The notes beneath the pieces were generated by a model that was not told the origin of the DNA, did no database searches, and was given only the letters and a program-made list of their open reading frames with translations. A stretch of 64,000 nucleotides of DNA from Bacillota bacterium (lineage in GTDB: Bacteria; Bacillota; UBA4882; UBA10575), in assembly GCA_012838955.1 (NCBI GenBank), contig DUOH01000060.1, positions 1 through 64,000 of the forward strand, written 5' to 3'. The position numbers and the translations under genes are program-made. This document shows, piece by piece, positions 1-64,000 of the stretch (position 1 is the stretch's first letter; the number at the start of each line of letters is the position of its first letter).

Positions 1-24
1 CAAAGTGCCTAAAATTAAAGATTT

Positions 25-1413
25 CTACGAATCTGTACGATGTATTCCCACTATGCACTCGACGTGGAAGGTATGGGGGAACATATCGATCGGCTGCACT
101 TGTTCCACCTTATACCCCCGGTCCACCAAGATCCGGAGATCACGCGCAAGAGTGCTGGGGTTGCAACTGACGTATACGATCCGCTTCAGGTTAATGTCGG
201 CCAAAGTCTCCAGCACCTTCTTATCACAGCCACTACGCGGAGGGTCAAGCACAGCCACGTCAAAACGAACGCCAATCCTGATCAGTTTGGGCAGGACCTG
301 TTCCACCTCGCCCACTAGAAATTTGACATTATCGATTTTATTGCGTTTAGCGTTCTCTTCCGCATCCTCAATGGCGGCGGGCACAACCTCCACTCCATAC
401 ACTTCGCGGGCTTTCTTCGCCAGAAACAAGGTCAGACTGCCTACTCCGCAATAGGCGTCTACTACCCGCTCGTCTCCCTGGAGATCCGCATACTCTACAG
501 CTATATTATAGAGCGTCTCTGTTTGGGCCGGATTCACCTGATAAAAAGAGTTGGCCGAAATCTTGAACTCCAGGTCGCCCAGGCGGTCAATAATCCCATC
601 CTCCCCATAAAGGACTTTGTTCCTCTCCCCCAGTACCACATTGCCTTTGGTCGTATTGATATTCTGCACTACACTCTTGATCTCCGGAAATTTCTGCGCG
701 ATCAACCGGGCCAGCTCCTCTCCTTCCGGAAAATCACTGCCGTTGGTCACTAATACCACCATCGCCTCTTTTGATTCAAAAGCGTTCTTGACCAAGACGT
801 GCCTGAGCAGACCCTGCCCGGTCTGTTCGTCATAGATAGTGATCCCCATCCCGTCCACCAGTTCCCGCACGGTATTCATGATCTTACTGTTTAATGTATG
901 TTGGATCTTACAGTCTCTGGTATCCACCACCTGATGGGTGCCTTGTTGGTAACAGCCGACGATTACCTTGCCGTCTTCCTTGGCAAAGGGATATTGCACC
1001 TTATTCCGGTACTCCCAGGGCTTAGGCATACCGATGACCGGATGTACAGTAATATTCGTAAGCCCGCCCAAGCGCTCAAAGACATCATGGATTCGTTGGT
1101 GTTTAAACTCCAACTGACCTTGGTAATCAAGGTGGAGTAATTGACAACCGCCACATTTTCCATAAATCTGACAAACCGGTTCAGTACGATGGGGTGATTC
1201 TTTAAAGACCAGCACGATCTCACCACGGGCATAATTCTTCTTCACCAGGGTAATCCGGGCCAACACCGTTTCCCCGTCCAAAGCTCCGGGTACAAACACC
1301 GTAAACCCGTTATATTTACCGACGCCCTCACCTTGATTGGCATATCCCTTAATCTCCACTGTGACTTCTTGTCCAACCTCAACCGGTGGTATTTGTCTTT
1401 CTTCACTACCCAT
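25..1413 (-). CDS. rlmD: 23S rRNA (uracil-5-)-methyltransferase RlmD/RumA family
   Basis: SAM-dependent methyltransferase that makes 5-methyluridine in RNA, most likely 23S rRNA. An N-terminal TRAM domain (about residues 10-75) is followed by a 4Fe-4S motif of the form CxxxxxCxxC (CQIYGKCGGC) and a later DCKIQ cysteine. The C-terminal half has the SAM loop VDAYCGVGSLTL, the DPPRSGCDKK motif and the catalytic VYVSCNPSTLARD segment. The chosen ATG (about 462 aa) follows a GTGGAGGT ribosome-binding site; an in-frame start five codons upstream overlaps that site. The family is certain. Which uridine is modified (RlmD versus RlmCD or a paralogue) cannot be settled from sequence alone. It lies downstream of scfB on the same strand, about 110 bp away, and the two functions are not obviously linked. 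Confidence 0.93.
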   Translation of the reverse strand: MGSEERQIPPVEVGQEVTVEIKGYANQGEGVGKYNGFTVFVPGALDGETVLARITLVKKNYARGEIVLVFKESPHRTEPVCQIYGKCGGCQLLHLDYQGQLEFKHQRIHDVFERLGGLTNITVHPVIGMPKPWEYRNKVQYPFAKEDGKVIVGCYQQGTHQVVDTRDCKIQHTLNSKIMNTVRELVDGMGITIYDEQTGQGLLRHVLVKNAFESKEAMVVLVTNGSDFPEGEELARLIAQKFPEIKSVVQNINTTKGNVVLGERNKVLYGEDGIIDRLGDLEFKISANSFYQVNPAQTETLYNIAVEYADLQGDERVVDAYCGVGSLTLFLAKKAREVYGVEVVPAAIEDAEENAKRNKIDNVKFLVGEVEQVLPKLIRIGVRFDVAVLDPPRSGCDKKVLETLADINLKRIVYVSCNPSTLARDLRILVDRGYKVEQVQPIDMFPHTFHVECIVGIHRTDS

Positions 1414-1526
1414 AACTTCTACCTCCACAGGATCTATTCATGAAGAGTCGCGCTTATAGTACTTTCTATATGGAATATTCTTTCCGGTTCCCGTCTCTTC
1501 CTCCATTTTAGGCCTGAGCGGTCTCC

Positions 1527-2891
1527 TCATTTCTCCCTGGAGTACACGGCTGTTCCTTCCGCCTCCATCTGCATGGCCTTTAGAGCCAAACCGCACTCCA
1601 AGCGTTTCTTCAGGAGTTCACAGGCCATCAGGTCGGGTTTTAAAATGTTGCCATTGGCAAAGTAGGCATTGGCGTGGCAGTTTCCGCTACAATAATACCT
1701 GGCCCAGCACTGGCTGCATCCTTCTTTCCGGTAGAGACGGGCTTGACCGAATTCCTCCCGGATCTCGGGTTTATTTATTCCGGAGAAGACGCTTCCCAAC
1801 AAGAAACGATCCTCTCCCACAAACTGGTGACAAGGATAGAGCTGCCCCTGAGGGGTAACTGCCAGGTAATCAAAGCCGGCCCCACACCCAAGCAGCCTTT
1901 TAGGCAGGCAAGGCCCTTTTTCCAGATCAACATTAAAGTGAAAGAACTTAAAAGGATCGCCCTGTTCATAGGTTTGCCACCAAAAGTGGGCAAGCCGGTC
2001 ATACTCTGCAAAAATCTCCTGAAGATCATCGGGTCTAATGGCATAAGGCAGTTTCGGATCACAGGTCACCGGTTCCACAGAGATATTTCTGATCCCCAGG
2101 TGATAAAGGTGTTTGACATCCTCGGAAAAATCAAGGTTATACCTGGTATATGTGCCCCGGACATAATAGTTTAAATCCGGATACTCCGTGATCACCTCCA
2201 AAATTCGGGGGAGAATCCGGTCGTGAGTGCCCCGGCCCCGGGTACGGTCATTCACCTCCGGCCGGCCGTCCAGGCTTAGAATCAACCCCATCTGATGCGC
2301 GCGTAAAAAATCTAAGACCCTTCGATCCAACTCCAAAGTATTAGTAGTTAAAGTAAAGTGCAACCTTTTCCCTTTGGCTGCCGCCACCTGCTCACCATAT
2401 TCAACCAAAGAGAACATGACTTCTTTATTCAAAAGGGGTTCCCCTCCGAAAAAGTCAATCTCCAAATGGTCTTTGGCCCCGGAATTTTCCACCAAAAACC
2501 GGACTGCCGCCTCTCCCACTTCTTGATTCATGATGCTACGGTCTCCGCCGAAGGCCCCGCCTCCCGCAAAACAGTAAATACAGCGCAGTTGACAATCATG
2601 CGCCAGATGCAGGCAGAGAGCTTTGAGTTGGGGTTCCAGTGTAAACTGGGGATTTTGCAAGAATTCATCGGTATCCTGTAAATAGCCTCCTGCCTGAAGC
2701 GCTTTGATCTCCTCCTCCGCTTCGCGGATTAATTCAGGACTGAGTTCAGCCAGAGCGGCTTTCCCCTCCTCCGTGGAGTATTTTTTATTTCGTAACACCA
2801 AATAAACCGGGCGGTCAATAGAGAACAGAGAGTTCGAGGGGGTATCAAAGAGAAAATAACGGTCAAATAATTCAAAGGCATGCCAATGCAA
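1527..2891 (-). CDS. scfB: Thioether cross-link-forming SCIFF peptide maturase (radical SAM/SPASM)
   Basis: Radical-SAM enzyme expected to install thioether cross-links on the SCIFF precursor encoded just upstream. The first domain (about residues 1-80) resembles a peptide-recognition (RRE-like) region. The radical-SAM cluster motif is CQLRCIYC (CxxxCxxC, about residue 110). The C-terminal SPASM region has many cysteines, including LYPCHQF, CSQCWARYYCSGNC and a final MACELL. At 454 aa it has the usual length of this family. Translation seems to start at TTG, with a GGGAAGGTG ribosome-binding site before it. The precursor gene is 87 bp upstream on the same strand, so the two are probably co-transcribed. 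This pairing is widespread in anaerobic Clostridia and supports the call strongly. Confidence 0.95.
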   Translation of the reverse strand: MHWHAFELFDRYFLFDTPSNSLFSIDRPVYLVLRNKKYSTEEGKAALAELSPELIREAEEEIKALQAGGYLQDTDEFLQNPQFTLEPQLKALCLHLAHDCQLRCIYCFAGGGAFGGDRSIMNQEVGEAAVRFLVENSGAKDHLEIDFFGGEPLLNKEVMFSLVEYGEQVAAAKGKRLHFTLTTNTLELDRRVLDFLRAHQMGLILSLDGRPEVNDRTRGRGTHDRILPRILEVITEYPDLNYYVRGTYTRYNLDFSEDVKHLYHLGIRNISVEPVTCDPKLPYAIRPDDLQEIFAEYDRLAHFWWQTYEQGDPFKFFHFNVDLEKGPCLPKRLLGCGAGFDYLAVTPQGQLYPCHQFVGEDRFLLGSVFSGINKPEIREEFGQARLYRKEGCSQCWARYYCSGNCHANAYFANGNILKPDLMACELLKKRLECGLALKAMQMEAEGTAVYSREK

Positions 2892-2978
2892 AACAGTTCA
2901 CCTTCCCATTAAGATGCGCACGTATTGAGAGCTGTATATACAAAAGAGGCCCGGCTTTACCGGACCACTGGGAGAAAC

Positions 2979-3116
2979 TTATTTCTCACAAACTTGGTTG
3001 CCCACCGTGCAAGAAGTCTTACATGCGGATTGGCAAGAGTTGGCGCACCGCCCGCATCCGCCGGTCTTCGCGGTGGCCTGTAATTTACCGATCACAATTG
3101 GTTTGATATGTTTCAT
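2979..3116 (-). CDS. scfA: SCIFF ranthipeptide precursor (six cysteines in forty-five residues)
   Basis: A 45-residue peptide beginning MKHIKPIVIGK and ending CTVGNQVCEK. Its C-terminal half carries six cysteines in the family pattern (TGGCGRCANSC, then QSACKTSC, then VC). It matches the SCIFF family almost residue for residue in the Cys-rich core, where the TSCTVGNQ segment is typical. The ATG is preceded by a strong GGAGGG ribosome-binding site and, further up, by a good sigma-A promoter. The maturase scfB lies directly downstream. SCIFF-type ranthipeptides have been linked to population-density or metabolic signalling in Clostridia; the role here is not known. The mature thioether pattern cannot be read from DNA. 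Confidence 0.93.
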   Translation of the reverse strand: MKHIKPIVIGKLQATAKTGGCGRCANSCQSACKTSCTVGNQVCEK

Positions 3117-3148
3117 GTGTTTCCCTCCATAAACGTACATCTCAGATA

Positions 3149-3177
3149 AGTATATAATTTATATGGGCCAAAGTCAA
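3149..3177 (-). promoter_or_regulatory. Sigma-A-type promoter for scfA-scfB
   Basis: On the minus strand a TTGACT -35 box (3172-3177) is separated by exactly 17 bp from a TATACT -10 box (3149-3154). This lies about 33 bp upstream of the scfA start. The rest of the 330-bp gap between scfA and the divergent chemotaxis gene (about 3178-3446) is AT-rich, and no gene was recognised in it. Confidence 0.7.
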
Positions 3178-3446
3178 TTGGGTTAGCGCTCTTCATCGGT
3201 TAATGAGACAGGATTTTACCGTCCACCTAAACCTATGACCAATTTTTCACTTAATCTTGTGAATCAAGACAGTAATACGAGAAAAACAACACAGACAGCA
3301 AGGTAAATAGGACTTCATAAAGAAATATATAGTAAATGTTTCTCCGGCCAGACCCGAGTTGGTAGGTAATCTAAAGACTGGAGTTACTTTTCATCACGAA
3401 GATCACCTGACTTCCGCATCATTGAGAAAAAGGAGGGGCATAGATC

Positions 3447-5090
3447 ATGGTTTGGAAAAAACTGAAAATTTCCCAACGGATCTTCTATGGTTTTGTAGTG
3501 GCACTCGCAGGTACTGTGTTCTTAAGTATCTTTGTTTTTTTTGGACTTCGAGGAATATCACAAAGTTATGAACACTTGCTTGAACGAAACCAACAAAAAC
3601 AGTGGCTTAATGAGTTCATGAATTCCATTGCAGTAGCAGAAAAAACCGGAACTTATTTAAAAAGATTTATTACTGAAGGAAAAATCTCTATTCAGCTTGG
3701 GGACAGTCAGGCCATTAGATCCGAGATGAAAGCGATTCTGGAAAACGGTGAACACCTTTTCCCTTTGGTTCAGGAAATGATGGAACCCAAAGAGTTTTTT
3801 GAGTTTGAAAGAAAGTTAAATACGATTGAAGACGCGATCAATCACGATTTTGTAAAAGAAAAGGATACGAACTATGCGGTACTGGTCTCCATGTCTTCAT
3901 CCCTAGCCAGTCTTAGGCTTTTTTCTTCCAGTCTCGCCATGAAATTGGAGGAACGAATTAATCTGGATATCACCGCAGCTGAAAGAGATATTAAAGGTCT
4001 ACGGATTGCCGTAATAATTCTAAATGTTTCAATCGTCCTCTTGCTCTTCCTGATTATCCTGCCTTTACTTAATGAATTAAGAAAAGTCTTTCTCCCGGTG
4101 CGAGAGGCGGCTGAAACAGCTCATCTACAGGCAAATAAGGCAATGGACTATGCCAACTCCACAAATGATTCCATTACTCAACTACGACTGGTCCTCAATG
4201 ACATGGGACGCGGGATCCAGGAGGTCACCTCCGGAGTGCAGAATAGCTCTATGGAGGCACAAAATGTTATGACTAGCGTCTCTGCATCTACTAAATCCAT
4301 TGGTGAACTTACTGAAAAAGCCTCCGCGATCTTTAACAGTTTATCCGCAAACCAAAAGAACCTTCAGTCTAAAATAGAACAAATCCAGGAATTATCGAAG
4401 AATGTCACCTTCTACATGGAACGAATCAACAGCAACGCCGATCACACGGAAAGACTGGCAAAACAGTTGGAAACATTGAAAAATCAGTTGAAAGGCGTTG
4501 ACAAGATTCTAGTCGCCATGAACCAAGTAACCGAACAAACCAAACTCTTGTCACTTAACGCCAGTATCGAAGCAGCTAGAGCCGGGGAACACGGAAGAGG
4601 ATTCGCCATCGTGGCGGAGAGAATTAGAAGACTGTCGGAGGGAACCCAAGGTTTTACCAGTGATATTCAAGAAACAATTGACAGTTTACAAAAAGTAGCA
4701 AATATCGTTACCAACGCTTTAGGTAATATCATCATTAATCTACGGGGTTCCACTTCTGAAGTCTCCGAAGTTAATAAAGAATTCACTGAATTGAAGGAAG
4801 TGCTGCAGTCATTATACGAAGCTAATAATGGGATGATTGCCGGAGTAAACATTCAACTAGAGAGTAGCAGAGGAGTTCACGAAAGTGTCGAAAAAATCTC
4901 GTCCGCAATTGAGAGTATCTCCACCCATATTGAGCAGGTTTCTACCTCTATGCAAAACTTATCTGCAGAGAGCGAGGAGATCATCGGGCAGATTGAATTA
5001 ATTAATAATAATGCCAATGAAATGCAGAAAATAGTTGAACACCAGGTTGATTTGGTACGCATCACCAAGGAGATTGCCGATCGATTTTGA
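3447..5090 (+). CDS. Methyl-accepting chemotaxis protein
   Basis: Transmembrane chemoreceptor, 547 aa. TM1 is at about residues 12-33. An extracytoplasmic four-helix-bundle-like sensor (about 35-185) follows, then TM2 (about 188-208) and a long coiled-coil signalling domain. The hairpin tip has the conserved core LLSLNASIEAARAGE followed by HGRGFAIVAERIRRLSE, which contacts CheA/CheW. No canonical HAMP domain is obvious; the segment after TM2 is short. The gene stands alone on the plus strand with a GGAGGGG ribosome-binding site and an intrinsic terminator after it. With cheX and an HD-GYP gene elsewhere in the window it suggests a motile cell. The ligand is unknown. Confidence 0.9.
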   Translation: MVWKKLKISQRIFYGFVVALAGTVFLSIFVFFGLRGISQSYEHLLERNQQKQWLNEFMNSIAVAEKTGTYLKRFITEGKISIQLGDSQAIRSEMKAILENGEHLFPLVQEMMEPKEFFEFERKLNTIEDAINHDFVKEKDTNYAVLVSMSSSLASLRLFSSSLAMKLEERINLDITAAERDIKGLRIAVIILNVSIVLLLFLIILPLLNELRKVFLPVREAAETAHLQANKAMDYANSTNDSITQLRLVLNDMGRGIQEVTSGVQNSSMEAQNVMTSVSASTKSIGELTEKASAIFNSLSANQKNLQSKIEQIQELSKNVTFYMERINSNADHTERLAKQLETLKNQLKGVDKILVAMNQVTEQTKLLSLNASIEAARAGEHGRGFAIVAERIRRLSEGTQGFTSDIQETIDSLQKVANIVTNALGNIIINLRGSTSEVSEVNKEFTELKEVLQSLYEANNGMIAGVNIQLESSRGVHESVEKISSAIESISTHIEQVSTSMQNLSAESEEIIGQIELINNNANEMQKIVEHQVDLVRITKEIADRF

Positions 5091-5112
5091 ATTCATCCCT
5101 TCAAATCAAAAA

Positions 5113-5177
5113 CAATCACCCATCTTCTTATGAATCGTTTTTTCTAAACGAGATCACGATGGGTGATTGCTTTTTTT
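5113..5177 (+). terminator. Intrinsic terminator after the chemoreceptor gene
   Basis: Twelve-base perfect inverted arms (CAATCACCCATC at 5113-5124 and its complement at 5158-5169) enclose a loop with a smaller nested hairpin. A run of seven T follows at 5171-5177 on the plus strand. Confidence 0.8.
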
Positions 5178-5195
5178 AATCTATGTAAATAACCG

Positions 5196-5220
5196 AAAAC
5201 CCCGGCTTAACTCCGGGGTT
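5196..5220 (-). terminator. Probable terminator of the tRNA-Ala transcript
   Basis: Inverted repeat AACCCCGG / CCGGGGTT (5198-5205 and 5213-5220) with a seven-base loop. On the minus strand it is followed by a short TTTT. It sits 14 bp past the 3' end of the tRNA. Confidence 0.6.
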
Positions 5221-5234
5221 GCTTGGTTAAAATA

Positions 5235-5310
5235 TGGTGGACCTGAAGGGATTCGAACCCTCGACCTCTGCGATGCGAACGCAGCGCTCTCCCAGCTGAG
5301 CCACAGGCCC
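5235..5310 (-). tRNA. tRNA-Ala, anticodon CGC
   Basis: A 76-nt cloverleaf with the CCA end encoded. The acceptor stem GGGCCTG pairs with CAGGTCC and contains the G3:U70 wobble pair that is the main alanine identity element. The anticodon arm CTGCG-TTCGCAT-CGCAG gives anticodon CGC (codon GCG). The T arm contains GGTTCGAATCC. It is a single tRNA gene, not part of a cluster, with its own terminator downstream. Confidence 0.97.
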
Positions 5311-5332
5311 GTATGATGATTTTATGAGGAAA

Positions 5333-5352
5333 ATAGCCCTTTTAAGGGCTAT
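5333..5352 (-). terminator. Short hairpin overlapping the end of the small Cys-rich ORF
   Basis: Perfect eight-base arms ATAGCCCT / AGGGCTAT around a TTTA loop, followed on the minus strand by TTTTCC. It includes the stop codon of the 57-aa ORF and lies 22 bp before the tRNA gene. It may act as a weak terminator that separates the two transcripts. Confidence 0.5.
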
Positions 5353-5522
5353 CCCCGGAATAAACAAGTTCCACCGAAATGTTCGTCCCATTTTGGACAT
5401 TTTCGAATAAGGGTAAGAGGCTTTGATTCAGGAGAGGAATTACAGCTATCACTATTACCATCATAATGCTGGCACTTTTGACAAATACTCTGGACCTCTT
5501 CTTTAGTGAGTTGAAATACCAT
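5349..5522 (-). CDS. Small Cys-rich protein of unknown function (possible metal-binding)
   Basis: A 57-aa ORF beginning MVFQLTKEEVQSICQKC. The chosen ATG follows a GGTGGTGAG ribosome-binding site; a GTG start four codons upstream would overlap that site. Five cysteines are present: CQKC, a cysteine 11 residues on (NSDSC), then RKCP and GTCLF. The CxxC pair followed by spaced cysteines could bind zinc or an Fe-S cluster. I do not recognise a named family. It stands between a DNA methyltransferase and tRNA-Ala, and its stop codon lies inside a hairpin. It is probably a real gene because of its good start signal and clean spacing. Confidence 0.55.
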   Translation of the reverse strand: MVFQLTKEEVQSICQKCQHYDGNSDSCNSSPESKPLTLIRKCPKWDEHFGGTCLFRG

Positions 5523-5615
5523 TGTTCTCACCACCTTGAGGTCTTAATTTGTCAAGTATATTATAACATGACTTTTGCGATTTGCCAATACCTCAGGCCT
5601 TCCCGGAAACACCGG

Positions 5616-6434
5616 TTACTCCTTGCGGAAGATTAGAATATTCTGATGGGTTATATTCGGCACATAACACCTTTTTATGGCATAGGGCTTCAATGGCCGC
5701 TGAGTGCTTTGATTCCACCAGATTTTCAGGCCCTTCCACTTGAAACCCTGAGCCCGGATTACTTCCGCCACTTTGTAACTGAGCGGCATATATTCACTAT
5801 TCTGATAACGGTCGCCGATGAGGAGCACTAAATATCTATGCCTCTTCAGAACCCTGTATGCTTCCCGCCCAAATTCACCCATTTTTTGCAAATATCCTTT
5901 ATAATCCGGAAGGTTCCCAAAGTCCTTCTCCTCTCCGGGATTAAACATAGAAAAGTTTGTCTCTCTGTTAAATTCTACCCGATGACGGCAACCATATGGC
6001 GGGTCGGTAATAATCGCCTCCACCCGCTCCTGTGGAAGCTCTGACAATTCGTGAAGACAATCACCGTGAACCATTATTCCCTGTATCCTTCTTCCTTCCA
6101 CACCCGCCTGTATCCCGTGCTTTCCGATACTGAATTTTCTTTGAATCTCTCTATACACCTGAACCCACTTGTTGTTTAGTTCAAAACCCACTGCCTTTCT
6201 TTCGGTTAAAGCCGCTCCCAGTAGTGTACTGCCCACTCCCGCAAAAGGATCGAGCACCAACTCTCCTTTTTTCGTAAAAAACCTAATTATATCGGCCATT
6301 AGCTCCGGAGGTTTAATGGCGCCATGCGTCTTTCGTAGCTGATGAGTGACGTCTAAGGGATAATTTGTTGGGTAGATCGTATTTGTCCAGTATAACCACT
6401 CTGAACCGGAAAGATCATTTAAGAGGTTATCCAC
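5616..6434 (-). CDS. Solitary DNA adenine/cytosine-N4 methyltransferase-like protein, motif order X-I-IV
   Basis: SAM-dependent amino-methyltransferase of 272 aa. A motif X-like segment (THGAIKPPELMADII, about 36-50) comes first, then the SAM-binding motif I LDPFAGVGS (about 61-69), then the catalytic motif IV TDPPYG (about 143-148). A DPPYG tetrapeptide is typical of beta-class enzymes, in which motif IV precedes motif I; here the order is reversed, as in a circular permutation. The GTG start follows a GAGGGGGAAGG site. No restriction endonuclease or specificity subunit lies nearby, so it is either an orphan DNA methyltransferase or an RNA-modifying relative of the THUMP/TRM11 type (no THUMP domain is seen). 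The substrate is unknown. Confidence 0.8.
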   Translation of the reverse strand: MDNLLNDLSGSEWLYWTNTIYPTNYPLDVTHQLRKTHGAIKPPELMADIIRFFTKKGELVLDPFAGVGSTLLGAALTERKAVGFELNNKWVQVYREIQRKFSIGKHGIQAGVEGRRIQGIMVHGDCLHELSELPQERVEAIITDPPYGCRHRVEFNRETNFSMFNPGEEKDFGNLPDYKGYLQKMGEFGREAYRVLKRHRYLVLLIGDRYQNSEYMPLSYKVAEVIRAQGFKWKGLKIWWNQSTQRPLKPYAIKRCYVPNITHQNILIFRKE

Positions 6435-6455
6435 ACGCCTTCCCCCTCAAACCTT

Positions 6456-6575
6456 TTACTCTACATCTATTTCTTTCCACCTTTCTCTATAACCATACTT
6501 GATCAGTTCCTGTTTTTGGTCTTCCCCCGCCGCCAGCTTCCGCTCAGCCAAATTACGCATGTTCGACCCCATCAT
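6456..6575 (-). CDS. Possible 39-aa protein upstream of the methyltransferase
   Basis: A short ORF (MMGSNMRNLAERKLAAGED then a basic amphipathic end) of 39 codons. It ends 21 bp before the methyltransferase start and lies just after the terminator of the OstA-like gene. It has charged, helix-forming composition but no clear ribosome-binding site and no recognised family. It may be a small co-transcribed protein or chance. Confidence 0.25.
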   Translation of the reverse strand: MMGSNMRNLAERKLAAGEDQKQELIKYGYRERWKEIDVE

Positions 6576-6579
6576 GACC

Positions 6580-6608
6580 AAAAAGAAAGACGGTTACTAA
6601 CCGTCTTT
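6580..6608 (-). terminator. Intrinsic terminator after the OstA/LptD-like gene
   Basis: Ten-base perfect arms AAAGACGGTT / AACCGTCTTT (6586-6595 and 6599-6608) with a three-base loop. On the minus strand CTTTTT follows. It lies 60 bp past the stop of the OstA-like gene. Confidence 0.75.
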
Positions 6609-6668
6609 AGCCTTCGCCTCCAGCATACCTGCGGCCAGGCGACTTCTTTCTTCTGTCTTTGCCGTCTG

Positions 6669-7949
6669 TTACCAATTGATTTGAAACCCTAATCCATAGT
6701 CTTCTTCTATGAAGTCATAATTTAGACTGATCACGAGACAATGTAGATCCTTGGTTAAGCTAATCCACTGACTACGCCAGACGCCTTCTGCGGCATTCAT
6801 GCCTTTCCCCCACAGATAGGTAGCGTTCGCTGACAGACTCCAAGTCCCCACTAGATTACCGGACCAACTAATTGAGGTCTCGGGATGCCATCCCAAACGC
6901 GCCTCTTCCAAATTTCCTTCGCCATGAACCATTCCCAGACCAAAAGTGAACCCCGGAATCCATCGCCCGCTGATCCTCGCGCCATGAGTTTTAATCTCAC
7001 CCCACTCCTCAACCTGGTAAAAGAGGGATCCGCTGGTTTTGGCGGAGAAGGGGTGAGTGACCTGGAGCAGACCGATATTTTCTGCTTCAGAGCCCCATTC
7101 CTGATAAAAACTGGCGGAGAGTTGTCCCCAGGTATCAGTATATCGCCAGATAGTATTGAAGATATGAGCTCCGTTTATTCTATAACTACCGGTCGTATTC
7201 ATACTGACCTTCCCCGTTTGCCAGGTCATCCCCGCATCCAGACTCAGCCACTTTTTAGTCCCTATGCTTCCCCCATAGCTATATCGCATACGGTCTGAAA
7301 CCGGGTGTTCCGTGGTCATGCCGACAAAAAGGCCCCGCTCGTTAGTATAGCCCACCTCCAAGTCAGGCCAGTCTATATCGGTAGGCAAACGCAAAGGAGG
7401 TAAAGGTAAAACCTTTAAGCCCTTCAGTTCCAGCCAGCCAAAACCGATCTTCACATACTCTCCGTCAATCCTTACTCTTCTCGCAGATATATTGAAGCAC
7501 GGATTAGCTAGTTCACAAGTGGTATAAGACCCGTCCCGCACTGTAATATCTTCACGGGAGATGATCCCCGCCCGCCCGGAAAAATAGACCTCATTACCCT
7601 GCCCTTTAACTTCTTTGATCTCTCCTTCCCCTGTGGACAGAGAATACCACATGCCCTTACCGGTCAAGTCCAAGGTGGGGGATTGGAAATGAACCGTTTC
7701 GTTCGTACGGACCATCCCATCCTCCTGGCAATAGAAGAGCTGGCTCGTGGTGATTATGATCTCGTTCTGTCTAAGCTTCACATTACCGTAGGCGTACATG
7801 ATCCCGGTCGCCGGATCAAACTCAAGAACATCTGCTTCTATCTCCACTTCTTCACCGGAGGCGGCCCAGGCTTGTCCGGAGAGAAGGAATATAGTGGCGA
7901 AAAAAAACACCGTACAAAATAGAACTATCTTTACCTGGAATTTTGTCAT
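6669..7949 (-). CDS. OstA/LptD-like exported protein with probable C-terminal beta-barrel
   Basis: A 426-aa exported protein. A signal peptide (residues 1-29, cleavage after QAWA) leads into an OstA/LptA-type repeat domain (about 33-150; segments such as IEADVLEFDPATGIMYAYGNV and DITVRDGSYTTC are typical). From about residue 190 to the end it consists of short alternating hydrophobic/polar strands rich in Gly, Trp, Tyr and Ser, ending in the aromatic GLGFQINW. This fits a shortened LptD-type outer-membrane barrel. Proteins of this type carry lipopolysaccharide or other lipids to an outer membrane. Two cysteines (TCELANPCF) sit near the junction. It is followed by a terminator and appears monocistronic. 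Alternative: a soluble beta-rich envelope protein. The domain call is solid; the barrel is inference. Confidence 0.8.
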   Translation of the reverse strand: MTKFQVKIVLFCTVFFFATIFLLSGQAWAASGEEVEIEADVLEFDPATGIMYAYGNVKLRQNEIIITTSQLFYCQEDGMVRTNETVHFQSPTLDLTGKGMWYSLSTGEGEIKEVKGQGNEVYFSGRAGIISREDITVRDGSYTTCELANPCFNISARRVRIDGEYVKIGFGWLELKGLKVLPLPPLRLPTDIDWPDLEVGYTNERGLFVGMTTEHPVSDRMRYSYGGSIGTKKWLSLDAGMTWQTGKVSMNTTGSYRINGAHIFNTIWRYTDTWGQLSASFYQEWGSEAENIGLLQVTHPFSAKTSGSLFYQVEEWGEIKTHGARISGRWIPGFTFGLGMVHGEGNLEEARLGWHPETSISWSGNLVGTWSLSANATYLWGKGMNAAEGVWRSQWISLTKDLHCLVISLNYDFIEEDYGLGFQINW

Positions 7950-8104
7950 GCTTCTTCATACCTCCAGGTCTTGATTTCTGTCTTCACCTAAAAAACTCCT
8001 TTTTTCGCCCGGGCTTAAATAATTACATCTCAGGATAGCGATTCTAAACCGGATAAAAAATGGCAGGCGCCACTAAGCAAAGAACCTTCGCTAAAACAAA
8101 CATT

Positions 8105-9694
8105 CTACTTTTTCTTGGAGACAAATTGCAAGACAGGATACCCTTCCGGAGTGTAGCGCAGATTCTGCAAAGCAGGGGAAACCAAAAAGTCTCGGGTGGT
8201 AAAGTATAGGGGGATTACCGCCATATCTCTGACGATCTTCTCCTCCAACGCATGATAAATCCGGTACTTATTCCGAATATCCGTTGTGTCTTTGGCTAAG
8301 GCAAGTCCCAAATCATATTCCTCATCCGTATATGAAGAAAAATTCTCCGGGGCTTGAGAATGGAAGAGTTGTAAGAAAGTCATCGGATCCGGATAATCCC
8401 CTTCCCAACCGGCCCGGGCCGTATAAAAACGTCCGGTGGAGCAGAGTTCTTTATATTCATCCCATTTTACTTTCTTTACATTCACTGTAAAGCCTAGATT
8501 CATCCGCCACATCTCGGCCACAATCTCCCCAACCTTCTCCGAGATTCCACCCGCCACCACCAATAAGTCCAGCTCAGGCAAGCCATCCTCACTGGGATAT
8601 CCGGCGCTGTACAGTAAATCAAGGGCCCTCTTCCCGTGGACGGGATCGAGTAACTCGCCACCAGCGGCGCGAAAATCTACTCCGCTTCTACCGTCGGGGA
8701 TTCCGGGAGGGATTAGTCCGGTGGCCGGTATCGCGGATAAGCCCGGAACCTTCTCAATTAATAAATCCCTATTAATAGCCAGGGAGAGCGATTTACGCAC
8801 CTCATACTTGTTGAGAGGAGCGCGGCGTAGATTCAGATATATGTATCCCGTGCTCATGGTGGAAACCCTGATAAATTCTTTCTCATAATCCGGAAAAGCA
8901 TTATGGGGCGGTGACTCCAGCAGATCGACCATCCCGGCTGCATATAACGCCAAACCCGTCTCCGGAGGAAAAAAGGTGAATTTAATCTCAGCCGCCGAAG
9001 GTTTCTTCCTGGTATAATGGGTATTGGTACTTAAAAGGGCGTACGTCTTCTGATCCCATTCCTTGATTCGAAAGCATCCGTTACTGCAATAACCGGGAGC
9101 ATAAGCCTGTTTCTCCGCAGGAGCGCCTGTAATATACCGGGAATGTACGGGATAGAATTTCGGCAGGGTCAAAAGGGACAAAAAGTAACTGCTGGGTTCA
9201 ACCAGATCCACGCGGACGGTCTCCCGATCTAGCGCCCTGATGCCGATCTCATCCGACGATTTAATCTGGCCCAAACGATAGGCTTTAGCATTATAGATAA
9301 TGTCGGTCACCGCTTCAGCGGCAACCCTGTCTTCGTAGCTAATCGCCCGTTTCCAGGAACGCACAAAATCATTGGCGGTCACTGGATCACCGTTGGACCA
9401 CGAATTTTTCCGCAAATAAAATGTATAAGTCTTTCCGCCGTTGGAAACCACCCATTTCTGCGCGGCGGCCGGAACCAATATTCCATTTTCCCAAGCAACC
9501 ATAGGCTCATGCGTATTAAAGAGCATATGCTTCTCAGCATCGCTGATCACATTAATCGGATCCACGGATATGGGAAAGGAAGCCAGGTTGATCGTGATTG
9601 TCCTGCCTTCCCCGGCCGCTTCCGTAATCAGCCGAGGGTTTCCGGGAAATAAGCATAAAACCAGGATCAGAAGAGACAGTATTTTTTTCCGCAT
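8105..9694 (-). CDS. ABC transporter substrate-binding protein, family 5 (OppA/DppA-like)
   Basis: Extracytoplasmic binding protein of 529 aa for oligopeptides or a similar solute. The chosen ATG follows a GGGGAG site, with a start five codons upstream less likely. A signal peptide (about 1-26, cleavage near TEAA) lacks a good lipobox, because the only early cysteine is preceded by leucine. The SBP_bac_5 fold then covers the rest, with recognisable segments VANDFVRSWKRAIS, RRAPLNKYEVRKSLSLAINR and GWEGDYPDPMTFLQLF. No permease or ATPase gene is adjacent, so it is an orphan binding protein that must work with transporter parts encoded elsewhere. The ligand cannot be told from sequence. Confidence 0.9.
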   Translation of the reverse strand: MRKKILSLLILVLCLFPGNPRLITEAAGEGRTITINLASFPISVDPINVISDAEKHMLFNTHEPMVAWENGILVPAAAQKWVVSNGGKTYTFYLRKNSWSNGDPVTANDFVRSWKRAISYEDRVAAEAVTDIIYNAKAYRLGQIKSSDEIGIRALDRETVRVDLVEPSSYFLSLLTLPKFYPVHSRYITGAPAEKQAYAPGYCSNGCFRIKEWDQKTYALLSTNTHYTRKKPSAAEIKFTFFPPETGLALYAAGMVDLLESPPHNAFPDYEKEFIRVSTMSTGYIYLNLRRAPLNKYEVRKSLSLAINRDLLIEKVPGLSAIPATGLIPPGIPDGRSGVDFRAAGGELLDPVHGKRALDLLYSAGYPSEDGLPELDLLVVAGGISEKVGEIVAEMWRMNLGFTVNVKKVKWDEYKELCSTGRFYTARAGWEGDYPDPMTFLQLFHSQAPENFSSYTDEEYDLGLALAKDTTDIRNKYRIYHALEEKIVRDMAVIPLYFTTRDFLVSPALQNLRYTPEGYPVLQFVSKKK

Positions 9695-9831
9695 GACAAT
9701 ACTCCCCATCAGTTAGATAATGACCAGAGCATAGGTGACCTTCCTATCTAATATTCTCATTTTATCAAAGTTTTTCCTGTAATTAAACTCCCGAATCTCT
9801 CCGGTTTGTCCCCTGCGGGCAGCAAACACGA

Positions 9832-9867
9832 CAAAAAAAAGGCGTCCGGAAAGCCGGGACCGCCTCT
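9832..9867 (-). terminator. Intrinsic terminator at the end of the lysine/dipicolinate operon
   Basis: GC-rich hairpin AGGCG...CCGG / CCGGACGCCT with two bulged bases, followed on the minus strand by eight T (9833-9840). It lies 25 bp past the dapA stop. Confidence 0.75.
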
Positions 9868-9892
9868 TTATTAGATGGCAGTAATCCGCCGC

Positions 9893-10774
9893 TCAGATCA
9901 ACCCTAAATCTTGTAATACCGACTTTAACTCTTCATGCTGTTCGGAAGTAGCTTCCACCAACGGCAACCGTAAAGAGCCAACCTCAAACCCTAAAAGCTG
10001 AAGAGCGGCTTTAACCATGATTGGGTTAGCGGTAATGAATAAGACCTTAAATAAGGGCAGCAATTCCTGATGGGTCTTGGCCGCTTCGCTTATTCTTCCC
10101 TGGACATAATCATCAACCATCGTCTTGAGCCGTCTTCCCACCACATGTGCAGCTACACTAATCACTCCGGCGCCGCCTACAGACATGATCGGCAAGGTTA
10201 GGCTATCATCACCACTGTACACTAAGAAATCCTTCGGTAAAAGCTTGATCATTTCCGCAGCTTGATTCAGATCGCCGGCCGCCTCCTTCAAAGCGACTAT
10301 GTTGTCAATCTGCGCCAATCTGACCATAGTCTGAGGAGTAATGTTAATTCCGGTTCTCCCAGGAATATTATAGACCATTACCGGTAATGAAGTAGTTTCC
10401 GCTATAGCCTTAAAGTGTTGAAAAAGCCCTTCCTGAGGCGGCTTATTATAGTAAGGAACTACTGCCATTATTCCATCTACTCCGGTCTTTTCCGCCTCTT
10501 TCGTCAATTCTATACTCTTTTTCGTATCATTTGTGCCTGTACCCGCGATCACAGTGGCCTTACCACCCACAGTCTCCACAACCGTTGAGAAGAGCCTGAT
10601 CTTCTCTTCTGTACTGAGGGTAGGTGATTCCCCTGTAGTACCGGCAATCACCAAACCATCCGAACCGTTTTCCACCAACCGTAAAGCCAATTTACTAGCG
10701 CCTTGATAGTCAACTTCTCCTTCTGCGGTAAAAGGTGTAACCATTGCTGTTAATAGACGTCCAAAATTTACCAC
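9893..10774 (-). CDS. dapA: 4-hydroxy-tetrahydrodipicolinate synthase
   Basis: Condenses pyruvate with aspartate semialdehyde, the first committed step to diaminopimelate, lysine and dipicolinate. A GTG start giving 293 aa is chosen because it follows a strong GAGGGGGG site; an ATG eleven codons upstream lacks one. The TIM-barrel signatures are present: GTTGESPTLSTEEK near residue 45, YNIPGRTGINI with the active-site tyrosine, and the Schiff-base lysine in VALKEAAGDL (about residue 160). It is the last gene of the operon and starts 37 bp after dapG. A terminator follows. Confidence 0.96.
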   Translation of the reverse strand: MVNFGRLLTAMVTPFTAEGEVDYQGASKLALRLVENGSDGLVIAGTTGESPTLSTEEKIRLFSTVVETVGGKATVIAGTGTNDTKKSIELTKEAEKTGVDGIMAVVPYYNKPPQEGLFQHFKAIAETTSLPVMVYNIPGRTGINITPQTMVRLAQIDNIVALKEAAGDLNQAAEMIKLLPKDFLVYSGDDSLTLPIMSVGGAGVISVAAHVVGRRLKTMVDDYVQGRISEAAKTHQELLPLFKVLFITANPIMVKAALQLLGFEVGSLRLPLVEATSEQHEELKSVLQDLGLI

Positions 10775-10811
10775 GTTGATTCCCCCCTCGCGCTTCATGC
10801 GTCTCATCTTT

Positions 10812-12032
10812 CTATCCTCCTAATCCGAACTCCTCATGTAAGGCTCGCAAAGCCCCGGACATATCTTCTTTCTTCACTAAACAAGCGATATTGGTATGCG
10901 AATCAGTAGTCTGAATGATTGAGATTCCGGCCTGATAGAGACAGGAGATCACCCGGGCCATTACCCCCGGTACCCCCCGCATTCCCGCACCGACCACAGC
11001 CACTTTAGCGTAGCCCTTAGCCGCGTCCATGGTCAACTTGGTATCGGCCAAAACCGCCTGGGCTTCCTCAAACCTCGCTTCTTCCACTATAAATGAGATT
11101 CTGTCCGGAGAGACTTGAATCATATCCACACTGATTCCGGCCTCCGCCAACAACTGAAAGACCTTAAGAGCCGTACCGTCTTGATTGAGGTTTCGGTCTG
11201 CTGTCAAAATAACCTGGGCGACATCGTTGATATACGCCAATCCAGTAACTACTTTATCTCCTTTAATCTCCACTCCAGAAATGCCTGGTCCGTCTGTAAT
11301 CAAAGTCCCCTCTTCCTCGCTGAAGGTCGATTTAATCCGCAGAGGAATCCGGGCTGACATGGCGATCTCTACCGCCCGGGGGTGAACCACCTTTGCTCCT
11401 AAGTGCGCCATTTCACTAACTTCACTGTAAGTTATCGTCTTTAGGAGCCGGGCTTCAGGAACCATTCTGGGATCAGCAGTCATCACTCCGTCCACGTCCG
11501 TATAAACCTCAACCTCCACTGCGTTTAGGGCAGCGCCTAAAGCTACCGCCGTTGTATCACTGCCGCCCCTGCCCAAAGTGGTGATCTCTCCTTCTGTGGT
11601 CACCCCTTGAAAACCGGCGACTACCACCACTTCGTATTCTTCCATGAGCTTCAGGATTTTTTCGGTTTTCACCTGAATAATACTGGCTTGAGTATGATGG
11701 CTATCAGTGATAATTCCGGCCTGCCCGCCAGATAAGGCAGTAGCGTTGATCCCGGCGGATCTTAAAGCTTGCGTCATGATCACGGCGGAGATAATCTCCC
11801 CGCACGACAGCAAGAGATCAAATTCTCTCGGTCTTATTCGGCTATTCTCCTTCGTCGCCAAGCTGATTAAGGTATCAGTAGCATAGGGATCTCCCTGGCG
11901 GCCCATGGCGGAGACTACTATAACCAGCCTACAGCCTTTTTTCAATCCTTCTCGAATCTTTCCGACAACCTGTTTCCTCTGATCCTGGGTAGCCACGGAA
12001 GTTCCACCAAACTTTTGCACCAGAATCTTCAC
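10812..12032 (-). CDS. dapG: Aspartate kinase (DapG/LysC type)
   Basis: Phosphorylates aspartate, the first step of the aspartate pathway. The 406-aa protein begins with the kinase signature MKILVQKFGGTSVA and includes GRGGSDTTAVALGAAL and DVDGVMTADPR. Two ACT domains follow from about residue 265, as expected for feedback control by an amino acid. By gene order (asd-kinase-dapA) it resembles DapG of Bacillus subtilis, which responds to diaminopimelate; the true effector is not visible in the sequence. It lies between asd and dapA in the riboswitch-led operon. Confidence 0.94.
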   Translation of the reverse strand: MKILVQKFGGTSVATQDQRKQVVGKIREGLKKGCRLVIVVSAMGRQGDPYATDTLISLATKENSRIRPREFDLLLSCGEIISAVIMTQALRSAGINATALSGGQAGIITDSHHTQASIIQVKTEKILKLMEEYEVVVVAGFQGVTTEGEITTLGRGGSDTTAVALGAALNAVEVEVYTDVDGVMTADPRMVPEARLLKTITYSEVSEMAHLGAKVVHPRAVEIAMSARIPLRIKSTFSEEEGTLITDGPGISGVEIKGDKVVTGLAYINDVAQVILTADRNLNQDGTALKVFQLLAEAGISVDMIQVSPDRISFIVEEARFEEAQAVLADTKLTMDAAKGYAKVAVVGAGMRGVPGVMARVISCLYQAGISIIQTTDSHTNIACLVKKEDMSGALRALHEEFGLGG

Positions 12033-12112
12033 TGGATAACCCCTTTCCTCACCACTGTCGGAAGAATAGATACATCAAAACACTAATCCGTCCAGACTGT
12101 TCACGGGTAACC

Positions 12113-13123
12113 CTATAATAAGTCCTTGTTCACTAGATACTCCGCGATCTGGACTGCATTAGTAGCTGCTCCCTTCAAGAGATTATCAGCCACTATCCAG
12201 AGGTGGAGACCGTTTTCTATTGAAAAGTCCTCTCTGATCCGGCCGACAAAAGTCTCATCCTTCCCGGAGGCCAAGATCGGCATGGGGTAGATATTACCTG
12301 CCGGATCATCCATGACCACCACACCCGGGGCTTTGGCCAGGATTTCCCGGGCTGCGTCCGGGGTTAACTTCTTTTTGGTCTCAATATTAACCGCTTCGCT
12401 GTGTCCTCTAAAGACCGGTACCCGAACAGTAGTTGCGGTCACCTTTATCTTAGGATCAATAATCTTCTCGGTCTCCTTGACCATCTTCCATTCTTCGGCC
12501 GTATAACCCGTCTCATCAAACCGATCTATATGGGGAAGTACGTTAAAAGCGATTCGGTGTGGGTAAACATGGTTCTCCATTTCATCGCCTTGCGCATAGG
12601 CCTTGATCTGTTCGTCCAGTTCCTGAATGGCTTTATGCCCCGACCCGGATACCGCCTGGAAAGTAGTGACTACTACCCTCTTGATGGTTGCAGCATCGTG
12701 CAAAGGCTTTAAGACCGCCACCATTTGAATGGTGGAGCAATTGGGGTTAGCGATAATTCTCTCTTTCCCCGTTAATACTTGGCCGTTAACCTCCGGAACA
12801 ATCAGGGGAATCTCCGGTTCCATCCTCCAGGCTTTACTGTTGTCAATGACCACTACCCCTTTTTCCGCGGCCAAAGGCGCTAACTCCCTGCTGGGTCCGG
12901 CACCTGCACTGAAAAGGGCGACATCCAATCCGTCAAACTTCGCCGGATCCGTCACTTCAATAGTATATTCCTTCCCACGGAAGTTGATTTTTCGCCCGGC
13001 AGAGCGTTCCGTAGCCATGAGCCTTAAATCTTCAACCGGAATTCCGCTTCTCTCCAGAACCCGGATCATTTCCTGCCCGACCGCTCCCCCAGCGCCCACT
13101 ACACCAATTCGATACTTTCTCAA
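12113..13123 (-). CDS. asd: Aspartate-semialdehyde dehydrogenase
   Basis: Reduces aspartyl phosphate to aspartate semialdehyde with NADPH. The 336-aa protein has the N-terminal dinucleotide loop GVVGAGGAVGQEMIRVLE, the catalytic cysteine in NPNCSTIQMV (about residue 128), the QAVSGSGHKA segment and the active-site region RVPVFRGHSEAVNIE. Translation probably starts at TTG behind an AAGGAGGA site. A 160-bp AT-rich gap separates it from dpaB and could hold an internal promoter; no clear one was identified. Confidence 0.95.
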   Translation of the reverse strand: MRKYRIGVVGAGGAVGQEMIRVLERSGIPVEDLRLMATERSAGRKINFRGKEYTIEVTDPAKFDGLDVALFSAGAGPSRELAPLAAEKGVVVIDNSKAWRMEPEIPLIVPEVNGQVLTGKERIIANPNCSTIQMVAVLKPLHDAATIKRVVVTTFQAVSGSGHKAIQELDEQIKAYAQGDEMENHVYPHRIAFNVLPHIDRFDETGYTAEEWKMVKETEKIIDPKIKVTATTVRVPVFRGHSEAVNIETKKKLTPDAAREILAKAPGVVVMDDPAGNIYPMPILASGKDETFVGRIREDFSIENGLHLWIVADNLLKGAATNAVQIAEYLVNKDLL

Positions 13124-13282
13124 AATTATGATTCCTCCTTAGATCAGAATAAGTAATAAACTTGCATGGTATACAAAAGTCTGTATAGGCAAGGTTAATG
13201 TGATTATTAAATTATACATACATGGAATAATTACTGCCCAATAAATATCATTCCTCTAAAATAGTAATTTAGATGAAATGGC

Positions 13283-13870
13283 TTAATCATACTTGATTAG
13301 AACAGGTTGGATCTGTGAAGCTTGCAGAGCCGCTGCTACCGTCGGTAAAAGTAGATCCATCTTCGCTACCAAAGAGCGGGGCTTACCTACGGGGTTATCC
13401 TGGCCAAACGGCACAAAGTAGAATAGCTTTCTATTGACCAAGGAGGCCAGGTGAATAAGGCTGACCCCCAATCCGTCATTGGTGGAGACTCCAATCACTA
13501 CCGGCCCGTTATTCCGTAGATGTGCTTTACAGGCCAAGGAGACCGGTGAATCGGAGAGCCCCAGCGCCAATCTGGCCAGGGTTGTTCCTGTACAAGGCGC
13601 CACTACCATCAGATCCAAAAGATTTTGCGGCCCGATTGGTTCCACCTCAACCAGGGTTCGCCATGGCTTCTTTCCGGTAATTCTTTGTAATTCTCCCTCC
13701 AGATCCTCGGCTTTTCCAAATCTGGTATCAGTATCCGCCACTGTAGAAGAGAGAATGGGAAATACTTCCGCCCCTGCTCGAACCAACCGCTCAATCTCGG
13801 GTATGACCTTGCTGACTGTACAATGGGATCCGGTCAGACCAAAGCCGATCCTCACCTCTGTTAAGGACAT
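13283..13870 (-). CDS. dpaB: Dipicolinate synthase subunit B
   Basis: Flavoprotein-like subunit (195 aa) of the spore dipicolinate synthase (SpoVFB). It begins MSLTEVRIGFGLTGSHCTVSKV, which is characteristic, and has the PQNLLDLMVVAPCTGTTLARLA segment and VIGVSTNDGLG. With DpaA it oxidises dihydrodipicolinate to dipicolinic acid in the mother cell late in sporulation. A strong GGAGGTG site precedes the ATG. It follows dpaA by 57 bp and lies upstream of asd, the same order as spoVFA-spoVFB-asd-dapG-dapA in Bacillus. Confidence 0.95.
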   Translation of the reverse strand: MSLTEVRIGFGLTGSHCTVSKVIPEIERLVRAGAEVFPILSSTVADTDTRFGKAEDLEGELQRITGKKPWRTLVEVEPIGPQNLLDLMVVAPCTGTTLARLALGLSDSPVSLACKAHLRNNGPVVIGVSTNDGLGVSLIHLASLVNRKLFYFVPFGQDNPVGKPRSLVAKMDLLLPTVAAALQASQIQPVLIKYD

Positions 13871-13927
13871 CTTTACGCACCTCCAAGCCTTAAGACCTCT
13901 GAGGAGTGTAGGCGCCTCAAACAGTGT

Positions 13928-14836
13928 CTACACTCTTTTTTTGCTGAGGGCTTTCTTGATTAAGCTTGGGAGGCTGGAAGCAAGAATTTTTCCCGCAGTC
14001 TGTGGAGCGACTTTTCCCGGAAGGCCCGAGGCCAAAAAGGCTTTGAGCCCTCTTTTTTTCGCTGCCGCCAAATCAATCCCACCCGGGGCGGAGGCCAGAT
14101 CGATCAAGAGCAAATCCGGATTGGCCTCTGCTCCCTCGTTGATCATCTCTGCTGTTAATACCGGAGCGGGGATCGTATTAAAGACCAGATCCGCCCCTTT
14201 AATTTCTACCGCCAACCGGCTGAGAGGCACAGCCCGGCAGCCGATCTCAGCAGCTTCTTGCCGCTGCTTTTGATTTCTTGCTGCTATCACAACTTGAGCG
14301 CCTAAACACAGTAACCTTTGCGTCAAGGCCCTGGCTACCCGTCCATAGCCTAGAGTCAGACAGACGCTGTTATCTATGGTGAACTCCGTATGCTCCATCG
14401 CCAACTGAATGGCGCCTTCGGCCGTAGGAATAGCATTGGGGATCGCAATCTCATCCAATTCTGCAAATTCCAAAACCTGTTGATTGAAGCGTTCGGCTGC
14501 AGACCTCAAGGGCGTGGAAAGAATACCGGTGACAATCAAGGTATGCGGTTCCAATTGGCTAAAGAAGTCTTGATCAATGACAATCTGCAACTCTGAGCAG
14601 TTGGTCCGCACTTTCCCCGTTTTATCCACACCACTAATGGGGAGAACAACCACACCGGTATTCATCACAGCCTCTTCCAGCGAATCAGCATAAAACAGGC
14701 GGGAAGACGGTTTTGCGCCCGACAAACCCCAAACTTTAACCCAAGCCGCCTCTTCGCTTAAGGCTTCGGCCACCATAACTTGTCGGCTGTCTCCACCGAT
14801 CACTGCCACTCCCGTCTCTGCTAGACATGATGACAT
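13928..14836 (-). CDS. dpaA: Dipicolinate synthase subunit A
   Basis: Rossmann-fold dehydrogenase subunit (SpoVFA) of dipicolinate synthase. The chosen ATG gives 302 aa and follows GGGAGGAGGAG; an alternative start seven codons upstream overlaps that site. The N-terminal segment AVIGGDSRQVMVAEAL and the central nucleotide-binding loop TLGYGRVARALTQRLLCLGA (about 152-172) fit the family. It is placed between dapB and dpaB. Dipicolinate gives spores heat resistance, so this gene is normally expressed in the mother cell under sigma-K; here it also lies behind a lysine riboswitch. Confidence 0.95.
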   Translation of the reverse strand: MSSCLAETGVAVIGGDSRQVMVAEALSEEAAWVKVWGLSGAKPSSRLFYADSLEEAVMNTGVVVLPISGVDKTGKVRTNCSELQIVIDQDFFSQLEPHTLIVTGILSTPLRSAAERFNQQVLEFAELDEIAIPNAIPTAEGAIQLAMEHTEFTIDNSVCLTLGYGRVARALTQRLLCLGAQVVIAARNQKQRQEAAEIGCRAVPLSRLAVEIKGADLVFNTIPAPVLTAEMINEGAEANPDLLLIDLASAPGGIDLAAAKKRGLKAFLASGLPGKVAPQTAGKILASSLPSLIKKALSKKRV

Positions 14837-14927
14837 GGAAGTTACTCCTCCTCCCAAGATTACCAGGCATAAGTAATAGCATTATATTCTAAACCCGGTC
14901 GGGAGGTTCATTGGCCGGTCCCAATTG

Positions 14928-15728
14928 CTAATCCATAAGGTTTTCTAAGCCGTAGATTAAGCCTTTCATCTTTATAATCTTCCTGATTGCTAACAAAACC
15001 CCAGGCATAAATGAGGTTCTATCCAACGAATCGTGTTTGATGGTTAAGGTCTGACCGATCCCACCGAAGATCACCTCTTGGTGGGCGACCAACCCGGGTA
15101 ACCTGACACTGTGGATATGAACACTGGAGTAATCGCCACCTCTAGCCCCCTTTACCTTTTCCAAAGGCGCGGGTTTAGGAGTTAGGGCTTGCGCGCGGCC
15201 GTTCTTAATCATCTCTGCCGTCTTCATTGCTGTTCCGGACGGAGCATCAATTTTTCGATCATGATGCAATTCGATAATTTCCGCTTCCGGAAGATATTTC
15301 GCCGCCTCTTTGGCGAAGCGCATCATCAATACAGCGCCAATGGCAAAATTAGGAGCAATTAAAAGTCCTTTACCCGCTTGATCCGTCAAGGCGGCCATTT
15401 CTGCCAAATTCTCCTCTGTGAGGCCTGTGGTACCAATTACCCCATTCACTCCTGCTTCCAGAATAGCCTTGATATTCTCCTTTACTACTAACGGAGTGGT
15501 AAAATCAACCACCACATCCGGTTTGGTCTTTTGCAGTGTCTCCGTTAAGTTGCTGGAGATAACTACCTCCGTTCCTCCGACTCCCGTTAACGCAGAAACA
15601 TCGGTCCCGACTCCCGCCTTATCCACGGCGCCTACCAAAGACAGATCCTCTTGGGCGGTGACTGCCTTCATTACCTCCCGACCCATTCTGCCATAGGCGC
15701 CGGATACCACTACCCGTATTTTTTCCAT
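14928..15728 (-). CDS. dapB: 4-hydroxy-tetrahydrodipicolinate reductase
   Basis: Reduces the DapA product to tetrahydrodipicolinate. The 266-aa protein starts with the NAD(P)-binding loop VVSGAYGRMGREVMKAV and carries the family signature ELHHDRKIDAPSGTA (about 160-174). It is the first gene after the lysine riboswitch leader. In Bacillus subtilis dapB is elsewhere; its position at the head of this operon joins lysine and dipicolinate branches under one leader. Confidence 0.96.
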   Translation of the reverse strand: MEKIRVVVSGAYGRMGREVMKAVTAQEDLSLVGAVDKAGVGTDVSALTGVGGTEVVISSNLTETLQKTKPDVVVDFTTPLVVKENIKAILEAGVNGVIGTTGLTEENLAEMAALTDQAGKGLLIAPNFAIGAVLMMRFAKEAAKYLPEAEIIELHHDRKIDAPSGTAMKTAEMIKNGRAQALTPKPAPLEKVKGARGGDYSSVHIHSVRLPGLVAHQEVIFGGIGQTLTIKHDSLDRTSFMPGVLLAIRKIIKMKGLIYGLENLMD

Positions 15729-15826
15729 TTCACTACCTCCTGCTCATCAACAGGTCGATCTGTACTATAAGAAACAGCTGGCGACGATAACTTCGACCAT
15801 CGCTGGATTCGTCCCCCTCTTTAGTA

Positions 15827-15855
15827 TGATAAAAGGTTGGCTTAAAGCCAACCTT
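15827..15855 (-). terminator. Expression-platform terminator of the lysine riboswitch
   Basis: Nine-base perfect arms AAGGTTGGC / GCCAACCTT (15833-15841 and 15847-15855), followed on the minus strand by TTTTATC. It lies 32 nt after the riboswitch core and about 100 nt before dapB. The placement fits premature termination when lysine is bound. Confidence 0.75.
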
Positions 15856-15887
15856 ACAATACGTCAAACCCAGACAGGGTCATCGGT

Positions 15888-16071
15888 GGTAAGATAGCTC
15901 TTCACCAAAGTGGTGACAGTATCACGGTTCTTCACCATGATCCCAGCCGGTTTTTTGGGCCCGCTTAAAAGCGAAAAAACCAACTTCGGCGGCGATACCT
16001 TTGGTTTGAGTTCCTCGACCTGCCCCGGTCTCCCTCAAATTACTCTTCATCAGCCGCGCCTCTACTCTACC
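15888..16071 (-). promoter_or_regulatory. Lysine riboswitch (L box)
   Basis: A 184-nt leader on the minus strand that has the conserved blocks of the lysine aptamer in order: AGAGGCGCGGC, AAGAGTA, AACTCAAACC, CGCCGAAG, GGCTGGGATC, ACTGTCACC and GAGCTATC. The closing helix P1 forms between GGTAGAGTAG (16062-16071) and CTATCTTACC (15888-15897). Order and spacing agree with the Bacillus lysC leader. It lies between a sigma-A promoter and an intrinsic terminator, ahead of dapB and the rest of the dap/dpa operon. Confidence 0.92.
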
Positions 16072-16159
16072 CCTGAGGTTATTCAAAGTTCTTCAGCACA
16101 TACAAGAAATCTATCGGTATATGCCGGACTATGAATAGCAACACTATTTAATTGAATAT

Positions 16160-16188
16160 ATTGTCCTATAATTATCCCTGTCTGTCAA
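16160..16188 (-). promoter_or_regulatory. Sigma-A promoter of the lysine/dipicolinate operon
   Basis: A consensus TTGACA -35 box (16183-16188) with a 17-bp spacer to a GACAAT -10 box (16160-16165), minus strand. It would start a leader of about 425 nt that contains the riboswitch. The interval 15729-16267 holds this promoter, the riboswitch and its terminator, and no protein gene. Confidence 0.7.
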
Positions 16189-16233
16189 GTCTTTTACAAA
16201 GATTTATCCCACTCTCCCGCCAGCTGGGCCGGG

Positions 16234-16262
16234 AAAAAGAAAGACGCGCGTGATGACGCGCG
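16234..16262 (-). terminator. Intrinsic terminator after the SprA-like gene
   Basis: Seven-base perfect arms CGCGCGT / ACGCGCG (16245-16251, 16256-16262) around a GATG loop. On the minus strand TCTTTCTTTTT follows. It insulates the dap/dpa promoter from the gene upstream. Confidence 0.75.
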
Positions 16263-16267
16263 CACTG

Positions 16268-16837
16268 TTACAACTTGGCATCAAAGTTGGAACCCGGCCG
16301 AAATTCTTCCTGTGCTTTTCCTTTGGTCACTGTGCGAGTTTCTCCGCCGGAGACATAGATCCGTCCACACTCCGGACAAACAGCAGTATACAATCGCACA
16401 GTCTGAAAAAGCACCTCTTTACCTTCTCTTTCTGCTTTGTCTTGATTCCGAACCACATGTTCCTGTTCATGGGCACGAACCTTCACGGCTGCTTCCTCCG
16501 GAGAAATCCGGGCGGCGCTTTTATATGATACTCCCGGATCATTGGATTCATCTTGATATTTACGGGATTCACAGGTTTCGCAATCCAGCAGCCCCAGTTT
16601 TTTTAAGACCCGGTCAGTCAATACTTCTGTCCATTCAGGTAGTTGCCGCCTACCGGGGTCGGTTTTATCCGTTGGCTTCATCTGATGATGGTGGCTGTCG
16701 GGGAAATTTTCTTCCCGAGCTTCCGGCGTTCTTACCTCACTCCCGGCCACCACCTGCTGAAACCGGCCGATCCGCGCCCCTTCATCAAACGTCGGGCGAT
16801 AATAATTTGGAAGAATGGATCCAAGCTTTCCGATCAT
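16268..16837 (-). CDS. SprA-related putative zinc metalloprotease
   Basis: A 189-aa protein with a disordered N-terminal third. A CETCESRKYQD segment (CxxC) follows, then the zinc-protease motif HEQEH inside KVRAHEQEHVV (about 119-129) and a second CxxC in AVCPECGRIYVSGGET (about 152-167). HExxH and the CPECG/GGET region are typical of the SprA-related family found in many spore-forming Clostridia. The substrate and site of action are not known. It lies between the YlmC-like gene and a terminator. Confidence 0.75.
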   Translation of the reverse strand: MIGKLGSILPNYYRPTFDEGARIGRFQQVVAGSEVRTPEAREENFPDSHHHQMKPTDKTDPGRRQLPEWTEVLTDRVLKKLGLLDCETCESRKYQDESNDPGVSYKSAARISPEEAAVKVRAHEQEHVVRNQDKAEREGKEVLFQTVRLYTAVCPECGRIYVSGGETRTVTKGKAQEEFRPGSNFDAKL

Positions 16838-16955
16838 CCGAACTCACCCTCCATGGCGTTCTTCTCTCTATGCCTGAAACCGTTAATCATGTTAATATCG
16901 ATTCTAACCACATTATTACACACTTTTCTGAAAATAGCAAGAGGCGCCTCACCCC

Positions 16956-17198
16956 TTACCCCTCTTCTCCCGTTTCTGCTGCCAACTCCACAAGGAGAAC
17001 GTCGGTACTGATCTTCCGTACGGCTTTCCACGGGATAATTCTTTCTTGCCTAAACGGCCATCTTCCTGAGGTCATCTTGAACGAACTAAGCTGACCCAGT
17101 CTTAAATCCAAATCTGCTTCCGGATAAAACAATACCCCTAACTTGCTACCATCAGTTAGGTTAATCACTTCTTTACCGTTTAAATCGGAAAGCCGCAT
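16956..17198 (-). CDS. YlmC/YmxH family sporulation-associated protein (PRC-barrel)
   Basis: A small PRC-barrel-type protein of 80 aa that begins MRLSDLNGKEVINLTDGSKLG, the family signature. The chosen ATG sits behind GGGAGGAGAGAG; a start eighteen codons upstream lacks a site. YlmC/YmxH proteins are conserved in spore formers, and their function is poorly defined. The gene lies 79 bp downstream of sigK on the same strand, which suits a role in late sporulation. Confidence 0.85.
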   Translation of the reverse strand: MRLSDLNGKEVINLTDGSKLGVLFYPEADLDLRLGQLSSFKMTSGRWPFRQERIIPWKAVRKISTDVLLVELAAETGEEG

Positions 17199-17277
17199 CC
17201 CTCTCTCCTCCCCTAACAAGATATGGCGCTGGAGAGGAATTATGCTTTCCACTCTTTAAACGTGATAGTTGCTCTCC

Positions 17278-17982
17278 TTATTTTTCCTCATTATGAAAGT
17301 CCTTGCACAACTTCTTCAAAGCTTTCTTTTCAATTCTGGAAACATATGAACGGGAAATCCCCAACATTTTCGAGATTTCCCTTTGCGTTTTGGTGAACCC
17401 GTTCTTTAACCCGTAACGGAGTTCTATGACCTTCCGTTCCCGCGGACTTAGAATATTCAGTTTCCTCCGTAACTGTTCCTCCTCCAGCTTAAACTCGACC
17501 GCCTCCGGTACTACATCAATCCCGGTATCCAAGACATCAAGCAAGGAGATTTCATTTCCTTCTTTGTCCGCGCCAATCGGTTCCTGGAGAAATAAATCCC
17601 CCTTGCTCTTTTTTATGGAGCGCAGGTGCATCAGGATTTCATTTTCAATACAGCGGGCGGCGTAAGTCGCCAATCTGGTGTTATGGTTTCTTTTATAGGT
17701 ATTAATCCCTTTAATCAAGCCAATCGTTCCAATGGATATTAGGTCGTCAATATCTTCTCCTGTATTGTCAAACTTCTTAACTATATGCGCCACTAAGCGC
17801 AGGTTCCGTTCGACCAAACAGTTTCTGGCCTCTTGATCCCCTCTTTCCATTCTAATAATCAATTCCCGCTCTTCTTTTTCTCCTAAAGGCAATGGAAAGA
17901 TATTGTTATTGGATATATACGAGACCAACCAGGCCAACCCGTCACAAACTCCGCTGAGCATAGCTCCTATAAAAGAAAGCAT
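17278..17982 (-). CDS. sigK: RNA polymerase sporulation sigma factor SigK
   Basis: Late mother-cell sigma factor, 234 aa with an ATG behind ACGGAGGTG. A hydrophobic pro-sequence (about residues 1-22, ending in LVSYISNNN) would be cut by an SpoIVFB-type protease, as in other pro-sigma-K proteins. Region 2 has NLRLVAHIVKKF and DDLISIGTIGLIKGI. Region 4 has LSPRERKVIELRYGL and a helix-turn-helix TQREISKMLGISRSYVSRIE. The gene is intact and is not split by a skin-type element. Its presence shows that the organism sporulates. Confidence 0.95.
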   Translation of the reverse strand: MLSFIGAMLSGVCDGLAWLVSYISNNNIFPLPLGEKEERELIIRMERGDQEARNCLVERNLRLVAHIVKKFDNTGEDIDDLISIGTIGLIKGINTYKRNHNTRLATYAARCIENEILMHLRSIKKSKGDLFLQEPIGADKEGNEISLLDVLDTGIDVVPEAVEFKLEEEQLRRKLNILSPRERKVIELRYGLKNGFTKTQREISKMLGISRSYVSRIEKKALKKLCKDFHNEEK

Positions 17983-18214
17983 TCCAGAGCACACCTCCGT
18001 AATCAGGGAGCACATACGCATTTAACCGCTGTATACTTTATGTTTCTTTCGTCCCGTATGTGCCAGTCCAGATCTCCAAGGTTATCTGGTAAAAAAAAAC
18101 ACCTCCTTTTGGAAACCACGCCGTTCGTGGACGGCTCTAGTCTACCCAAAGAGAGGCATTTCACCCAAAACCTGAAACCGGTTTTATCTTTGTCCGGCAA
18201 TAAGTTGTTTCTTT

Positions 18215-19342
18215 CTATTCCAAACTGCGTTGGGCATTGAGGTGTTCCCGGTAAGAACGGGAAAAGATATGACTACCATCGGGTTTAGCTACAAAATACA
18301 GGTAATTAGTCTCCGTAGGCTTAATGGCCGCAGCCAAGGAGGCCCGTCCCGGATTACAGATGGGTCCTGGTGGCAGTCCGTAATTCTTATAGGTGTTATA
18401 CGGTGAATCAATCTCCAAGTCTTTATATAACAACCGCGGCTTTCTCTCACCTAAAGCATATTGCACAGTGGCGCACGACTGCAGGGGATATCTTTTTTTT
18501 ATTCTATTGATAAATACACCGGCAATGATTGGCCGGTCACTCTCCACCTTGGCCTCGGCTTCCACAATAGACGCTAAAATTACACTCTTATAGGGACTCA
18601 GTCCCTGCCCATCCTTAAAACTTTGCCCATCCCCATCTGCTGTTAACTCGGACCATACTTGGCGAAAACGTCGCAATAACGTAGACAAAACCTCTTTCTC
18701 CGTCATTCCTTCAATAAATTCGTAAGTATCGGGAAAGAGAAAACCCTCTCCGGAACCTGTTACCAATTCAGGCGGGAGAATCGAGGCCAAAAACTCCTCA
18801 TCTTCGAGTAAATCCGTGAACACTTCCGGATCAATCAAGCCTTTCTTCGCTAACAATTCAGTGATTTCATCGGCTCTCAGCCCTTCCGGAATGGTAACCC
18901 GGTGAATGATCGGCCGTCCCTTCTCCAATTCACGCAAGAGTTCGGCAAAGGAGAGCCGGGGTTCTAAGAGATAGTGTCCTGCTTTGATTCGGTTTTCCTT
19001 TCCAAACAAATAGACATACCAAATGAAACTCCGGCTGTTATTGATCAAACCTTCCTCTTCCAATAGACGGGCCACTTGCGTTAGGGAAGAGCCCAAAGGG
19101 ATACTGAGGAAAACTTTTTCCTCAGAACGGTTTTGAGCTTGTACACCAAAAAAAACCCACGCCACCTGTCCGGTAAAAAAGATAAAAGCCAAGACGAGAA
19201 GGGGCTCCATGAAAAACACTAAACGGGACCGGCCTTTAACCACCGGTCCCCATACTTTCGTAAAGTTTTCTACTCCTAGGCGGCAAAATCTTGTAAGTCT
19301 GGGGATTAACCTATGCAGGTTCAGGTCACGACGTGTTCCCAC
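18215..19342 (-). CDS. mltG: Endolytic transglycosylase MltG (YceG family)
   Basis: Membrane-anchored lytic transglycosylase that cuts nascent peptidoglycan. A GTG start (375 aa) is chosen because GGAGGAGGTG lies just upstream; an in-frame ATG seven codons earlier overlaps that site. One TM helix (about 34-60) is followed by a LysM-like subdomain (FLSIPLGSSLTQVARLLEEEG) and the catalytic domain. That domain carries the glutamate in VEAEAKVESDRPIIAGVF and the conserved YNTYKNYGLPPGPICNPG. It is the first of a run of genes (mltG, DUF1292, ruvX) with the order usual in Clostridia. Confidence 0.93.
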   Translation of the reverse strand: MGTRRDLNLHRLIPRLTRFCRLGVENFTKVWGPVVKGRSRLVFFMEPLLVLAFIFFTGQVAWVFFGVQAQNRSEEKVFLSIPLGSSLTQVARLLEEEGLINNSRSFIWYVYLFGKENRIKAGHYLLEPRLSFAELLRELEKGRPIIHRVTIPEGLRADEITELLAKKGLIDPEVFTDLLEDEEFLASILPPELVTGSGEGFLFPDTYEFIEGMTEKEVLSTLLRRFRQVWSELTADGDGQSFKDGQGLSPYKSVILASIVEAEAKVESDRPIIAGVFINRIKKRYPLQSCATVQYALGERKPRLLYKDLEIDSPYNTYKNYGLPPGPICNPGRASLAAAIKPTETNYLYFVAKPDGSHIFSRSYREHLNAQRSLE

Positions 19343-19463
19343 ACGGCGACACCTCCTCCCCATAATTATAGCCGATCTTTACCGGGCATGCAATTTGTAA
19401 CCTCTAAACTCATGACGATGCAGGCGCCCAAAGGTTTTACCGTAAAAGCTTTAAGAGCCTTAT

Positions 19464-19775
19464 TCATCCTTCCCGGTTGGCGTCATCATTATCTTCTTCG
19501 TCCAGATCAGTGTCGTCTTCATACTCCACTTCCAATAACTGTTGGACCCCCTCCAGTTCCTCATCTTCCACATCCACCAGAATCTCTTCGCCGGTTTCGT
19601 CCGTTTCCAACCGGAAGACATGCGCCTCTTCTTCCTCGGGGTCCTCTTGAATCTCTGGAACTAAAATCACATACTTCTTCTCTTCCATCTCCAGAACTCT
19701 CTCTAATGTATACCGGTATTCCTGCCCATCCTCATCCACTAAAACAATCCAATCTTGTTCAGTTTCATGACTCAA
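19464..19775 (-). CDS. DUF1292 family protein (YrzB-like)
   Basis: An acidic 103-aa protein. A TTG start is chosen because it follows GGAGGAG with good spacing. The core (DWIVLVDEDGQEYRYTLERV, then KKYVILVPE) is DUF1292; the tail from about residue 60 is almost wholly acidic (DDTDLDEEDNDD). Function is unknown. It stands between ruvX and mltG, as yrzB does beside yrrK (ruvX) in Bacillus. Confidence 0.85.
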   Translation of the reverse strand: MSHETEQDWIVLVDEDGQEYRYTLERVLEMEEKKYVILVPEIQEDPEEEEAHVFRLETDETGEEILVDVEDEELEGVQQLLEVEYEDDTDLDEEDNDDANREG

Positions 19776-19968
19776 AGTTACTCCTCCTTCTCGCGCCTGC
19801 ATCAGTAGACGCCTTTAATGTTTATTCTATCCCGTATACTCCAAAATTAAAGGTACTATACTAGGTAAGTGATCAACTATACGTATAACCACTATCTATA
19901 ATACTTATGCCTAAAAAAATTATTTTATGTCATCACTACACACGTAATTAACGGATTGCCCGGGCAGT

Positions 19969-20391
19969 TCAGGTATTTCTGTAACGTAAAAAACTCTCCA
20001 GTAAAATTACGGCGGCTACTTGATCAATGACCTTTCTTCTTTTCGCTCTGGACAGGTCGGCGCTGACCAGCGTACGCTCGGCTTCTGTTGTGGTCAAACG
20101 TTCATCCCAGAACACCGGTTCCACCCCGCACCTGACGCCCAGCAAACGTCCGAATTTCCGGATCCCTTGGGCTTCCGGTCCCTCTCTCCCATCCATATGC
20201 CGTGGCAAGCCCAGCAGTAACCTCTGAGCTTGATACTTTCGGAATAACTCCGCTAAATAAGCCAGGTCCTTTTCCAACCCGCCTTTTCTCTGATAAACCT
20301 CAATTCCCTGGGCAATTAGGCCTAAAGGGTCACTGATTGCCACCCCGATTCTTTTCGAACCGACATCCAAAGCCATCCAACGTTCTTCCAT
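19969..20391 (-). CDS. ruvX: Putative pre-16S rRNA nuclease / Holliday junction resolvase (YqgF family)
   Basis: RNase-H-fold nuclease of 140 aa. The ATG after AGGAGATC is chosen over one six codons upstream. Motifs are ALDVGSKRIGVAISDPLG at the N-terminus, LLLGLPRHMDGREG near residue 65, and the C-terminal WDERLTTTEAERTL and IDQVAAVILLESFL. The family matures 16S rRNA ends and was earlier proposed to resolve recombination junctions. It begins 39 bp after the aldo/keto reductase gene. Confidence 0.93.
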   Translation of the reverse strand: MEERWMALDVGSKRIGVAISDPLGLIAQGIEVYQRKGGLEKDLAYLAELFRKYQAQRLLLGLPRHMDGREGPEAQGIRKFGRLLGVRCGVEPVFWDERLTTTEAERTLVSADLSRAKRRKVIDQVAAVILLESFLRYRNT

Positions 20392-20430
20392 CCCGGATCT
20401 CCTCTGCAATGATAGTTGGGCCTGTGTGCA

Positions 20431-21390
20431 CTAGATAATCTTCAACGCCATTACTTCGCAAACTCCACTGCAATAACCGCAAGTCAGGCAGAGATCATGA
20501 CGGACTACGGCTTTCCCATTGCTTAAGGAAAGAGCGCCAAAGGGACAACGCTCTACACAACGTCCGCACCCTTCACACCAAAATTCAATATGTAGACACC
20601 TGGAACGGGTACGTACACTCTTTTCCAGATCAGGAGAAGGGGTTTCCCCTTTGAGCACCGCCAAATTATAACAAATCTCCGCTTCACTTTGCATGCCAAT
20701 CGCCACAGAGCTAACCCCGGGAAGTCCCGCAGCCTTGCTCAGCGCGGTGGCGGGTTCTGTAGAGAGGTGACCACCGGCCAAGGTTTTCATCAAATAAATT
20801 CCTTTTCCCATTTGCCTGGCTAAATCAATGGCTTCCCGCATCTCTGCAGCTGTGCCGTCTCTAATGCCCCACCCTTTGTAATTATATAAAGGATGAATGA
20901 CCTCAATCTCCGGGTGGGCCGCGCCTGCCCGCACTCCGGCTATATGATGCGTGGATAATCCTACCGCGCCTACCAAACCTTTTTCTTTGGCCTCAAGTAA
21001 ATAATCTAAAGCGCCACGGTGTCCCCGAAGAGTAGCTTCCGACTCTTGCTCATGAAGAAGAAAAAGGGGGATGGTAGGTAAATCCATCTCCTTTCTAGCC
21101 TTCTCCACACTCCTTTTCATCTCTTCTGCGGTGGTCGCATATGATTTAGTCGACACCACTACCTCTTGGGTAACCCCTTTTAAGGCCTGCCGAATATAGG
21201 GATATGTTCCGTAAATCTCTGCGGTGTCAAAAAAATTAACCCCAAGCTCCAGCCCGTATCTAAGCAACGAAACCCCTTCCGCCAAGGGTAGATCGCGTTG
21301 AGTGGGACCGATCGTCAATACACCATAACATAGGGCTGATACTGTATATTTTGTCTTACCTAATCTTCGATAAAAACCCATTGCCGTCAT
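20431..21390 (-). CDS. Aldo/keto reductase with C-terminal 2x[4Fe-4S] ferredoxin domain
   Basis: A 319-aa TIM-barrel oxidoreductase fused to a ferredoxin module. The barrel has the catalytic tyrosine in FFDTAEIYG, the lysine in VVSTKSYA and the histidine-region LFLLHEQES. The last 55 residues hold eight cysteines in two CxxCxxCxxxCP/E-type sets (CEGCGRCVERCP and CLTCGYCSGVCE). The ferredoxin domain would let it use low-potential electrons. Its ATG overlaps the stop codon of the upstream gene (ATGA), so the two are translationally coupled. The substrate is unknown. Confidence 0.9.
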   Translation of the reverse strand: MTAMGFYRRLGKTKYTVSALCYGVLTIGPTQRDLPLAEGVSLLRYGLELGVNFFDTAEIYGTYPYIRQALKGVTQEVVVSTKSYATTAEEMKRSVEKARKEMDLPTIPLFLLHEQESEATLRGHRGALDYLLEAKEKGLVGAVGLSTHHIAGVRAGAAHPEIEVIHPLYNYKGWGIRDGTAAEMREAIDLARQMGKGIYLMKTLAGGHLSTEPATALSKAAGLPGVSSVAIGMQSEAEICYNLAVLKGETPSPDLEKSVRTRSRCLHIEFWCEGCGRCVERCPFGALSLSNGKAVVRHDLCLTCGYCSGVCEVMALKII

Positions 21391-22943
21391 TTCTCCGTGG
21401 GAAAAACCATTCTAACTTGAAAACTAAACTTGGGGATAGTTTTAGCCCGCCCGTGGCTGCGAAACTCCACCCGGCCAATCTCCGTAAAACCTACCAGCGC
21501 CTTTTTGGCCTCTTCCAAAGTCTTCCCGGCTATAGCCAGCATAATCTTTCTCTTGTCTATTCTCCCCCGGATCTTGGCCGTAGCTTGCATCTCTACTTTT
21601 GCGTGGCGCAGATCTTTCCCTGTCACCACTAGATTCTGCAGAGCAATATCGTTGGTGACTGTTAAGAACTCATCGGGCAGACCTTGGTTCAGATTATAGT
21701 GCAGACACTTATATACATTATTCTTGCTGATGACGGCAGCCCGAACTTTATAAGATAACTTCACCGTGACTGTGCTGCTCTCCTGACCCACCGGCGGATC
21801 GGGGGTAATACTCTCCACTGTTGTCTCCACCAGTTCCGGTAAGAAGAGATAATCCTGGTCAACCAGTTTTTTAATCTCTTCCGTTGTCTTTAGTTGCATC
21901 TGCCTTCTGGCTTCCTCTTCTGCTTTGGCAATGTCGGAGGCTTGTACAACTGAGACAGTCCGATCCGTTCCGGTTGTGAAAGCCCTGGGGTTGATGACGC
22001 GTAAACTCTTGGCCAGATGTCCGACGATCCGGGTAATGGATTTCTGCCCCACATTACCTGCGGAACCCTTCTCCGTAGCCTCGACTTCCACGTCTGCTTG
22101 TCCATATACTTCTCCGGTTGGAATCCCCAAGAGATACTCGGTAGATTTCTTAGGCACAATCACATTACGGGTAGTGGTAAAAGAAAAACCGGTCTGTGTG
22201 GTTACCACAGTGCCCTTCGGCACCACTATCGGATTAGTGCTGTTATTAATGAACCTTACCACTCCACGGGCAGGTTTGTCGCCAATCTTCTTCTTCCCGG
22301 AGGTTGACATGGTATAGGCGACTTCTCCTTGTTTTTCAATCAACCGCGTTGGGATGAGGTTTTTTGTAATATCCCTTTCCGAAAAATCCAAACCCGCCTC
22401 GGCTTGAACTGAGAAAGACCAATCTTTATAAGCCGGATAAACGATCAGGGTCACCCGCGGCTTAAAAAGCATATAAGAACCGGCCAAAAAACTAAAGACC
22501 GTAAAAAGCAAGGCCAAAGCCAGCCGACCGGGTTTGGACGGGTGAGACTGCGCCAGACTGCTTTCATCATCAACATAACGGATACGCGCTGTATCACTGG
22601 AGGCGGCCTCACTTGGCCCCATATCCAACGGAACCTGTTCAAAGTTGATGGGCAATTGATTCTGCCTGGGTTCCGGAGATTTTTTTTGCAGAGCATCATC
22701 CAATTGGATGCCGAGCTTTCCCGCTAATTTCTTCACGGCCTTATCTTTAACCACCAAGGAGAGCTCTTTACCCTCTTCCTCACTATAAAACTTTAAAAGC
22801 CGTAAATTGATTTCGCTTCGCAGCAAAGGGGCGCGCGTATCGGAGAAGATGATGACCCTATGCGCTGGGGTCTCCCGCATTTTCTGGATTAGTCCTTGGA
22901 TTGTTTCATTTTTCTCCAGAGGTAAGACTTCAGTCTTAGCCAC
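21387..22943 (-). CDS. Baseplate J-like domain membrane protein
   Basis: A 518-aa protein. The cytoplasmic N-terminus (about 1-145) has a conserved region that ends in GKELSLVVKDKAVKKLAGKLGI. One TM helix follows (about 148-170, ALALLFTVFSFLAGSYMLF), and the rest is extracytoplasmic and beta-rich. The outer part contains a baseplate-J-like segment (RGVVRFINNSTNPIVVPKGTVV through DVEVEATEKGSAGNVG). Chromosomal members of this family in Clostridia are not phage genes, and no phage structural genes are nearby. They may be envelope or sporulation proteins. The function is unknown. It is coupled to the downstream aldo/keto reductase by a 4-bp overlap. Confidence 0.8.
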   Translation of the reverse strand: MAKTEVLPLEKNETIQGLIQKMRETPAHRVIIFSDTRAPLLRSEINLRLLKFYSEEEGKELSLVVKDKAVKKLAGKLGIQLDDALQKKSPEPRQNQLPINFEQVPLDMGPSEAASSDTARIRYVDDESSLAQSHPSKPGRLALALLFTVFSFLAGSYMLFKPRVTLIVYPAYKDWSFSVQAEAGLDFSERDITKNLIPTRLIEKQGEVAYTMSTSGKKKIGDKPARGVVRFINNSTNPIVVPKGTVVTTQTGFSFTTTRNVIVPKKSTEYLLGIPTGEVYGQADVEVEATEKGSAGNVGQKSITRIVGHLAKSLRVINPRAFTTGTDRTVSVVQASDIAKAEEEARRQMQLKTTEEIKKLVDQDYLFLPELVETTVESITPDPPVGQESSTVTVKLSYKVRAAVISKNNVYKCLHYNLNQGLPDEFLTVTNDIALQNLVVTGKDLRHAKVEMQATAKIRGRIDKRKIMLAIAGKTLEEAKKALVGFTEIGRVEFRSHGRAKTIPKFSFQVRMVFPTEK

Positions 22944-23115
22944 AATTTATTTACCCCCCTACAGCGTATAAATGATCATTATTTTAACAAGCGATAATTT
23001 TCAATGCATTCCACCATCCAGCTAGGTTAAACTCGCCTTATATTATATCATCTTTATCATACTTAAACTAATCTTTACTGTCAATCTTTGTCTCTTTTCC
23101 CCGCTGGCAGTGGTT

Positions 23116-24147
23116 TTATCCGCCCAAATGTTCTGTAGTAAATTTACGCCAATAGTACCGGAGCATAACTTGGAAGACTGCGCCAACCGGCACCGCAAAA
23201 ATGACCCCGGCAAAGCCGAAGAGCTCCCCCCCGACCAGTAAAAAGAAGATCACCAGTAAGGGGTGTAAACCTACTTTATCTCCGATAATCCTAGGAATAA
23301 TTACCACGGTTTCCAATTGGTTTACCAGAAAAAAAAGGAGGATCACATACAAGGCCTTCCAGGGTGAATCTTGCGCCGCCAAGAGGACCGCCGGGGTTGC
23401 TCCCAACAGCGGACCGAAATAGGGGATAATATTGAAAATTCCCGCTAAAACTCCGATTAAGATGGCCAGATCCACCCGGAGAATGAGCAAACCGATGGTT
23501 AAGAGCAGCCCCACCACCAACCCAGCCAAAGCTTGCGCCCGCAGATACATGATGACTACTTCAACCATCTCCGTCACCACGTCTTGATCTTCCCGGAATA
23601 ATTGTTTTGCCCGGTACTGTATGACTCTTCTCAGCTCCGGTAAGTCCCTGCTGAAATAGAAGGCTAGGACCGGCGTCAACAGCAATAAAATGGACTGGGG
23701 AAAGAAGCTGATCAAAAGTGTGCCCAAGCGAAGCAGGAACCCCCGCAAGAACTCCTCCCCCCACAGCAGTGTCTCATCAATCACCTGGCGGATATTCTGC
23801 GGTAGACGAAACCTTTTATAAGCCTGATTCAACCGGGTAAACCATTGCTGAACTCCTCGCGCATAGTCCGGCAATTTTGCCAAAGCATTGTCCAGGTCTG
23901 TAATTAGACCCGGTAAAAACCAGACCACAAGTGCTGTGAGGAAGATTCCTAATAAAACAAAGACTGTCAGTACTGCTGCCGAACGGGAAGCGCCCTTTCG
24001 CTCAAACCAAACCACTAGGGGATCGAGGAGCAAAGCCAGGAATAAGCCAAGTAAAAAAGGGAGAATAATACGGAAGAGAAAAAAAAAGATCAATAGAAAG
24101 AGAAGTACCATGAAGATTATAATCCCATAGGCGGCGGGTTTTTTCAT
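23116..24147 (-). CDS. AI-2E family transporter (PerM/YrrI-like)
   Basis: An integral membrane protein of 343 aa; the ATG after AGGAGATAAACAG is chosen over one sixteen codons upstream. About seven to eight TM helices are visible, beginning YGIIIFMVLLFLLIFFFLF, with the family landmarks GIFNIIPYFGPLLGATPA and VIIPRIIGDKVGLHPLLVIFFLLVGGELFGFAGVI. Despite the name, most members have no shown role in autoinducer-2 export and may be ion-coupled transporters. In Bacillus the homologue yrrI is also near ruvX and mnmA. Confidence 0.9.
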   Translation of the reverse strand: MKKPAAYGIIIFMVLLFLLIFFFLFRIILPFLLGLFLALLLDPLVVWFERKGASRSAAVLTVFVLLGIFLTALVVWFLPGLITDLDNALAKLPDYARGVQQWFTRLNQAYKRFRLPQNIRQVIDETLLWGEEFLRGFLLRLGTLLISFFPQSILLLLTPVLAFYFSRDLPELRRVIQYRAKQLFREDQDVVTEMVEVVIMYLRAQALAGLVVGLLLTIGLLILRVDLAILIGVLAGIFNIIPYFGPLLGATPAVLLAAQDSPWKALYVILLFFLVNQLETVVIIPRIIGDKVGLHPLLVIFFLLVGGELFGFAGVIFAVPVGAVFQVMLRYYWRKFTTEHLGG

Positions 24148-24315
24148 CTGTTTATCTCCTATATACTGTTTAAGCTTGCCAGCCAACCGCTGCACCGGGA
24201 ATCCAAAATTGAGGCGCCGGTAAGCAACGGATTTATGGAGAGGCCCAATACCGTGGTGATGATTATTTTAGTATACCCGCCAATGCAAAAGACTACTCTC
24301 ACAGGGCATAATCAA

Positions 24316-25410
24316 TTAGGTCCTGGTAATAAACCCTCCTCCCAACAGAAGATCGTCATCATAAAAGACTATGGCCTGACCGGGAGTTACCGCCCGTTGC
24401 GGCTCGGTAAATTTTACATATGCGACCTTATCGCCGGGTTCAATCACCGCCGGGACAGGCGCAGCTGAATACCTAATCTTCACCAATGCTTTAATCTTCG
24501 AACTCGGGGGCGGAATACTTACCCAATTAACCTGCGCCACTTGGGCTCCTTCCCGAAATACCTGGTCAGCCGGGCCCACCACCACTCTTCTCTCGGCCGG
24601 GAGCAGATCAACCACATACAGCGGTTGCGGGGCGGCAATCCCCAGTCCCCTCCTCTGCCCTATGGTATAGAAAGAGACGCCTTGATGCCGTCCGAGGACC
24701 CGGCCCTGAGTATCTACAATCTCACCGGGTTGGAGAGATTCCGGTCGTTCTTCTCTGAGGAAGCGTCCATAATCATGATCAGGGATAAAGCAGATCTCCT
24801 GACTCTCCGCTTTTTCGGCGGTGGGAAGCCCTTCTGCCCTGGCTATTTGCCGTACATCTTCCTTAGTTAAGTCGCCAAGCGGAAAAAGGGCCCGGGCCAA
24901 CTGTTCCTGGGATAATCCAAACAACACGTAACTCTGGTCTTTATGCGAGTCCTTCCCGCGCTTAAGGGTATATCGCCCATTAGCGGAGTCATAACTTTTG
25001 ATCGCGTAGTGTCCGGTGGCAATAAACTCCGCCCCCATCGCCCGCCCTTTCTCCAATAACGCTTGGAACTTGACTTTATTATTACACAGAATGCAAGGGT
25101 TCGGAGTCTCCCCTTTGATATAGGAAGAAATGAAATATTCCACTACTTCTCGGGCGAAGATCTCCTTGAAATTCAACACATAAAAGGGTATATTCAAGGC
25201 GGACGCCACTCTTCTGGAGTCCTCCACCGCAGACAAGGAACAGCAAGTACGCTCGGAGTAATCATTGGTCTCGGTTTGGGCTCGACTAACCTCCGGTTCC
25301 CAGATTCGCATAGTCACCCCGATTACCTCATAGTCGGCTTTGACTAAAAGATAAGCCGCGACCGAACTGTCGACTCCCCCGCTCATGCCAATTACGACTT
25401 TCTTTGCCAT
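24316..25410 (-). CDS. mnmA: tRNA-specific 2-thiouridylase MnmA
   Basis: Adds sulfur to U34 of tRNA-Lys, -Glu and -Gln. The 364-aa protein starts MAKKVVIGMSGGVDSSVAAYLL with the ATP-pyrophosphatase loop. It has the catalytic cysteine pair: NPCILCNNKVKF (about residue 109) and SQEICFIPD (about residue 207). A C-terminal beta-barrel region ends the protein. The start follows a GAGGGGAG site. It lies just past the terminator of the response-regulator gene. Confidence 0.96.
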   Translation of the reverse strand: MAKKVVIGMSGGVDSSVAAYLLVKADYEVIGVTMRIWEPEVSRAQTETNDYSERTCCSLSAVEDSRRVASALNIPFYVLNFKEIFAREVVEYFISSYIKGETPNPCILCNNKVKFQALLEKGRAMGAEFIATGHYAIKSYDSANGRYTLKRGKDSHKDQSYVLFGLSQEQLARALFPLGDLTKEDVRQIARAEGLPTAEKAESQEICFIPDHDYGRFLREERPESLQPGEIVDTQGRVLGRHQGVSFYTIGQRRGLGIAAPQPLYVVDLLPAERRVVVGPADQVFREGAQVAQVNWVSIPPPSSKIKALVKIRYSAAPVPAVIEPGDKVAYVKFTEPQRAVTPGQAIVFYDDDLLLGGGFITRT

Positions 25411-25513
25411 CTCGTACTCCCCTCATTCAGCCCGAGTCCGGACGATTAAACCCTACTTTTATATTCTCCACAAAAACCCGGCAGAAAATGACCGGTGCGC
25501 ACCTGTTAAAAAG

Positions 25514-25536
25514 AGAAAAAAGCCCTACTTCAGGGC
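25514..25536 (-). terminator. Intrinsic terminator after the response regulator
   Basis: Five-base arms GCCCT / AGGGC (25522-25526 and 25532-25536) with a five-base loop. On the minus strand six T and then CTCTTTTT follow. It closes the glycan-uptake locus. Confidence 0.7.
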
Positions 25537-25576
25537 GTTATACCTTTGATACTCCCACTATTACCTCTGCTCTAGC

Positions 25577-26278
25577 TTACTTTTTATCATCTTCCTGTAT
25601 AGAAAAGATCTCAAAAATCCCTAAATGTTTTAGGCGTTTCACTACATTCCGCACTGTCGGCTCGTCAAATTTTTTTAAAATATTCGCCACGTGCGTTCTA
25701 ATGGTTGAAGGCGCCACATATCGAATCTCGGCAATCTCTTTTTGGGTTTTCCCTTCAGCCAATAAACGTAAAAGCGCCAACTCAGTGGGGGTAAGTTTGT
25801 ATACAATATTTAAGGTGGAAATCAGACTGGCCCGCTCGGCCCGCATCACGCGAAACTCTTCCCGGATCATGTGCGCCACTTGCGGTCGAATCGGCGACAT
25901 ATCGCAAGCAGCCGAACGGACTGATTCCAAGATCTCCGCAGCTGAAGCGTTTTTCAATACATAATCAACTGCTCCCGCTTCAAAGGCGGAAAACACGGTT
26001 TCATCATCGCCGAAATGTGTTAAAATCACACAACGGATATTGAGTTTCTTTTCAGAAAGGGCCCTGATTACTTCCACTCCGGCTTTGGGCGTCTCCATCT
26101 CCACATCCAAGAGCATCACATCGGGTTTTGTTTTCACGGCCAATTCCAAAGCTTCTTTACCAGTAGCCACACTACCGATGATCTGCATATCCGGCTCATG
26201 ACCCAATACCATATTCAAGTATTCACGGATGGGATCCATATCGTCGGCAATGAGTAACCGGATCGGAGAATTCGCCAT
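25577..26278 (-). CDS. Response regulator, receiver plus LuxR-type HTH
   Basis: A 233-aa two-component regulator. The receiver domain (about 5-120) has the acidic pair in LIADDMDP, the phosphoacceptor aspartate in VMLLDVEM (about residue 57), the threonine in CVILTHFG and the lysine in DYVLKNA. The C-terminal LuxR/NarL-type helix-turn-helix begins LTPTELALLRLLAEGKTQKEIA. It is the last gene of the locus; the likely partner histidine kinase is the first, about 7 kb upstream. It probably controls the GH9/ABC genes between them, which is inference from position. Confidence 0.9.
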   Translation of the reverse strand: MANSPIRLLIADDMDPIREYLNMVLGHEPDMQIIGSVATGKEALELAVKTKPDVMLLDVEMETPKAGVEVIRALSEKKLNIRCVILTHFGDDETVFSAFEAGAVDYVLKNASAAEILESVRSAACDMSPIRPQVAHMIREEFRVMRAERASLISTLNIVYKLTPTELALLRLLAEGKTQKEIAEIRYVAPSTIRTHVANILKKFDEPTVRNVVKRLKHLGIFEIFSIQEDDKK

Positions 26279-26376
26279 CTATATCGTCCCCCACTTCTTG
26301 TTATCTCCGGACTTTTGTACTACTTCTCCGGCAAATCCGCAAACTCCTGCTGTAAAGTGAGGAATTGCCTTGTTGG

Positions 26377-27807
26377 TCAATAGTTCGGCTTGGCAAGAGG
26401 TTCTCCGAGCTCCCCTGTTCTCCGGTTGAAGTCAGGATAGATATTCCAACCTCGCTCAAAGTCGGGATTATTCCTGTAGTACTCATCTAATTTCTCATTC
26501 CATAAATCGTCGACCTTCTTTAATTCTCCCATCAAATCTCCACCTTCGCGGATAATTCGTTGGAAAACAGTACACGGACTCTCTATCGGTCGTTCCCAAT
26601 CAGGCAAATGGGGATAGGTCGCCAAATAATCCTGGTCAAAAGTGGTGGCGAACTCAAGAAAACCCGTAGTTTGCGGAAGCTTTTTCACATAATCCTTTAT
26701 GACCAAAGGATCGATGTCAATATGAATACCCTCTTCATACATGAGGCCCCGTACCTCATATTGACTGAACCACTTAATAACTTCCCAGGCTTCTAGTTGA
26801 TGGCGGCTTTGCTTATTCAAGTTCCAAAAACCAGCCAAGACCATCGCCCGGGACTTTCCGTGAAACTCCCCGTCATAAGTGGGAATCGGCGCCACTCCCC
26901 AATCAAACTTGGCGGGAAATTGATAGTTTAATACTCCAACATCCCAGGCCTCTCCCATAAACATCCCGATTCTGCCCTGAGCAAACTGCGCCCTGAGCGC
27001 ATCATTGGTCAAGACTACGGTTCCGGGAAAGAGAGAACCGTCGGCATCCAACTTTAGCAGAAGGTCAAAGACCCGGTAATAACCTTGCATCGCCCACTTG
27101 CCTTCCTTCCAGTCCCAGAAGGCCGGGTCGCCGTTGGCTTCCGCCCATTGACTCGGCATCCATTCCAACGGCCATAGATCCGCGCCGCAATACGCAAAAC
27201 CAAAAATTTTACCGTCCCCGTATTCCGTAATTTCTTTGGCTATTTGCCGTAACTCCTGATAAGAACGGGGCGGTTGGTCCGGATCACGGCCAATCGCGCG
27301 AAAGAGATCCCGGTTATAAATTAGTCTCGAGTTGAAGACTTGTATGGGTAAGGCATAGACACGCCCTTGATAGGTGGTCAAACCTTCAATCCAGTACCAA
27401 TCAGGCCACTGCTTCTTCCATTCCTCAAAGCCAGGGAGATCATCATACCAAGTTACCGCCCCTGCCGTAAAAGGATTGGCATAGCCCGTTATAAAACCGC
27501 TGCTATATAAGTCCGGACCCTCCCCCCGGTTCTGGGCTTCATGAAAGACATTCCAGGAATCGTCACCGATGATCCGTAAGGAAACTTCAATTCCCTTTTC
27601 TTTTCCCACTGAATCATTGAATCTGTCGACCAATTTTTGCAGACAATCCGCCATATGCCGGTGGTGAGTCCACATGGAAATCTTCACTACCGGCTTAGTA
27701 TTGAAAGTAAAAATAGATCTAATCCGTAATAAGCCCTCCGGACTAAGCACAAAAACAACGCCGATTAGCAATAGAAGAAGGATTGGAATCCAGCCTTTTA
27801 CGCGCAC
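26377..27807 (-). CDS. ABC sugar transporter substrate-binding protein, family 1, membrane-anchored
   Basis: A 476-aa extracytoplasmic sugar-binding protein with a GTG start behind AAAGGGGGG. The N-terminus has an uncleaved-looking TM anchor (GWIPILLLLLIGVVFVLS) with no lipobox cysteine. The binding fold then begins KISMWTHHRHMADCLQKLVDRF and has the aromatic-rich DWYWIEGLTTYQGRVYALPI segment. It differs strongly from the other binding protein of the locus (31846-33129). The ligand is probably an oligosaccharide released by the neighbouring GH9 enzyme. It could serve uptake or sensing; the anchored form and its place next to the response regulator make a sensing role possible. Confidence 0.85.
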   Translation of the reverse strand: MRVKGWIPILLLLLIGVVFVLSPEGLLRIRSIFTFNTKPVVKISMWTHHRHMADCLQKLVDRFNDSVGKEKGIEVSLRIIGDDSWNVFHEAQNRGEGPDLYSSGFITGYANPFTAGAVTWYDDLPGFEEWKKQWPDWYWIEGLTTYQGRVYALPIQVFNSRLIYNRDLFRAIGRDPDQPPRSYQELRQIAKEITEYGDGKIFGFAYCGADLWPLEWMPSQWAEANGDPAFWDWKEGKWAMQGYYRVFDLLLKLDADGSLFPGTVVLTNDALRAQFAQGRIGMFMGEAWDVGVLNYQFPAKFDWGVAPIPTYDGEFHGKSRAMVLAGFWNLNKQSRHQLEAWEVIKWFSQYEVRGLMYEEGIHIDIDPLVIKDYVKKLPQTTGFLEFATTFDQDYLATYPHLPDWERPIESPCTVFQRIIREGGDLMGELKKVDDLWNEKLDEYYRNNPDFERGWNIYPDFNRRTGELGEPLAKPNY

Positions 27808-27873
27808 GTGATTTCGCCCCCCTTTGCATTACCTAAGTTATACCGGGCGTATGGTCACTACCCGTTAAATTAG

Positions 27874-29607
27874 TTACTGCTGTGTTCCGGCAAAGGCGGA
27901 CACCGCAAGAATGAAAGCGGCATTGTAGTCAATTGCGGTCTCGTTAGAAGAATAGGAGTTCTGTGCATCCGCATAACTGAAAGGCCCCTGATTAGCCGGT
28001 TCCACCAAAGATTCGGAGTTATTATTGGGCCCCCCCACCACCAGTCCGGGTAGAGGCTTACGCCTGGAAGCCACCAGCCGATGATGGGGATTACGCACCG
28101 TATTTGTACCTAATTGCGCCACAAAGCATTTTGATAAAGGATTTAAGCCTAAAACAAAATCCAACTGGGCCAAAGCGGCTTCCAAGTATTCAGGGTTCGG
28201 TCGAAGCTGATGCGCAAGGATCATCGTGATCCCTCTCGCCAGTCCCTCTTTATTGGAAGCCCAGGCGAAATCGGAGAATTTTAAAGAATACCTATATCCG
28301 CTCTCCTTCGTACGGAGCAACTCGCTATCCGCCGCTTCGATAATCAGATCTTCGACTATTCTTTGCAGATCCGGATTACTCTTTCCCGCCCGTGCATAAT
28401 GGAAGTACCCCAATAGTGCTGAGTCGGACCAAGAAAGCGGAGTCGGCCGGTCCAGTCTCTCTTCTCCTGCCTTGACTTTTTCCACATTCACTACTTCCGC
28501 CAGATAATCATCTCTGCCGAAAAGGGCGACCAATTCAAAAGCTGCCCACAGCCTATCCGGTCGGTCAGTGGCGGAACCATAGGCGCCTGACCCCTCATCA
28601 TCGAAACCGGAATGATCCCAGATGAAATCCGGATTCTCACACAAAAACTTCCAAGATTTCTCTGCAGCCACCAAGGCTTTTCTGGCGAAAACAGGATCAA
28701 CTTCCTCATAGATCCGGGCGGCAATAGCCATCGTGGCAACAAACTTCGCTGTATCCGCAGTTGATATGCCATAGATGTATCGTGGCTGCCTGTCAAAATC
28801 CGGAGTGGTGTTAATCGACGGCCAGCGGCTTCCGGAGAGCTTGTGATAGACTGCGCCGTCCGGACGCTGCATGGTAAAGAGCCATTCCAGACCGATTCGC
28901 GCTTCGTCCAATAGATCCGGGATACCGTTTCCGCTCTCCGGTATATCGAACTGCCCGTCATAAAATTTTTCGGGCCACAATTCATAAGCGGTCAGCATTT
29001 GCGCTGCAGTTACAGTAGTTGTGCTTACATATTTACCGTAATCTCCCGCATCATGCCAGCCTCCGACGGAGAAAATCTTTTCATTGGCTGCATAGAACTG
29101 ATCAGCCCGGGCTAAAAACCCATCTTTCAGGTGACAGTAGGGGTGGTAATGACCGGTTGTTTCCAAGTCATTCAATTCAATACCGCACCGCTGCAGGTAT
29201 AGAAATCTCGTCCCCAGCTTCAAAGGGTCATTATACACATCAGGACCAATGATAAAAGAATAGGATTCCCCTACCCCCGGCACCAGAATACGATATCTAC
29301 CCGGGATAACGAAAGAGGTGAATTCCCCCTGCCAAATCACCCGTTCCGAAGTCCGGTCATAAACAGGCCGTAAGGTCCCTTTATACATCTCCTTCTTGCT
29401 TTCCTCCGCCAAAAGAATGAACTCCCCGGCTTCCTCTGCGGAAACCACCCGCTTAAAATAGTCTGGTAAATACCCCACCTGGTTGACAAAGACTTTTTTA
29501 CCGGTCTCCGCTTCTTTCGGCACGCCGACGGCGGTAAATTCTGCGCAGGACAGCAGCGCCGGGATGACAAGGAAACTAAGTATATAACATAACTGTCTCT
29601 TCTTCAT
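27874..29607 (-). CDS. Glycoside hydrolase family 9 lipoprotein
   Basis: A secreted glycosidase of 577 aa. The chosen ATG follows GGGGAGGAC; a start fourteen codons upstream has no site. The signal peptide ends in the lipobox LLSC (cysteine about 21), so the enzyme is a lipoprotein. A CelD-type Ig-like domain (about 36-122) precedes the (alpha/alpha)6 catalytic domain. Catalytic signatures are WHDAGDYGKYV (about 184-194), NPHHR near residue 515, and the proton-donor region NETAIDYNAAF near the end. Members include endoglucanases, cellodextrinases and exo-glucosaminidases. Membrane anchoring and the ABC genes beside it suggest action on imported oligosaccharides, not on solid cellulose. The exact substrate is open. 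Confidence 0.9.
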   Translation of the reverse strand: MKKRQLCYILSFLVIPALLSCAEFTAVGVPKEAETGKKVFVNQVGYLPDYFKRVVSAEEAGEFILLAEESKKEMYKGTLRPVYDRTSERVIWQGEFTSFVIPGRYRILVPGVGESYSFIIGPDVYNDPLKLGTRFLYLQRCGIELNDLETTGHYHPYCHLKDGFLARADQFYAANEKIFSVGGWHDAGDYGKYVSTTTVTAAQMLTAYELWPEKFYDGQFDIPESGNGIPDLLDEARIGLEWLFTMQRPDGAVYHKLSGSRWPSINTTPDFDRQPRYIYGISTADTAKFVATMAIAARIYEEVDPVFARKALVAAEKSWKFLCENPDFIWDHSGFDDEGSGAYGSATDRPDRLWAAFELVALFGRDDYLAEVVNVEKVKAGEERLDRPTPLSWSDSALLGYFHYARAGKSNPDLQRIVEDLIIEAADSELLRTKESGYRYSLKFSDFAWASNKEGLARGITMILAHQLRPNPEYLEAALAQLDFVLGLNPLSKCFVAQLGTNTVRNPHHRLVASRRKPLPGLVVGGPNNNSESLVEPANQGPFSYADAQNSYSSNETAIDYNAAFILAVSAFAGTQQ

Positions 29608-29734
29608 CAGCCGTCCTCCCCTCTTTTGACTGATTTTTCTTCTCTTCATAACACGTAACGTACTATTTATTTATATACGACTTCCCGTGTAACAACAAAG
29701 ATGGTATAGAAGAAGACAAAACCAGAATAAACCG

Positions 29735-29769
29735 TAAAAGGGTCACCTTTATTTTCTAATGGTGACCCT
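29735..29769 (-). terminator. Stem-loop between permease and GH9 genes, likely partial terminator
   Basis: Nine-base perfect arms AGGGTCACC / GGTGACCCT (29739-29747 and 29761-29769), extended by further A-T pairs, followed on the minus strand by TTTTA. It lies in the 282-bp gap between the second permease gene and the GH9 gene. The rest of that gap shows no gene. Transcription of the downstream genes may be reduced or may restart here. Confidence 0.6.
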
Positions 29770-29889
29770 AAAGCTCTGATCAAAGCATCCTGTTTTCCAA
29801 GCCAAAATACCGTCCATTTTATACTGTACTTCAGTACACAGCTTTTTCGGTAGGTTTTCCAAAAACGTTGCGCTGTTGATAACGGAAGA

Positions 29890-30801
29890 TCAACCTTTAA
29901 CACTACCGGACAGCCCTTCCATGAATTGCCGTTGATAGATGAGGAAAAAGACGATTGGTACGAAAACGGCTAAAAATCCGGTAGCCATCATCGCGTCATA
30001 ATCCTTGGCAATGGTAATGCTATCCATGACCTGCAGTTTAATGGGTAGAGTATGCAACGTTCTGTTCCGCAAGACAATCATGGGGATTAGAAAATCATTC
30101 CAGATCAACCGGAACTGATAAATCGCCAGAGCGGAAAGGGCCGGTTTACTTATGGGAAGAATAATCTGCCACCAAATCCGTAATTTATTGGCGCCGTCCA
30201 TAACCGCCGCTTCAATCAGTGAGATTGGTAACCTCACATAAAACTGTCGGATTAAGAATACGCCAAAGGCGGACGCCCCATAGAGTAGAATCAAACCGAG
30301 ATGTTTATTGAACAAACCTAAGGTCCGTAATACCCGGTACATCGGCGCCAGCAGCGTATCCATGGGTAACATCATCGTGGACAAGATAAACATGAAGATG
30401 ATGTCCCGGCCTCTAAACTTTAAAAAGGCAAAGGCATAGGCAGCCAAGGAACAAACGAGTAAGGTGACGATCACCCCACAGGCGGTCACAAAGACCGAAT
30501 TCAAGAAACCTTGACCCACCTGATATTTTTGAAGAGCCAATTTAAATGAAGCAAAAGAATAACTGCGAAAAGTCACCCAAGGAGCGGCTTGGAGGATCTT
30601 TGGAGGCACCTGAAAAATCTCAATCCGCGGCCTGAAAGAGACATCAAACAACCAGAGCAAAGGAGTAAGATAGATAAAAGCAATGAGACCAAAAATGACC
30701 ATGCCAATATATTGCAAAGTCTTCCTGTGGAAGCGAGACTTTTTGTTCAATAAAGCCGCATCCATCTTCTTCTCTAAAGAAGTGTGCATTGATGATAACA
30801 T
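29890..30801 (-). CDS. Carbohydrate ABC transporter permease (MalG-like)
   Basis: A 303-aa inner-membrane permease with six TM helices, the first at about 28-50 (YIGMVIFGLIAFIYLTPLLWL). The EAA loop that docks the ATPase is EAAVMDGANKLRIWWQIILPISKPAL (shown from about residue 200). The start is the ATG seven bases past GGGGAGGT; an ATG two codons earlier abuts that site. It pairs with the MalF-like permease just upstream (16-bp gap). No ATPase gene lies in the locus, so a shared MsmX-type ATPase encoded elsewhere is likely. Confidence 0.93.
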   Translation of the reverse strand: MLSSMHTSLEKKMDAALLNKKSRFHRKTLQYIGMVIFGLIAFIYLTPLLWLFDVSFRPRIEIFQVPPKILQAAPWVTFRSYSFASFKLALQKYQVGQGFLNSVFVTACGVIVTLLVCSLAAYAFAFLKFRGRDIIFMFILSTMMLPMDTLLAPMYRVLRTLGLFNKHLGLILLYGASAFGVFLIRQFYVRLPISLIEAAVMDGANKLRIWWQIILPISKPALSALAIYQFRLIWNDFLIPMIVLRNRTLHTLPIKLQVMDSITIAKDYDAMMATGFLAVFVPIVFFLIYQRQFMEGLSGSVKG

Positions 30802-30817
30802 GTTCATACCTCCCCTC

Positions 30818-31753
30818 TTAATACTCCTCGGATTGACCAAGGCCGATCGTAAAGATCTGGATCAGGACGAAGATCAAAATAATCAGGAATAGTATCCACC
30901 CGGCGGCAGTAGCCAAACCCAGCTCGAAATTGTTGGAGAAGCCGTAGAAATAGATGAACGGCACTGCGGTAAGGGCTTTCATCCCTGGTCCGTACCCGGC
31001 ATTGGGGAAGAGCATAAAGGAGTACTCGAATTGCCGCATTCCTCCGATGGCGGAGGTAATGAGCACAAACATCAACGCCGGCCTAATCAATGGCAAAGTA
31101 ATCTGAAACATGGTACGCAGCGGTGAAGCCCCGTCCAATTTGGCCACTTCATAGATGGTCGGATCAATGGCCTGGATCGAGGCTAATAAATACACCATAT
31201 GAAAACCGGTCCACTGCCAGAAACTAACAAGAATCATCAACGGAATACATAATTGGGGAGTAAACAACCAATCAATCTTTGCCATACCAAAGTTGGCCAG
31301 TACCCAGTTGATTAAACCGGTGTCCTTATTAAAGAGCATCCGGAAGACCAATGAGGCAACCACCGTATTAATTAGGACCGGAACATAAAAAGCGGCCCTC
31401 AAGATACCGCGAATTTTTCCAAAGACCGTGCTATTTAAGATACAGGCCAAGATGAAGGCGATCGGCATCTGAGTAACTAAACCCCCGAACATAAAGAGGA
31501 AACTACGTCCAATCGCCGGCCAAAAATCCGGATTTTCGCCGGAGAGCAGGTGGCGATAGTTTTCTACCCCAATCCATTCTCCGAAATTAATCCCCTGCGC
31601 ATCAGTAAAGCCCATTTTTATTCCAACATAAATAGTATAGAAGTTAAAGAGCAACAACAAAATTAGAAAGGGGGCGATGAAAAAGTAGGGTTCTACCTTT
31701 GAAAACTTGAAGAAACGAGAACGAGGCCTGCGTACAGCAGCAATAGAACTCAC
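30818..31753 (-). CDS. Carbohydrate ABC transporter permease (MalF-like)
   Basis: A 311-aa inner-membrane permease. The GTG start follows AAAGGAG with good spacing; another GTG three codons upstream overlaps that site. TM1 is at about 24-46 (YFFIAPFLILLLLFNFYTIYV). The EAA loop reads EVAKLDGASPLRTMFQITLPLIRPAL from about residue 213. It forms a heterodimer with the MalG-like permease. A long stem-loop separates it from the binding-protein gene upstream. Confidence 0.93.
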   Translation of the reverse strand: MSSIAAVRRPRSRFFKFSKVEPYFFIAPFLILLLLFNFYTIYVGIKMGFTDAQGINFGEWIGVENYRHLLSGENPDFWPAIGRSFLFMFGGLVTQMPIAFILACILNSTVFGKIRGILRAAFYVPVLINTVVASLVFRMLFNKDTGLINWVLANFGMAKIDWLFTPQLCIPLMILVSFWQWTGFHMVYLLASIQAIDPTIYEVAKLDGASPLRTMFQITLPLIRPALMFVLITSAIGGMRQFEYSFMLFPNAGYGPGMKALTAVPFIYFYGFSNNFELGLATAAGWILFLIILIFVLIQIFTIGLGQSEEY

Positions 31754-31780
31754 CTGTTTCACTCCTTTTTAACTGTAGAA

Positions 31781-31810
31781 CAGTAGGGAAGCAGCGACGC
31801 TTCCCTACTG
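31781..31810 (-). promoter_or_regulatory. Intercistronic stem-loop after the sugar-binding protein gene
   Basis: Twelve-base perfect arms CAGTAGGGAAGC / GCTTCCCTACTG (31781-31792 and 31799-31810) around a six-base loop, in the 92-bp gap between the binding-protein and MalF-like genes. No T tract follows on the minus strand, so it is better read as an mRNA-stabilising or processing hairpin than as a full terminator. Such structures raise binding-protein levels over permease levels in known sugar operons. Confidence 0.7.
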
Positions 31811-31845
31811 CGCTTTTCTGCCGTAGCTATGCAAGAGGGTCTCTC

Positions 31846-33129
31846 TTATTTTACACGTCTCATAGCCTTAGCTTGAGCATCTTTCAGCCCTTGCTCAACG
31901 CTCTTGTTACCGGCAACCATTTCGGTAAATTCGGCGTTGAAGTCGGTGAATACGGCATCCCAGAAGATATCGCCGGTATTCATGGACGGAATCTCGTCAG
32001 CCAAATCGGTGAGGAGAACTCCGGTTTTTTGTCCGCCAAAGCGCGGGTCAGGTTGTTTGAAAGCCTCGTCATTCCAAACGCTGGAGAACGGAGGAATCAT
32101 CCGGGAATCCACATACCGTTTGGTCAGGCTGGCTTCGTCATATTGCATATACTCAATGATTTGATACAGTTTATCTTGGTTCTTAGCCAGTTTGGTGATG
32201 GCCATGAAGGTTCCACCCCAAGAAGCCGTTCTCGGTCCGCCCTTCTTGTACACCGGCAGGTCACGCATACGGAATTGGTATTTTCCTTCAGCGGCGGCGG
32301 TGTTAACCTGCTCAATCCACCAGTCCGGAGTAGCGTAGGAGGCTAAAGTACCGTCGGCCAAGAGAGCCCCGAAGTTACCCCAGTCCCAAGTACACATCAT
32401 ACCGGTATTGATTTTGTCAACCCACCATTTTACAAATTCAGCAAATTCTTTATTGGTAAAGATCGGTTTGCCGTTTTTATCAAGAACCTGGGCGCCGGTT
32501 TGGTTCCAAATCATCCACATGGTGGCGCCTAACCCGCCGCCATCATACGGAAGCGCATAATGCATGGGGCTACCGTCAGCCTTTTTCTTGGCAGTCAGTT
32601 TCTTCGCGGCTTCGAAGAACTCATCCCAAGTTTTGATCTTGGCTACGTCCACGCCGACTTCTTTCCACAGAGTGTCATTGTAAACCAGGACGACCGGATG
32701 CACGTCATGGGGCAAACCGTAAACATGCCCGCCGTATTTGGTCCAAGCCACACGGCCTTCGGGAACTTTCTTAAATGCTTCGGATTTGGCGACGTATTTG
32801 TCCAAAGGAATAACCAGGCACTTTTTGGGGTCGGCATCCAAGATTCTGTTCTGTTCGATCATCCATTCGATGATATCCGGATACCCGCTCCCGTCCATCA
32901 TAGCGGCCTGCAGAGTCTGGACGAACGCATTCTGCGGGATCATTTCGATCTGCAGATCAATGTTGAATTTCTTTTCGATGTCAGCCTCTCTGGCGGTCCA
33001 CTCCTCGATATTATTCGCTGCATAGCTCCAGAAGACAACCTTCTGTTTGGCGGAGAGCCCCACAGCGGAGAAGAGACATACCACCATGGCCACTACGATT
33101 AGAGACACAACCAATTTCCTTCGTGACAT
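31846..33129 (-). CDS. Sugar ABC transporter substrate-binding protein, family 1, soluble exported form
   Basis: A 427-aa extracytoplasmic sugar-binding protein. The signal peptide (about 1-27, ending AVGLSA) has no lipobox at its cleavage site, unlike most binding proteins of monoderm Bacillota. The mature fold begins KVVFWSYAANNIEEW and has GYPDIIEWMIEQNR and a YGLPHDVHPVVLVYNDTLW segment typical of the family. The ATG follows AAAGGAGGA. It is encoded 36 bp after the histidine kinase and just before the permeases, so it is the main binding protein of this importer. The ligand is not known. Confidence 0.92.
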   Translation of the reverse strand: MSRRKLVVSLIVVAMVVCLFSAVGLSAKQKVVFWSYAANNIEEWTAREADIEKKFNIDLQIEMIPQNAFVQTLQAAMMDGSGYPDIIEWMIEQNRILDADPKKCLVIPLDKYVAKSEAFKKVPEGRVAWTKYGGHVYGLPHDVHPVVLVYNDTLWKEVGVDVAKIKTWDEFFEAAKKLTAKKKADGSPMHYALPYDGGGLGATMWMIWNQTGAQVLDKNGKPIFTNKEFAEFVKWWVDKINTGMMCTWDWGNFGALLADGTLASYATPDWWIEQVNTAAAEGKYQFRMRDLPVYKKGGPRTASWGGTFMAITKLAKNQDKLYQIIEYMQYDEASLTKRYVDSRMIPPFSSVWNDEAFKQPDPRFGGQKTGVLLTDLADEIPSMNTGDIFWDAVFTDFNAEFTEMVAGNKSVEQGLKDAQAKAMRRVK

Positions 33130-33165
33130 ACAACATCCTCCTTTAATAAATTTTTAACAATTTAA

Positions 33166-34782
33166 TTATCGCCCAAAAATACGGATATGCCTACCTGGAA
33201 CTTTTCTCAACATCGAAAAGATTTTTGTCTTTTTTGTTACGGAATTGTTGAAGTTTTCTCGACATCTCAACACCACTTCGGCTGTGGTCCCTTGCCCCGG
33301 AGTTGACCACAGATTCAAGAAGCCGTGGTGGGCTTTGATCACCCGGTGACAATAGGCCAGTCCCATCCCCCAGTTATTCTTCGTTGGTTTGGTGGTAAAG
33401 AACGGTCGGAAGACCTTCTTCAAATTTTCCTTGGGAATGCCCGTACCGTTATCGGTAATTCTAATAAAAGCCCATTCAAACTCTCTACCGATCTCCACCC
33501 TGATCCATGGCCTGAAGTTGGAGTTATCCTTACTATGCAGCGCTTCGGCGGCGTTTTCCAGCAGATTCTCCAGCACTGCGCTGAGGTGTTGTTGATCTCC
33601 CCACACATTGACCTCTCCCACCGGGTTGTCCAGGAAGATGTTGATTCCCTCCAGTTTTGCGGCGCAACGGACTTTCGCCTCTTCATAAAGGCGACTTAAA
33701 GACAGAGTCTTCGTCATCACTTGCAACCGATCGGACTGCGTATGCAACTCATCCAGCTGCGTCAAAGCATCCACGCAAACCTCTCTGGCCCATTTGACCT
33801 GGGTATGTACTCTTTCAACCTCTTTGCCCTGCCAGGGTTTGAGTTCTTGCGCCACCAAATCCATAGCCATTTGAATGGCGAGAAAACGGTTTTTAAAAGT
33901 ATGTAACACCAAACGTACCGCCTGGTTCGCCACGTTAATCTGTCTGTCTAAGTCCGGCGCGCCCACCCGCCAACTACCCAAAAAGCCGTACCTGAAGATG
34001 GAGACCAAAACGAGGATGATAAAGACCAACCCCGCCAGAGGCACGGCTTGAAGATAGGTGATATCAAAGACCGGATACTTAGCGGCAGGCAAAAGTGTGG
34101 TGGCCATCGGGTGGGCATTTAAGACACTGGCCTTTCCCATCCCGAACAGCAGAAGAGAAAAGAGGGAGAGCACCCCGCAACCCATCCCAACACAAAGGGC
34201 TTGTGCTCTTTTTTGTAAAATCATACTGTACACCCAGGGCAAAAGAATTCTATGTAAGGCATAGATGAGGATCGAGGCAATCAGCGCCAAGGAGATTTCA
34301 TCCATAATCTGCAGCATCCTTTCCCAGCCTTGATAGGCCTTGGGGTTGCTTAGGTATTTGACGCCTTGTCTATAAAGGATGAAGAGATGCTTGGGATCAT
34401 AAGTCCAGAGGATTAGGGTCAGCAGTGTCAGGATCACCGAAGTTATAATCGTTTCCCGGTGCCGCCACCGTTCCACGGAATAGGAGAAGGCGAAACCAAG
34501 TAAGGCCACGACAAACCCGACCAAGCTCCAGAGGCGAAACCGCATAAAGGTCTCCAAGGGCAGATGGGCCAGGATTCGCCACGCCCAACTCGGCTGATCC
34601 AACGGCATTATCAACCCTTCCAGTTGATAATTGCCGAACCTGGCAATGAAGCCGATCAAGCCCAGGATACAAAAGCCGAAGGTGATCAGGATTAAACCCA
34701 GCCAGATTGCTTGATAGCCTCGAGGCACCCTGGCCAACATAAATAAAGCAAGCACTAAGAATAAGATGGCGATCAGGGGCAA
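33166..34782 (-). CDS. Membrane sensor histidine kinase with multi-TM N-terminus
   Basis: A 538-aa kinase with TTG start behind GGGGGAGG. The N-terminal half has about eight hydrophobic segments (residues 1-270) and no extracytoplasmic domain of size. The likely phosphoacceptor is the histidine in LVLHTFKNRFLAIQ (about residue 292), an H-box unlike the usual HELRTP. The ATPase domain has the N box NLLENAAEAL, DNGTGIPKE and FFTTKPTKNNWGMGLAYCH. It opens the locus that ends with the LuxR-type regulator. It probably senses a glycan state through the membrane or by contact with a binding protein; this is inference. Confidence 0.85.
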   Translation of the reverse strand: MPLIAILFLVLALFMLARVPRGYQAIWLGLILITFGFCILGLIGFIARFGNYQLEGLIMPLDQPSWAWRILAHLPLETFMRFRLWSLVGFVVALLGFAFSYSVERWRHRETIITSVILTLLTLILWTYDPKHLFILYRQGVKYLSNPKAYQGWERMLQIMDEISLALIASILIYALHRILLPWVYSMILQKRAQALCVGMGCGVLSLFSLLLFGMGKASVLNAHPMATTLLPAAKYPVFDITYLQAVPLAGLVFIILVLVSIFRYGFLGSWRVGAPDLDRQINVANQAVRLVLHTFKNRFLAIQMAMDLVAQELKPWQGKEVERVHTQVKWAREVCVDALTQLDELHTQSDRLQVMTKTLSLSRLYEEAKVRCAAKLEGINIFLDNPVGEVNVWGDQQHLSAVLENLLENAAEALHSKDNSNFRPWIRVEIGREFEWAFIRITDNGTGIPKENLKKVFRPFFTTKPTKNNWGMGLAYCHRVIKAHHGFLNLWSTPGQGTTAEVVLRCRENFNNSVTKKTKIFSMLRKVPGRHIRIFGR

Positions 34783-34831
34783 TTCAATTCCTCCCCCTGT
34801 GTTTTTTGACTCTTTCTATTCTTCTGCATAA

Positions 34832-34861
34832 AATCTACTAAATCCTGCAACACAATGTCAA
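34832..34861 (-). promoter_or_regulatory. Possible promoter of the kinase/ABC/GH9 locus
   Basis: A consensus TTGACA (34856-34861) with an 18-bp spacer to TAGATT (34832-34837), minus strand, about 50 bp upstream of the kinase start. The -10 box is weak. The gap 34783-35020 otherwise shows no gene I can support. Confidence 0.4.
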
Positions 34862-35020
34862 CTGAAAGCCCGCGTCAAGCACGCGCGCCACTGTTTTCAT
34901 CAGTTCTTGCTGTACATTGGCAAAGCCTCGATCGGCATTAAGAACAAAGGGCCTTCGCTTTCTTGAACACGTAGAAATTCCGGCCTGTGGAGAAAATAAA
35001 GATGTTTCAATGGAACATAA

Positions 35021-37987
35021 TTATAAATCCAAGGTCTCGCCGCGGAGGTATGACCCTAATTCTCCGGCCTCCACAGGGTCTATCCTTCCCCCGGCCATCC
35101 GCCAATATTGAGCCGCGTGCCCGCGCGCGCGATTGACTTCCACGATATATTCAATGATCTCCGGATGACAAGTAAGGATAAAGACCTGATGAGTTAAGGC
35201 CAGATCCGTCAGGATATCTATAGCCTGGCGGGTATGTTTTACATCAAAATTAACCAGGGAATCATCGAGAATGACCGGTAAGGCAGGCTGAATTTCCCGG
35301 ATTCTACTGAGCCGTACGGAAAGAAAGAGCTGTTCTCTCGTGCCTCTGCTAAGCAGTGCCGTCCCCTCCAACTCCCTGCCCCCGGCAGTCACTGCCTTAA
35401 AATCAGGGGTCAGTAAATCATCCGCCGGCGCAATCCCGAGATAAGCCTCACCGGTCAACTTGGCAAAGATCTCACCCGCCTGCTTCAACAATTCTCCTTT
35501 TGTCTTTTCCAGAAAAGCTTCATGCAAGCGCTGGAGAATTAGAGCGGCTATATTATACACCGCATACTTTCTGGCTAAAGGCTCCAGTCTACCCCGGGCT
35601 TCATCAATCATCTTTTGCGCCTCTGCCAACTTGTCCGAAGTAGCCAGGGCCTCCAACCTATTCTCCATGGTGGTCTGCTCCTTCTCCAACTCCGTCAAGT
35701 GATTCTGTAATCCACTGATGATTTTTTCCAACTCACCATGGCGCCTGCGCACCTCATCCAGAGAGATGAATTCCTGGCAAACCGTAGCCAAGATCTCCAC
35801 TGCCTCTACTTCTTCTCCACGACCACCTCTGATTTTTTGCCAGGCTGCTTTCACTCTGAAATTAAAAGCCTGGTTAATTCCTCTTTTTAAGTGTTCCGCC
35901 CGCTCCTTTTCTTCCTTTAAATCTAGCGCGCGCTCTCCTTCCCTGATTAGCGCGGACAACCACTCATCCATTCTTTCAAAGGAATGCCGAATTTCCGTCA
36001 TGGTTTCGCCTTCCGCGCCAGTCCGATCCTGCCCGGATCCATTCAAAACCTGAACCTGTTCGGGAGCGAACTCCAACCAACCTTCTTTATACTCCTGTAA
36101 AATCCGAAGCCCGTCTTGGCCGACGTTGAATAAGCGCTTTTCATAATCTTCCAGTTGGCCTAGGAGTTCTAAATGAGCAGCCATTTCTTGTATACACTCT
36201 AAGACGATAGCACCGTCTTCCAAAAGATCCTTCGGCTGTTCCGGCAGATAGCCCAAGATCACCGCTAGCGCAGACAAGGAATTTACCTCATCCAGCAGGT
36301 TCCGGCGTAAACCGGATAGCCGCTCCTCCTCCTCTTGATACAGGCCAATCCGCCTTTTTAGATCCTGAACCCTTTTTAGATAGTCCAGGAGTAATTCCGG
36401 GAGAATCTCCTTGGTGGGTATCCCTAAAACCTTCTGATATTCTAAGATTTCTACAGAGAGTTTGGCCAGAGCCTTTTTCTCCTCTTCCAGCTTAGCAAGG
36501 CGTTGAACGCTAATCTCTTCCTTACGCTTAAAATCCTCCTCCAATTGTCGGCGTTTATCCCGAACCTCTCTGGCCTGTAAAAAACTGAAGAGTAAGTAGA
36601 AACCGGAGATCAACACGCCTCCAACCCCCAGGAACAAGCCGAACCCATTTTGGGCTAGCGTGAGCAAGTACCCACCACAGAGAAAAATCAGAGAAAGGAT
36701 ACAGAAACGGCGGAAGTATTTCCCCGGATCCAGACTGGGGAGAGTGAGCAGTAACTCCCTAATGATTCCTTGTTCGCCATAGTTCTCCTCTACTTGCCTC
36801 TCTCCCTCAGCCACTCGTTCTTTGCAGCTATGTAATTCAGCCAGTTTCCAGCTGATCTCATTCATACGCAAGTGATCACAGTTTAGAGCAAGAACCTTCT
36901 TAAAATCTCCCTGCCACTCCCGGTTAACCTCGTCCATTTCCAGTTTGATGCCAATCTCATCCCGGCGCAAACGATCCAAACCTGTGCGCAGATGTTCAAG
37001 TTGCTGCCTAATCCCTGCGCTCTGTCGGGCCGCCTCTTTAATCTCAGCGCGGCAATGAAGTATCTGCTGATAGTGGGTGAGGTGACTCCCGAGTACACCC
37101 TCCACCCTCAGGAATGTCTCTTTATACTCTCTCAGCAAGGTGGAGTTTAATTCCTTAAGATGCCTGGCTTTCTCCAGCCGGTGCAAGGGGAAACCGTCCA
37201 GCAGCCTTTCTGCTTCATCTGTACCCAAAAGCTGATTTATCCTTTGTAATTGTTGATAATCACCATAGTACTGGTTGGCAAACTCTAAGATAAGCAGATC
37301 CGCTTCGGCCCGAGACAGTTCTTCTTTAGTGGCGGCGATTTCGCTCCTGACTTCAGCCAGTCTCCGCCGGGTCTCTTCGTAGACGGTGACTTGCGCCAAA
37401 GCCTCATCCCGCGTTTTTAGCCCCTTTAAAATCGCCTGATAACTCTCTTTGAACATCCGGACCCCGGGTGAGCCATGCTTCCCTCCGATTCCTTCGGCCA
37501 CTTTTTTAAGTTCGGCGCATAATTGTGGAATGACCACCACATCGGTTAGACCGGCGCCTAACAGTACCGATTGTAGCTTGGTGACTTCTCCGCCGACCCC
37601 CTCCGGCAGGTTACATAGTTCATTCAGACTAATCGTAAAGAGTCGTTCATAGGTAAACTCATCTATCCGGCCGCGGATTACCTCGCCGTCCACCCTCTCT
37701 CCTCCGTCCAGATATACCTCGGGCTGGGCATAGCCGTGCAGACGCACCGAGGCCTCTCTTCCATCCGCCAACACCAGTTCAGCCTCGACCCGGTACTCCT
37801 GGGCAGGTGGCGGTAGTTTAGCGGACCGCTTGATCCCGTAGAACAGATGCCTCAACACCTGCAGGAAGGTAGTCTTGCCCGCCCGGTTAAAGCCGCCGAT
37901 TACCACCATACCCGGTTTTATCTGGGATAAAGTTTGGTTACGTAGGATGCCGAAGTCTAAAATATGTAAATTTTTAATCTGCATCAT
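35021..37987 (-). CDS. yhaN: SbcC/YhaN-like AAA ATPase with coiled coils
   Basis: A 988-aa Rad50/SbcC-type ATPase. The Walker A loop GGFNRAGKTTFLQ is at about residues 32-44, the signature region SRGTREQLFLSVRLS near residue 880 and the Walker B motif PVILDDSLVNFD near 910. Two long coiled-coil arms surround a hydrophobic pair in the middle (CILSLIFLCGGYLLTLA and LFLGVGGVLISGFYLLFSFL, about 435-480), a feature of YhaN-type proteins that may tie them to the membrane. Its ATG overlaps the stop of the nuclease gene upstream (TGATG). The complex is expected to process DNA ends. Confidence 0.85.
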   Translation of the reverse strand: MMQIKNLHILDFGILRNQTLSQIKPGMVVIGGFNRAGKTTFLQVLRHLFYGIKRSAKLPPPAQEYRVEAELVLADGREASVRLHGYAQPEVYLDGGERVDGEVIRGRIDEFTYERLFTISLNELCNLPEGVGGEVTKLQSVLLGAGLTDVVVIPQLCAELKKVAEGIGGKHGSPGVRMFKESYQAILKGLKTRDEALAQVTVYEETRRRLAEVRSEIAATKEELSRAEADLLILEFANQYYGDYQQLQRINQLLGTDEAERLLDGFPLHRLEKARHLKELNSTLLREYKETFLRVEGVLGSHLTHYQQILHCRAEIKEAARQSAGIRQQLEHLRTGLDRLRRDEIGIKLEMDEVNREWQGDFKKVLALNCDHLRMNEISWKLAELHSCKERVAEGERQVEENYGEQGIIRELLLTLPSLDPGKYFRRFCILSLIFLCGGYLLTLAQNGFGLFLGVGGVLISGFYLLFSFLQAREVRDKRRQLEEDFKRKEEISVQRLAKLEEEKKALAKLSVEILEYQKVLGIPTKEILPELLLDYLKRVQDLKRRIGLYQEEEERLSGLRRNLLDEVNSLSALAVILGYLPEQPKDLLEDGAIVLECIQEMAAHLELLGQLEDYEKRLFNVGQDGLRILQEYKEGWLEFAPEQVQVLNGSGQDRTGAEGETMTEIRHSFERMDEWLSALIREGERALDLKEEKERAEHLKRGINQAFNFRVKAAWQKIRGGRGEEVEAVEILATVCQEFISLDEVRRRHGELEKIISGLQNHLTELEKEQTTMENRLEALATSDKLAEAQKMIDEARGRLEPLARKYAVYNIAALILQRLHEAFLEKTKGELLKQAGEIFAKLTGEAYLGIAPADDLLTPDFKAVTAGGRELEGTALLSRGTREQLFLSVRLSRIREIQPALPVILDDSLVNFDVKHTRQAIDILTDLALTHQVFILTCHPEIIEYIVEVNRARGHAAQYWRMAGGRIDPVEAGELGSYLRGETLDL

Positions 37988-39417
37988 CAGATCCTCCGCT
38001 TCATAATCTCCTCCACCGCTAACTGCGTGGCTTCCTCAATTAAGGAGGCCAGTGAATTTGGACCGTCATCCTTTCTATACTGCATCTTCACTGAATTGTA
38101 CTCTTCCGCCTCTTCGGCTTCCTCCCACACACCCCCCAAAACGCCGGTGACCAATTTTATCCCTTCCTCTGTACGTAGGTCCTTGAGTACACGGTCTAGC
38201 TCTTGAAACGTTTCATCTTCTTTCAGTAAATCAGCCAGGTCCGGTATAGGCGGACCAGTCATGATTTTTACTGTTTCTGACCAGATAAACGGGGTTTCTC
38301 CGGACTGCGCCGACCCGGGTGAGGAACGCGCCGCAGCCAGCAGTCCTTCGCAGACTTCCTCTTTGTCATCGGCGATTTGCCGGTGGATCTCACCTCGTCC
38401 CGTTATGATCCATCTGACAATATACCCACTAATCGGTTCTACGCACTCCAACACGGAATCATCCGGCCCGTTCTGCCCCGCCCGGTCCGGCGCCGCTCGC
38501 CCGGTGAGCAAGGACCGCCGGATCCGGGTTGAAGACTCGGTCAACAATTCTTCCGCTCTGCGCTGGATCAGCCCGGAAAGATCGTCGGTATTCTCCGGAA
38601 GCTCTTCGGGGTTGGCGTCAATCCGGAGTTCTTCAATCCGCCAAACTACTGGTGAAACCGGGATAAACTCCACCCTGCCTTCCTCTCCGGGAATTAAATC
38701 AACCACCACGCACCCACCGGGCCCAAGTTCATCCGGAGCGCGTCCTTGCGGAATCCCGGGGTAAACGATTAACGGCTCCTTATGCACGACTTGTACGGTA
38801 TGGGCATGCCCCAAAGCCCAATAATCAATACCCTGTACGCCTGCTAATTCCCGGGCTGAACAGGGCAGATATTTGGAGCGATCAGGCTGGAGCGCGGTAT
38901 GGAGCAGAGCGATATTCCAGACCTGATCATACGGCGAACAAAGCGCAGCGTATGTGTTGATTATATTCTCCGTTTCAAATCTGGTTCCATATGAACGCCC
39001 GATTATCCTGGCGATGATTTCTCCCTCTTCATTCACGACTTCCCGGCGTTCTGTCTCATGACTACCAAATACATAAACATTCTGCGGATATGAAATAAAA
39101 TCCGCTTCCTCGCTTAAAGGATCATGGTTTCCGGCGATGATAAAAACAGGGATCTTATACTCCGCCAAGCGTTGAAACTGTTCCCGCAGAAAATAACCGG
39201 CCTTGATACTTCTGGCCTCCCGGTCATACAAATCTCCGGAGATCACCATGAAATCCACCCGTTCCTTAAGGGCCAAATCGCAAATTCTTTCCATTGCGGT
39301 GAAGGTGGCGTCCAGTAAGATCTGGCCCATCCGACCGGAAGCCTGACCGATACTCTTTAAGGGACTACCCAGATGTAAATCGGCCGTATGTAAAAACCGC
39401 ACTCTTTTTTTGATCAT
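37987..39417 (-). CDS. yhaO: SbcD/YhaO-like metallophosphoesterase nuclease
   Basis: A 476-aa Mre11/SbcD-type phosphoesterase. The ATG after GGGAGTGG is chosen over one nine codons upstream. Metal-binding motifs appear in order: FLHTADLHLGSP (about 6-17), VISGDLYD, IAGNHDP, and WALGHAHT with a second histidine. The C-terminal half is more variable and may contact the ATPase arms. It overlaps yhaN by a few bases and forms a two-gene unit with it. Confidence 0.88.
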   Translation of the reverse strand: MIKKRVRFLHTADLHLGSPLKSIGQASGRMGQILLDATFTAMERICDLALKERVDFMVISGDLYDREARSIKAGYFLREQFQRLAEYKIPVFIIAGNHDPLSEEADFISYPQNVYVFGSHETERREVVNEEGEIIARIIGRSYGTRFETENIINTYAALCSPYDQVWNIALLHTALQPDRSKYLPCSARELAGVQGIDYWALGHAHTVQVVHKEPLIVYPGIPQGRAPDELGPGGCVVVDLIPGEEGRVEFIPVSPVVWRIEELRIDANPEELPENTDDLSGLIQRRAEELLTESSTRIRRSLLTGRAAPDRAGQNGPDDSVLECVEPISGYIVRWIITGRGEIHRQIADDKEEVCEGLLAAARSSPGSAQSGETPFIWSETVKIMTGPPIPDLADLLKEDETFQELDRVLKDLRTEEGIKLVTGVLGGVWEEAEEAEEYNSVKMQYRKDDGPNSLASLIEEATQLAVEEIMKRRI

Positions 39418-39484
39418 AACCACTCCCAGACTACACCCGGCCAAATCCGGGCCAAATAGTTCACAGCAGACTTTCTATACGAGT

Positions 39485-39562
39485 CGCGCAAATACTTCGC
39501 GTGCGTAAATACTTACCGAACAATCCTTGTCCGTACCGGATTATTACTCGGCGCAAATACTT
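39485..39562. repeat. Three short direct repeats upstream of yhaO
   Basis: The 12-mer GCGCAAATACTT occurs at 39486-39497 and 39551-39562, with a near copy GCGTAAATACTT at 39503-39514. All lie within 80 bp upstream of yhaO. They could be operator sites; no known regulator motif was recognised. The rest of the 39418-39650 gap has no gene. Confidence 0.4.
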
Positions 39563-39650
39563 GTAACCTCTACCCGGGGATTACGCCTGTCCAGCCCGTG
39601 CAGTAAGATGCGGGTAGGTGATCTTCACCTGAGTATAAAATGATCAGTAA

Positions 39651-40217
39651 CTAGCTACGAGATAAGCTAAACCTCTGGATCTCTTTATAAACGGGGCCTT
39701 GCGGGGTTAAAAGGCTCTCCACCAAAGAGAAGCTGTCAACCGTCATCGAGCCCCGAACCCCGCCGGTTAAAAGCAACCGGTTGAATACGGGCGCAGAGCC
39801 TTTTACCCTACCGATGGTCAGGTGAGGCGAAAAACTCCGTTTCTCTTTGGCATGTTCAGCGGAGAGCACCCCTTTATCGGCTATTCCTTGGCTAATCCTC
39901 TGCGCTAGGGAGCGTAATTCTTTGTCCCCCTGATCCAGACCAAGCCACAGAATACGCGGACCCTGCCACCTGGGAAATACACCGCCCTTTCCTAGAGACA
40001 GCAAGAAGCCAGACTCTTGACGCCCGGCTTCCGCTAAAACCGGACATAATTCCTTAACCAGTTCCGATCTTTGCTCACCTAAGAATTTCAAAGTAAAGTG
40101 CAACTGTTCCGGAGGAGTCCACTTAATGCCCTCGGCTTGCTGAGACATTACCTCCAAAAACCCGGCTACTGCTTGCCTCAGTTCTTCCTCAACCCAGACT
40201 GCAATAAAAAGCCTCAC
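39651..40217 (-). CDS. thpR: RNA 2',3'-cyclic phosphodiesterase (LigT/ThpR family)
   Basis: A 188-aa 2H phosphoesterase with both HxTx motifs: HFTLKFLG (about 42-49) and HLTIGRVK (about 131-138). It starts MRLFIAVWVEEELRQAV, typical of the family. Such enzymes hydrolyse or ligate RNA 2',3'-cyclic ends in vitro; the cell role is uncertain. Its start overlaps the stop of the metallophosphoesterase gene upstream by 4 bp. Confidence 0.92.
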   Translation of the reverse strand: MRLFIAVWVEEELRQAVAGFLEVMSQQAEGIKWTPPEQLHFTLKFLGEQRSELVKELCPVLAEAGRQESGFLLSLGKGGVFPRWQGPRILWLGLDQGDKELRSLAQRISQGIADKGVLSAEHAKEKRSFSPHLTIGRVKGSAPVFNRLLLTGGVRGSMTVDSFSLVESLLTPQGPVYKEIQRFSLSRS

Positions 40218-41752
40218 CTTTCTTTCGCTCCTTCTGTTTGGCCGGATACTGCATGGACGCCTTCTCCGCCGGCGAGCACCTTCCGTTCGAGAATAAACTT
40301 TCCGCGCAGACTAAAGACTTTGATGGAGTCCACCGCGGATAAGCGGTATTTCTTTTTTTCATCGGTCCCGCTCTCCTCAAAATGCAGCAAGGCTACGCTA
40401 TAAGGGAGATTATCATCGGTCAATCCCCGTATCCCAGCGGCGCCGCTGGTCCCGGCGTTAATCCATACTGTCTGTTGACCCCCGCTGATCTTCTCTTGAA
40501 TCTCCGCTTTATGCGTATGACCGAAGATCACCACCGGCGCCGGATAGGATATCTTCTGCGCCAGCCTGCTATTATGCACAGCCAAGACATCCGGACGGAC
40601 TGTAAGTCTTCGCCAATAATCCGCCACCAGCTCCGCTTCGGCCTCAAGTTCATCAAGGTCGGCCATGAGTTTTTCGCTGATCCGCACCGCCGGATCGGTC
40701 CAACCCATGATGGTCAGACCATTATACACAAAGAGCCCGCCCTCCAGTACGGTAACATTGGGAAACCTGCTTATACTCTTGATCACCTCAGGCGAATCAT
40801 GATTACCCGGAATGAATACATACTTCACACCCAAGGTCTTAATCTTCCTGGTCAACTCAGTCTCTAAGGCCGTCCCGTAGTCCGTCAGATCTCCAGTGTC
40901 GATCACTAGATCCACCCCGAAGCCTTCAATCACCCGCCCGATAAATTCCAACCCCGCCGGGTTATTGTGGATATCCGAGACATGTAAGACTTTTAGATCT
41001 CCCCCGATCTTGGCTAAAGGGTCCAACTTGTCGACCTGGGAAAACAGGCGGTTTAGATTTCCAGCCACCAAAGATAGTTTTGCACTGAAAGCCGGTAGTT
41101 GCGTCAAACCTTGGTCAATCAGGCTCAAGGCCCAGGGGGCGGCCTCCAGCGCCCCTTCATAACGAGGGTTTTCCAAGGCGCTCCAGTCAAAATCCAATCC
41201 TATACAGCCCAAGAGCAAGACTATCATTAAGAAGCCCGCGGCAAAAGCCCGCCATAACCGCTGAAAACTTCGCCAGCCGATGCACAGCCCCCCGCACAAC
41301 CCGGCTATTCCGCCGATGAAACACAATTTGGCGAGGAAATAATATAAGGCCGTCCTTGCCTTTGGGACGATGGACAGAAAATATTGATCGGGATCTACAA
41401 TCCCCATTAACTCATGTTGCAGCAAGGCCAGATCAATCCGTTCCACCGTAGCGGAGAGCGCTACCGGCAGGCGATGGGTTTTGGCTGTCACCTCTCCCAA
41501 AGGCGGAATCACCAGCCTGCTTTCACCCGTCCATCTCCAGGCGAATTCCATTTTGATTTGAAACGGACCTAAAACTGTATTCATCTTGCCAAAGACCGTC
41601 AGCAGCGACAGAAAGATAAAGGCGCACAGTAAAAGCTGTCCGTTCCGTCTTAGCTGTTTATTACAGCGGAGACCGCCGCAACGACCCAACTTACTGATGT
41701 TTGTGTCTGCCTGCATACTGATACCTGTTGATCGTGCTGTCCGGTCGTTCAT
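40214..41752 (-). CDS. Membrane-bound metallophosphoesterase
   Basis: A 512-aa protein. The N-terminal half has a TM helix at about 37-57 (LLLCAFIFLSLLTVFG) and three more hydrophobic segments (about 140-200), and probably an exposed loop between them. The phosphoesterase domain begins near residue 245 and has VSDIHNNPAG, IDTGDLTDYG, IPGNHDSPE and FGHTHKAE. The extra membrane region sets it apart from simple UDP-pyrophosphatase-like relatives. The substrate is not known. It follows cinA by 32 bp and overlaps thpR. Confidence 0.85.
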   Translation of the reverse strand: MNDRTARSTGISMQADTNISKLGRCGGLRCNKQLRRNGQLLLCAFIFLSLLTVFGKMNTVLGPFQIKMEFAWRWTGESRLVIPPLGEVTAKTHRLPVALSATVERIDLALLQHELMGIVDPDQYFLSIVPKARTALYYFLAKLCFIGGIAGLCGGLCIGWRSFQRLWRAFAAGFLMIVLLLGCIGLDFDWSALENPRYEGALEAAPWALSLIDQGLTQLPAFSAKLSLVAGNLNRLFSQVDKLDPLAKIGGDLKVLHVSDIHNNPAGLEFIGRVIEGFGVDLVIDTGDLTDYGTALETELTRKIKTLGVKYVFIPGNHDSPEVIKSISRFPNVTVLEGGLFVYNGLTIMGWTDPAVRISEKLMADLDELEAEAELVADYWRRLTVRPDVLAVHNSRLAQKISYPAPVVIFGHTHKAEIQEKISGGQQTVWINAGTSGAAGIRGLTDDNLPYSVALLHFEESGTDEKKKYRLSAVDSIKVFSLRGKFILERKVLAGGEGVHAVSGQTEGAKER

Positions 41753-41784
41753 CCCTTATTACCATCCTGTCCTTTTGCTTTCGT

Positions 41785-43029
41785 CTACAACTCCCGTAGA
41801 TACTGCCAGAGTAAGGTGAGAGCGGCTTGGGCCGCGGCTACCTTATTCTCCGACCGGTTCCACAAGAACTTCATCTCTTTAGTAATAGTCCCGTTGGAGG
41901 AGGCCAATCCCAGATAGACTAGGCCTACCGGTTTTTGCGGGGTTCCTCCGCCGGGGCCGGCAATACCCGTACTAGAAAGCCCCAGATCTACTCCGTACTG
42001 TTTACGCAGACCTTCAGCCATAGCCGCCGCCACTTGCGGACTGACCGCGCCATATTCCTGAATCAATTCTTCCTTAACACCCAGCAACCTGATTTTCCAG
42101 GTATTACTATAGGCTGTGATCCCACCAGCATAATAAGCGGAGGAGCCCGGAACCTCAGTAATCCGGTGACTGATTAAACCTCCGGTGCAGGATTCGGCTA
42201 TCCCCAAGGTTAAGCCTTTCTCTGTCAGAATCCGTCCGACTACTTCCTCCAATTCCTGGTCACTACCGAACACGTAACCGGCTAACCTCTGTCTAATCTC
42301 ATCTTCGACTTTGCCGATCATGGACTCGGCTTTTTCCCTCCGGTCGGCCTTGGCCGTAATCCGCAACAACACTTCTCCTCTTTTGGCCAGCGGGGCAATG
42401 GTCGGATTCTGTTGCGCAGTTAATAGATCCATAATTTCTTCCTCAACCGCGGATTCGCCCAGACCCACCACTTTTAGCACTTTAGAAAGAAGACAGGCGG
42501 ATTCTTTCGCCGGAATCGCCCGCTGCAACCTAGGGAGAACCTCCTCCTCCATCAGGTATTTCATTTCCACGGGCACCCCAGGTAAAGCTATCAGAATCTT
42601 ACCAGTCTTTTCCACCCAAAGTCCGGGGGCGGTCCCCAGCGGATTCGGTAGCGGGATAGCGGAGGCCGGTCTAAGCGCCTGACGAAGGTTGTTTTCGGTC
42701 ATGGGGGCGCCCCGTCGCCGAAAATATTCTTCAATCCGGCTTTGCGAAACGGGATCGGTGACTAACTCTTCCTCCAAGAGCATGGCTATTCCTTCCCTGG
42801 TTAGATCATCCATGGTCGGCCCCAAGCCGCCGGAGAGAATAAGCAGATCAGCGCGTTTCCAGGCTTGTTTCAGCACGGCGATCAACCGGGGAAGGTTGTC
42901 CCCCACTGTTGATTTGTAATACAAGTCTATTCCCAATTCAGCCAGTTTTTCTGCAAGAAAAGTCGCGTTTGTATCTACAATTTGACCCAGGAGCAATTCC
43001 GAACCAACACAAATGATTTCTGCCTTCAA
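41785..43029 (-). CDS. cinA: CinA family protein (NMN amidohydrolase-like)
   Basis: A two-domain protein of about 414 aa. A TTG start giving MKAEIICVGSELLLGQ is chosen because it follows GGGGGAAAG; the ATG five codons earlier is the purine-rich site itself. The N-terminal molybdopterin-binding-like domain (about 1-170) has ILSGGLGPTMDDLTREG. The C-terminal CinA domain (about 255-414) has ESCTGGLISHRITEVPGSS and GIAGPGGGTPQKPVG, which in homologues deamidates nicotinamide mononucleotide. It heads a run with the phosphoesterase and thpR. Confidence 0.93.
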   Translation of the reverse strand: MKAEIICVGSELLLGQIVDTNATFLAEKLAELGIDLYYKSTVGDNLPRLIAVLKQAWKRADLLILSGGLGPTMDDLTREGIAMLLEEELVTDPVSQSRIEEYFRRRGAPMTENNLRQALRPASAIPLPNPLGTAPGLWVEKTGKILIALPGVPVEMKYLMEEEVLPRLQRAIPAKESACLLSKVLKVVGLGESAVEEEIMDLLTAQQNPTIAPLAKRGEVLLRITAKADRREKAESMIGKVEDEIRQRLAGYVFGSDQELEEVVGRILTEKGLTLGIAESCTGGLISHRITEVPGSSAYYAGGITAYSNTWKIRLLGVKEELIQEYGAVSPQVAAAMAEGLRKQYGVDLGLSSTGIAGPGGGTPQKPVGLVYLGLASSNGTITKEMKFLWNRSENKVAAAQAALTLLWQYLREL

Positions 43030-43137
43030 CAAGCTTTCCCCCATCTACATAAGACGCTTTGCAAAAGATATTCGTAACCCGACGGATAAAATCCTCCTGC
43101 TGAATTCTTCCACCGTGCCTACGTTAGCAAGCACAAG

Positions 43138-44664
43138 TTAACTAGCTGCCTGTTCTTCTCCATTCGTGCCTTCGGCGGTAGATACGCCTTGGGCCATCAT
43201 CCTACGAAACTCCTCTCCGGAGAGTTTTTCTTGCGAAAATAAGGTTGAAGCGATCTTCCGGATCAAGTCCTTGTTTTCTTCGATGATCCGACGCACCTTT
43301 GCTTCTTGCCGGTTAATTATACCGGAAAAAACCTCGTGTAGCATTTCTTTGGGTGTAAACTCCGGGTCAACCAAGCCTACCTCCGACAATCCGCTTTTGA
43401 TGATTTCTTTACCGATCCGGGCAACCTGTTCAAAATCATTACTCGATCCTGTGCTCTTCTCTCCGAAAAACACTTCTTCAGCCACAGCGCCGCCCAGGCA
43501 AATGGCGATCTGGTCTTCCAAATATTTTTTGGGATACAGATGACGTTCTTCTTTGTCGACCGGGCGCATGAACCCCAAGGCTTTTCCTCTGGACGTAACA
43601 GTTAAAGCCGCCACAGACGACGGGCGAAGAACCTCGCTGATCAAAGCGTGGCCCGTCTCATGCACAGCCACCCGATCCATCTCTTCCCGCGGCGGTCTAC
43701 GCTCCAGACGTTCGCCCAGGATGACTTTGTCAATAGCTTCTTCAATCTCGGCAGCTCCAATTTGCTGGCGGCCTTTCCGAAAGGCCAGAATCGCCGCTTC
43801 ATTCATCAAGGCTTCTAAATGGGCTCCAGAGAAACCTATAGTCTCCTGAGCAATCCGAAATAAGTCCACCTCCGGAGAGAGTGGCTTGTTTTTACTGTGA
43901 ATCTCCAGAATCTTTAGCCTGCCCTCCTTCTCCGGTAAATCCACCCGGACCTGACGGTCAAACCTGCCCGGACGCAGTAAGGCTTCATCCAGCAGATCCG
44001 CCCGGTTAGTCGCAGCAATCACCAAGATCCTGATCGTCTGATCCGTCTTTAAACCATCCATCTCCACTAAAAGCTGGTTTAAAGTTTGATCGTACTCCAA
44101 GTGGGAGGTGTGTTTCCCTCGTTTTCCCCCCATCACTTCCAATTCATCCAGAAAAATAATGGCGGTCTTCTTTCCCGCTTTTTCCGCCATTTTACGGGCG
44201 CGGGAGAATAACTGTCGTACCCTTTGGGCGCCGACCCCGGCGTACATCTCAATAAACTCCGCCCCGGAGGAGGCCAAAAAGACCGCATCCGTATAAAAAG
44301 CAGCGGCCTTTGCCATCAACGTTTTACCTGTTCCGGGAGGGCCGGTGAGGAGAATACCTTTAAGCGGTCTAATCCCCAGTGATTTCGTTGCCGCTTCTTC
44401 CTTTAAGAAATCTAACGCCTCCAGGAGCTCTCGCTTTGCCCCGTCTTGTCCTCCTATATCGGAGAAGGTAACCCGCGGAACAGCCTCTTTCTCCTGTACC
44501 GCTTGGATAGTTTCAAAGTTACGTTCCAAACCACGACCCTGCATATAAAAGCGTAAGGCAGAAAAAGCTCCACCAACCAAAAGAAACGGCATCGGATCCA
44601 AGCCATGCCTAAACAGAAATAACAGTATAGCGGCTGCGCAGCCGATTATGGCTCCCTTCCGCAT
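43138..44664 (-). CDS. FtsH-like AAA+ zinc metalloprotease with minimal membrane domain
   Basis: A 508-aa membrane protease. Two closely spaced hydrophobic helices (about 5-40, with only a few residues between) replace the larger extracytoplasmic domain of normal FtsH. The AAA module has Walker A GPPGTGKT (about 112-119), Walker B IIFLDELEV and the arginine-finger region ATNRADLLDEALLRPGRFD. The protease has HETGH (HExxH, about 342-346) and the third zinc ligand region STGSSNDFEQ. The ATG follows GGAGGGGGAG and overlaps the stop of the anchored protein upstream. It is probably a second, specialised FtsH paralogue. Confidence 0.88.
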   Translation of the reverse strand: MRKGAIIGCAAAILLFLFRHGLDPMPFLLVGGAFSALRFYMQGRGLERNFETIQAVQEKEAVPRVTFSDIGGQDGAKRELLEALDFLKEEAATKSLGIRPLKGILLTGPPGTGKTLMAKAAAFYTDAVFLASSGAEFIEMYAGVGAQRVRQLFSRARKMAEKAGKKTAIIFLDELEVMGGKRGKHTSHLEYDQTLNQLLVEMDGLKTDQTIRILVIAATNRADLLDEALLRPGRFDRQVRVDLPEKEGRLKILEIHSKNKPLSPEVDLFRIAQETIGFSGAHLEALMNEAAILAFRKGRQQIGAAEIEEAIDKVILGERLERRPPREEMDRVAVHETGHALISEVLRPSSVAALTVTSRGKALGFMRPVDKEERHLYPKKYLEDQIAICLGGAVAEEVFFGEKSTGSSNDFEQVARIGKEIIKSGLSEVGLVDPEFTPKEMLHEVFSGIINRQEAKVRRIIEENKDLIRKIASTLFSQEKLSGEEFRRMMAQGVSTAEGTNGEEQAAS

Positions 44665-45230
44665 TAGACTCCCCCTCCTTCTAAAACACCAGTATTAAAC
44701 AAGTGTGCTCTCTTGGGAAGCACCGCATAGTAGTGTCCGGCGCCCCTTTCCAATTGGACAAAGAGAAACTGCTGCCCGATATAAACCCGGAACCTGTCCC
44801 CTGCTTCTCTCTGCATCTCTCGCAAACCGGTGAAGAGAGTTTGATACCGTCCGGAAATTCTCGCTTCTTCCAGAAGAAAACTGAGTTCGTAGTAGACATC
44901 TCGCAATTCCGGGGTTGAAGGCGATTTCACCTCAACCTGCTTTACCCTGCGCCCTTTGATCCTCTCCACCTTTTTGATGAACGGCTCAACCGTCTCCTGC
45001 AGGTTGTCAACACCGGATAGAGACAAAACGAGGCAGAGCTCTCCAGTACTCTGATCCTCAATAAGTTGATAGTCAGTAATCTCCGGGATCATCTTGGCCT
45101 CTTTTTGCAGGGGATTCCGATGAAGAAAGCCTTCGGCCAGACGTTCTCCGGCAAATAGTACACCGGTGGTGGCCAAAAAGATGAGGACGCCGAAGATAAT
45201 CTGTTTTATCCGCTTCTTCTTATGAAACAT
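44664..45230 (-). CDS. Membrane-anchored protein of unknown function
   Basis: A 188-aa protein starting MFHKKKRIKQIIFGVLIF; this ATG follows AGGAAGGGGAAGGAG and puts the single TM helix (about 10-30) at the N-terminus, which an upstream in-frame extension would not. The rest is probably extracytoplasmic, mixed alpha/beta, with no recognised domain. Its stop codon overlaps the start of the FtsH-like protease, so the two are coupled and may form a complex or an enzyme-adaptor pair. The gap 45231-45530 upstream has no gene. Confidence 0.65.
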   Translation of the reverse strand: MFHKKKRIKQIIFGVLIFLATTGVLFAGERLAEGFLHRNPLQKEAKMIPEITDYQLIEDQSTGELCLVLSLSGVDNLQETVEPFIKKVERIKGRRVKQVEVKSPSTPELRDVYYELSFLLEEARISGRYQTLFTGLREMQREAGDRFRVYIGQQFLFVQLERGAGHYYAVLPKRAHLFNTGVLEGGGV

Positions 45231-45530
45231 GCTCCTTCCCCTTCCTATAGATTTTTTCGCGCCTGTGCTCCCTTGCCTGAGCTGAAAGTTGACGATGTGA
45301 AAGGAAGAGACCGCCGTCTGATGCAACGAACGGTTTCCAACAATCAGCATTATAATATCTGCTCCCCACCTTTTTCCTCCGACGGCCGAAAACTCCGCGC
45401 TAACAGGCCGCTTAAAACGAGTAACGTCCAACGGAGAAGGGAGACTCCAGAGGAATTCCAGTTAACATAAGTCATTATAACACATCAGATCACAAGAAAG
45501 CGACCTTCAACGCCTGGTACTTAGTGGAAA

Positions 45531-45562
45531 ATAAAAAACCTTCCTTTAGAACTAAAGGAAGG
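45531..45562 (-). terminator. Intrinsic terminator after the HD-GYP gene
   Basis: Eleven-base perfect arms CCTTCCTTTAG / CTAAAGGAAGG (45539-45549 and 45552-45562), followed on the minus strand by TTTTTTAT. It ends the cheX/HD-GYP transcript. Confidence 0.85.
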
Positions 45563-45620
45563 CTCTTCTTCCCGGGAAACCTTTCTCCCCAAAAGCCTCT
45601 TATTTCTGGCGCCATCGGGA

Positions 45621-46751
45621 TTACAGCTGTTCCGCCACCCCCGGCTCCTCATTCAACTGTTGCATGATGGCATTACTCTCTTCCGCTGAAAGGTTATCCT
45701 TGATATGAATTACATTATTTCGATCATCATCCAGATTGATTCGTAGCGGCTCATCCAGTTTGTTCCCATTTCGATCAAAGAGTACTTTAATCACCGGACG
45801 GAAGGGCTGGTTCTTATTGACCCTAATCACCTTAGCGATTTCACCTGTATTCAACTTAACCAGGGAGCCAATGGGGTAGATGGCCATCACTGAAATAAAC
45901 GCTTTCAGGATATGCGGATCGTATTTTTCCTTATCCTGAAAGATGATTTGCAAAGCCTGTTGCGGAGTTAAGCGCGGGCGATACGGGCGATTGGAGATAC
46001 AAGCGTCATAAACATCAGCCAGCCCGACAATTCTGGCTTTAAAGGCGATCTCCTCCCCTTTCAATCCCTGCGGGTAACCTGAACCATCATACTTCTCGTG
46101 ATGTTCTTTTACAATAGAGAGAATCTCCTCGGGAAAATCCTTAAGCATCTCTACTCCATACAGTGGATGGTTCTTAATGAGGTTCACTTCTTCCGCATCG
46201 AGTACTCCGTTTTTCTTCCAAATCTTATTCGGCACTTTCATCATACCCAAGTCATGCACAAGAGCGGCCGTGCCAATCAGATTCAGTTCTTCTTTAGGAT
46301 ACCCAAGAGCTTCCCCTATTAGAATCGATAGGATACTGACATTTACACAATGACTGAACAAATAATCGTCATAGGATTTTAAATGCGTCAAATTCAACAT
46401 TAAGTCAGAATCAAGCTCAACCTGTTCCAACAACTCACTGACCAGATTCTTCACCACTCTTGCTTGAACGGGTTGCTGCTCCGAGTTGGTAAAGATCTCG
46501 TTGGCGGTGGTAATGACCCGGTCATGATATTCGGTAAATACCGGAAGCAGTTCTTCTTCTTTCGCCTCTTGCTGGGTCTTTCCGGATTGCATGATGATGA
46601 CTTCTCTAATACCAAAGGACTCAATTCGCCGGATCAGGTCAAAAGTTAATTTCGTGCCGGCGGAGACCAGAGTGGCGCCGGTTCGTGGAAATAAAACATC
46701 CTGGCCGAGAACCATCCCTGGAACCAAATTGGTTGTTTTTATAGTTCTCAA
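45621..46751 (-). CDS. HD-GYP domain protein (likely c-di-GMP phosphodiesterase)
   Basis: A 376-aa protein with a TTG start behind AGGGGGG. An N-terminal region (about 1-110) precedes an HD-GYP domain. Signatures are HDLGMMKVPNKIW (about 188-200), the HPLYGVEMLKDFPE segment and KEHHEKYDGSGYPQGLKG (about 232-249), so the metal and GYP residues are all present. A short PilZ-unlike beta region ends the protein (AKVIRVNKNQPFRPVIKVL). It probably degrades cyclic di-GMP and thus affects motility. It follows cheX by 11 bp. Confidence 0.9.
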   Translation of the reverse strand: MRTIKTTNLVPGMVLGQDVLFPRTGATLVSAGTKLTFDLIRRIESFGIREVIIMQSGKTQQEAKEEELLPVFTEYHDRVITTANEIFTNSEQQPVQARVVKNLVSELLEQVELDSDLMLNLTHLKSYDDYLFSHCVNVSILSILIGEALGYPKEELNLIGTAALVHDLGMMKVPNKIWKKNGVLDAEEVNLIKNHPLYGVEMLKDFPEEILSIVKEHHEKYDGSGYPQGLKGEEIAFKARIVGLADVYDACISNRPYRPRLTPQQALQIIFQDKEKYDPHILKAFISVMAIYPIGSLVKLNTGEIAKVIRVNKNQPFRPVIKVLFDRNGNKLDEPLRINLDDDRNNVIHIKDNLSAEESNAIMQQLNEEPGVAEQL

Positions 46752-46762
46752 CCTATACCCCC

Positions 46763-47233
46763 CTATTTATCAGCTTCTCGTAAGGCAATATAAACCTTGA
46801 TATCTCCAAACCCTGTTTCCAAAGGAATAACTAGAAATCCCAGATCTTTAGTAGACAACAACACATCCTTCCCCACGAACAACGTGGGAGGTGTCAGATT
46901 ACAAAAAAACCCTTTATCTCCTAACTCAGTAACTGCATTACCCGTCACGATGTTACTGAATTCGCAGATGGCGCTCTTCGCCAGTTCGTCAAAGGTAGTG
47001 ATCGGCAACCCCAGCAGCATTGTTGAAGCGACTTGGGACGCGGTCTGTTGCGACATGCAAAAGATAACCTGCCCCAATAAATCCCCGGTAACACCAACTG
47101 TCGCGTTGACCTCGTCTCCTTTCACCGGAGAAGAGGCCAGTCCCAATTCGCCTTTTTTTACATGCTCATTACCAAGGGATTTTAGGACTTTGAAAGAGGC
47201 CCCCAAGAAAGGATTAATCAGTTCTGCTCTCAT
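46763..47233 (-). CDS. cheX: CheX-like chemotaxis phosphatase
   Basis: A 156-aa protein starting MRAELINPFLGASFKVL, typical of CheX. The conserved E-x2-N pair of the CheC/CheX active site is seen in AICEFSNIVTGNAVTEL (about 88-104). CheX dephosphorylates CheY-P and tunes the chemotaxis response. The ATG is preceded by a weak GTGGTGA site. It is co-transcribed with the HD-GYP gene, linking chemotaxis and cyclic di-GMP control. Confidence 0.88.
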   Translation of the reverse strand: MRAELINPFLGASFKVLKSLGNEHVKKGELGLASSPVKGDEVNATVGVTGDLLGQVIFCMSQQTASQVASTMLLGLPITTFDELAKSAICEFSNIVTGNAVTELGDKGFFCNLTPPTLFVGKDVLLSTKDLGFLVIPLETGFGDIKVYIALREADK

Positions 47234-47289
47234 CAATATCACCACGTTTTCTCAAATTTTGTGTGATCAATCCCCATATGTAAACCGAT

Positions 47290-47748
47290 CTATCTCCAGA
47301 GACGGATAAACCCTCCAGCCGCCAGGGTAACCAAGGCGCCCGCCAGTATGACACCGAGCAGTAAAGCGAAGAAAGCGTATCTTTTTCTAATTCCCAGGAA
47401 ATATGCTACAGTGGCTCCCGTCCATACCCCGGTCATTGGGAGGGGTACAGCCACAAAAAGTGTTAAACCGATAAAACCGTATTTATTAACTTCTTTTTGT
47501 TGCTTTTCAGTACGCCTGTTGATCCAGGCAAAGAGTTTTTCAAAAAACGGAAGATACTGTGCCCACTTGGCGATGAGCGGCAAAACCATCATAATCGGAA
47601 TAACCGGTAGTAAATTTCCAAAAACGCAAATAACATAAGCTTCGAGTGGATGAGCGCCGTAACATAAAGCCAAAGGAATTGCTCCCCGTAATTCAGAGAT
47701 CGGAAGGGCTGAAGCTAATAAGACAGTAAACAACTGATCGATACTCAA
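47290..47748 (-). CDS. Small multidrug export family membrane protein (COG2426)
   Basis: A 152-aa integral membrane protein with about four TM helices. It begins with VLLASALPISELRGAIPLALCYG, the family signature, and has FVAVPLPMTGVWTGATVAYFLG. The start seems to be TTG, with a GAGGAGAG site somewhat far upstream. Family function is not established despite the name. The 293-bp gap upstream (47749-48041) holds no gene I can support. Confidence 0.8.
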   Translation of the reverse strand: MSIDQLFTVLLASALPISELRGAIPLALCYGAHPLEAYVICVFGNLLPVIPIMMVLPLIAKWAQYLPFFEKLFAWINRRTEKQQKEVNKYGFIGLTLFVAVPLPMTGVWTGATVAYFLGIRKRYAFFALLLGVILAGALVTLAAGGFIRLWR

Positions 47749-48041
47749 TGTAATCTATAAAACTCTCCTCTCTACCAAAAGTGAAGCCGGAACATGCGTA
47801 GATGCCGCGACCCAATAATAGATTCGGTGGTTTCGTATCCGCATCTAGCTTCAACGTTGATGTATTTCTTTAATCTTTTAGTTATTACTCAACTTATTAA
47901 CTTCTTAACTTCGCCATCTATCCGGCAAAACCTTCTGGTTAAAGCGAGAAATCAGAAAAAAAACTACGAGTTCTTCTAAGTGTATGTTTTTCCGGTGATC
48001 GAAAGATCTTCTCCGTCCGTTTAGATCCCTCTTCTACCTCG

Positions 48042-49019
48042 CTACTCTTCACTCAGTAAGCGGAGAGCATTGTACTCCCTCCACCCCACCTGGCCGGTAA
48101 CGGGCAGGTGATGATCTTTTTGAAAGTTTTTGAGCGCCGCTTCCGTGCCGTAACCGAAGACTCCATCCGGGCTGAATTGATAATAACCTAATTGACGAAG
48201 GCGTTTTTGTAAAAACCAGACATCCGCTCCTCTTTCTCCCTTTACCAACCGTCTACGCCCCATGAAAGGATCCCCGATGATTCGTACCTTGTCGCCTCTC
48301 TTCACCCACCGGTAAAGCTCTTCAACATCCCGGTTGAACATGCGGATACACCCATGACTCTCCATCCTTCCTATGGACCACGGCTTGTTTGTGCCGTGAA
48401 TCCCATACCTTCCATACGGCACACTCAATCCCAACCATCGAGTGCCAAAACCTCCGCTCCATGAACCCTTATTTACAATGATCCAGTCCCCGACCGGACT
48501 GGGGGTTTCTCTTTTCCCGATCGACACCGGAAAAACTTTAAAAGGTTGTTTGTCCACCAGAACAGTAAGGGTCAGGTCCTTGGTATCCACGATGATCACT
48601 AACTCTCCGGGCGGGGGAGAAGTGGCGACCGGCTCTCCCAGACTAATACGGCCAATCGCGCTCCAAGTCGACCCGTCCACCTTCCCGTTTACTGGAAGGC
48701 CGTGAGCAGTCTGAAATGACTGTACGGCCCGGGCGGTCTTTTGATCATAGAGGCCGGAAGGTGTCGGAGAATAAAAACCCTTACTCTTCAAAAATTTTTG
48801 CAGCTCTAAAACATCTTCGTTCTCCATGCCTAAAGAGAGTTCCGCCTCAGGGCGGCATCGGCACTCCACCCCATAGCTTGTTGCACGGGCACGGACTGGA
48901 AGGTATACCGGAAAGGCAGATAAAAAAAGGTAGACGATGATGGCAAAGACTAATGGTTCCTTTTTATTCTTTTCAGACCGGGGTTTTCCTTCCGTGAGCG
49001 GTAATGACCTAGTTGCCAA
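48042..49019 (-). CDS. L,D-transpeptidase with two peptidoglycan-binding domains
   Basis: A 325-aa exported enzyme with a TTG start behind GAGGAGGAG. The N-terminal TM/signal (about 24-46) is followed by a PG_binding_1 domain (about 62-112, DVLELQKFLKSKGF). A YkuD domain (about 138-255) comes next and then a second PG_binding_1 domain (about 267-322). The YkuD active site reads GIHGTNKPWSIG and MESHGCIRMFN, with the catalytic cysteine in SHGCIRM. It forms 3-3 cross-links or attaches proteins in the cell wall or spore cortex. Confidence 0.92.
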   Translation of the reverse strand: MATRSLPLTEGKPRSEKNKKEPLVFAIIVYLFLSAFPVYLPVRARATSYGVECRCRPEAELSLGMENEDVLELQKFLKSKGFYSPTPSGLYDQKTARAVQSFQTAHGLPVNGKVDGSTWSAIGRISLGEPVATSPPPGELVIIVDTKDLTLTVLVDKQPFKVFPVSIGKRETPSPVGDWIIVNKGSWSGGFGTRWLGLSVPYGRYGIHGTNKPWSIGRMESHGCIRMFNRDVEELYRWVKRGDKVRIIGDPFMGRRRLVKGERGADVWFLQKRLRQLGYYQFSPDGVFGYGTEAALKNFQKDHHLPVTGQVGWREYNALRLLSEE

Positions 49020-49196
49020 GGGGCTCTCCTCCTCACATACTTCCTCTCCAGCAGTTTTTCCCGGGGTCAGTGGAGAAATGCGTCAATAAACCATCACTTA
49101 TACTATTCCCCCTGGCTATATAGGTCAATTCACGGTACGCGACCACGTAAGGGTTGGCGCAGCCGCTTCGTAGCCTGCACTAAGTTCGGTTCCTGT

Positions 49197-51479
49197 TTAT
49201 AAATTTACCTGTACCAGATCTCGATCCATCTTGTCCAGGCAATTTTTAATTTTTCCGGCTAAATATTGATCTTCTTTGGCACAAGCTGTTCTAATCTGGC
49301 GCAGTAGATCTATCCCTCGTCTGAAGGCGGAGACGATATCCCCTTCCTGCAGTCCGGAGTCTTCTAACAATTCTAAAAAGTCACATCCTTGACTCCAACG
49401 ATAAGCCAACGGAGAGAGGCTGGGAAAGAAGAGTACTTGTCTTTCGTCCACACCATGGCGGTAAATAAGGTCTCGTATGATCTTTTTTATCGGTTTTAGA
49501 TCATAGGGGAGAACTTTCGGAATACGCTCTCCTTTCCGCGGCTCGTAATCCACAGCTACAATCACCGCGTTGATCTGATCCTCGTCCCATTCATGAAATA
49601 AACCGGCAAAGTAAAACTCGGTAATCAGTAATTCCTGGGCATAAATCTGTGAGGCAAATTCTCCTCTCGGCAGTAACTCTCCGGATTTCAGATAATCCAA
49701 TTCTTCCAAGATTGCCACTTTGGCCTCAAGGTCTTCTTCGAACCTCCCTGCGACTTTCATGGAAGAGACCCTCTCTTCCAGACTGATTCGCTCTTTGTAG
49801 AGTTCCTCAAATTTCTTTACCCTCTTCTCGCACCTGACTTGTTCTTCCTGGCAACAATCCCGTTGTGCCAAACTACCCAGGGCCTCTTTTAATTCACCAA
49901 TCTCTTTGGAAATGGATTCTTTAGCCCTACGGCCTCGGATATACTTCAACCGGCGCTCTTTTTTTCGCAATTGACGGAAGGCGGCGTCTCTGGCCTTCGG
50001 ACAAGAAAGGTTCCCCCAATCCTTGCAGATTACTTCCCTGATGGTGTTCATTTCCTTATTTAACCGGTTCAGCCTGGTTTCCAAGACAATCTTATGATTA
50101 CGCGCTTGGAAAGTGGCGAAGTTTTGATCGAGAATTAAAGAGATCTCATTCCGGGAATAGTTCTTAAAGAGATTAACTACTGAATTGTAGCTCAAATTAA
50201 ACTGACTGACCAAACTTTCAATATGATCCGGGTTGGTGCTGGGAAATTCATGGCGCTGATACCGCTCTAGATCTGCCAGGATATATACTGAGCCGCGTTT
50301 ATCAATCCCCCGCCGTCCGGCGCGGCCGGCCATTTGAAAATATTCCAAGGTGCTCATCGGCCGGAAAGACACGCCATCCCATTTGGTTGGCGCATCAAAG
50401 CAGACACTGCGTACCGGATAATTAATTCCTACGGCAAAAGTCTCCGTGGCGTACATCACTCTGATTAAATTCTCACCGAATAAAGTCTCAATGATCTCTT
50501 TCAAAGCCGGTAACAGACCGGCGTGGTGAAAAGCGATCCCTTTCATGAAGATCCACTTCAGACGATGGATGGTCTGCCAGTTTTCCAGGTTATAGAGGCG
50601 AATCATTCGCTCTAAAATCTCTTCGGTTCTCTTCTTTTCACTACGCGTTAGAAAGTCTGCGGATTGACTGAGTTCATCGGCCTTAAGCTCACATTGTTGT
50701 CTGCTGAAGACAAAATACAGACAAGGCAAACCTCTTCGCTTAGCAATATAATTCACCAAAGAAAGATGGGAGATCCCCTGTTCTCGGCGGCGGGTGAATC
50801 CCCGCTGGGAAACTCCGCCGTCTTTTTGCCGCCGCTTCCGCCATTCCTGTTCCAAGTGGTTCAGGTTAGTCGCCCCGGTCAGAGGATGATACACAAAATG
50901 TTCCAAAGGTACTGCCCGGTCCTTTTTAATAACTACCTGAACAGAGTGACCTTTGATCTCCGCAATCCAGTCGGCAAGCTCTCGCGCATTGGGAATGGTA
51001 GCGGATAACCCCAATAAGCGGAGGTTTTCCGGCATGAAAATAATGGACTCTTCCCAAACAGTACCTCGATCTTCATCAGAAAGATAATGAATTTCGTCGA
51101 AAACCACATGGGACAGGTCCGCCAGTCTTTCCTGGTCTTGCTGGAGCATGTTCCTAAAGATCTCCGTGGTCATGATGGTCACTTCCGCCTCTGGGTTAAT
51201 CACCACGTCTCCGGTGATAATTCCGACTTTTTCCTCACCGTACAGCTCTTTGAACTCCTTATATTTCTGATTGGACAGGGCTTTAATCGGCGCCGTATAT
51301 GCGACGCGTCGGCCATGCTTGATGGCGTCTTCAATTAAGTAGTCGGCGATTAAGGTTTTTCCCACACCCGTCGGGGCCGATACCAGCACGGAATTGCCCG
51401 CTAAGAGATGGTTGACCGCTTCAATCTGAAAATCATCCAATATGTATTTTCTGAAACTTACCTCAGCTCTTTCTGACAT
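49197..51479 (-). CDS. Ski2/Mtr4-like DExH helicase
   Basis: A 760-aa superfamily-2 helicase. Motifs in order are APTGVGKTLIADYL (Walker A, about 35-48), TAPIKALSNQKY, FDEIHYLSDEDRG (DExH, about 127), LGLSATIPNARELADW and the motif VI region YFQMAGRAGRRGIDKRG (about 382-398). The C-terminal third has coiled coils and a DSHCT-like end (YRWSQGCDFLELLEDSGLQEGDIVSAFRR). Relatives unwind RNA in decay or processing. It stands alone between the transpeptidase and the acetyltransferase genes. Confidence 0.9.
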   Translation of the reverse strand: MSERAEVSFRKYILDDFQIEAVNHLLAGNSVLVSAPTGVGKTLIADYLIEDAIKHGRRVAYTAPIKALSNQKYKEFKELYGEEKVGIITGDVVINPEAEVTIMTTEIFRNMLQQDQERLADLSHVVFDEIHYLSDEDRGTVWEESIIFMPENLRLLGLSATIPNARELADWIAEIKGHSVQVVIKKDRAVPLEHFVYHPLTGATNLNHLEQEWRKRRQKDGGVSQRGFTRRREQGISHLSLVNYIAKRRGLPCLYFVFSRQQCELKADELSQSADFLTRSEKKRTEEILERMIRLYNLENWQTIHRLKWIFMKGIAFHHAGLLPALKEIIETLFGENLIRVMYATETFAVGINYPVRSVCFDAPTKWDGVSFRPMSTLEYFQMAGRAGRRGIDKRGSVYILADLERYQRHEFPSTNPDHIESLVSQFNLSYNSVVNLFKNYSRNEISLILDQNFATFQARNHKIVLETRLNRLNKEMNTIREVICKDWGNLSCPKARDAAFRQLRKKERRLKYIRGRRAKESISKEIGELKEALGSLAQRDCCQEEQVRCEKRVKKFEELYKERISLEERVSSMKVAGRFEEDLEAKVAILEELDYLKSGELLPRGEFASQIYAQELLITEFYFAGLFHEWDEDQINAVIVAVDYEPRKGERIPKVLPYDLKPIKKIIRDLIYRHGVDERQVLFFPSLSPLAYRWSQGCDFLELLEDSGLQEGDIVSAFRRGIDLLRQIRTACAKEDQYLAGKIKNCLDKMDRDLVQVNL

Positions 51480-51621
51480 AAAAAGACTTGCTCCTTGTGG
51501 TGTTACTTCTCTATATAATAAATCCCGGTTTTAACCTAAGTTAAGTTTAGTATGGTACTTTATAGATCACTTGACCCCTTGTTTTTAACTTAAATCCATC
51601 TCACGAGTACCACCCGAGCGC

Positions 51622-52095
51622 CTAATCCTGTATTGACAATCCGATCTCCCGGATCATGGCAAATTCATCACAGTTTGGGAATTTGGGACAGTTGATGCAT
51701 TCTTTCCAGACCTTCGGTGACATCTGATCTTTATCGATCAATCTAAACCCACACTTTTCAAAGAATTTTTTTTGATAAGTCAAAGCAAATACTTTGGGTA
51801 TCCCCAACTCCTTAGCCTCTACAACCAACCTTTCTACAAGCTGCCGTCCGATTCCTTTTCCTATCGCCTTTTTCGTCAAAGCCAACGCCCTAATCTCCGC
51901 CAAATCTTCCCAAATAATATGTAAGCCACCGGTCCCGATAAACTCGCCTTCCTCCTCCACTACAGTAAATTCACGTAATGCTTCATAGAGCATACTTCTG
52001 GAGCGGGCTAGCATCAAACCTTCTTGGGCATAAGAGTTTACGAGGGCATGTAGGTTCTCTATATCCGTCATTTTGGCCTTTCTAAAGGTGATCAT
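51622..52095 (-). CDS. GNAT N-acetyltransferase (ArgA-like)
   Basis: A 157-aa acetyltransferase beginning MITFRKAKMTDIENLHALVNSYA. The acetyl-CoA loop is KKAIGKGIGRQLVERLV (Q/RxxGxG/A, about 76-92). It ends with CINCPKFPNCDEFAMI, whose three cysteines may bind a metal. Short GNAT proteins of this type act as N-acetylglutamate synthases in some Clostridia and actinobacteria; here no arg genes lie nearby, so the substrate is uncertain. Confidence 0.85.
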   Translation of the reverse strand: MITFRKAKMTDIENLHALVNSYAQEGLMLARSRSMLYEALREFTVVEEEGEFIGTGGLHIIWEDLAEIRALALTKKAIGKGIGRQLVERLVVEAKELGIPKVFALTYQKKFFEKCGFRLIDKDQMSPKVWKECINCPKFPNCDEFAMIREIGLSIQD

Positions 52096-52276
52096 GGTTA
52101 TACACCCTTTCTCTATACCAAAAATCAGCAGAATGGTTACTGCCTTTCCACATGGAGGCTAAGACTCTTTCCCGGCTTTCCGTAAATAGCACTTTATTCG
52201 GCAAAAATTTCAATAATCCTCTTATCTATTACTAAAACCCTCTTTACTGAGGAATATTAGATCTTGAGGTGAGACC

Positions 52277-53779
52277 ATGCCTCCGGAGGCTCTTTCCCAT
52301 AAACTGCAAAAACTCATCGGCAACCCTTGGGATCTGGCGCACAGAAATTTATGCCTTAATGGGCAGCGGTTAGAAGTCATCTATCTGCGTGGTTTAGTCA
52401 AGGAAGAGAGGATAGACCAGGCTGTCATCGGGCCGCTCCAGGACTTCCTGGCTACAATCGAAGGCTCAGATCAAGACCTATTCTCTACTGATAATTTTTT
52501 GCCCGCCCTCCGTACCGCCACGGAAGCCCGGATTCTGCAAGATCCGAAGCAAGCTGCTGGTTTGTTACTGGAAGGATGGATTTTGATAGTCTCCAACGAG
52601 TCAAAGTTTATTCCTGCCTTGTATCTACCGGGATGGACCAAACGTCCACCCAGCGAGCCGCCGGGGGAAAAGGCCCTCCGTGGTCCCAGAGAAGGCTTTA
52701 CCGAAGACCTGTTAGAGAATATAACTTTGATCCGTCGCTGGATTAAGGACCCAAGGTTACGCGTGGAAGAAAAAACTATCGGAAAACGAACAAAAACCAA
52801 AATACTCCTGGCCTTCCTGGCTGATCTGGCTTCTCCCGAATTAGTCAGGGAGGTCCATAAGCGACTGGACGCTATTGAGGTTGACGCCGTTCTGGAAAGC
52901 GGTTATTTAGAAGAACTAATCACTGACGAACGCTTAACAATCTTTCCACTGATCCAAGCCACCGAACGATCAGATAAAGTCACCGCCGCCCTCCTGGAAG
53001 GACGGGTCGCCATTTTGGTGGACAAATCACCAAGAGTCTTGCTTGTTCCGGTCACCATCAACGAGCTCTATCAATCTCCGGAGGATTACTACTTAGGATA
53101 CTGGCTGGGGAGTCTGTTGCGAATGATCCGCCTGATCGGCAATAATCTGGCCATTCTCCTCCCCGGGCTATATGTGGCGCTGGTTCAAGTTAATCCGGAA
53201 CTTTTACCATCCCACCTGTTACTAAATATCGCCGGTTTACGAGAGAATTTCCCTTTCCCTATAGTAGTGGAAGTGCTTTTTGTGGCATTGGCGGTGGAGA
53301 TCTTTTACGAATCCGCTCTGCGTCTCCCCCAGTCCGTGGCTAGCGTGGGCGGGGTGGTATCCGGAATTGTCTTGGGCTACGCCACGGTTCAGTCGGGAAT
53401 TATCTCCAGCCCTACCTTGGTAGTGATGATCATCTCCACAATCTCCTTATATTCCGGCCCCAATTATGATGTCAGCATTGCCTGGCGGATCCTGAAATAT
53501 TTACTGATTTTAGGCAGCGCTCTCCTGGGCGTCTTCGGGTTGGCTGTCACGGCCGCTTTGATCCTGGCTCATACCGCCACCCTCCAGTCTTTCGGCGTTT
53601 CCTACCTAGCGCCCTGGGCCCCGTTACAACCGGCGGCTCTGAGCGACGCTCCGGTGCGTAAACCTTTATGGCTAAAGAAGAGAAGGCTTTCAACTTACCG
53701 CCCGCAAGAAATGAGACGACAAGGCAACACTAGACAGGAGGATATTTCTTTCCGTAAGGAGGATGAAGAGAATAAATAA
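52277..53779 (+). CDS. gerKA: Spore germination protein, GerA family A subunit
   Basis: A 500-aa germinant receptor subunit in the spore inner membrane. The cytoplasmic N-terminal domain (about 1-245) includes GSDQDLFSTDNFL and IDAVLESGYLEELI-type family segments. Five or so TM helices follow, with RENFPFPIVVEVLFVALAVEIFYESALRLP. The ATG follows TGAGGTGAG. The 17-bp overlap with the B subunit shows translational coupling. The plus-strand operon order A-B-C matches GerA/GerK receptors. The germinant is unknown; the gerK symbol marks family membership only. Confidence 0.93.
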   Translation: MPPEALSHKLQKLIGNPWDLAHRNLCLNGQRLEVIYLRGLVKEERIDQAVIGPLQDFLATIEGSDQDLFSTDNFLPALRTATEARILQDPKQAAGLLLEGWILIVSNESKFIPALYLPGWTKRPPSEPPGEKALRGPREGFTEDLLENITLIRRWIKDPRLRVEEKTIGKRTKTKILLAFLADLASPELVREVHKRLDAIEVDAVLESGYLEELITDERLTIFPLIQATERSDKVTAALLEGRVAILVDKSPRVLLVPVTINELYQSPEDYYLGYWLGSLLRMIRLIGNNLAILLPGLYVALVQVNPELLPSHLLLNIAGLRENFPFPIVVEVLFVALAVEIFYESALRLPQSVASVGGVVSGIVLGYATVQSGIISSPTLVVMIISTISLYSGPNYDVSIAWRILKYLLILGSALLGVFGLAVTAALILAHTATLQSFGVSYLAPWAPLQPAALSDAPVRKPLWLKKRRLSTYRPQEMRRQGNTRQEDISFRKEDEENK

Positions 53780-54884
53780 GCATAAAGCCCTCTCCCCCAG
53801 GCTCTTCTTTTTTCTCCTTTTTACGCCGTGCTTAGCTTTTACCTTCATGTATTTTCCCTTAACCGGCGCACGGGTAATTGGCACCGATGGTTATCTGGCC
53901 ATTCCAGTGGCTTTTGGTCTCGCTTTACCCATAACGATGGTGGCTCGGCATTTTACTAACCATTACCCCGGCTTAACCATGATTGAATATACGCCATTAA
54001 TCATCGGAAAAACCCTGGGCTTCCTCTACAACCTGCTTTATCTCGGTGGCTTGCTCATGATCACCATCGCCTTTCTCCAGGAAGTCATCGGTATTGCCTA
54101 TGGTTTCCTCATCAACCGCGCTCCTCTTTCCTTTGTCACTCTTCTGATGGTTGGCGCCGTTGTGTATATTAGTTATTATGGGATCACTTCCGTGGCGCGT
54201 CTGGCCTCTTTCTTGTTTCCCGCTGCTCTTTTTTTGGGTGTTACTATCCTCTTGCCCTTTCAAAACTGGCGGCTGCTCAACATCCTGCCCATCGGTGGAG
54301 AGCCGATCGGCACTTATTTAAACGGGGGAATACAGAGCCTTTATATCTTTTATCCACTGACTCTAATCTTCCAGGCAGCAGCCTTTGCCGACCGCAGAGA
54401 GAAAGTCTTCCCCCTCTCTCTCCTGGCTCTCGGTCTAATCTTCCTCCTCTATTTTGTAAACTCCATCGGAATCACCGGGGTCTTCACGGCCGAGGGAATC
54501 ACGCGATATCTCTGGCCAAATATGGAATACTCCCGCACTATCGATCTACCCTTCTTTTTATTCGAAGAAGTTGGACTAGTCTTTAATATCGCCTGGGGAG
54601 TGCTCTCTTACTCTACCATCACCATTTTCTTCTTCTTTCTCGCCCACGGCCTGGCAGAGCTCGGCCTCAAATCCAAGAACTCCCGGAACCCAGTCTCTTA
54701 CCAAAAGATCCTGATCATTTTAAGCTCCATCATAGCCGGAGCTTTACAATTCACCCCCGACTTGAATATTATACGCGCTCACTTCAGTAGCGTGCAAATG
54801 GTCGGCGGACTACTCCTCTTCGGCCTGCCGTTACTCCTCTTTCTCTGCTCGCTGTTACGCGTCTATTTCTGGAGGAAGACATAA
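53763..54884 (+). CDS. gerKB: Spore germination protein, GerA family B subunit
   Basis: A 373-aa amino-acid-permease-like membrane subunit with about ten TM helices, which is thought to bind the germinant. It begins within the end of the A subunit gene. The AAGGAGG site directly abuts the annotated ATG, so an ATA three codons further on has better spacing; the ATG is kept because of family length. Segments such as NHYPGLTMIEYTPLIIGKTLG and the final LLLFGLPLLLFLCSL fit the family. Confidence 0.92.
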   Translation: MKRINKHKALSPRLFFFLLFTPCLAFTFMYFPLTGARVIGTDGYLAIPVAFGLALPITMVARHFTNHYPGLTMIEYTPLIIGKTLGFLYNLLYLGGLLMITIAFLQEVIGIAYGFLINRAPLSFVTLLMVGAVVYISYYGITSVARLASFLFPAALFLGVTILLPFQNWRLLNILPIGGEPIGTYLNGGIQSLYIFYPLTLIFQAAAFADRREKVFPLSLLALGLIFLLYFVNSIGITGVFTAEGITRYLWPNMEYSRTIDLPFFLFEEVGLVFNIAWGVLSYSTITIFFFFLAHGLAELGLKSKNSRNPVSYQKILIILSSIIAGALQFTPDLNIIRAHFSSVQMVGGLLLFGLPLLLFLCSLLRVYFWRKT

Positions 54885-54885
54885 A

Positions 54886-56052
54886 ATGGATAAAAAAGAA
54901 AACCGTCATCACCAACAGGACGAAAGACAAACCTCCGCGCGAGGAGGCGCACGCCTGAAACTCTGCCTTCTGCTGGCTTGTATCTCTCTGTACAGCGCCG
55001 GCTGTTGGGATGTGTTGGATATTGAAAAGCGGGACCTCATCACCGGACTGGCGCTGGATCTGACTGCCGACGGCCAAGTAGTATTGACCGCTCAGCTCCC
55101 CATCCCAAAAGTAACGCTTCCCAACATCTGGACCGCCAATCCGGAAGACAGCTTCTATACGATTTCCGCCCAAGGCGCTTCCACTCTTGAGGCTTTTTCC
55201 CATTTTGAGACAAAGACACCCGGACATGTCGATACACTAAAGACCAACATCCTCCTGTTCGGGGAGAGAGTGGTAGAAAAGGGCATCACTCCTTATTTGG
55301 ATACTATTGCCAGAATGCCAAAATTCCCAGTAAAATCCAATCTCATGATCGTACGGGGTGATCCCGGCCGTCTCTTAAAGCAGGAAGTAGCAGCCGCCAT
55401 TTTACCCAGTTTTTACTTAATGTATTTCTTCGAAACTCCGCAAAAAAGCGGAATGGTCTATCCCATGAAGCTCTGGCGCTTCTATTATAAACTGGACAGC
55501 CCGGCCATTGATCCTTACTTACCCGTACTGGACTACCATACGGAGGAAAAAGTCTTTTTACCGGCCGGACTCGCTGCGCTCTCCGGGGATACCCTCGCCG
55601 CTTATTTGTCCCCGGAAGAGAGTAAAATCTTTGGGTTACTATCCGAAGAAGATGAAGAGGTGGTTCTTTCTACCGAATGGCGCGAGGGGCGCACCATTTC
55701 CATTCGCTATGCGAACAACCGGGTCACCTATCAGTGGCTACCTCCCCGTGTAATCTATATCCACATGAAAGCCAGGGGTTACCTTCTGGAGGAAACCGGA
55801 GCCACTCTTCCCTTGACCCCAAGCCACCTACGGCAGATCGAGACGGCGCTAGCCGATAAAGTGAAGAGTCAGGCGGAAGAATTAATCCGTAAGTTACAAG
55901 CAGTCAACTCGGATTTGATTGGTCTGGGCCGGATAGTACGGGCAAAAGAACGCCAAAAATGGTCAGAGACCTATTGGCGGAAGCTCTATCCCAGACTTGA
56001 AATTAGGGTAAATGTGGATTTTAGCATCACCAGAAGCGGACGGCTAAACTAA
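54886..56052 (+). CDS. gerKC: Spore germination lipoprotein, GerA family C subunit
   Basis: A 388-aa lipoprotein subunit. An unusually long, charged N-terminus (about 25 residues) precedes the signal helix and the lipobox LYSAGC (cysteine about 40). The mature part begins WDVLDIEKRDLITGLALDL, typical of GerAC, and continues with the usual mixed domains (KTNILLFGERVVEKGI, LKQEVAAAILPSFYLMYFFET). It starts two bases after the B subunit stop, behind GGAGGAAG. It completes the receptor. Confidence 0.93.
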   Translation: MDKKENRHHQQDERQTSARGGARLKLCLLLACISLYSAGCWDVLDIEKRDLITGLALDLTADGQVVLTAQLPIPKVTLPNIWTANPEDSFYTISAQGASTLEAFSHFETKTPGHVDTLKTNILLFGERVVEKGITPYLDTIARMPKFPVKSNLMIVRGDPGRLLKQEVAAAILPSFYLMYFFETPQKSGMVYPMKLWRFYYKLDSPAIDPYLPVLDYHTEEKVFLPAGLAALSGDTLAAYLSPEESKIFGLLSEEDEEVVLSTEWREGRTISIRYANNRVTYQWLPPRVIYIHMKARGYLLEETGATLPLTPSHLRQIETALADKVKSQAEELIRKLQAVNSDLIGLGRIVRAKERQKWSETYWRKLYPRLEIRVNVDFSITRSGRLN

Positions 56053-56077
56053 AAAAAAAAGACCCTGCATAGCAGGG
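56051..56077 (-). terminator. Intrinsic terminator of the hydrogenase operon
   Basis: Six-base arms CCCTGC / GCAGGG (56063-56068 and 56072-56077) followed on the minus strand by TC and ten T. It lies about 200 bp past the HydA stop and just at the end of the convergent germination operon. The AT-rich interval 56078-56278 shows no gene. Confidence 0.7.
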
Positions 56078-56278
56078 GTGAAATGAGTTTGGGGTAACTC
56101 AAAATACATAACGCCCGTCAAACAAGCGTCCAGCAAATATGGCAAATATATATATAAAGTTATCTCTGTTTTCTAAATTTACCGGAATTCTTCTTTATTT
56201 AATAGTATATTCTATTTTTATTTTGGTAAAAGCTAACGGCCATAGAGAAGACTATTATCTACATTTAAAATATAGTTA

Positions 56279-58303
56279 CTAGTCTCTATGATTTTCCGGA
56301 AGTTTCTCCACAATCTCGGCAAAGACCTGATCAGCCTTGTCCGGAGTGACTCCACTGACTACCTCACCGTTGATTCGCACAGAGGGTCCGGTTTCACAAC
56401 CCTCCAGGCAGAAAGTGGCGTGCAGATTAAGGCGATGTTTAATCCCTTCTTCCTCCGCTTTTTCCATAAACCGTTTTAGCGTATCATAGGACCCCTTCAA
56501 ATAACAGCAGGTGCCCACACAGACCGCTACATCCACTTTGTGCTTACGTCTGCTGGATAAGAGCTGAATGTCTTCGCCTAAAATCCGGCCTCTGGGCGAA
56601 TAATTAGTATGCAAAGCCTCATGAGCCTCGTGGCTGTTGGGTTTCTGCAGCCATTTCTCATAGAACTTGGCTACTATCGGATTATCTTGAGACTTTCTCA
56701 GCTGGGATAGCTTATCCGCGTTATATATACCGCGGGCTCTTTCTTTCTTGACCTCCGGATCCGTGGAGATGGGTTGCCCGGCCCCACCGATACACCCGCC
56801 CGGACAGGCCATCACTTCAATGATTTGGTAATCCGCCTTCCCGGCTTTCAGATCCTGCAGGAGTTTTTTGGCGTTCCCCAAACCATGCACAACCGCTACT
56901 TTTATTTTGGTGCCGTTAATCTCAACAGTGGCCTCTTTCAAACCGGCGAATCCGCGCACCGCTTCAAAGTTCACTTCCTCAACAGCCTCGCCCGTCACCA
57001 ACTCATGGGCGGCCCGGAGCACGGCCTCAGACACTCCACCGGTAGCGCCGAAGATCACCCCGGCGCCGGTGGTAAAGCCAAATGGTGTGTCGAAGGATTC
57101 AATATCCAATTGGTCAAAGAGCAAGCCTGTTTCCCGAATCATCCTCGCCAATTCTTGCGTGGTTAGGACCAGATCCACATCGGGCGCTCCCTCAGTGGTA
57201 AACTCCGGCCGAGCGGCCTCAAATTTCTTGGCGGTACACGGCATAATTGAGATGACATAGATATCCTTAGGATCTTTCCCTAATTCCTTAGCCCAATACT
57301 TCTTCACCAATGACCCAAACATCTGCTGAGGTGAACGGCAGGAAGAAAGGTTCTTCAACAACTCCGGTTCATTATGCTCGGCATATTTGATCCAAGCCGG
57401 ACAACAAGAAGTAAACTGCGGCAGTTTTTCTCCTTTCTGCAACCGTTCAATGAACTCCGTAGTCTCTTCCATAATGGTCAGATCAGCCCCGATACAGGTA
57501 TCAAAGACTTTATCAAAGCCTAGGCGTTTCAGGGCAGCCACTACTTTCCCGGTCACAATCTCACCGGCCGGCAAGCCAAACTCTTCACCCAAGGCCACCC
57601 GTACAGCGGGTGCCACTTGCGCCACTACAAACTTCTCAGGATCATGAATGGCGGCCCAGGCCTTTTCAGTCTCGGACTTCACCACCAAAGCTCCGGTGGG
57701 ACAGACTGCGCTGCACTGGCCACAGTTTACGCACTCCACTTCTGAAAAGTTTTTATTGAAAGCCGGGGTAACCACTACCTTGGCCCCTCTATTACTGAAG
57801 TCAAGAATCCCGATCCCCTGTACTTCGGCGCACATCCGTACACAGTCACCGCATAGAATACACTTGTTGGGATCCCGGACGATGGACGTTCCAGAGTCAT
57901 CAATCGGAAGCTTTACATCACGTTCGCCAAAGCGAATCCGCTTAATGCCAAACCTATTGGCCAGTTCTTGTAGTTTACAGTTACCATTCTTTTCACAGGT
58001 GGTGCACTCCCGATCATGGTTAGCCAGGAGGAGCTCCAACACGGTCTTTCTGACCCGTTGCACCCGTGGGCTGTTGGTCAAGATCTTCATTCCGGGAGTA
58101 GGCGGGGTGGAACAGGAAGCCACAATCCCACGGCCCTCCACCTCCACTACACACATACGACAAGCGCCGTAGAGACTCAGTTCGGAGTGGTAACAGAAGG
58201 TCGGAATATCAATCCCCAGTTTCCTAGTTAACTCCAAGATATTTTTTTCTCCATTTAACTCTACTTCTTTGTGATCTATGATTACTGTATTCTTGGCATT
58301 CAT
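56279..58303 (-). CDS. hydA: [FeFe] hydrogenase catalytic subunit HydA (bifurcating HydABC type)
   Basis: Catalytic subunit of 674 aa; the ATG after AAGGAGGG is chosen over one 25 codons upstream. Domains in order: plant-type 2Fe-2S (CYHSELSLYGACRMC), the His-Cys 4Fe-4S motif (HDRECTTCEKNGNC), two 4Fe-4S (CILCGDCVRMC, CVNCGQCSAVCP), then the H-cluster domain with TSCCPAW, MPCTAKK and ACPGGCIGGAGQP, and the small-subunit tail. A C-terminal thioredoxin-like 2Fe-2S domain (CVGTCCYLKGS, CLEGCETG) is also present, as in the Thermotoga bifurcating enzyme. With HydB and HydC it should couple H2 formation to oxidation of NADH and reduced ferredoxin. Confidence 0.95.
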   Translation of the reverse strand: MNAKNTVIIDHKEVELNGEKNILELTRKLGIDIPTFCYHSELSLYGACRMCVVEVEGRGIVASCSTPPTPGMKILTNSPRVQRVRKTVLELLLANHDRECTTCEKNGNCKLQELANRFGIKRIRFGERDVKLPIDDSGTSIVRDPNKCILCGDCVRMCAEVQGIGILDFSNRGAKVVVTPAFNKNFSEVECVNCGQCSAVCPTGALVVKSETEKAWAAIHDPEKFVVAQVAPAVRVALGEEFGLPAGEIVTGKVVAALKRLGFDKVFDTCIGADLTIMEETTEFIERLQKGEKLPQFTSCCPAWIKYAEHNEPELLKNLSSCRSPQQMFGSLVKKYWAKELGKDPKDIYVISIMPCTAKKFEAARPEFTTEGAPDVDLVLTTQELARMIRETGLLFDQLDIESFDTPFGFTTGAGVIFGATGGVSEAVLRAAHELVTGEAVEEVNFEAVRGFAGLKEATVEINGTKIKVAVVHGLGNAKKLLQDLKAGKADYQIIEVMACPGGCIGGAGQPISTDPEVKKERARGIYNADKLSQLRKSQDNPIVAKFYEKWLQKPNSHEAHEALHTNYSPRGRILGEDIQLLSSRRKHKVDVAVCVGTCCYLKGSYDTLKRFMEKAEEEGIKHRLNLHATFCLEGCETGPSVRINGEVVSGVTPDKADQVFAEIVEKLPENHRD

Positions 58304-58307
58304 CGCT

Positions 58308-60188
58308 TTATCCCTCCTTAATGGCCTTGAACGGGCAAGAACTGACACAAGCGCCGCACTTGATACATTTATCCGCATCTATAACAAAGGGTTTTTTGAT
58401 CTCACCGGAGATGGCGCCCACCGGACAGACCTTACTACATTTGCTACAACCTTTACATTTTTCCGGATCAATAGAGTATCCCTTCAGGGCTTGACAGGCG
58501 CCAGCCGGGCATTTCTTATCCACCACATGAGCGATATACTCATCTTTAAAGTATTTCAACATGGACAGTACGGGATTGGGTGCGGTCTTGCCCAGTCCGC
58601 ACAGGGAACCGTCTTTCACGGCTAACGCCAACTCCTCCAAAGTTTCCACATCTTCTGGCCGACCTTCACCGTTCACCGCCCGCTCCAGGATCTCTAACAT
58701 CCGTTTCGTCCCTTCCCGGCACGGTACGCACTTTCCGCAGGACTCATTCTGAGTAAAGGTCATAAAGTAACGGGCCACCTCAACCATGCATGTGCTTTCA
58801 TCCATAAAGACCAGACCGCCGGAACCCACCATCGCTCCTGCAGAGAGTAGTGAATCATAATCAACGGGCATATCCAGGTGTTCCTCAGTCAGACAACCAC
58901 CGGAGGGCCCACCGATCTGCACGGCTTTAAATTTCTTACCGTCTCTGAGTCCGCCACCGATCTCATAGAGAATTTCCCGGAGCGTGATGCCCAACGGAAC
59001 CTCGATTAAACCAGTATTCGCCACCTGTCCGGTAATGGCAAAGGTCTTGGTGCCCGCGCTCTTTTCCGTACCAAAACCTTTGAACCAAGCCGCCCCTTTA
59101 TTAATAATCCCGGGGATGTTGGCAAAGGTCTCCACGTTGTTGATGAGCGTTGGTTTACCCCACAAACCACTCTGGGCCGGAAACGGCGGCTTAGGCATAG
59201 GCATCCCTCTCTTCCCTTCAATAGAGGCGATGAGCGCCGTCTCTTCCCCGCAGACAAAAGCGCCTGCTCCCTCCTTGATCTTGAGGTCAAAATTGAAACC
59301 TGTGCCTAGAATGTTCTCCCCTAGTAGTCCATGGTTCCTAGCGGCTTGAATAGCGATCTTCAAACGATTCACCGCCAAAGGATACTCAGCCCGGACATAA
59401 ATGTACCCCTCATCGGCACCGACCGCATAGCCGGCGATGGCCATTCCTTCCACAACCTTGTGGGGGTCTCCCTCCATCACACTGCGGTCCATGAAGGCGC
59501 CAGGGTCTCCCTCGTCGCCGTTACAGATCACATACTTCTTGTCGCCCTTGGCGATCCTGGTAAACTCCCATTTTTGTCCGGTAGGAAAGCCTCCGCCTCC
59601 CCGTCCGCGCAGGCCAGAAGCGATTACTTCCTGACAGACCTCTTCCGGTTTCATCTCGGTCAAGACCTTACCCAAAGCCTGATACCCGCCGTTGGCGATG
59701 TATTCCCGGATATCTTCGGGATCAATCACCCCACAGTGTCCTAAAGAGTTACGATTTTGGTGTTTATAGAAGGGGATGTTATGCTCCTCTTTGTATATCT
59801 CTCCGGTGGTAGGATGATGGTACAAGAGTCGCTCTACCGGTTCCTTCCCATTAACTAACGCGTCCACGATCTCTTTGGCGTCTTCCGCTTTGACCCTGGT
59901 GTATAATACACCGGAGGGCTCAAGGCGCACCAAGGGCCCCATTTCACAAAAGCCATGGCATCCGCTTTTTACCACCGAAACTCCGGACTTGTTTTCCTCA
60001 ATGATTAAATCCACAGTAACGTAGTCTCCGTAGCCTTCCACTTCTTTTTTTAAGGCTTCATACACTTCAAGGGAGCCATTTGCTACACAACCGGTTCCCG
60101 CGCACACTAAAATTCTGGCTTTCTCGTTTTCAAAGGCCGCCTGCCATTTGTCCCTCAATTCACAAAGTTTTGTTTTAGAATCTATCAT
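58308..60188 (-). CDS. hydB: NuoF-like subunit HydB of bifurcating hydrogenase
   Basis: A 626-aa flavin and NAD(H)-binding subunit. An N-terminal thioredoxin-like 2Fe-2S domain (about 25-115, CAGTGCVANGS, SGCHGFCEMG) precedes the NuoF module: GLRGRGGGGFPTGQKW (NADH loop, about 195), CNGDEGDPGAFMDR (FMN region), and ESCGKCVPCREGTKR for its 4Fe-4S. Two more 4Fe-4S motifs (CKGCSKCSKVCP, CIKCGACVSSCP) end the protein. This extra ferredoxin module is a hallmark of the bifurcating HydB. Its start overlaps the HydC stop. Confidence 0.95.
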   Translation of the reverse strand: MIDSKTKLCELRDKWQAAFENEKARILVCAGTGCVANGSLEVYEALKKEVEGYGDYVTVDLIIEENKSGVSVVKSGCHGFCEMGPLVRLEPSGVLYTRVKAEDAKEIVDALVNGKEPVERLLYHHPTTGEIYKEEHNIPFYKHQNRNSLGHCGVIDPEDIREYIANGGYQALGKVLTEMKPEEVCQEVIASGLRGRGGGGFPTGQKWEFTRIAKGDKKYVICNGDEGDPGAFMDRSVMEGDPHKVVEGMAIAGYAVGADEGYIYVRAEYPLAVNRLKIAIQAARNHGLLGENILGTGFNFDLKIKEGAGAFVCGEETALIASIEGKRGMPMPKPPFPAQSGLWGKPTLINNVETFANIPGIINKGAAWFKGFGTEKSAGTKTFAITGQVANTGLIEVPLGITLREILYEIGGGLRDGKKFKAVQIGGPSGGCLTEEHLDMPVDYDSLLSAGAMVGSGGLVFMDESTCMVEVARYFMTFTQNESCGKCVPCREGTKRMLEILERAVNGEGRPEDVETLEELALAVKDGSLCGLGKTAPNPVLSMLKYFKDEYIAHVVDKKCPAGACQALKGYSIDPEKCKGCSKCSKVCPVGAISGEIKKPFVIDADKCIKCGACVSSCPFKAIKEG

Positions 60189-60709
60189 TTCTCTTCACCC
60201 TCTTCCTCCAAGATCTGATCAATGATGATATTTATGGCCTCCGGAGTCATCTGCCCGTAAACTTTGTCATTAATCATGACTACCGGCGCCAGTCCACAGG
60301 CGCCTAGACAGGATACGGTCTCTACAGTAAACCTCATATCGTCTGTAGTATTCTTACCCTCCGCTAGCCCCACTCGCTCCCTGATCGCCTCGTTCACCGG
60401 ATTAGAACCGCGAACATGGCAAGCGGTTCCGTCGCAGATCTTAATCACATACTTTCCTTTGGGTTCCAAAGAAAACTGCGCATAAAAGGTGGCCACCCCA
60501 AAGACTGTAGCTGGGGATAATTCCATGGCCATGGCGATGTAAGTCAAAATTTCTTCCGGCAAATACCTGTACTCCTCCTGCACCTCTTGGAGGATATGGA
60601 TTAACGCGGATTGTGACTTGCCATGGGCTTCAATGATCTCGTTTACCCGCGCAAACCTCCTCGTGGTCAAAGAATTCCGGGCTTCATTTTTTACATCCAA
60701 CTCTGCCAT
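60185..60709 (-). CDS. hydC: NuoE-like subunit HydC of bifurcating hydrogenase
   Basis: A 174-aa subunit with one thioredoxin-like 2Fe-2S cluster. Ligands lie in CDGTACHVRGS (about 97-107) and SCLGACGLAP (about 138-147). The N-terminal helical part has LIHILQEVQEEYRYLPEEIL, typical of NuoE. The ATG follows GAAAGGAG. It overlaps hydB by 4 bp (ATGA), so stoichiometric translation is expected. A 187-bp gap separates it from the phosphatase gene upstream and could hold a promoter; none was clear. Confidence 0.95.
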   Translation of the reverse strand: MAELDVKNEARNSLTTRRFARVNEIIEAHGKSQSALIHILQEVQEEYRYLPEEILTYIAMAMELSPATVFGVATFYAQFSLEPKGKYVIKICDGTACHVRGSNPVNEAIRERVGLAEGKNTTDDMRFTVETVSCLGACGLAPVVMINDKVYGQMTPEAINIIIDQILEEEGEEK

Positions 60710-60896
60710 AATAAATCCAACTCCTTTCTTTACATTGAATAATCATATATGGTTTCAAAGGCTATCTCAGAATATGAGCGCGCTGATCAACATAATCCTC
60801 TATCTTAGGTGGCAACCAGCCTTTACTGCCCGTCTCGGAAGATCATGATTCTCCACGGTACACTCGGAGAAACCTGGATCGACACGGACAAAACAA

Positions 60897-62069
60897 TTAG
60901 AAATACTGTATCTCAACCTGTTTACCGCGTTGTCTTAACAGATCGGCAATCTCTCCTACCACCTGCATTTTCAAGGCTAAACTCATCGGGAGTTCAGGAT
61001 TCTGATGCGCTGGATTGATCGCCCTCCCGACCAAGAATTTCACCTGGTCACTATCTAGTAAGAGCCTGGTTAGCATAGTGGCGGCGTTCTCTTGCTGAGG
61101 GGAGGGCAAATCCGCAGTCTGGATTGGTTCTGCTTTTAACAACTCCAAGGTTTTGCTTAAGGTAATAATCCCCTCGGTCACCAAGTCAATGCCCTTCAAC
61201 CGCCCAGCCGGCGGCACCTCCGGGTTAATTTGGTCCAAATCAACCTCAATTTCTTCCCCGATGGCTCTGGCGACAATGGTACCTGTTGTTCCACCGCAAA
61301 CTACTTTTCTGCCCGGTTCTTCCATGATTAAACGCACAATAGTGGCATCGTCTTCTTTTTTTTGGGGCGGCCCCACCGCTACCGTTGTCCGCCGTAAAGG
61401 TCTCACCTTCAAGGTCAGCACTGTTGTATCATCTCCTGGTTTTCCCGCATATAATTGCTCACAAGCCTTCAACAACCAATTACTCACATCTTTCGCCTGG
61501 TTTTCCGAGTTAACCAGTTTCTGCAGATACCCGGCTACTTCAGGCCATTGCCAGCCTAAATTAAGCACCCCGCCGATCCCGGCGTGAATCACTCCGTCCG
61601 AAACAGCAACTAATATATCACCAGGCGCTACTTGAAAACGGCTCTCCTTAATCTGGCGTCCACAGATTTCCGTAGTCTTCCACTGAATCTGCTGGATTTC
61701 ACTTTCACGTAGAAAAAAGACGGACGGATTATCGAATTCCACGATATATGCCTCGCCATTCTGAGTAATCTGTATAATGGTAAAGGTAGAATAAGCAAGA
61801 TTCCTCTTCTGGCAAACCGGTAAGGTCTTACTGACCGTATCCACCACTTCTTCCAGTTCAGCGCCGTTCTCCAGCATGGTGGCGATGATCTTAGCCGTCA
61901 TTTTTGAAAGAATATTGGCTTTCACTCCGCTACCTAAACCATCCGCCAAGACCGCCACCAGGACATGATCATCTGTCCTTACCACCTCCACGCTGTCGCC
62001 GCAAAGTTCTTCACCGAATTTGGAAAGACTAGCCCAGTCGGCCTCAATAAAAATCCTGGCTTTGCTCAT
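60897..62069 (-). CDS. SpoIIE-family PP2C phosphatase linked to the hydrogenase operon
   Basis: A 390-aa protein. The first 230 residues form a SpoIIE-type serine/threonine phosphatase: VLADGLGSGVKAN (metal-binding aspartate, about 40-52), DILVAVSDGVIHAG (about 150-163) and GKPGDDTTVLTLKV (about 211-224). The C-terminal 150 residues are a separate domain starting ATIVRLIMEEPGRKVVCGGTTG, of unknown role. It lacks TM helices. Its ATG overlaps the stop of the sensory hydrogenase gene, so it is probably controlled by or coupled to that sensor. No partner kinase or anti-sigma factor is encoded in the window. Confidence 0.88.
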   Translation of the reverse strand: MSKARIFIEADWASLSKFGEELCGDSVEVVRTDDHVLVAVLADGLGSGVKANILSKMTAKIIATMLENGAELEEVVDTVSKTLPVCQKRNLAYSTFTIIQITQNGEAYIVEFDNPSVFFLRESEIQQIQWKTTEICGRQIKESRFQVAPGDILVAVSDGVIHAGIGGVLNLGWQWPEVAGYLQKLVNSENQAKDVSNWLLKACEQLYAGKPGDDTTVLTLKVRPLRRTTVAVGPPQKKEDDATIVRLIMEEPGRKVVCGGTTGTIVARAIGEEIEVDLDQINPEVPPAGRLKGIDLVTEGIITLSKTLELLKAEPIQTADLPSPQQENAATMLTRLLLDSDQVKFLVGRAINPAHQNPELPMSLALKMQVVGEIADLLRQRGKQVEIQYF

Positions 62070-63808
62070 TACGTCTTCCCGTCCTCATTTTGGAATAACT
62101 TAATCAACTTGGTCAGTAAGACTTTTGTCTCCGCTGTTGTCTCTCCTAATAATCCGGCGATCTCCTGGGCTACTCTCATCTGCTTATCTATTACTTCCTG
62201 CGCCTTTTCGAGAGTCTCTCCGGTCACCAAAGCCAGCCTTTCTCGCTGTTGTTTCTCTTCGGTCAGGTCGGCAAAGATCCCGATCAGGACATCCTCTTTT
62301 TTCACATAGAATATGGCTTGCCAGGCAATAATCCCATAGGAGGGAAAGGAGACCTCTCCAGTAACTATACCCTGCTCATTTAAGGCCACCTCAAAGTGCT
62401 TGGGGTTCATGATCGTCGACAGCTTCTGACCGAGCACTCTGTTTTGCCTGCATTGAAACATCTCCTCCGCTGCAGGGTTAACTTCAAGTATCTTTAGATC
62501 GGAATCCACCACAAAGATAGCGTTGGGGGTAAATTTTAAAACCAAGTTAGCCCTGGATTCGGCTCTAGCCCTCATAAACGGGATACACATATCAATCTCC
62601 GCCATATTGTTCAGCACGGCTACGGCCTTCTCCCGGCAGGAGTTATAACCGCACGCCCCACAATTCAATTCATCCTCCGGAGTGAACTTCCCGGTCTTGG
62701 CCAACACTTGTTTGATCTGGTCTTCACTGGGCGATATCCCTTGGTTCCCACAGTTCTGGTAGACCCGGTTTAATTTAGGTTCAATGTAACCGGTTGGTTT
62801 TAGATCCGTAATTGACGGAAAGGCGCTCTCCGTAAACCCCCGGGCCCTTAAGCGTTGGCCGGCATAACTAATTAACCTGTTCCGTCTAGCAAAGACCGGC
62901 GCCTCCCCGGCCATCCCCGGGCCCATGACGCATCCACCCCGGCAAGCCAAGAGCTCCACCAGCTTTAGGGAGTCTTTGATCTCGGCAAAACGGTTCAGAA
63001 ATTCGATGGTTTCTTCCAAACCATCGATCGTCACCACCTGGTCTGAAAGTAAATCAGTGCTGAGCATGGCGGAACGGGCCAAACCGCCGGGAGAGGCAAA
63101 GGCATGGGCGCTAATCGCTCTGTCTCCGTCAAAGATTTCTTCCTCCAAGACCGCCAAGTCAATGTGTTCTTCATCCAGCATCTCCTGTAATTCGGTAAAG
63201 GTGAGGACCGCGTCGATACCTGGGAGTTCTTCTTCGATCTCACCTTTTTTTGCGATACACGGGCCGATAAAAACTATTTTGGTCTCAGCCCCATACCGTT
63301 TCTTCATGATCCGGCCATGCGCCACCATTGGAGAAACAACCGGCGCCAAATAAGGCAGGAGTTGTGGGTAATAGACTTTGATTAAGTTGACAATAGCCGG
63401 ACAGCAACTGGTAAGCACCGGACCCTTCCCTGCTTTAACCAGCTTTTGATGGGCTAACGCCACCCACTCGGCGCCCTCGGCAGTCTCTTCCACATAAGCA
63501 AATCCCAACTTCTTTAAAGCAGCAATAAAGCTGCCAACAGACTCACTACCGAAGGCAGCGACGAATGAAGGAGCGATACTTGCCCCCACCGGAAGACGCG
63601 AGGCCAAAAAATCCTTGACCACCGGGATGGCGCTCTCCACCTTTTTTGCATGCTGAGGGCAGATGGTCACACATTTCCCGTCGGCAATGCAACGTTCCTC
63701 GACCACTTCCGCGTGACCGTCAGTTATCCTGATCGCCTTCACCGGACAAGAACGAACACACTTGTAACAATCTCTACAGCTCGCCTTGATGGTTGAGATC
63801 AGTCCTAT
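62069..63808 (-). CDS. Sensory [FeFe] hydrogenase-like protein with Fe-S and PAS domains (HydS-type)
   Basis: About 579 aa, counting from an ATA (or CTG two codons later) behind AAGGAGGGGAAGG; the first standard start (GTG at 63742) would lose the motif CRDCYKCVRSCP. With the extension, two N-terminal 4Fe-4S motifs are complete except that the second reads CIADGKCVTICP. An H-cluster-like domain (TSCCPAI, GPCIAKK, ACRGGCVMGPG) follows. Then come a CGACGYNSC Fe-S motif (about 375), a PAS domain (about 425-525) and a coiled coil. It resembles group C putative sensory hydrogenases, and probably reports H2 or redox state to the coupled phosphatase. The start codon is the uncertain part. Confidence 0.85.
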   Translation of the reverse strand: MGLISTIKASCRDCYKCVRSCPVKAIRITDGHAEVVEERCIADGKCVTICPQHAKKVESAIPVVKDFLASRLPVGASIAPSFVAAFGSESVGSFIAALKKLGFAYVEETAEGAEWVALAHQKLVKAGKGPVLTSCCPAIVNLIKVYYPQLLPYLAPVVSPMVAHGRIMKKRYGAETKIVFIGPCIAKKGEIEEELPGIDAVLTFTELQEMLDEEHIDLAVLEEEIFDGDRAISAHAFASPGGLARSAMLSTDLLSDQVVTIDGLEETIEFLNRFAEIKDSLKLVELLACRGGCVMGPGMAGEAPVFARRNRLISYAGQRLRARGFTESAFPSITDLKPTGYIEPKLNRVYQNCGNQGISPSEDQIKQVLAKTGKFTPEDELNCGACGYNSCREKAVAVLNNMAEIDMCIPFMRARAESRANLVLKFTPNAIFVVDSDLKILEVNPAAEEMFQCRQNRVLGQKLSTIMNPKHFEVALNEQGIVTGEVSFPSYGIIAWQAIFYVKKEDVLIGIFADLTEEKQQRERLALVTGETLEKAQEVIDKQMRVAQEIAGLLGETTAETKVLLTKLIKLFQNEDGKT

Positions 63809-63946
63809 GTCCCTTCCCCTCCTTCCGCTCCCGCGCGCGTCAACTCGTCACCAAAGTTCATTGGGAGAAAACCGGATCTTCTATTTATTCATTTCGTGTC
63901 ATTCTTTCTACTACTTTCCCGTCCACCGCCGGGTTCAAGCCCTCCT

Positions 63947-63952
63947 ATTATA
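63947..63952 (-). promoter_or_regulatory. Possible -10 box upstream of the hydrogenase operon
   Basis: A consensus TATAAT on the minus strand about 140 bp upstream of the sensory hydrogenase. No good -35 box is visible at the usual distance. An AGGAGGG string directly after it precedes only a very short reading frame. The rest of the window to its end has no gene I can support. Confidence 0.25.
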
Positions 63953-64000
63953 AAGTTCTTTCATTAAATTAAGGATATAATTATCTTAAGATTAGATGAA

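Follow-up and report, generated by a model that had tools for sequence, protein, structure and literature searches.

The dipicolinate synthase genes dpaAB are transcribed by sigma-K in both C. difficile and B. subtilis, and the sigma-K promoters of these organisms carry AC at -35 together with a sigma-E-like -10 element (PMC3789822). Lysine riboswitches (L-boxes) were surveyed in 2017; the operon table of that survey holds no dpa genes, and neither dpa nor spoVF is mentioned (PMC5584792). A search of the literature found no paper joining "lysine riboswitch" with "dipicolinate," although the layout described here may have been noticed earlier. A further point of comparison is sigG of B. subtilis, which lies behind spoIIGA-sigE and for which a hairpin was proposed to block translation of the read-through RNA (PMC5942855).

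By sequence comparison and RNA folding, we analyzed a window of 64,000 nucleotides from a Bacillota bacterium in which a lysine riboswitch stands at the head of an operon carrying both lysine and dipicolinate genes. We consider it likely, at a probability of roughly 0.8, that this is a two-promoter operon, with a riboswitch-led transcript made in growth and a sigma-K transcript made in the mother cell that bypasses the riboswitch.

Riboswitch leader and operon genes

The initial annotation had described a promoter, an L-box aptamer and a terminator ahead of dapB. All three were confirmed; the one point to correct is that every element lies on the minus strand, so that 16188 is the 5' end. The vegetative (sigma-A type) promoter, TTGACA-17-GACAAT (16160..16188), matches 10 of 12 consensus positions, and four relatives (L023-L026) carry TTGACA with a (T)AGGAGAAT -10 element in the corresponding position. 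An Infernal search with the Rfam lysine model, which had been proposed as a check on the aptamer, gave a full-model match to RF00168 at 15887..16072 (cmscan, model positions 1-182, E 6e-26) with 101.8 bits against a gathering threshold of 30. This L-box is the only one in the whole 2.52-Mb assembly, and the first gene after it is dapB, a lysine biosynthesis gene.

The 3' strand of aptamer P1, GCUAUCUUAC (15889..15898), doubles as the 5' strand of a predicted antiterminator, in which it pairs with GUAAGGUUGGC at 15857-15847 with an energy of -8.0 kcal/mol that was reached by 2.9% of shuffles. Because GUAAGGUUGGC overlaps the 5' part of the intrinsic terminator (AAGGUUGGC-UUUAA-GCCAACCUU followed by UUAUCAU; 15833..15855; -13.9 kcal/mol), the leader offers the usual choice between terminator and antiterminator. 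The two structures were mutually exclusive in silico, and omission of the 3' terminator arm turned the predicted fold to the antiterminator. Most other L-box-dapB loci also have a terminator downstream of the aptamer. These data indicate that the leader has the sequence potential for both structures, and we infer that this RF00168 leader responds to lysine. That the riboswitch is instead a decayed relic with no effect on the operon, as sister genera lacking an L-box at the operon head might suggest, is highly improbable in view of the full-length 101.8-bit match, the intact antiterminator/terminator pair and the conserved promoter.

The gene order dapB-dpaA-dpaB-asd-dapG-dapA, already given in the initial annotation, was borne out by NCBIfam models, with all six genes on the minus strand. 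dapB (14928..15728) encodes the 4-hydroxy-tetrahydrodipicolinate reductase of the lysine/DAP branch and dapA (9893..10807) encodes 4-hydroxy-tetrahydrodipicolinate synthase; each is the sole copy in the genome. Dipicolinate synthase subunit A is encoded by dpaA (spoVFA; 13928..14836, likely start ATG at 14836), which scored 312.5 bits with NF006162 (cut-off 261) and 281.3 bits with TIGR02853 (cut-off 319.65), and subunit B by dpaB (spoVFB; 13283..13870; NF006161, TIGR02852). They are followed by asd for aspartate-semialdehyde dehydrogenase (12113..13123; TIGR01296, NF011456) and by a dapG-type aspartokinase gene (10812..12032), the second aspartokinase of the genome being on contig C11.

An uninterrupted sigK (17278..18021, minus strand; TIGR02846, 347.9 bits) lies upstream of the operon, in the same order as in relatives, with ylmC/ymxH (16956-17252) between sigK and the riboswitch-led operon. 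Between ylmC and the riboswitch there is also a 189-aa ORF with an HEQEH motif (16268-16837, minus strand), for which no Pfam or NCBIfam match was found.

Promoter in the dapB-dpaA gap

A sigma-K-type promoter was located inside the operon at 14880..14908 on the minus strand, 52 nt upstream of the dpaA ATG. It consists of a -35 element AACC (14908-14905), a 17-nt spacer and a -10 element AATATAATG (14888-14880). The AC of the sigma-K -35 consensus, about 17 nt from the -10, is present in AACC with its 17-nt spacer; against the -10 consensus CATAnnnTA, the window has AATATAATG where most other lineages have CATATAnTG in the same place. Of 112 dapB-dpaA gaps, essentially all show the pattern AC-N17-[C/A]ATATAnT, in loci that lack an L-box as well as in those that have one. 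A promoter score of at least 7.8 was reached in 106 of the 112 gaps compared with 0.2% of dinucleotide shuffles, and the full-score form occurred in 67 of 112 gaps and in none of the shuffles; the score was written after the sequences had been seen, and the contrast with the shuffles is very large. These counts indicate that a sigma-K-type promoter is conserved in the dapB-dpaA gap; its AC at -35 and its sigma-E-like -10 agree with the sigma-K consensus of C. difficile and B. subtilis.

The window pattern was also tried as a genome-wide signature of the sigma-K regulon and was rejected, since its 8 matches were not enriched over the 13 of a reversed control. The identity of the promoter therefore rests on position and conservation, from which we infer that sigma-K uses it in this organism.

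The window and its class have a -10 element that starts with AATA and not with the canonical CATA. All 21 AATA-type loci (the window at 14888-14880; L023-L026, L034-L042, L066-L072) read GAATATA in place of CATATA, and this class-specific form might reflect an altered sigma-K specificity.

The proposed two-promoter operon would work as follows. During growth, transcripts from the sigma-A promoter would pass through the lysine riboswitch, which would act by transcription termination: low lysine would allow the antiterminator to form and dapB through dapA to be transcribed, and ample lysine would end the transcript ahead of dapB. During sporulation, sigma-K polymerase in the mother cell would start beyond the riboswitch, within the dapB-dpaA gap, and would produce dpaA-dpaB-asd-dapG-dapA at any lysine level. 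Such a transcript would encode the whole route from aspartate to dipicolinate and would omit dapB, the enzyme that draws the common intermediate toward lysine and diaminopimelate. The assignment of one transcript to growth and the other to sporulation is probable. With one copy each of dapA and dapB in the genome, the mother cell has no source of dapA other than the riboswitch-led operon, and the layout of that operon thus decides who gets the common precursor.

The initial annotation had left two possibilities, that sporulating cells escape the switch through internal mother-cell promoters or that spore dipicolinate is linked to the lysine pool. The first is favored because the sigma-K-type promoter is conserved in nearly all 112 loci regardless of the L-box; the intact sigK just upstream also counts for it. 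For the second we found no supporting sequence evidence. In its full form it would have dpaAB expressed solely from the riboswitch promoter, so that the lysine pool limits dipicolinate and low lysine in the mother cell licenses its synthesis. That dpaAB follow the L-box within a single operon agrees with this, as does the failure to find a terminator-like site in the dapB-dpaA gap of the window. We nevertheless regard it as unlikely, because a conserved sigma-K-type promoter lies directly 5' of dpaA, C. difficile and B. subtilis both depend on sigma-K for dpaAB expression (PMC3789822), and sister genera retain the operon with no L-box there.

A promoter-like sequence, TGGGCA-18-TATAAT, was also observed in the dpaB-asd gap (13240-13211, minus strand). 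This site, which close relatives did not show, could likewise free asd-dapG-dapA from riboswitch control.

Taken together, a riboswitch at the head of the operon and a mother-cell promoter placed right at the branch point would let one operon meet two needs, lysine and cell wall during growth and dipicolinate during sporulation.

Distribution of the layout

Among 250 genomes sampled across the phylum, 185 carry dpaA. The L-box-dapB-dpaA layout, counted by comparison of two match lists wherever dpaA had an L-box on its own strand some 1.1-1.3 kb upstream, was present in at least 29 of the 185 and in at least 12 families, Moorella included. The leader common to lysine and dipicolinate genes that the initial annotation had pointed out is thus real and recurs in many families; its suggestion that the arrangement is unusual is not supported by this count. 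In Moorella mulderi DSM 14980 (L238) the L-box and the internal promoter are both present, and the comparative data provide a prediction that can be tested directly in cultivable members such as Moorella.

Relatives with names place the window in a Hydrogenispora-like lineage of Bacillota. Across the window's taxonomic order, the block sigK-ylmC-dapB-dpaA-dpaB-(asd)-dapG-dapA turns up repeatedly, with some genes lost. The L-box precedes dapB in genera g1, g3 and g7, lies elsewhere, where present, in g2 and g4, and was not found in g5 and g6. In three loci of sister genera (L028, 6941-7114; L030, 5851-6024; L032, 2788-2963), the L-box stands before an NhaC-type transporter gene (PF03553 in all three checked). 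These L-boxes belong to the same riboswitch family, occur once per genome and come from the same organism family, but their target is the transporter and not a dap/dpa operon. The L-box target therefore differs within one family. In L138, L150, L152 and L160, a phosphoglucomutase-like gene (a PF02878 match in L152) replaces dapB 55-170 nt upstream of dpaA.

Possible pairing at the dpaA ribosome-binding site

As an addition to the two-promoter operon and not an alternative to it, we considered whether RNA from the riboswitch promoter pairs the dpaA ribosome-binding site with the spacer between -35 and -10. Dipicolinate synthase would then be poorly translated in growth, and sigma-K RNA, which lacks the pairing arm, would be translated. 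In the locus L104, for example, the spacer CCCCTCTTTCCC can pair with the dpaA Shine-Dalgarno (SD) sequence GGGAAAGGAGGGG. We put this lock at slightly below an even chance. The wider proposal, that in many spore-forming Bacillota the sigma-K spacer doubles as an RNA lock on dpaA in transcripts from upstream genes, whether for lysine or other growth functions, is equally tentative.

The statistics were obtained with 53 non-redundant dapB-dpaA loci (greedy sets at 65-80% identity), and a coarser redundancy clustering in which 100 of 112 loci were merged gave no lock signal. The spacer paired more strongly with its own SD than it did when partners were exchanged among loci (permutation z -7.1, n=53), a comparison that does not fully remove effects of genome composition. 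With composition-controlled shuffles the mean z was -1.12 and 13 of 53 loci fell under 0.05, and a mirror-image control was beaten in 40 of 53. Other genes of the operon gave mean z values of -0.42 to +0.30, compared with -1.34 for dpaA. Strong pairing was also seen in some loci with the phosphoglucomutase-like gene, and eight free-standing dpaA genes showed no sign of it. The SD was less accessible in the read-through RNA than in the sigma-K RNA in 44 of 53 loci (medians 0.18 versus 0.53). Compared with shuffled 5' segments, however, the effect on accessibility was modest overall (0.24 versus 0.31, p 0.008) and did not reach significance among the loci with an L-box (p 0.28).

In the window, the native pairing did not surpass that with swapped partners (residual +0.4), nor was the SD any freer in the short (sigma-K) RNA. 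Because of this residual, we do not claim the lock for the window; it may operate in many lineages and is not demonstrable here. If the lock holds, growing cells could transcribe through the operon to obtain lysine and still make no dipicolinate synthase, and the comparative data suggest a recurring RNA device that silences a spore enzyme on growth transcripts. The hairpin proposed for sigG resembles it in that the gene lies behind another operon and RNA started at the gene's own promoter cannot form the structure (PMC5942855); it differs in gene, sigma factor and sequence.

The leader itself resembles known L-boxes ahead of dap/lys operons in its aptamer, transcription-termination platform and lysine-pathway targets, and differs in that the target operon also contains dpaA and dpaB. 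The C. difficile dpaAB operon is similar in that a sigma-K promoter transcribes dpaA (PMC3789822), but it is listed with two genes only, and the L-box there precedes lysA-asd-dapA-dapB and lysC (PMC5584792). In the B. subtilis operon spoVFA-spoVFB-asd-dapG-dapA, which follows a ylmC/ymxH-type gene (Bacillus-type locus L073), the genes dpaA through dapA are arranged as in the window and a sigma-K promoter precedes dpaA (PMC3789822), whereas this locus has neither dapB nor an L-box upstream.
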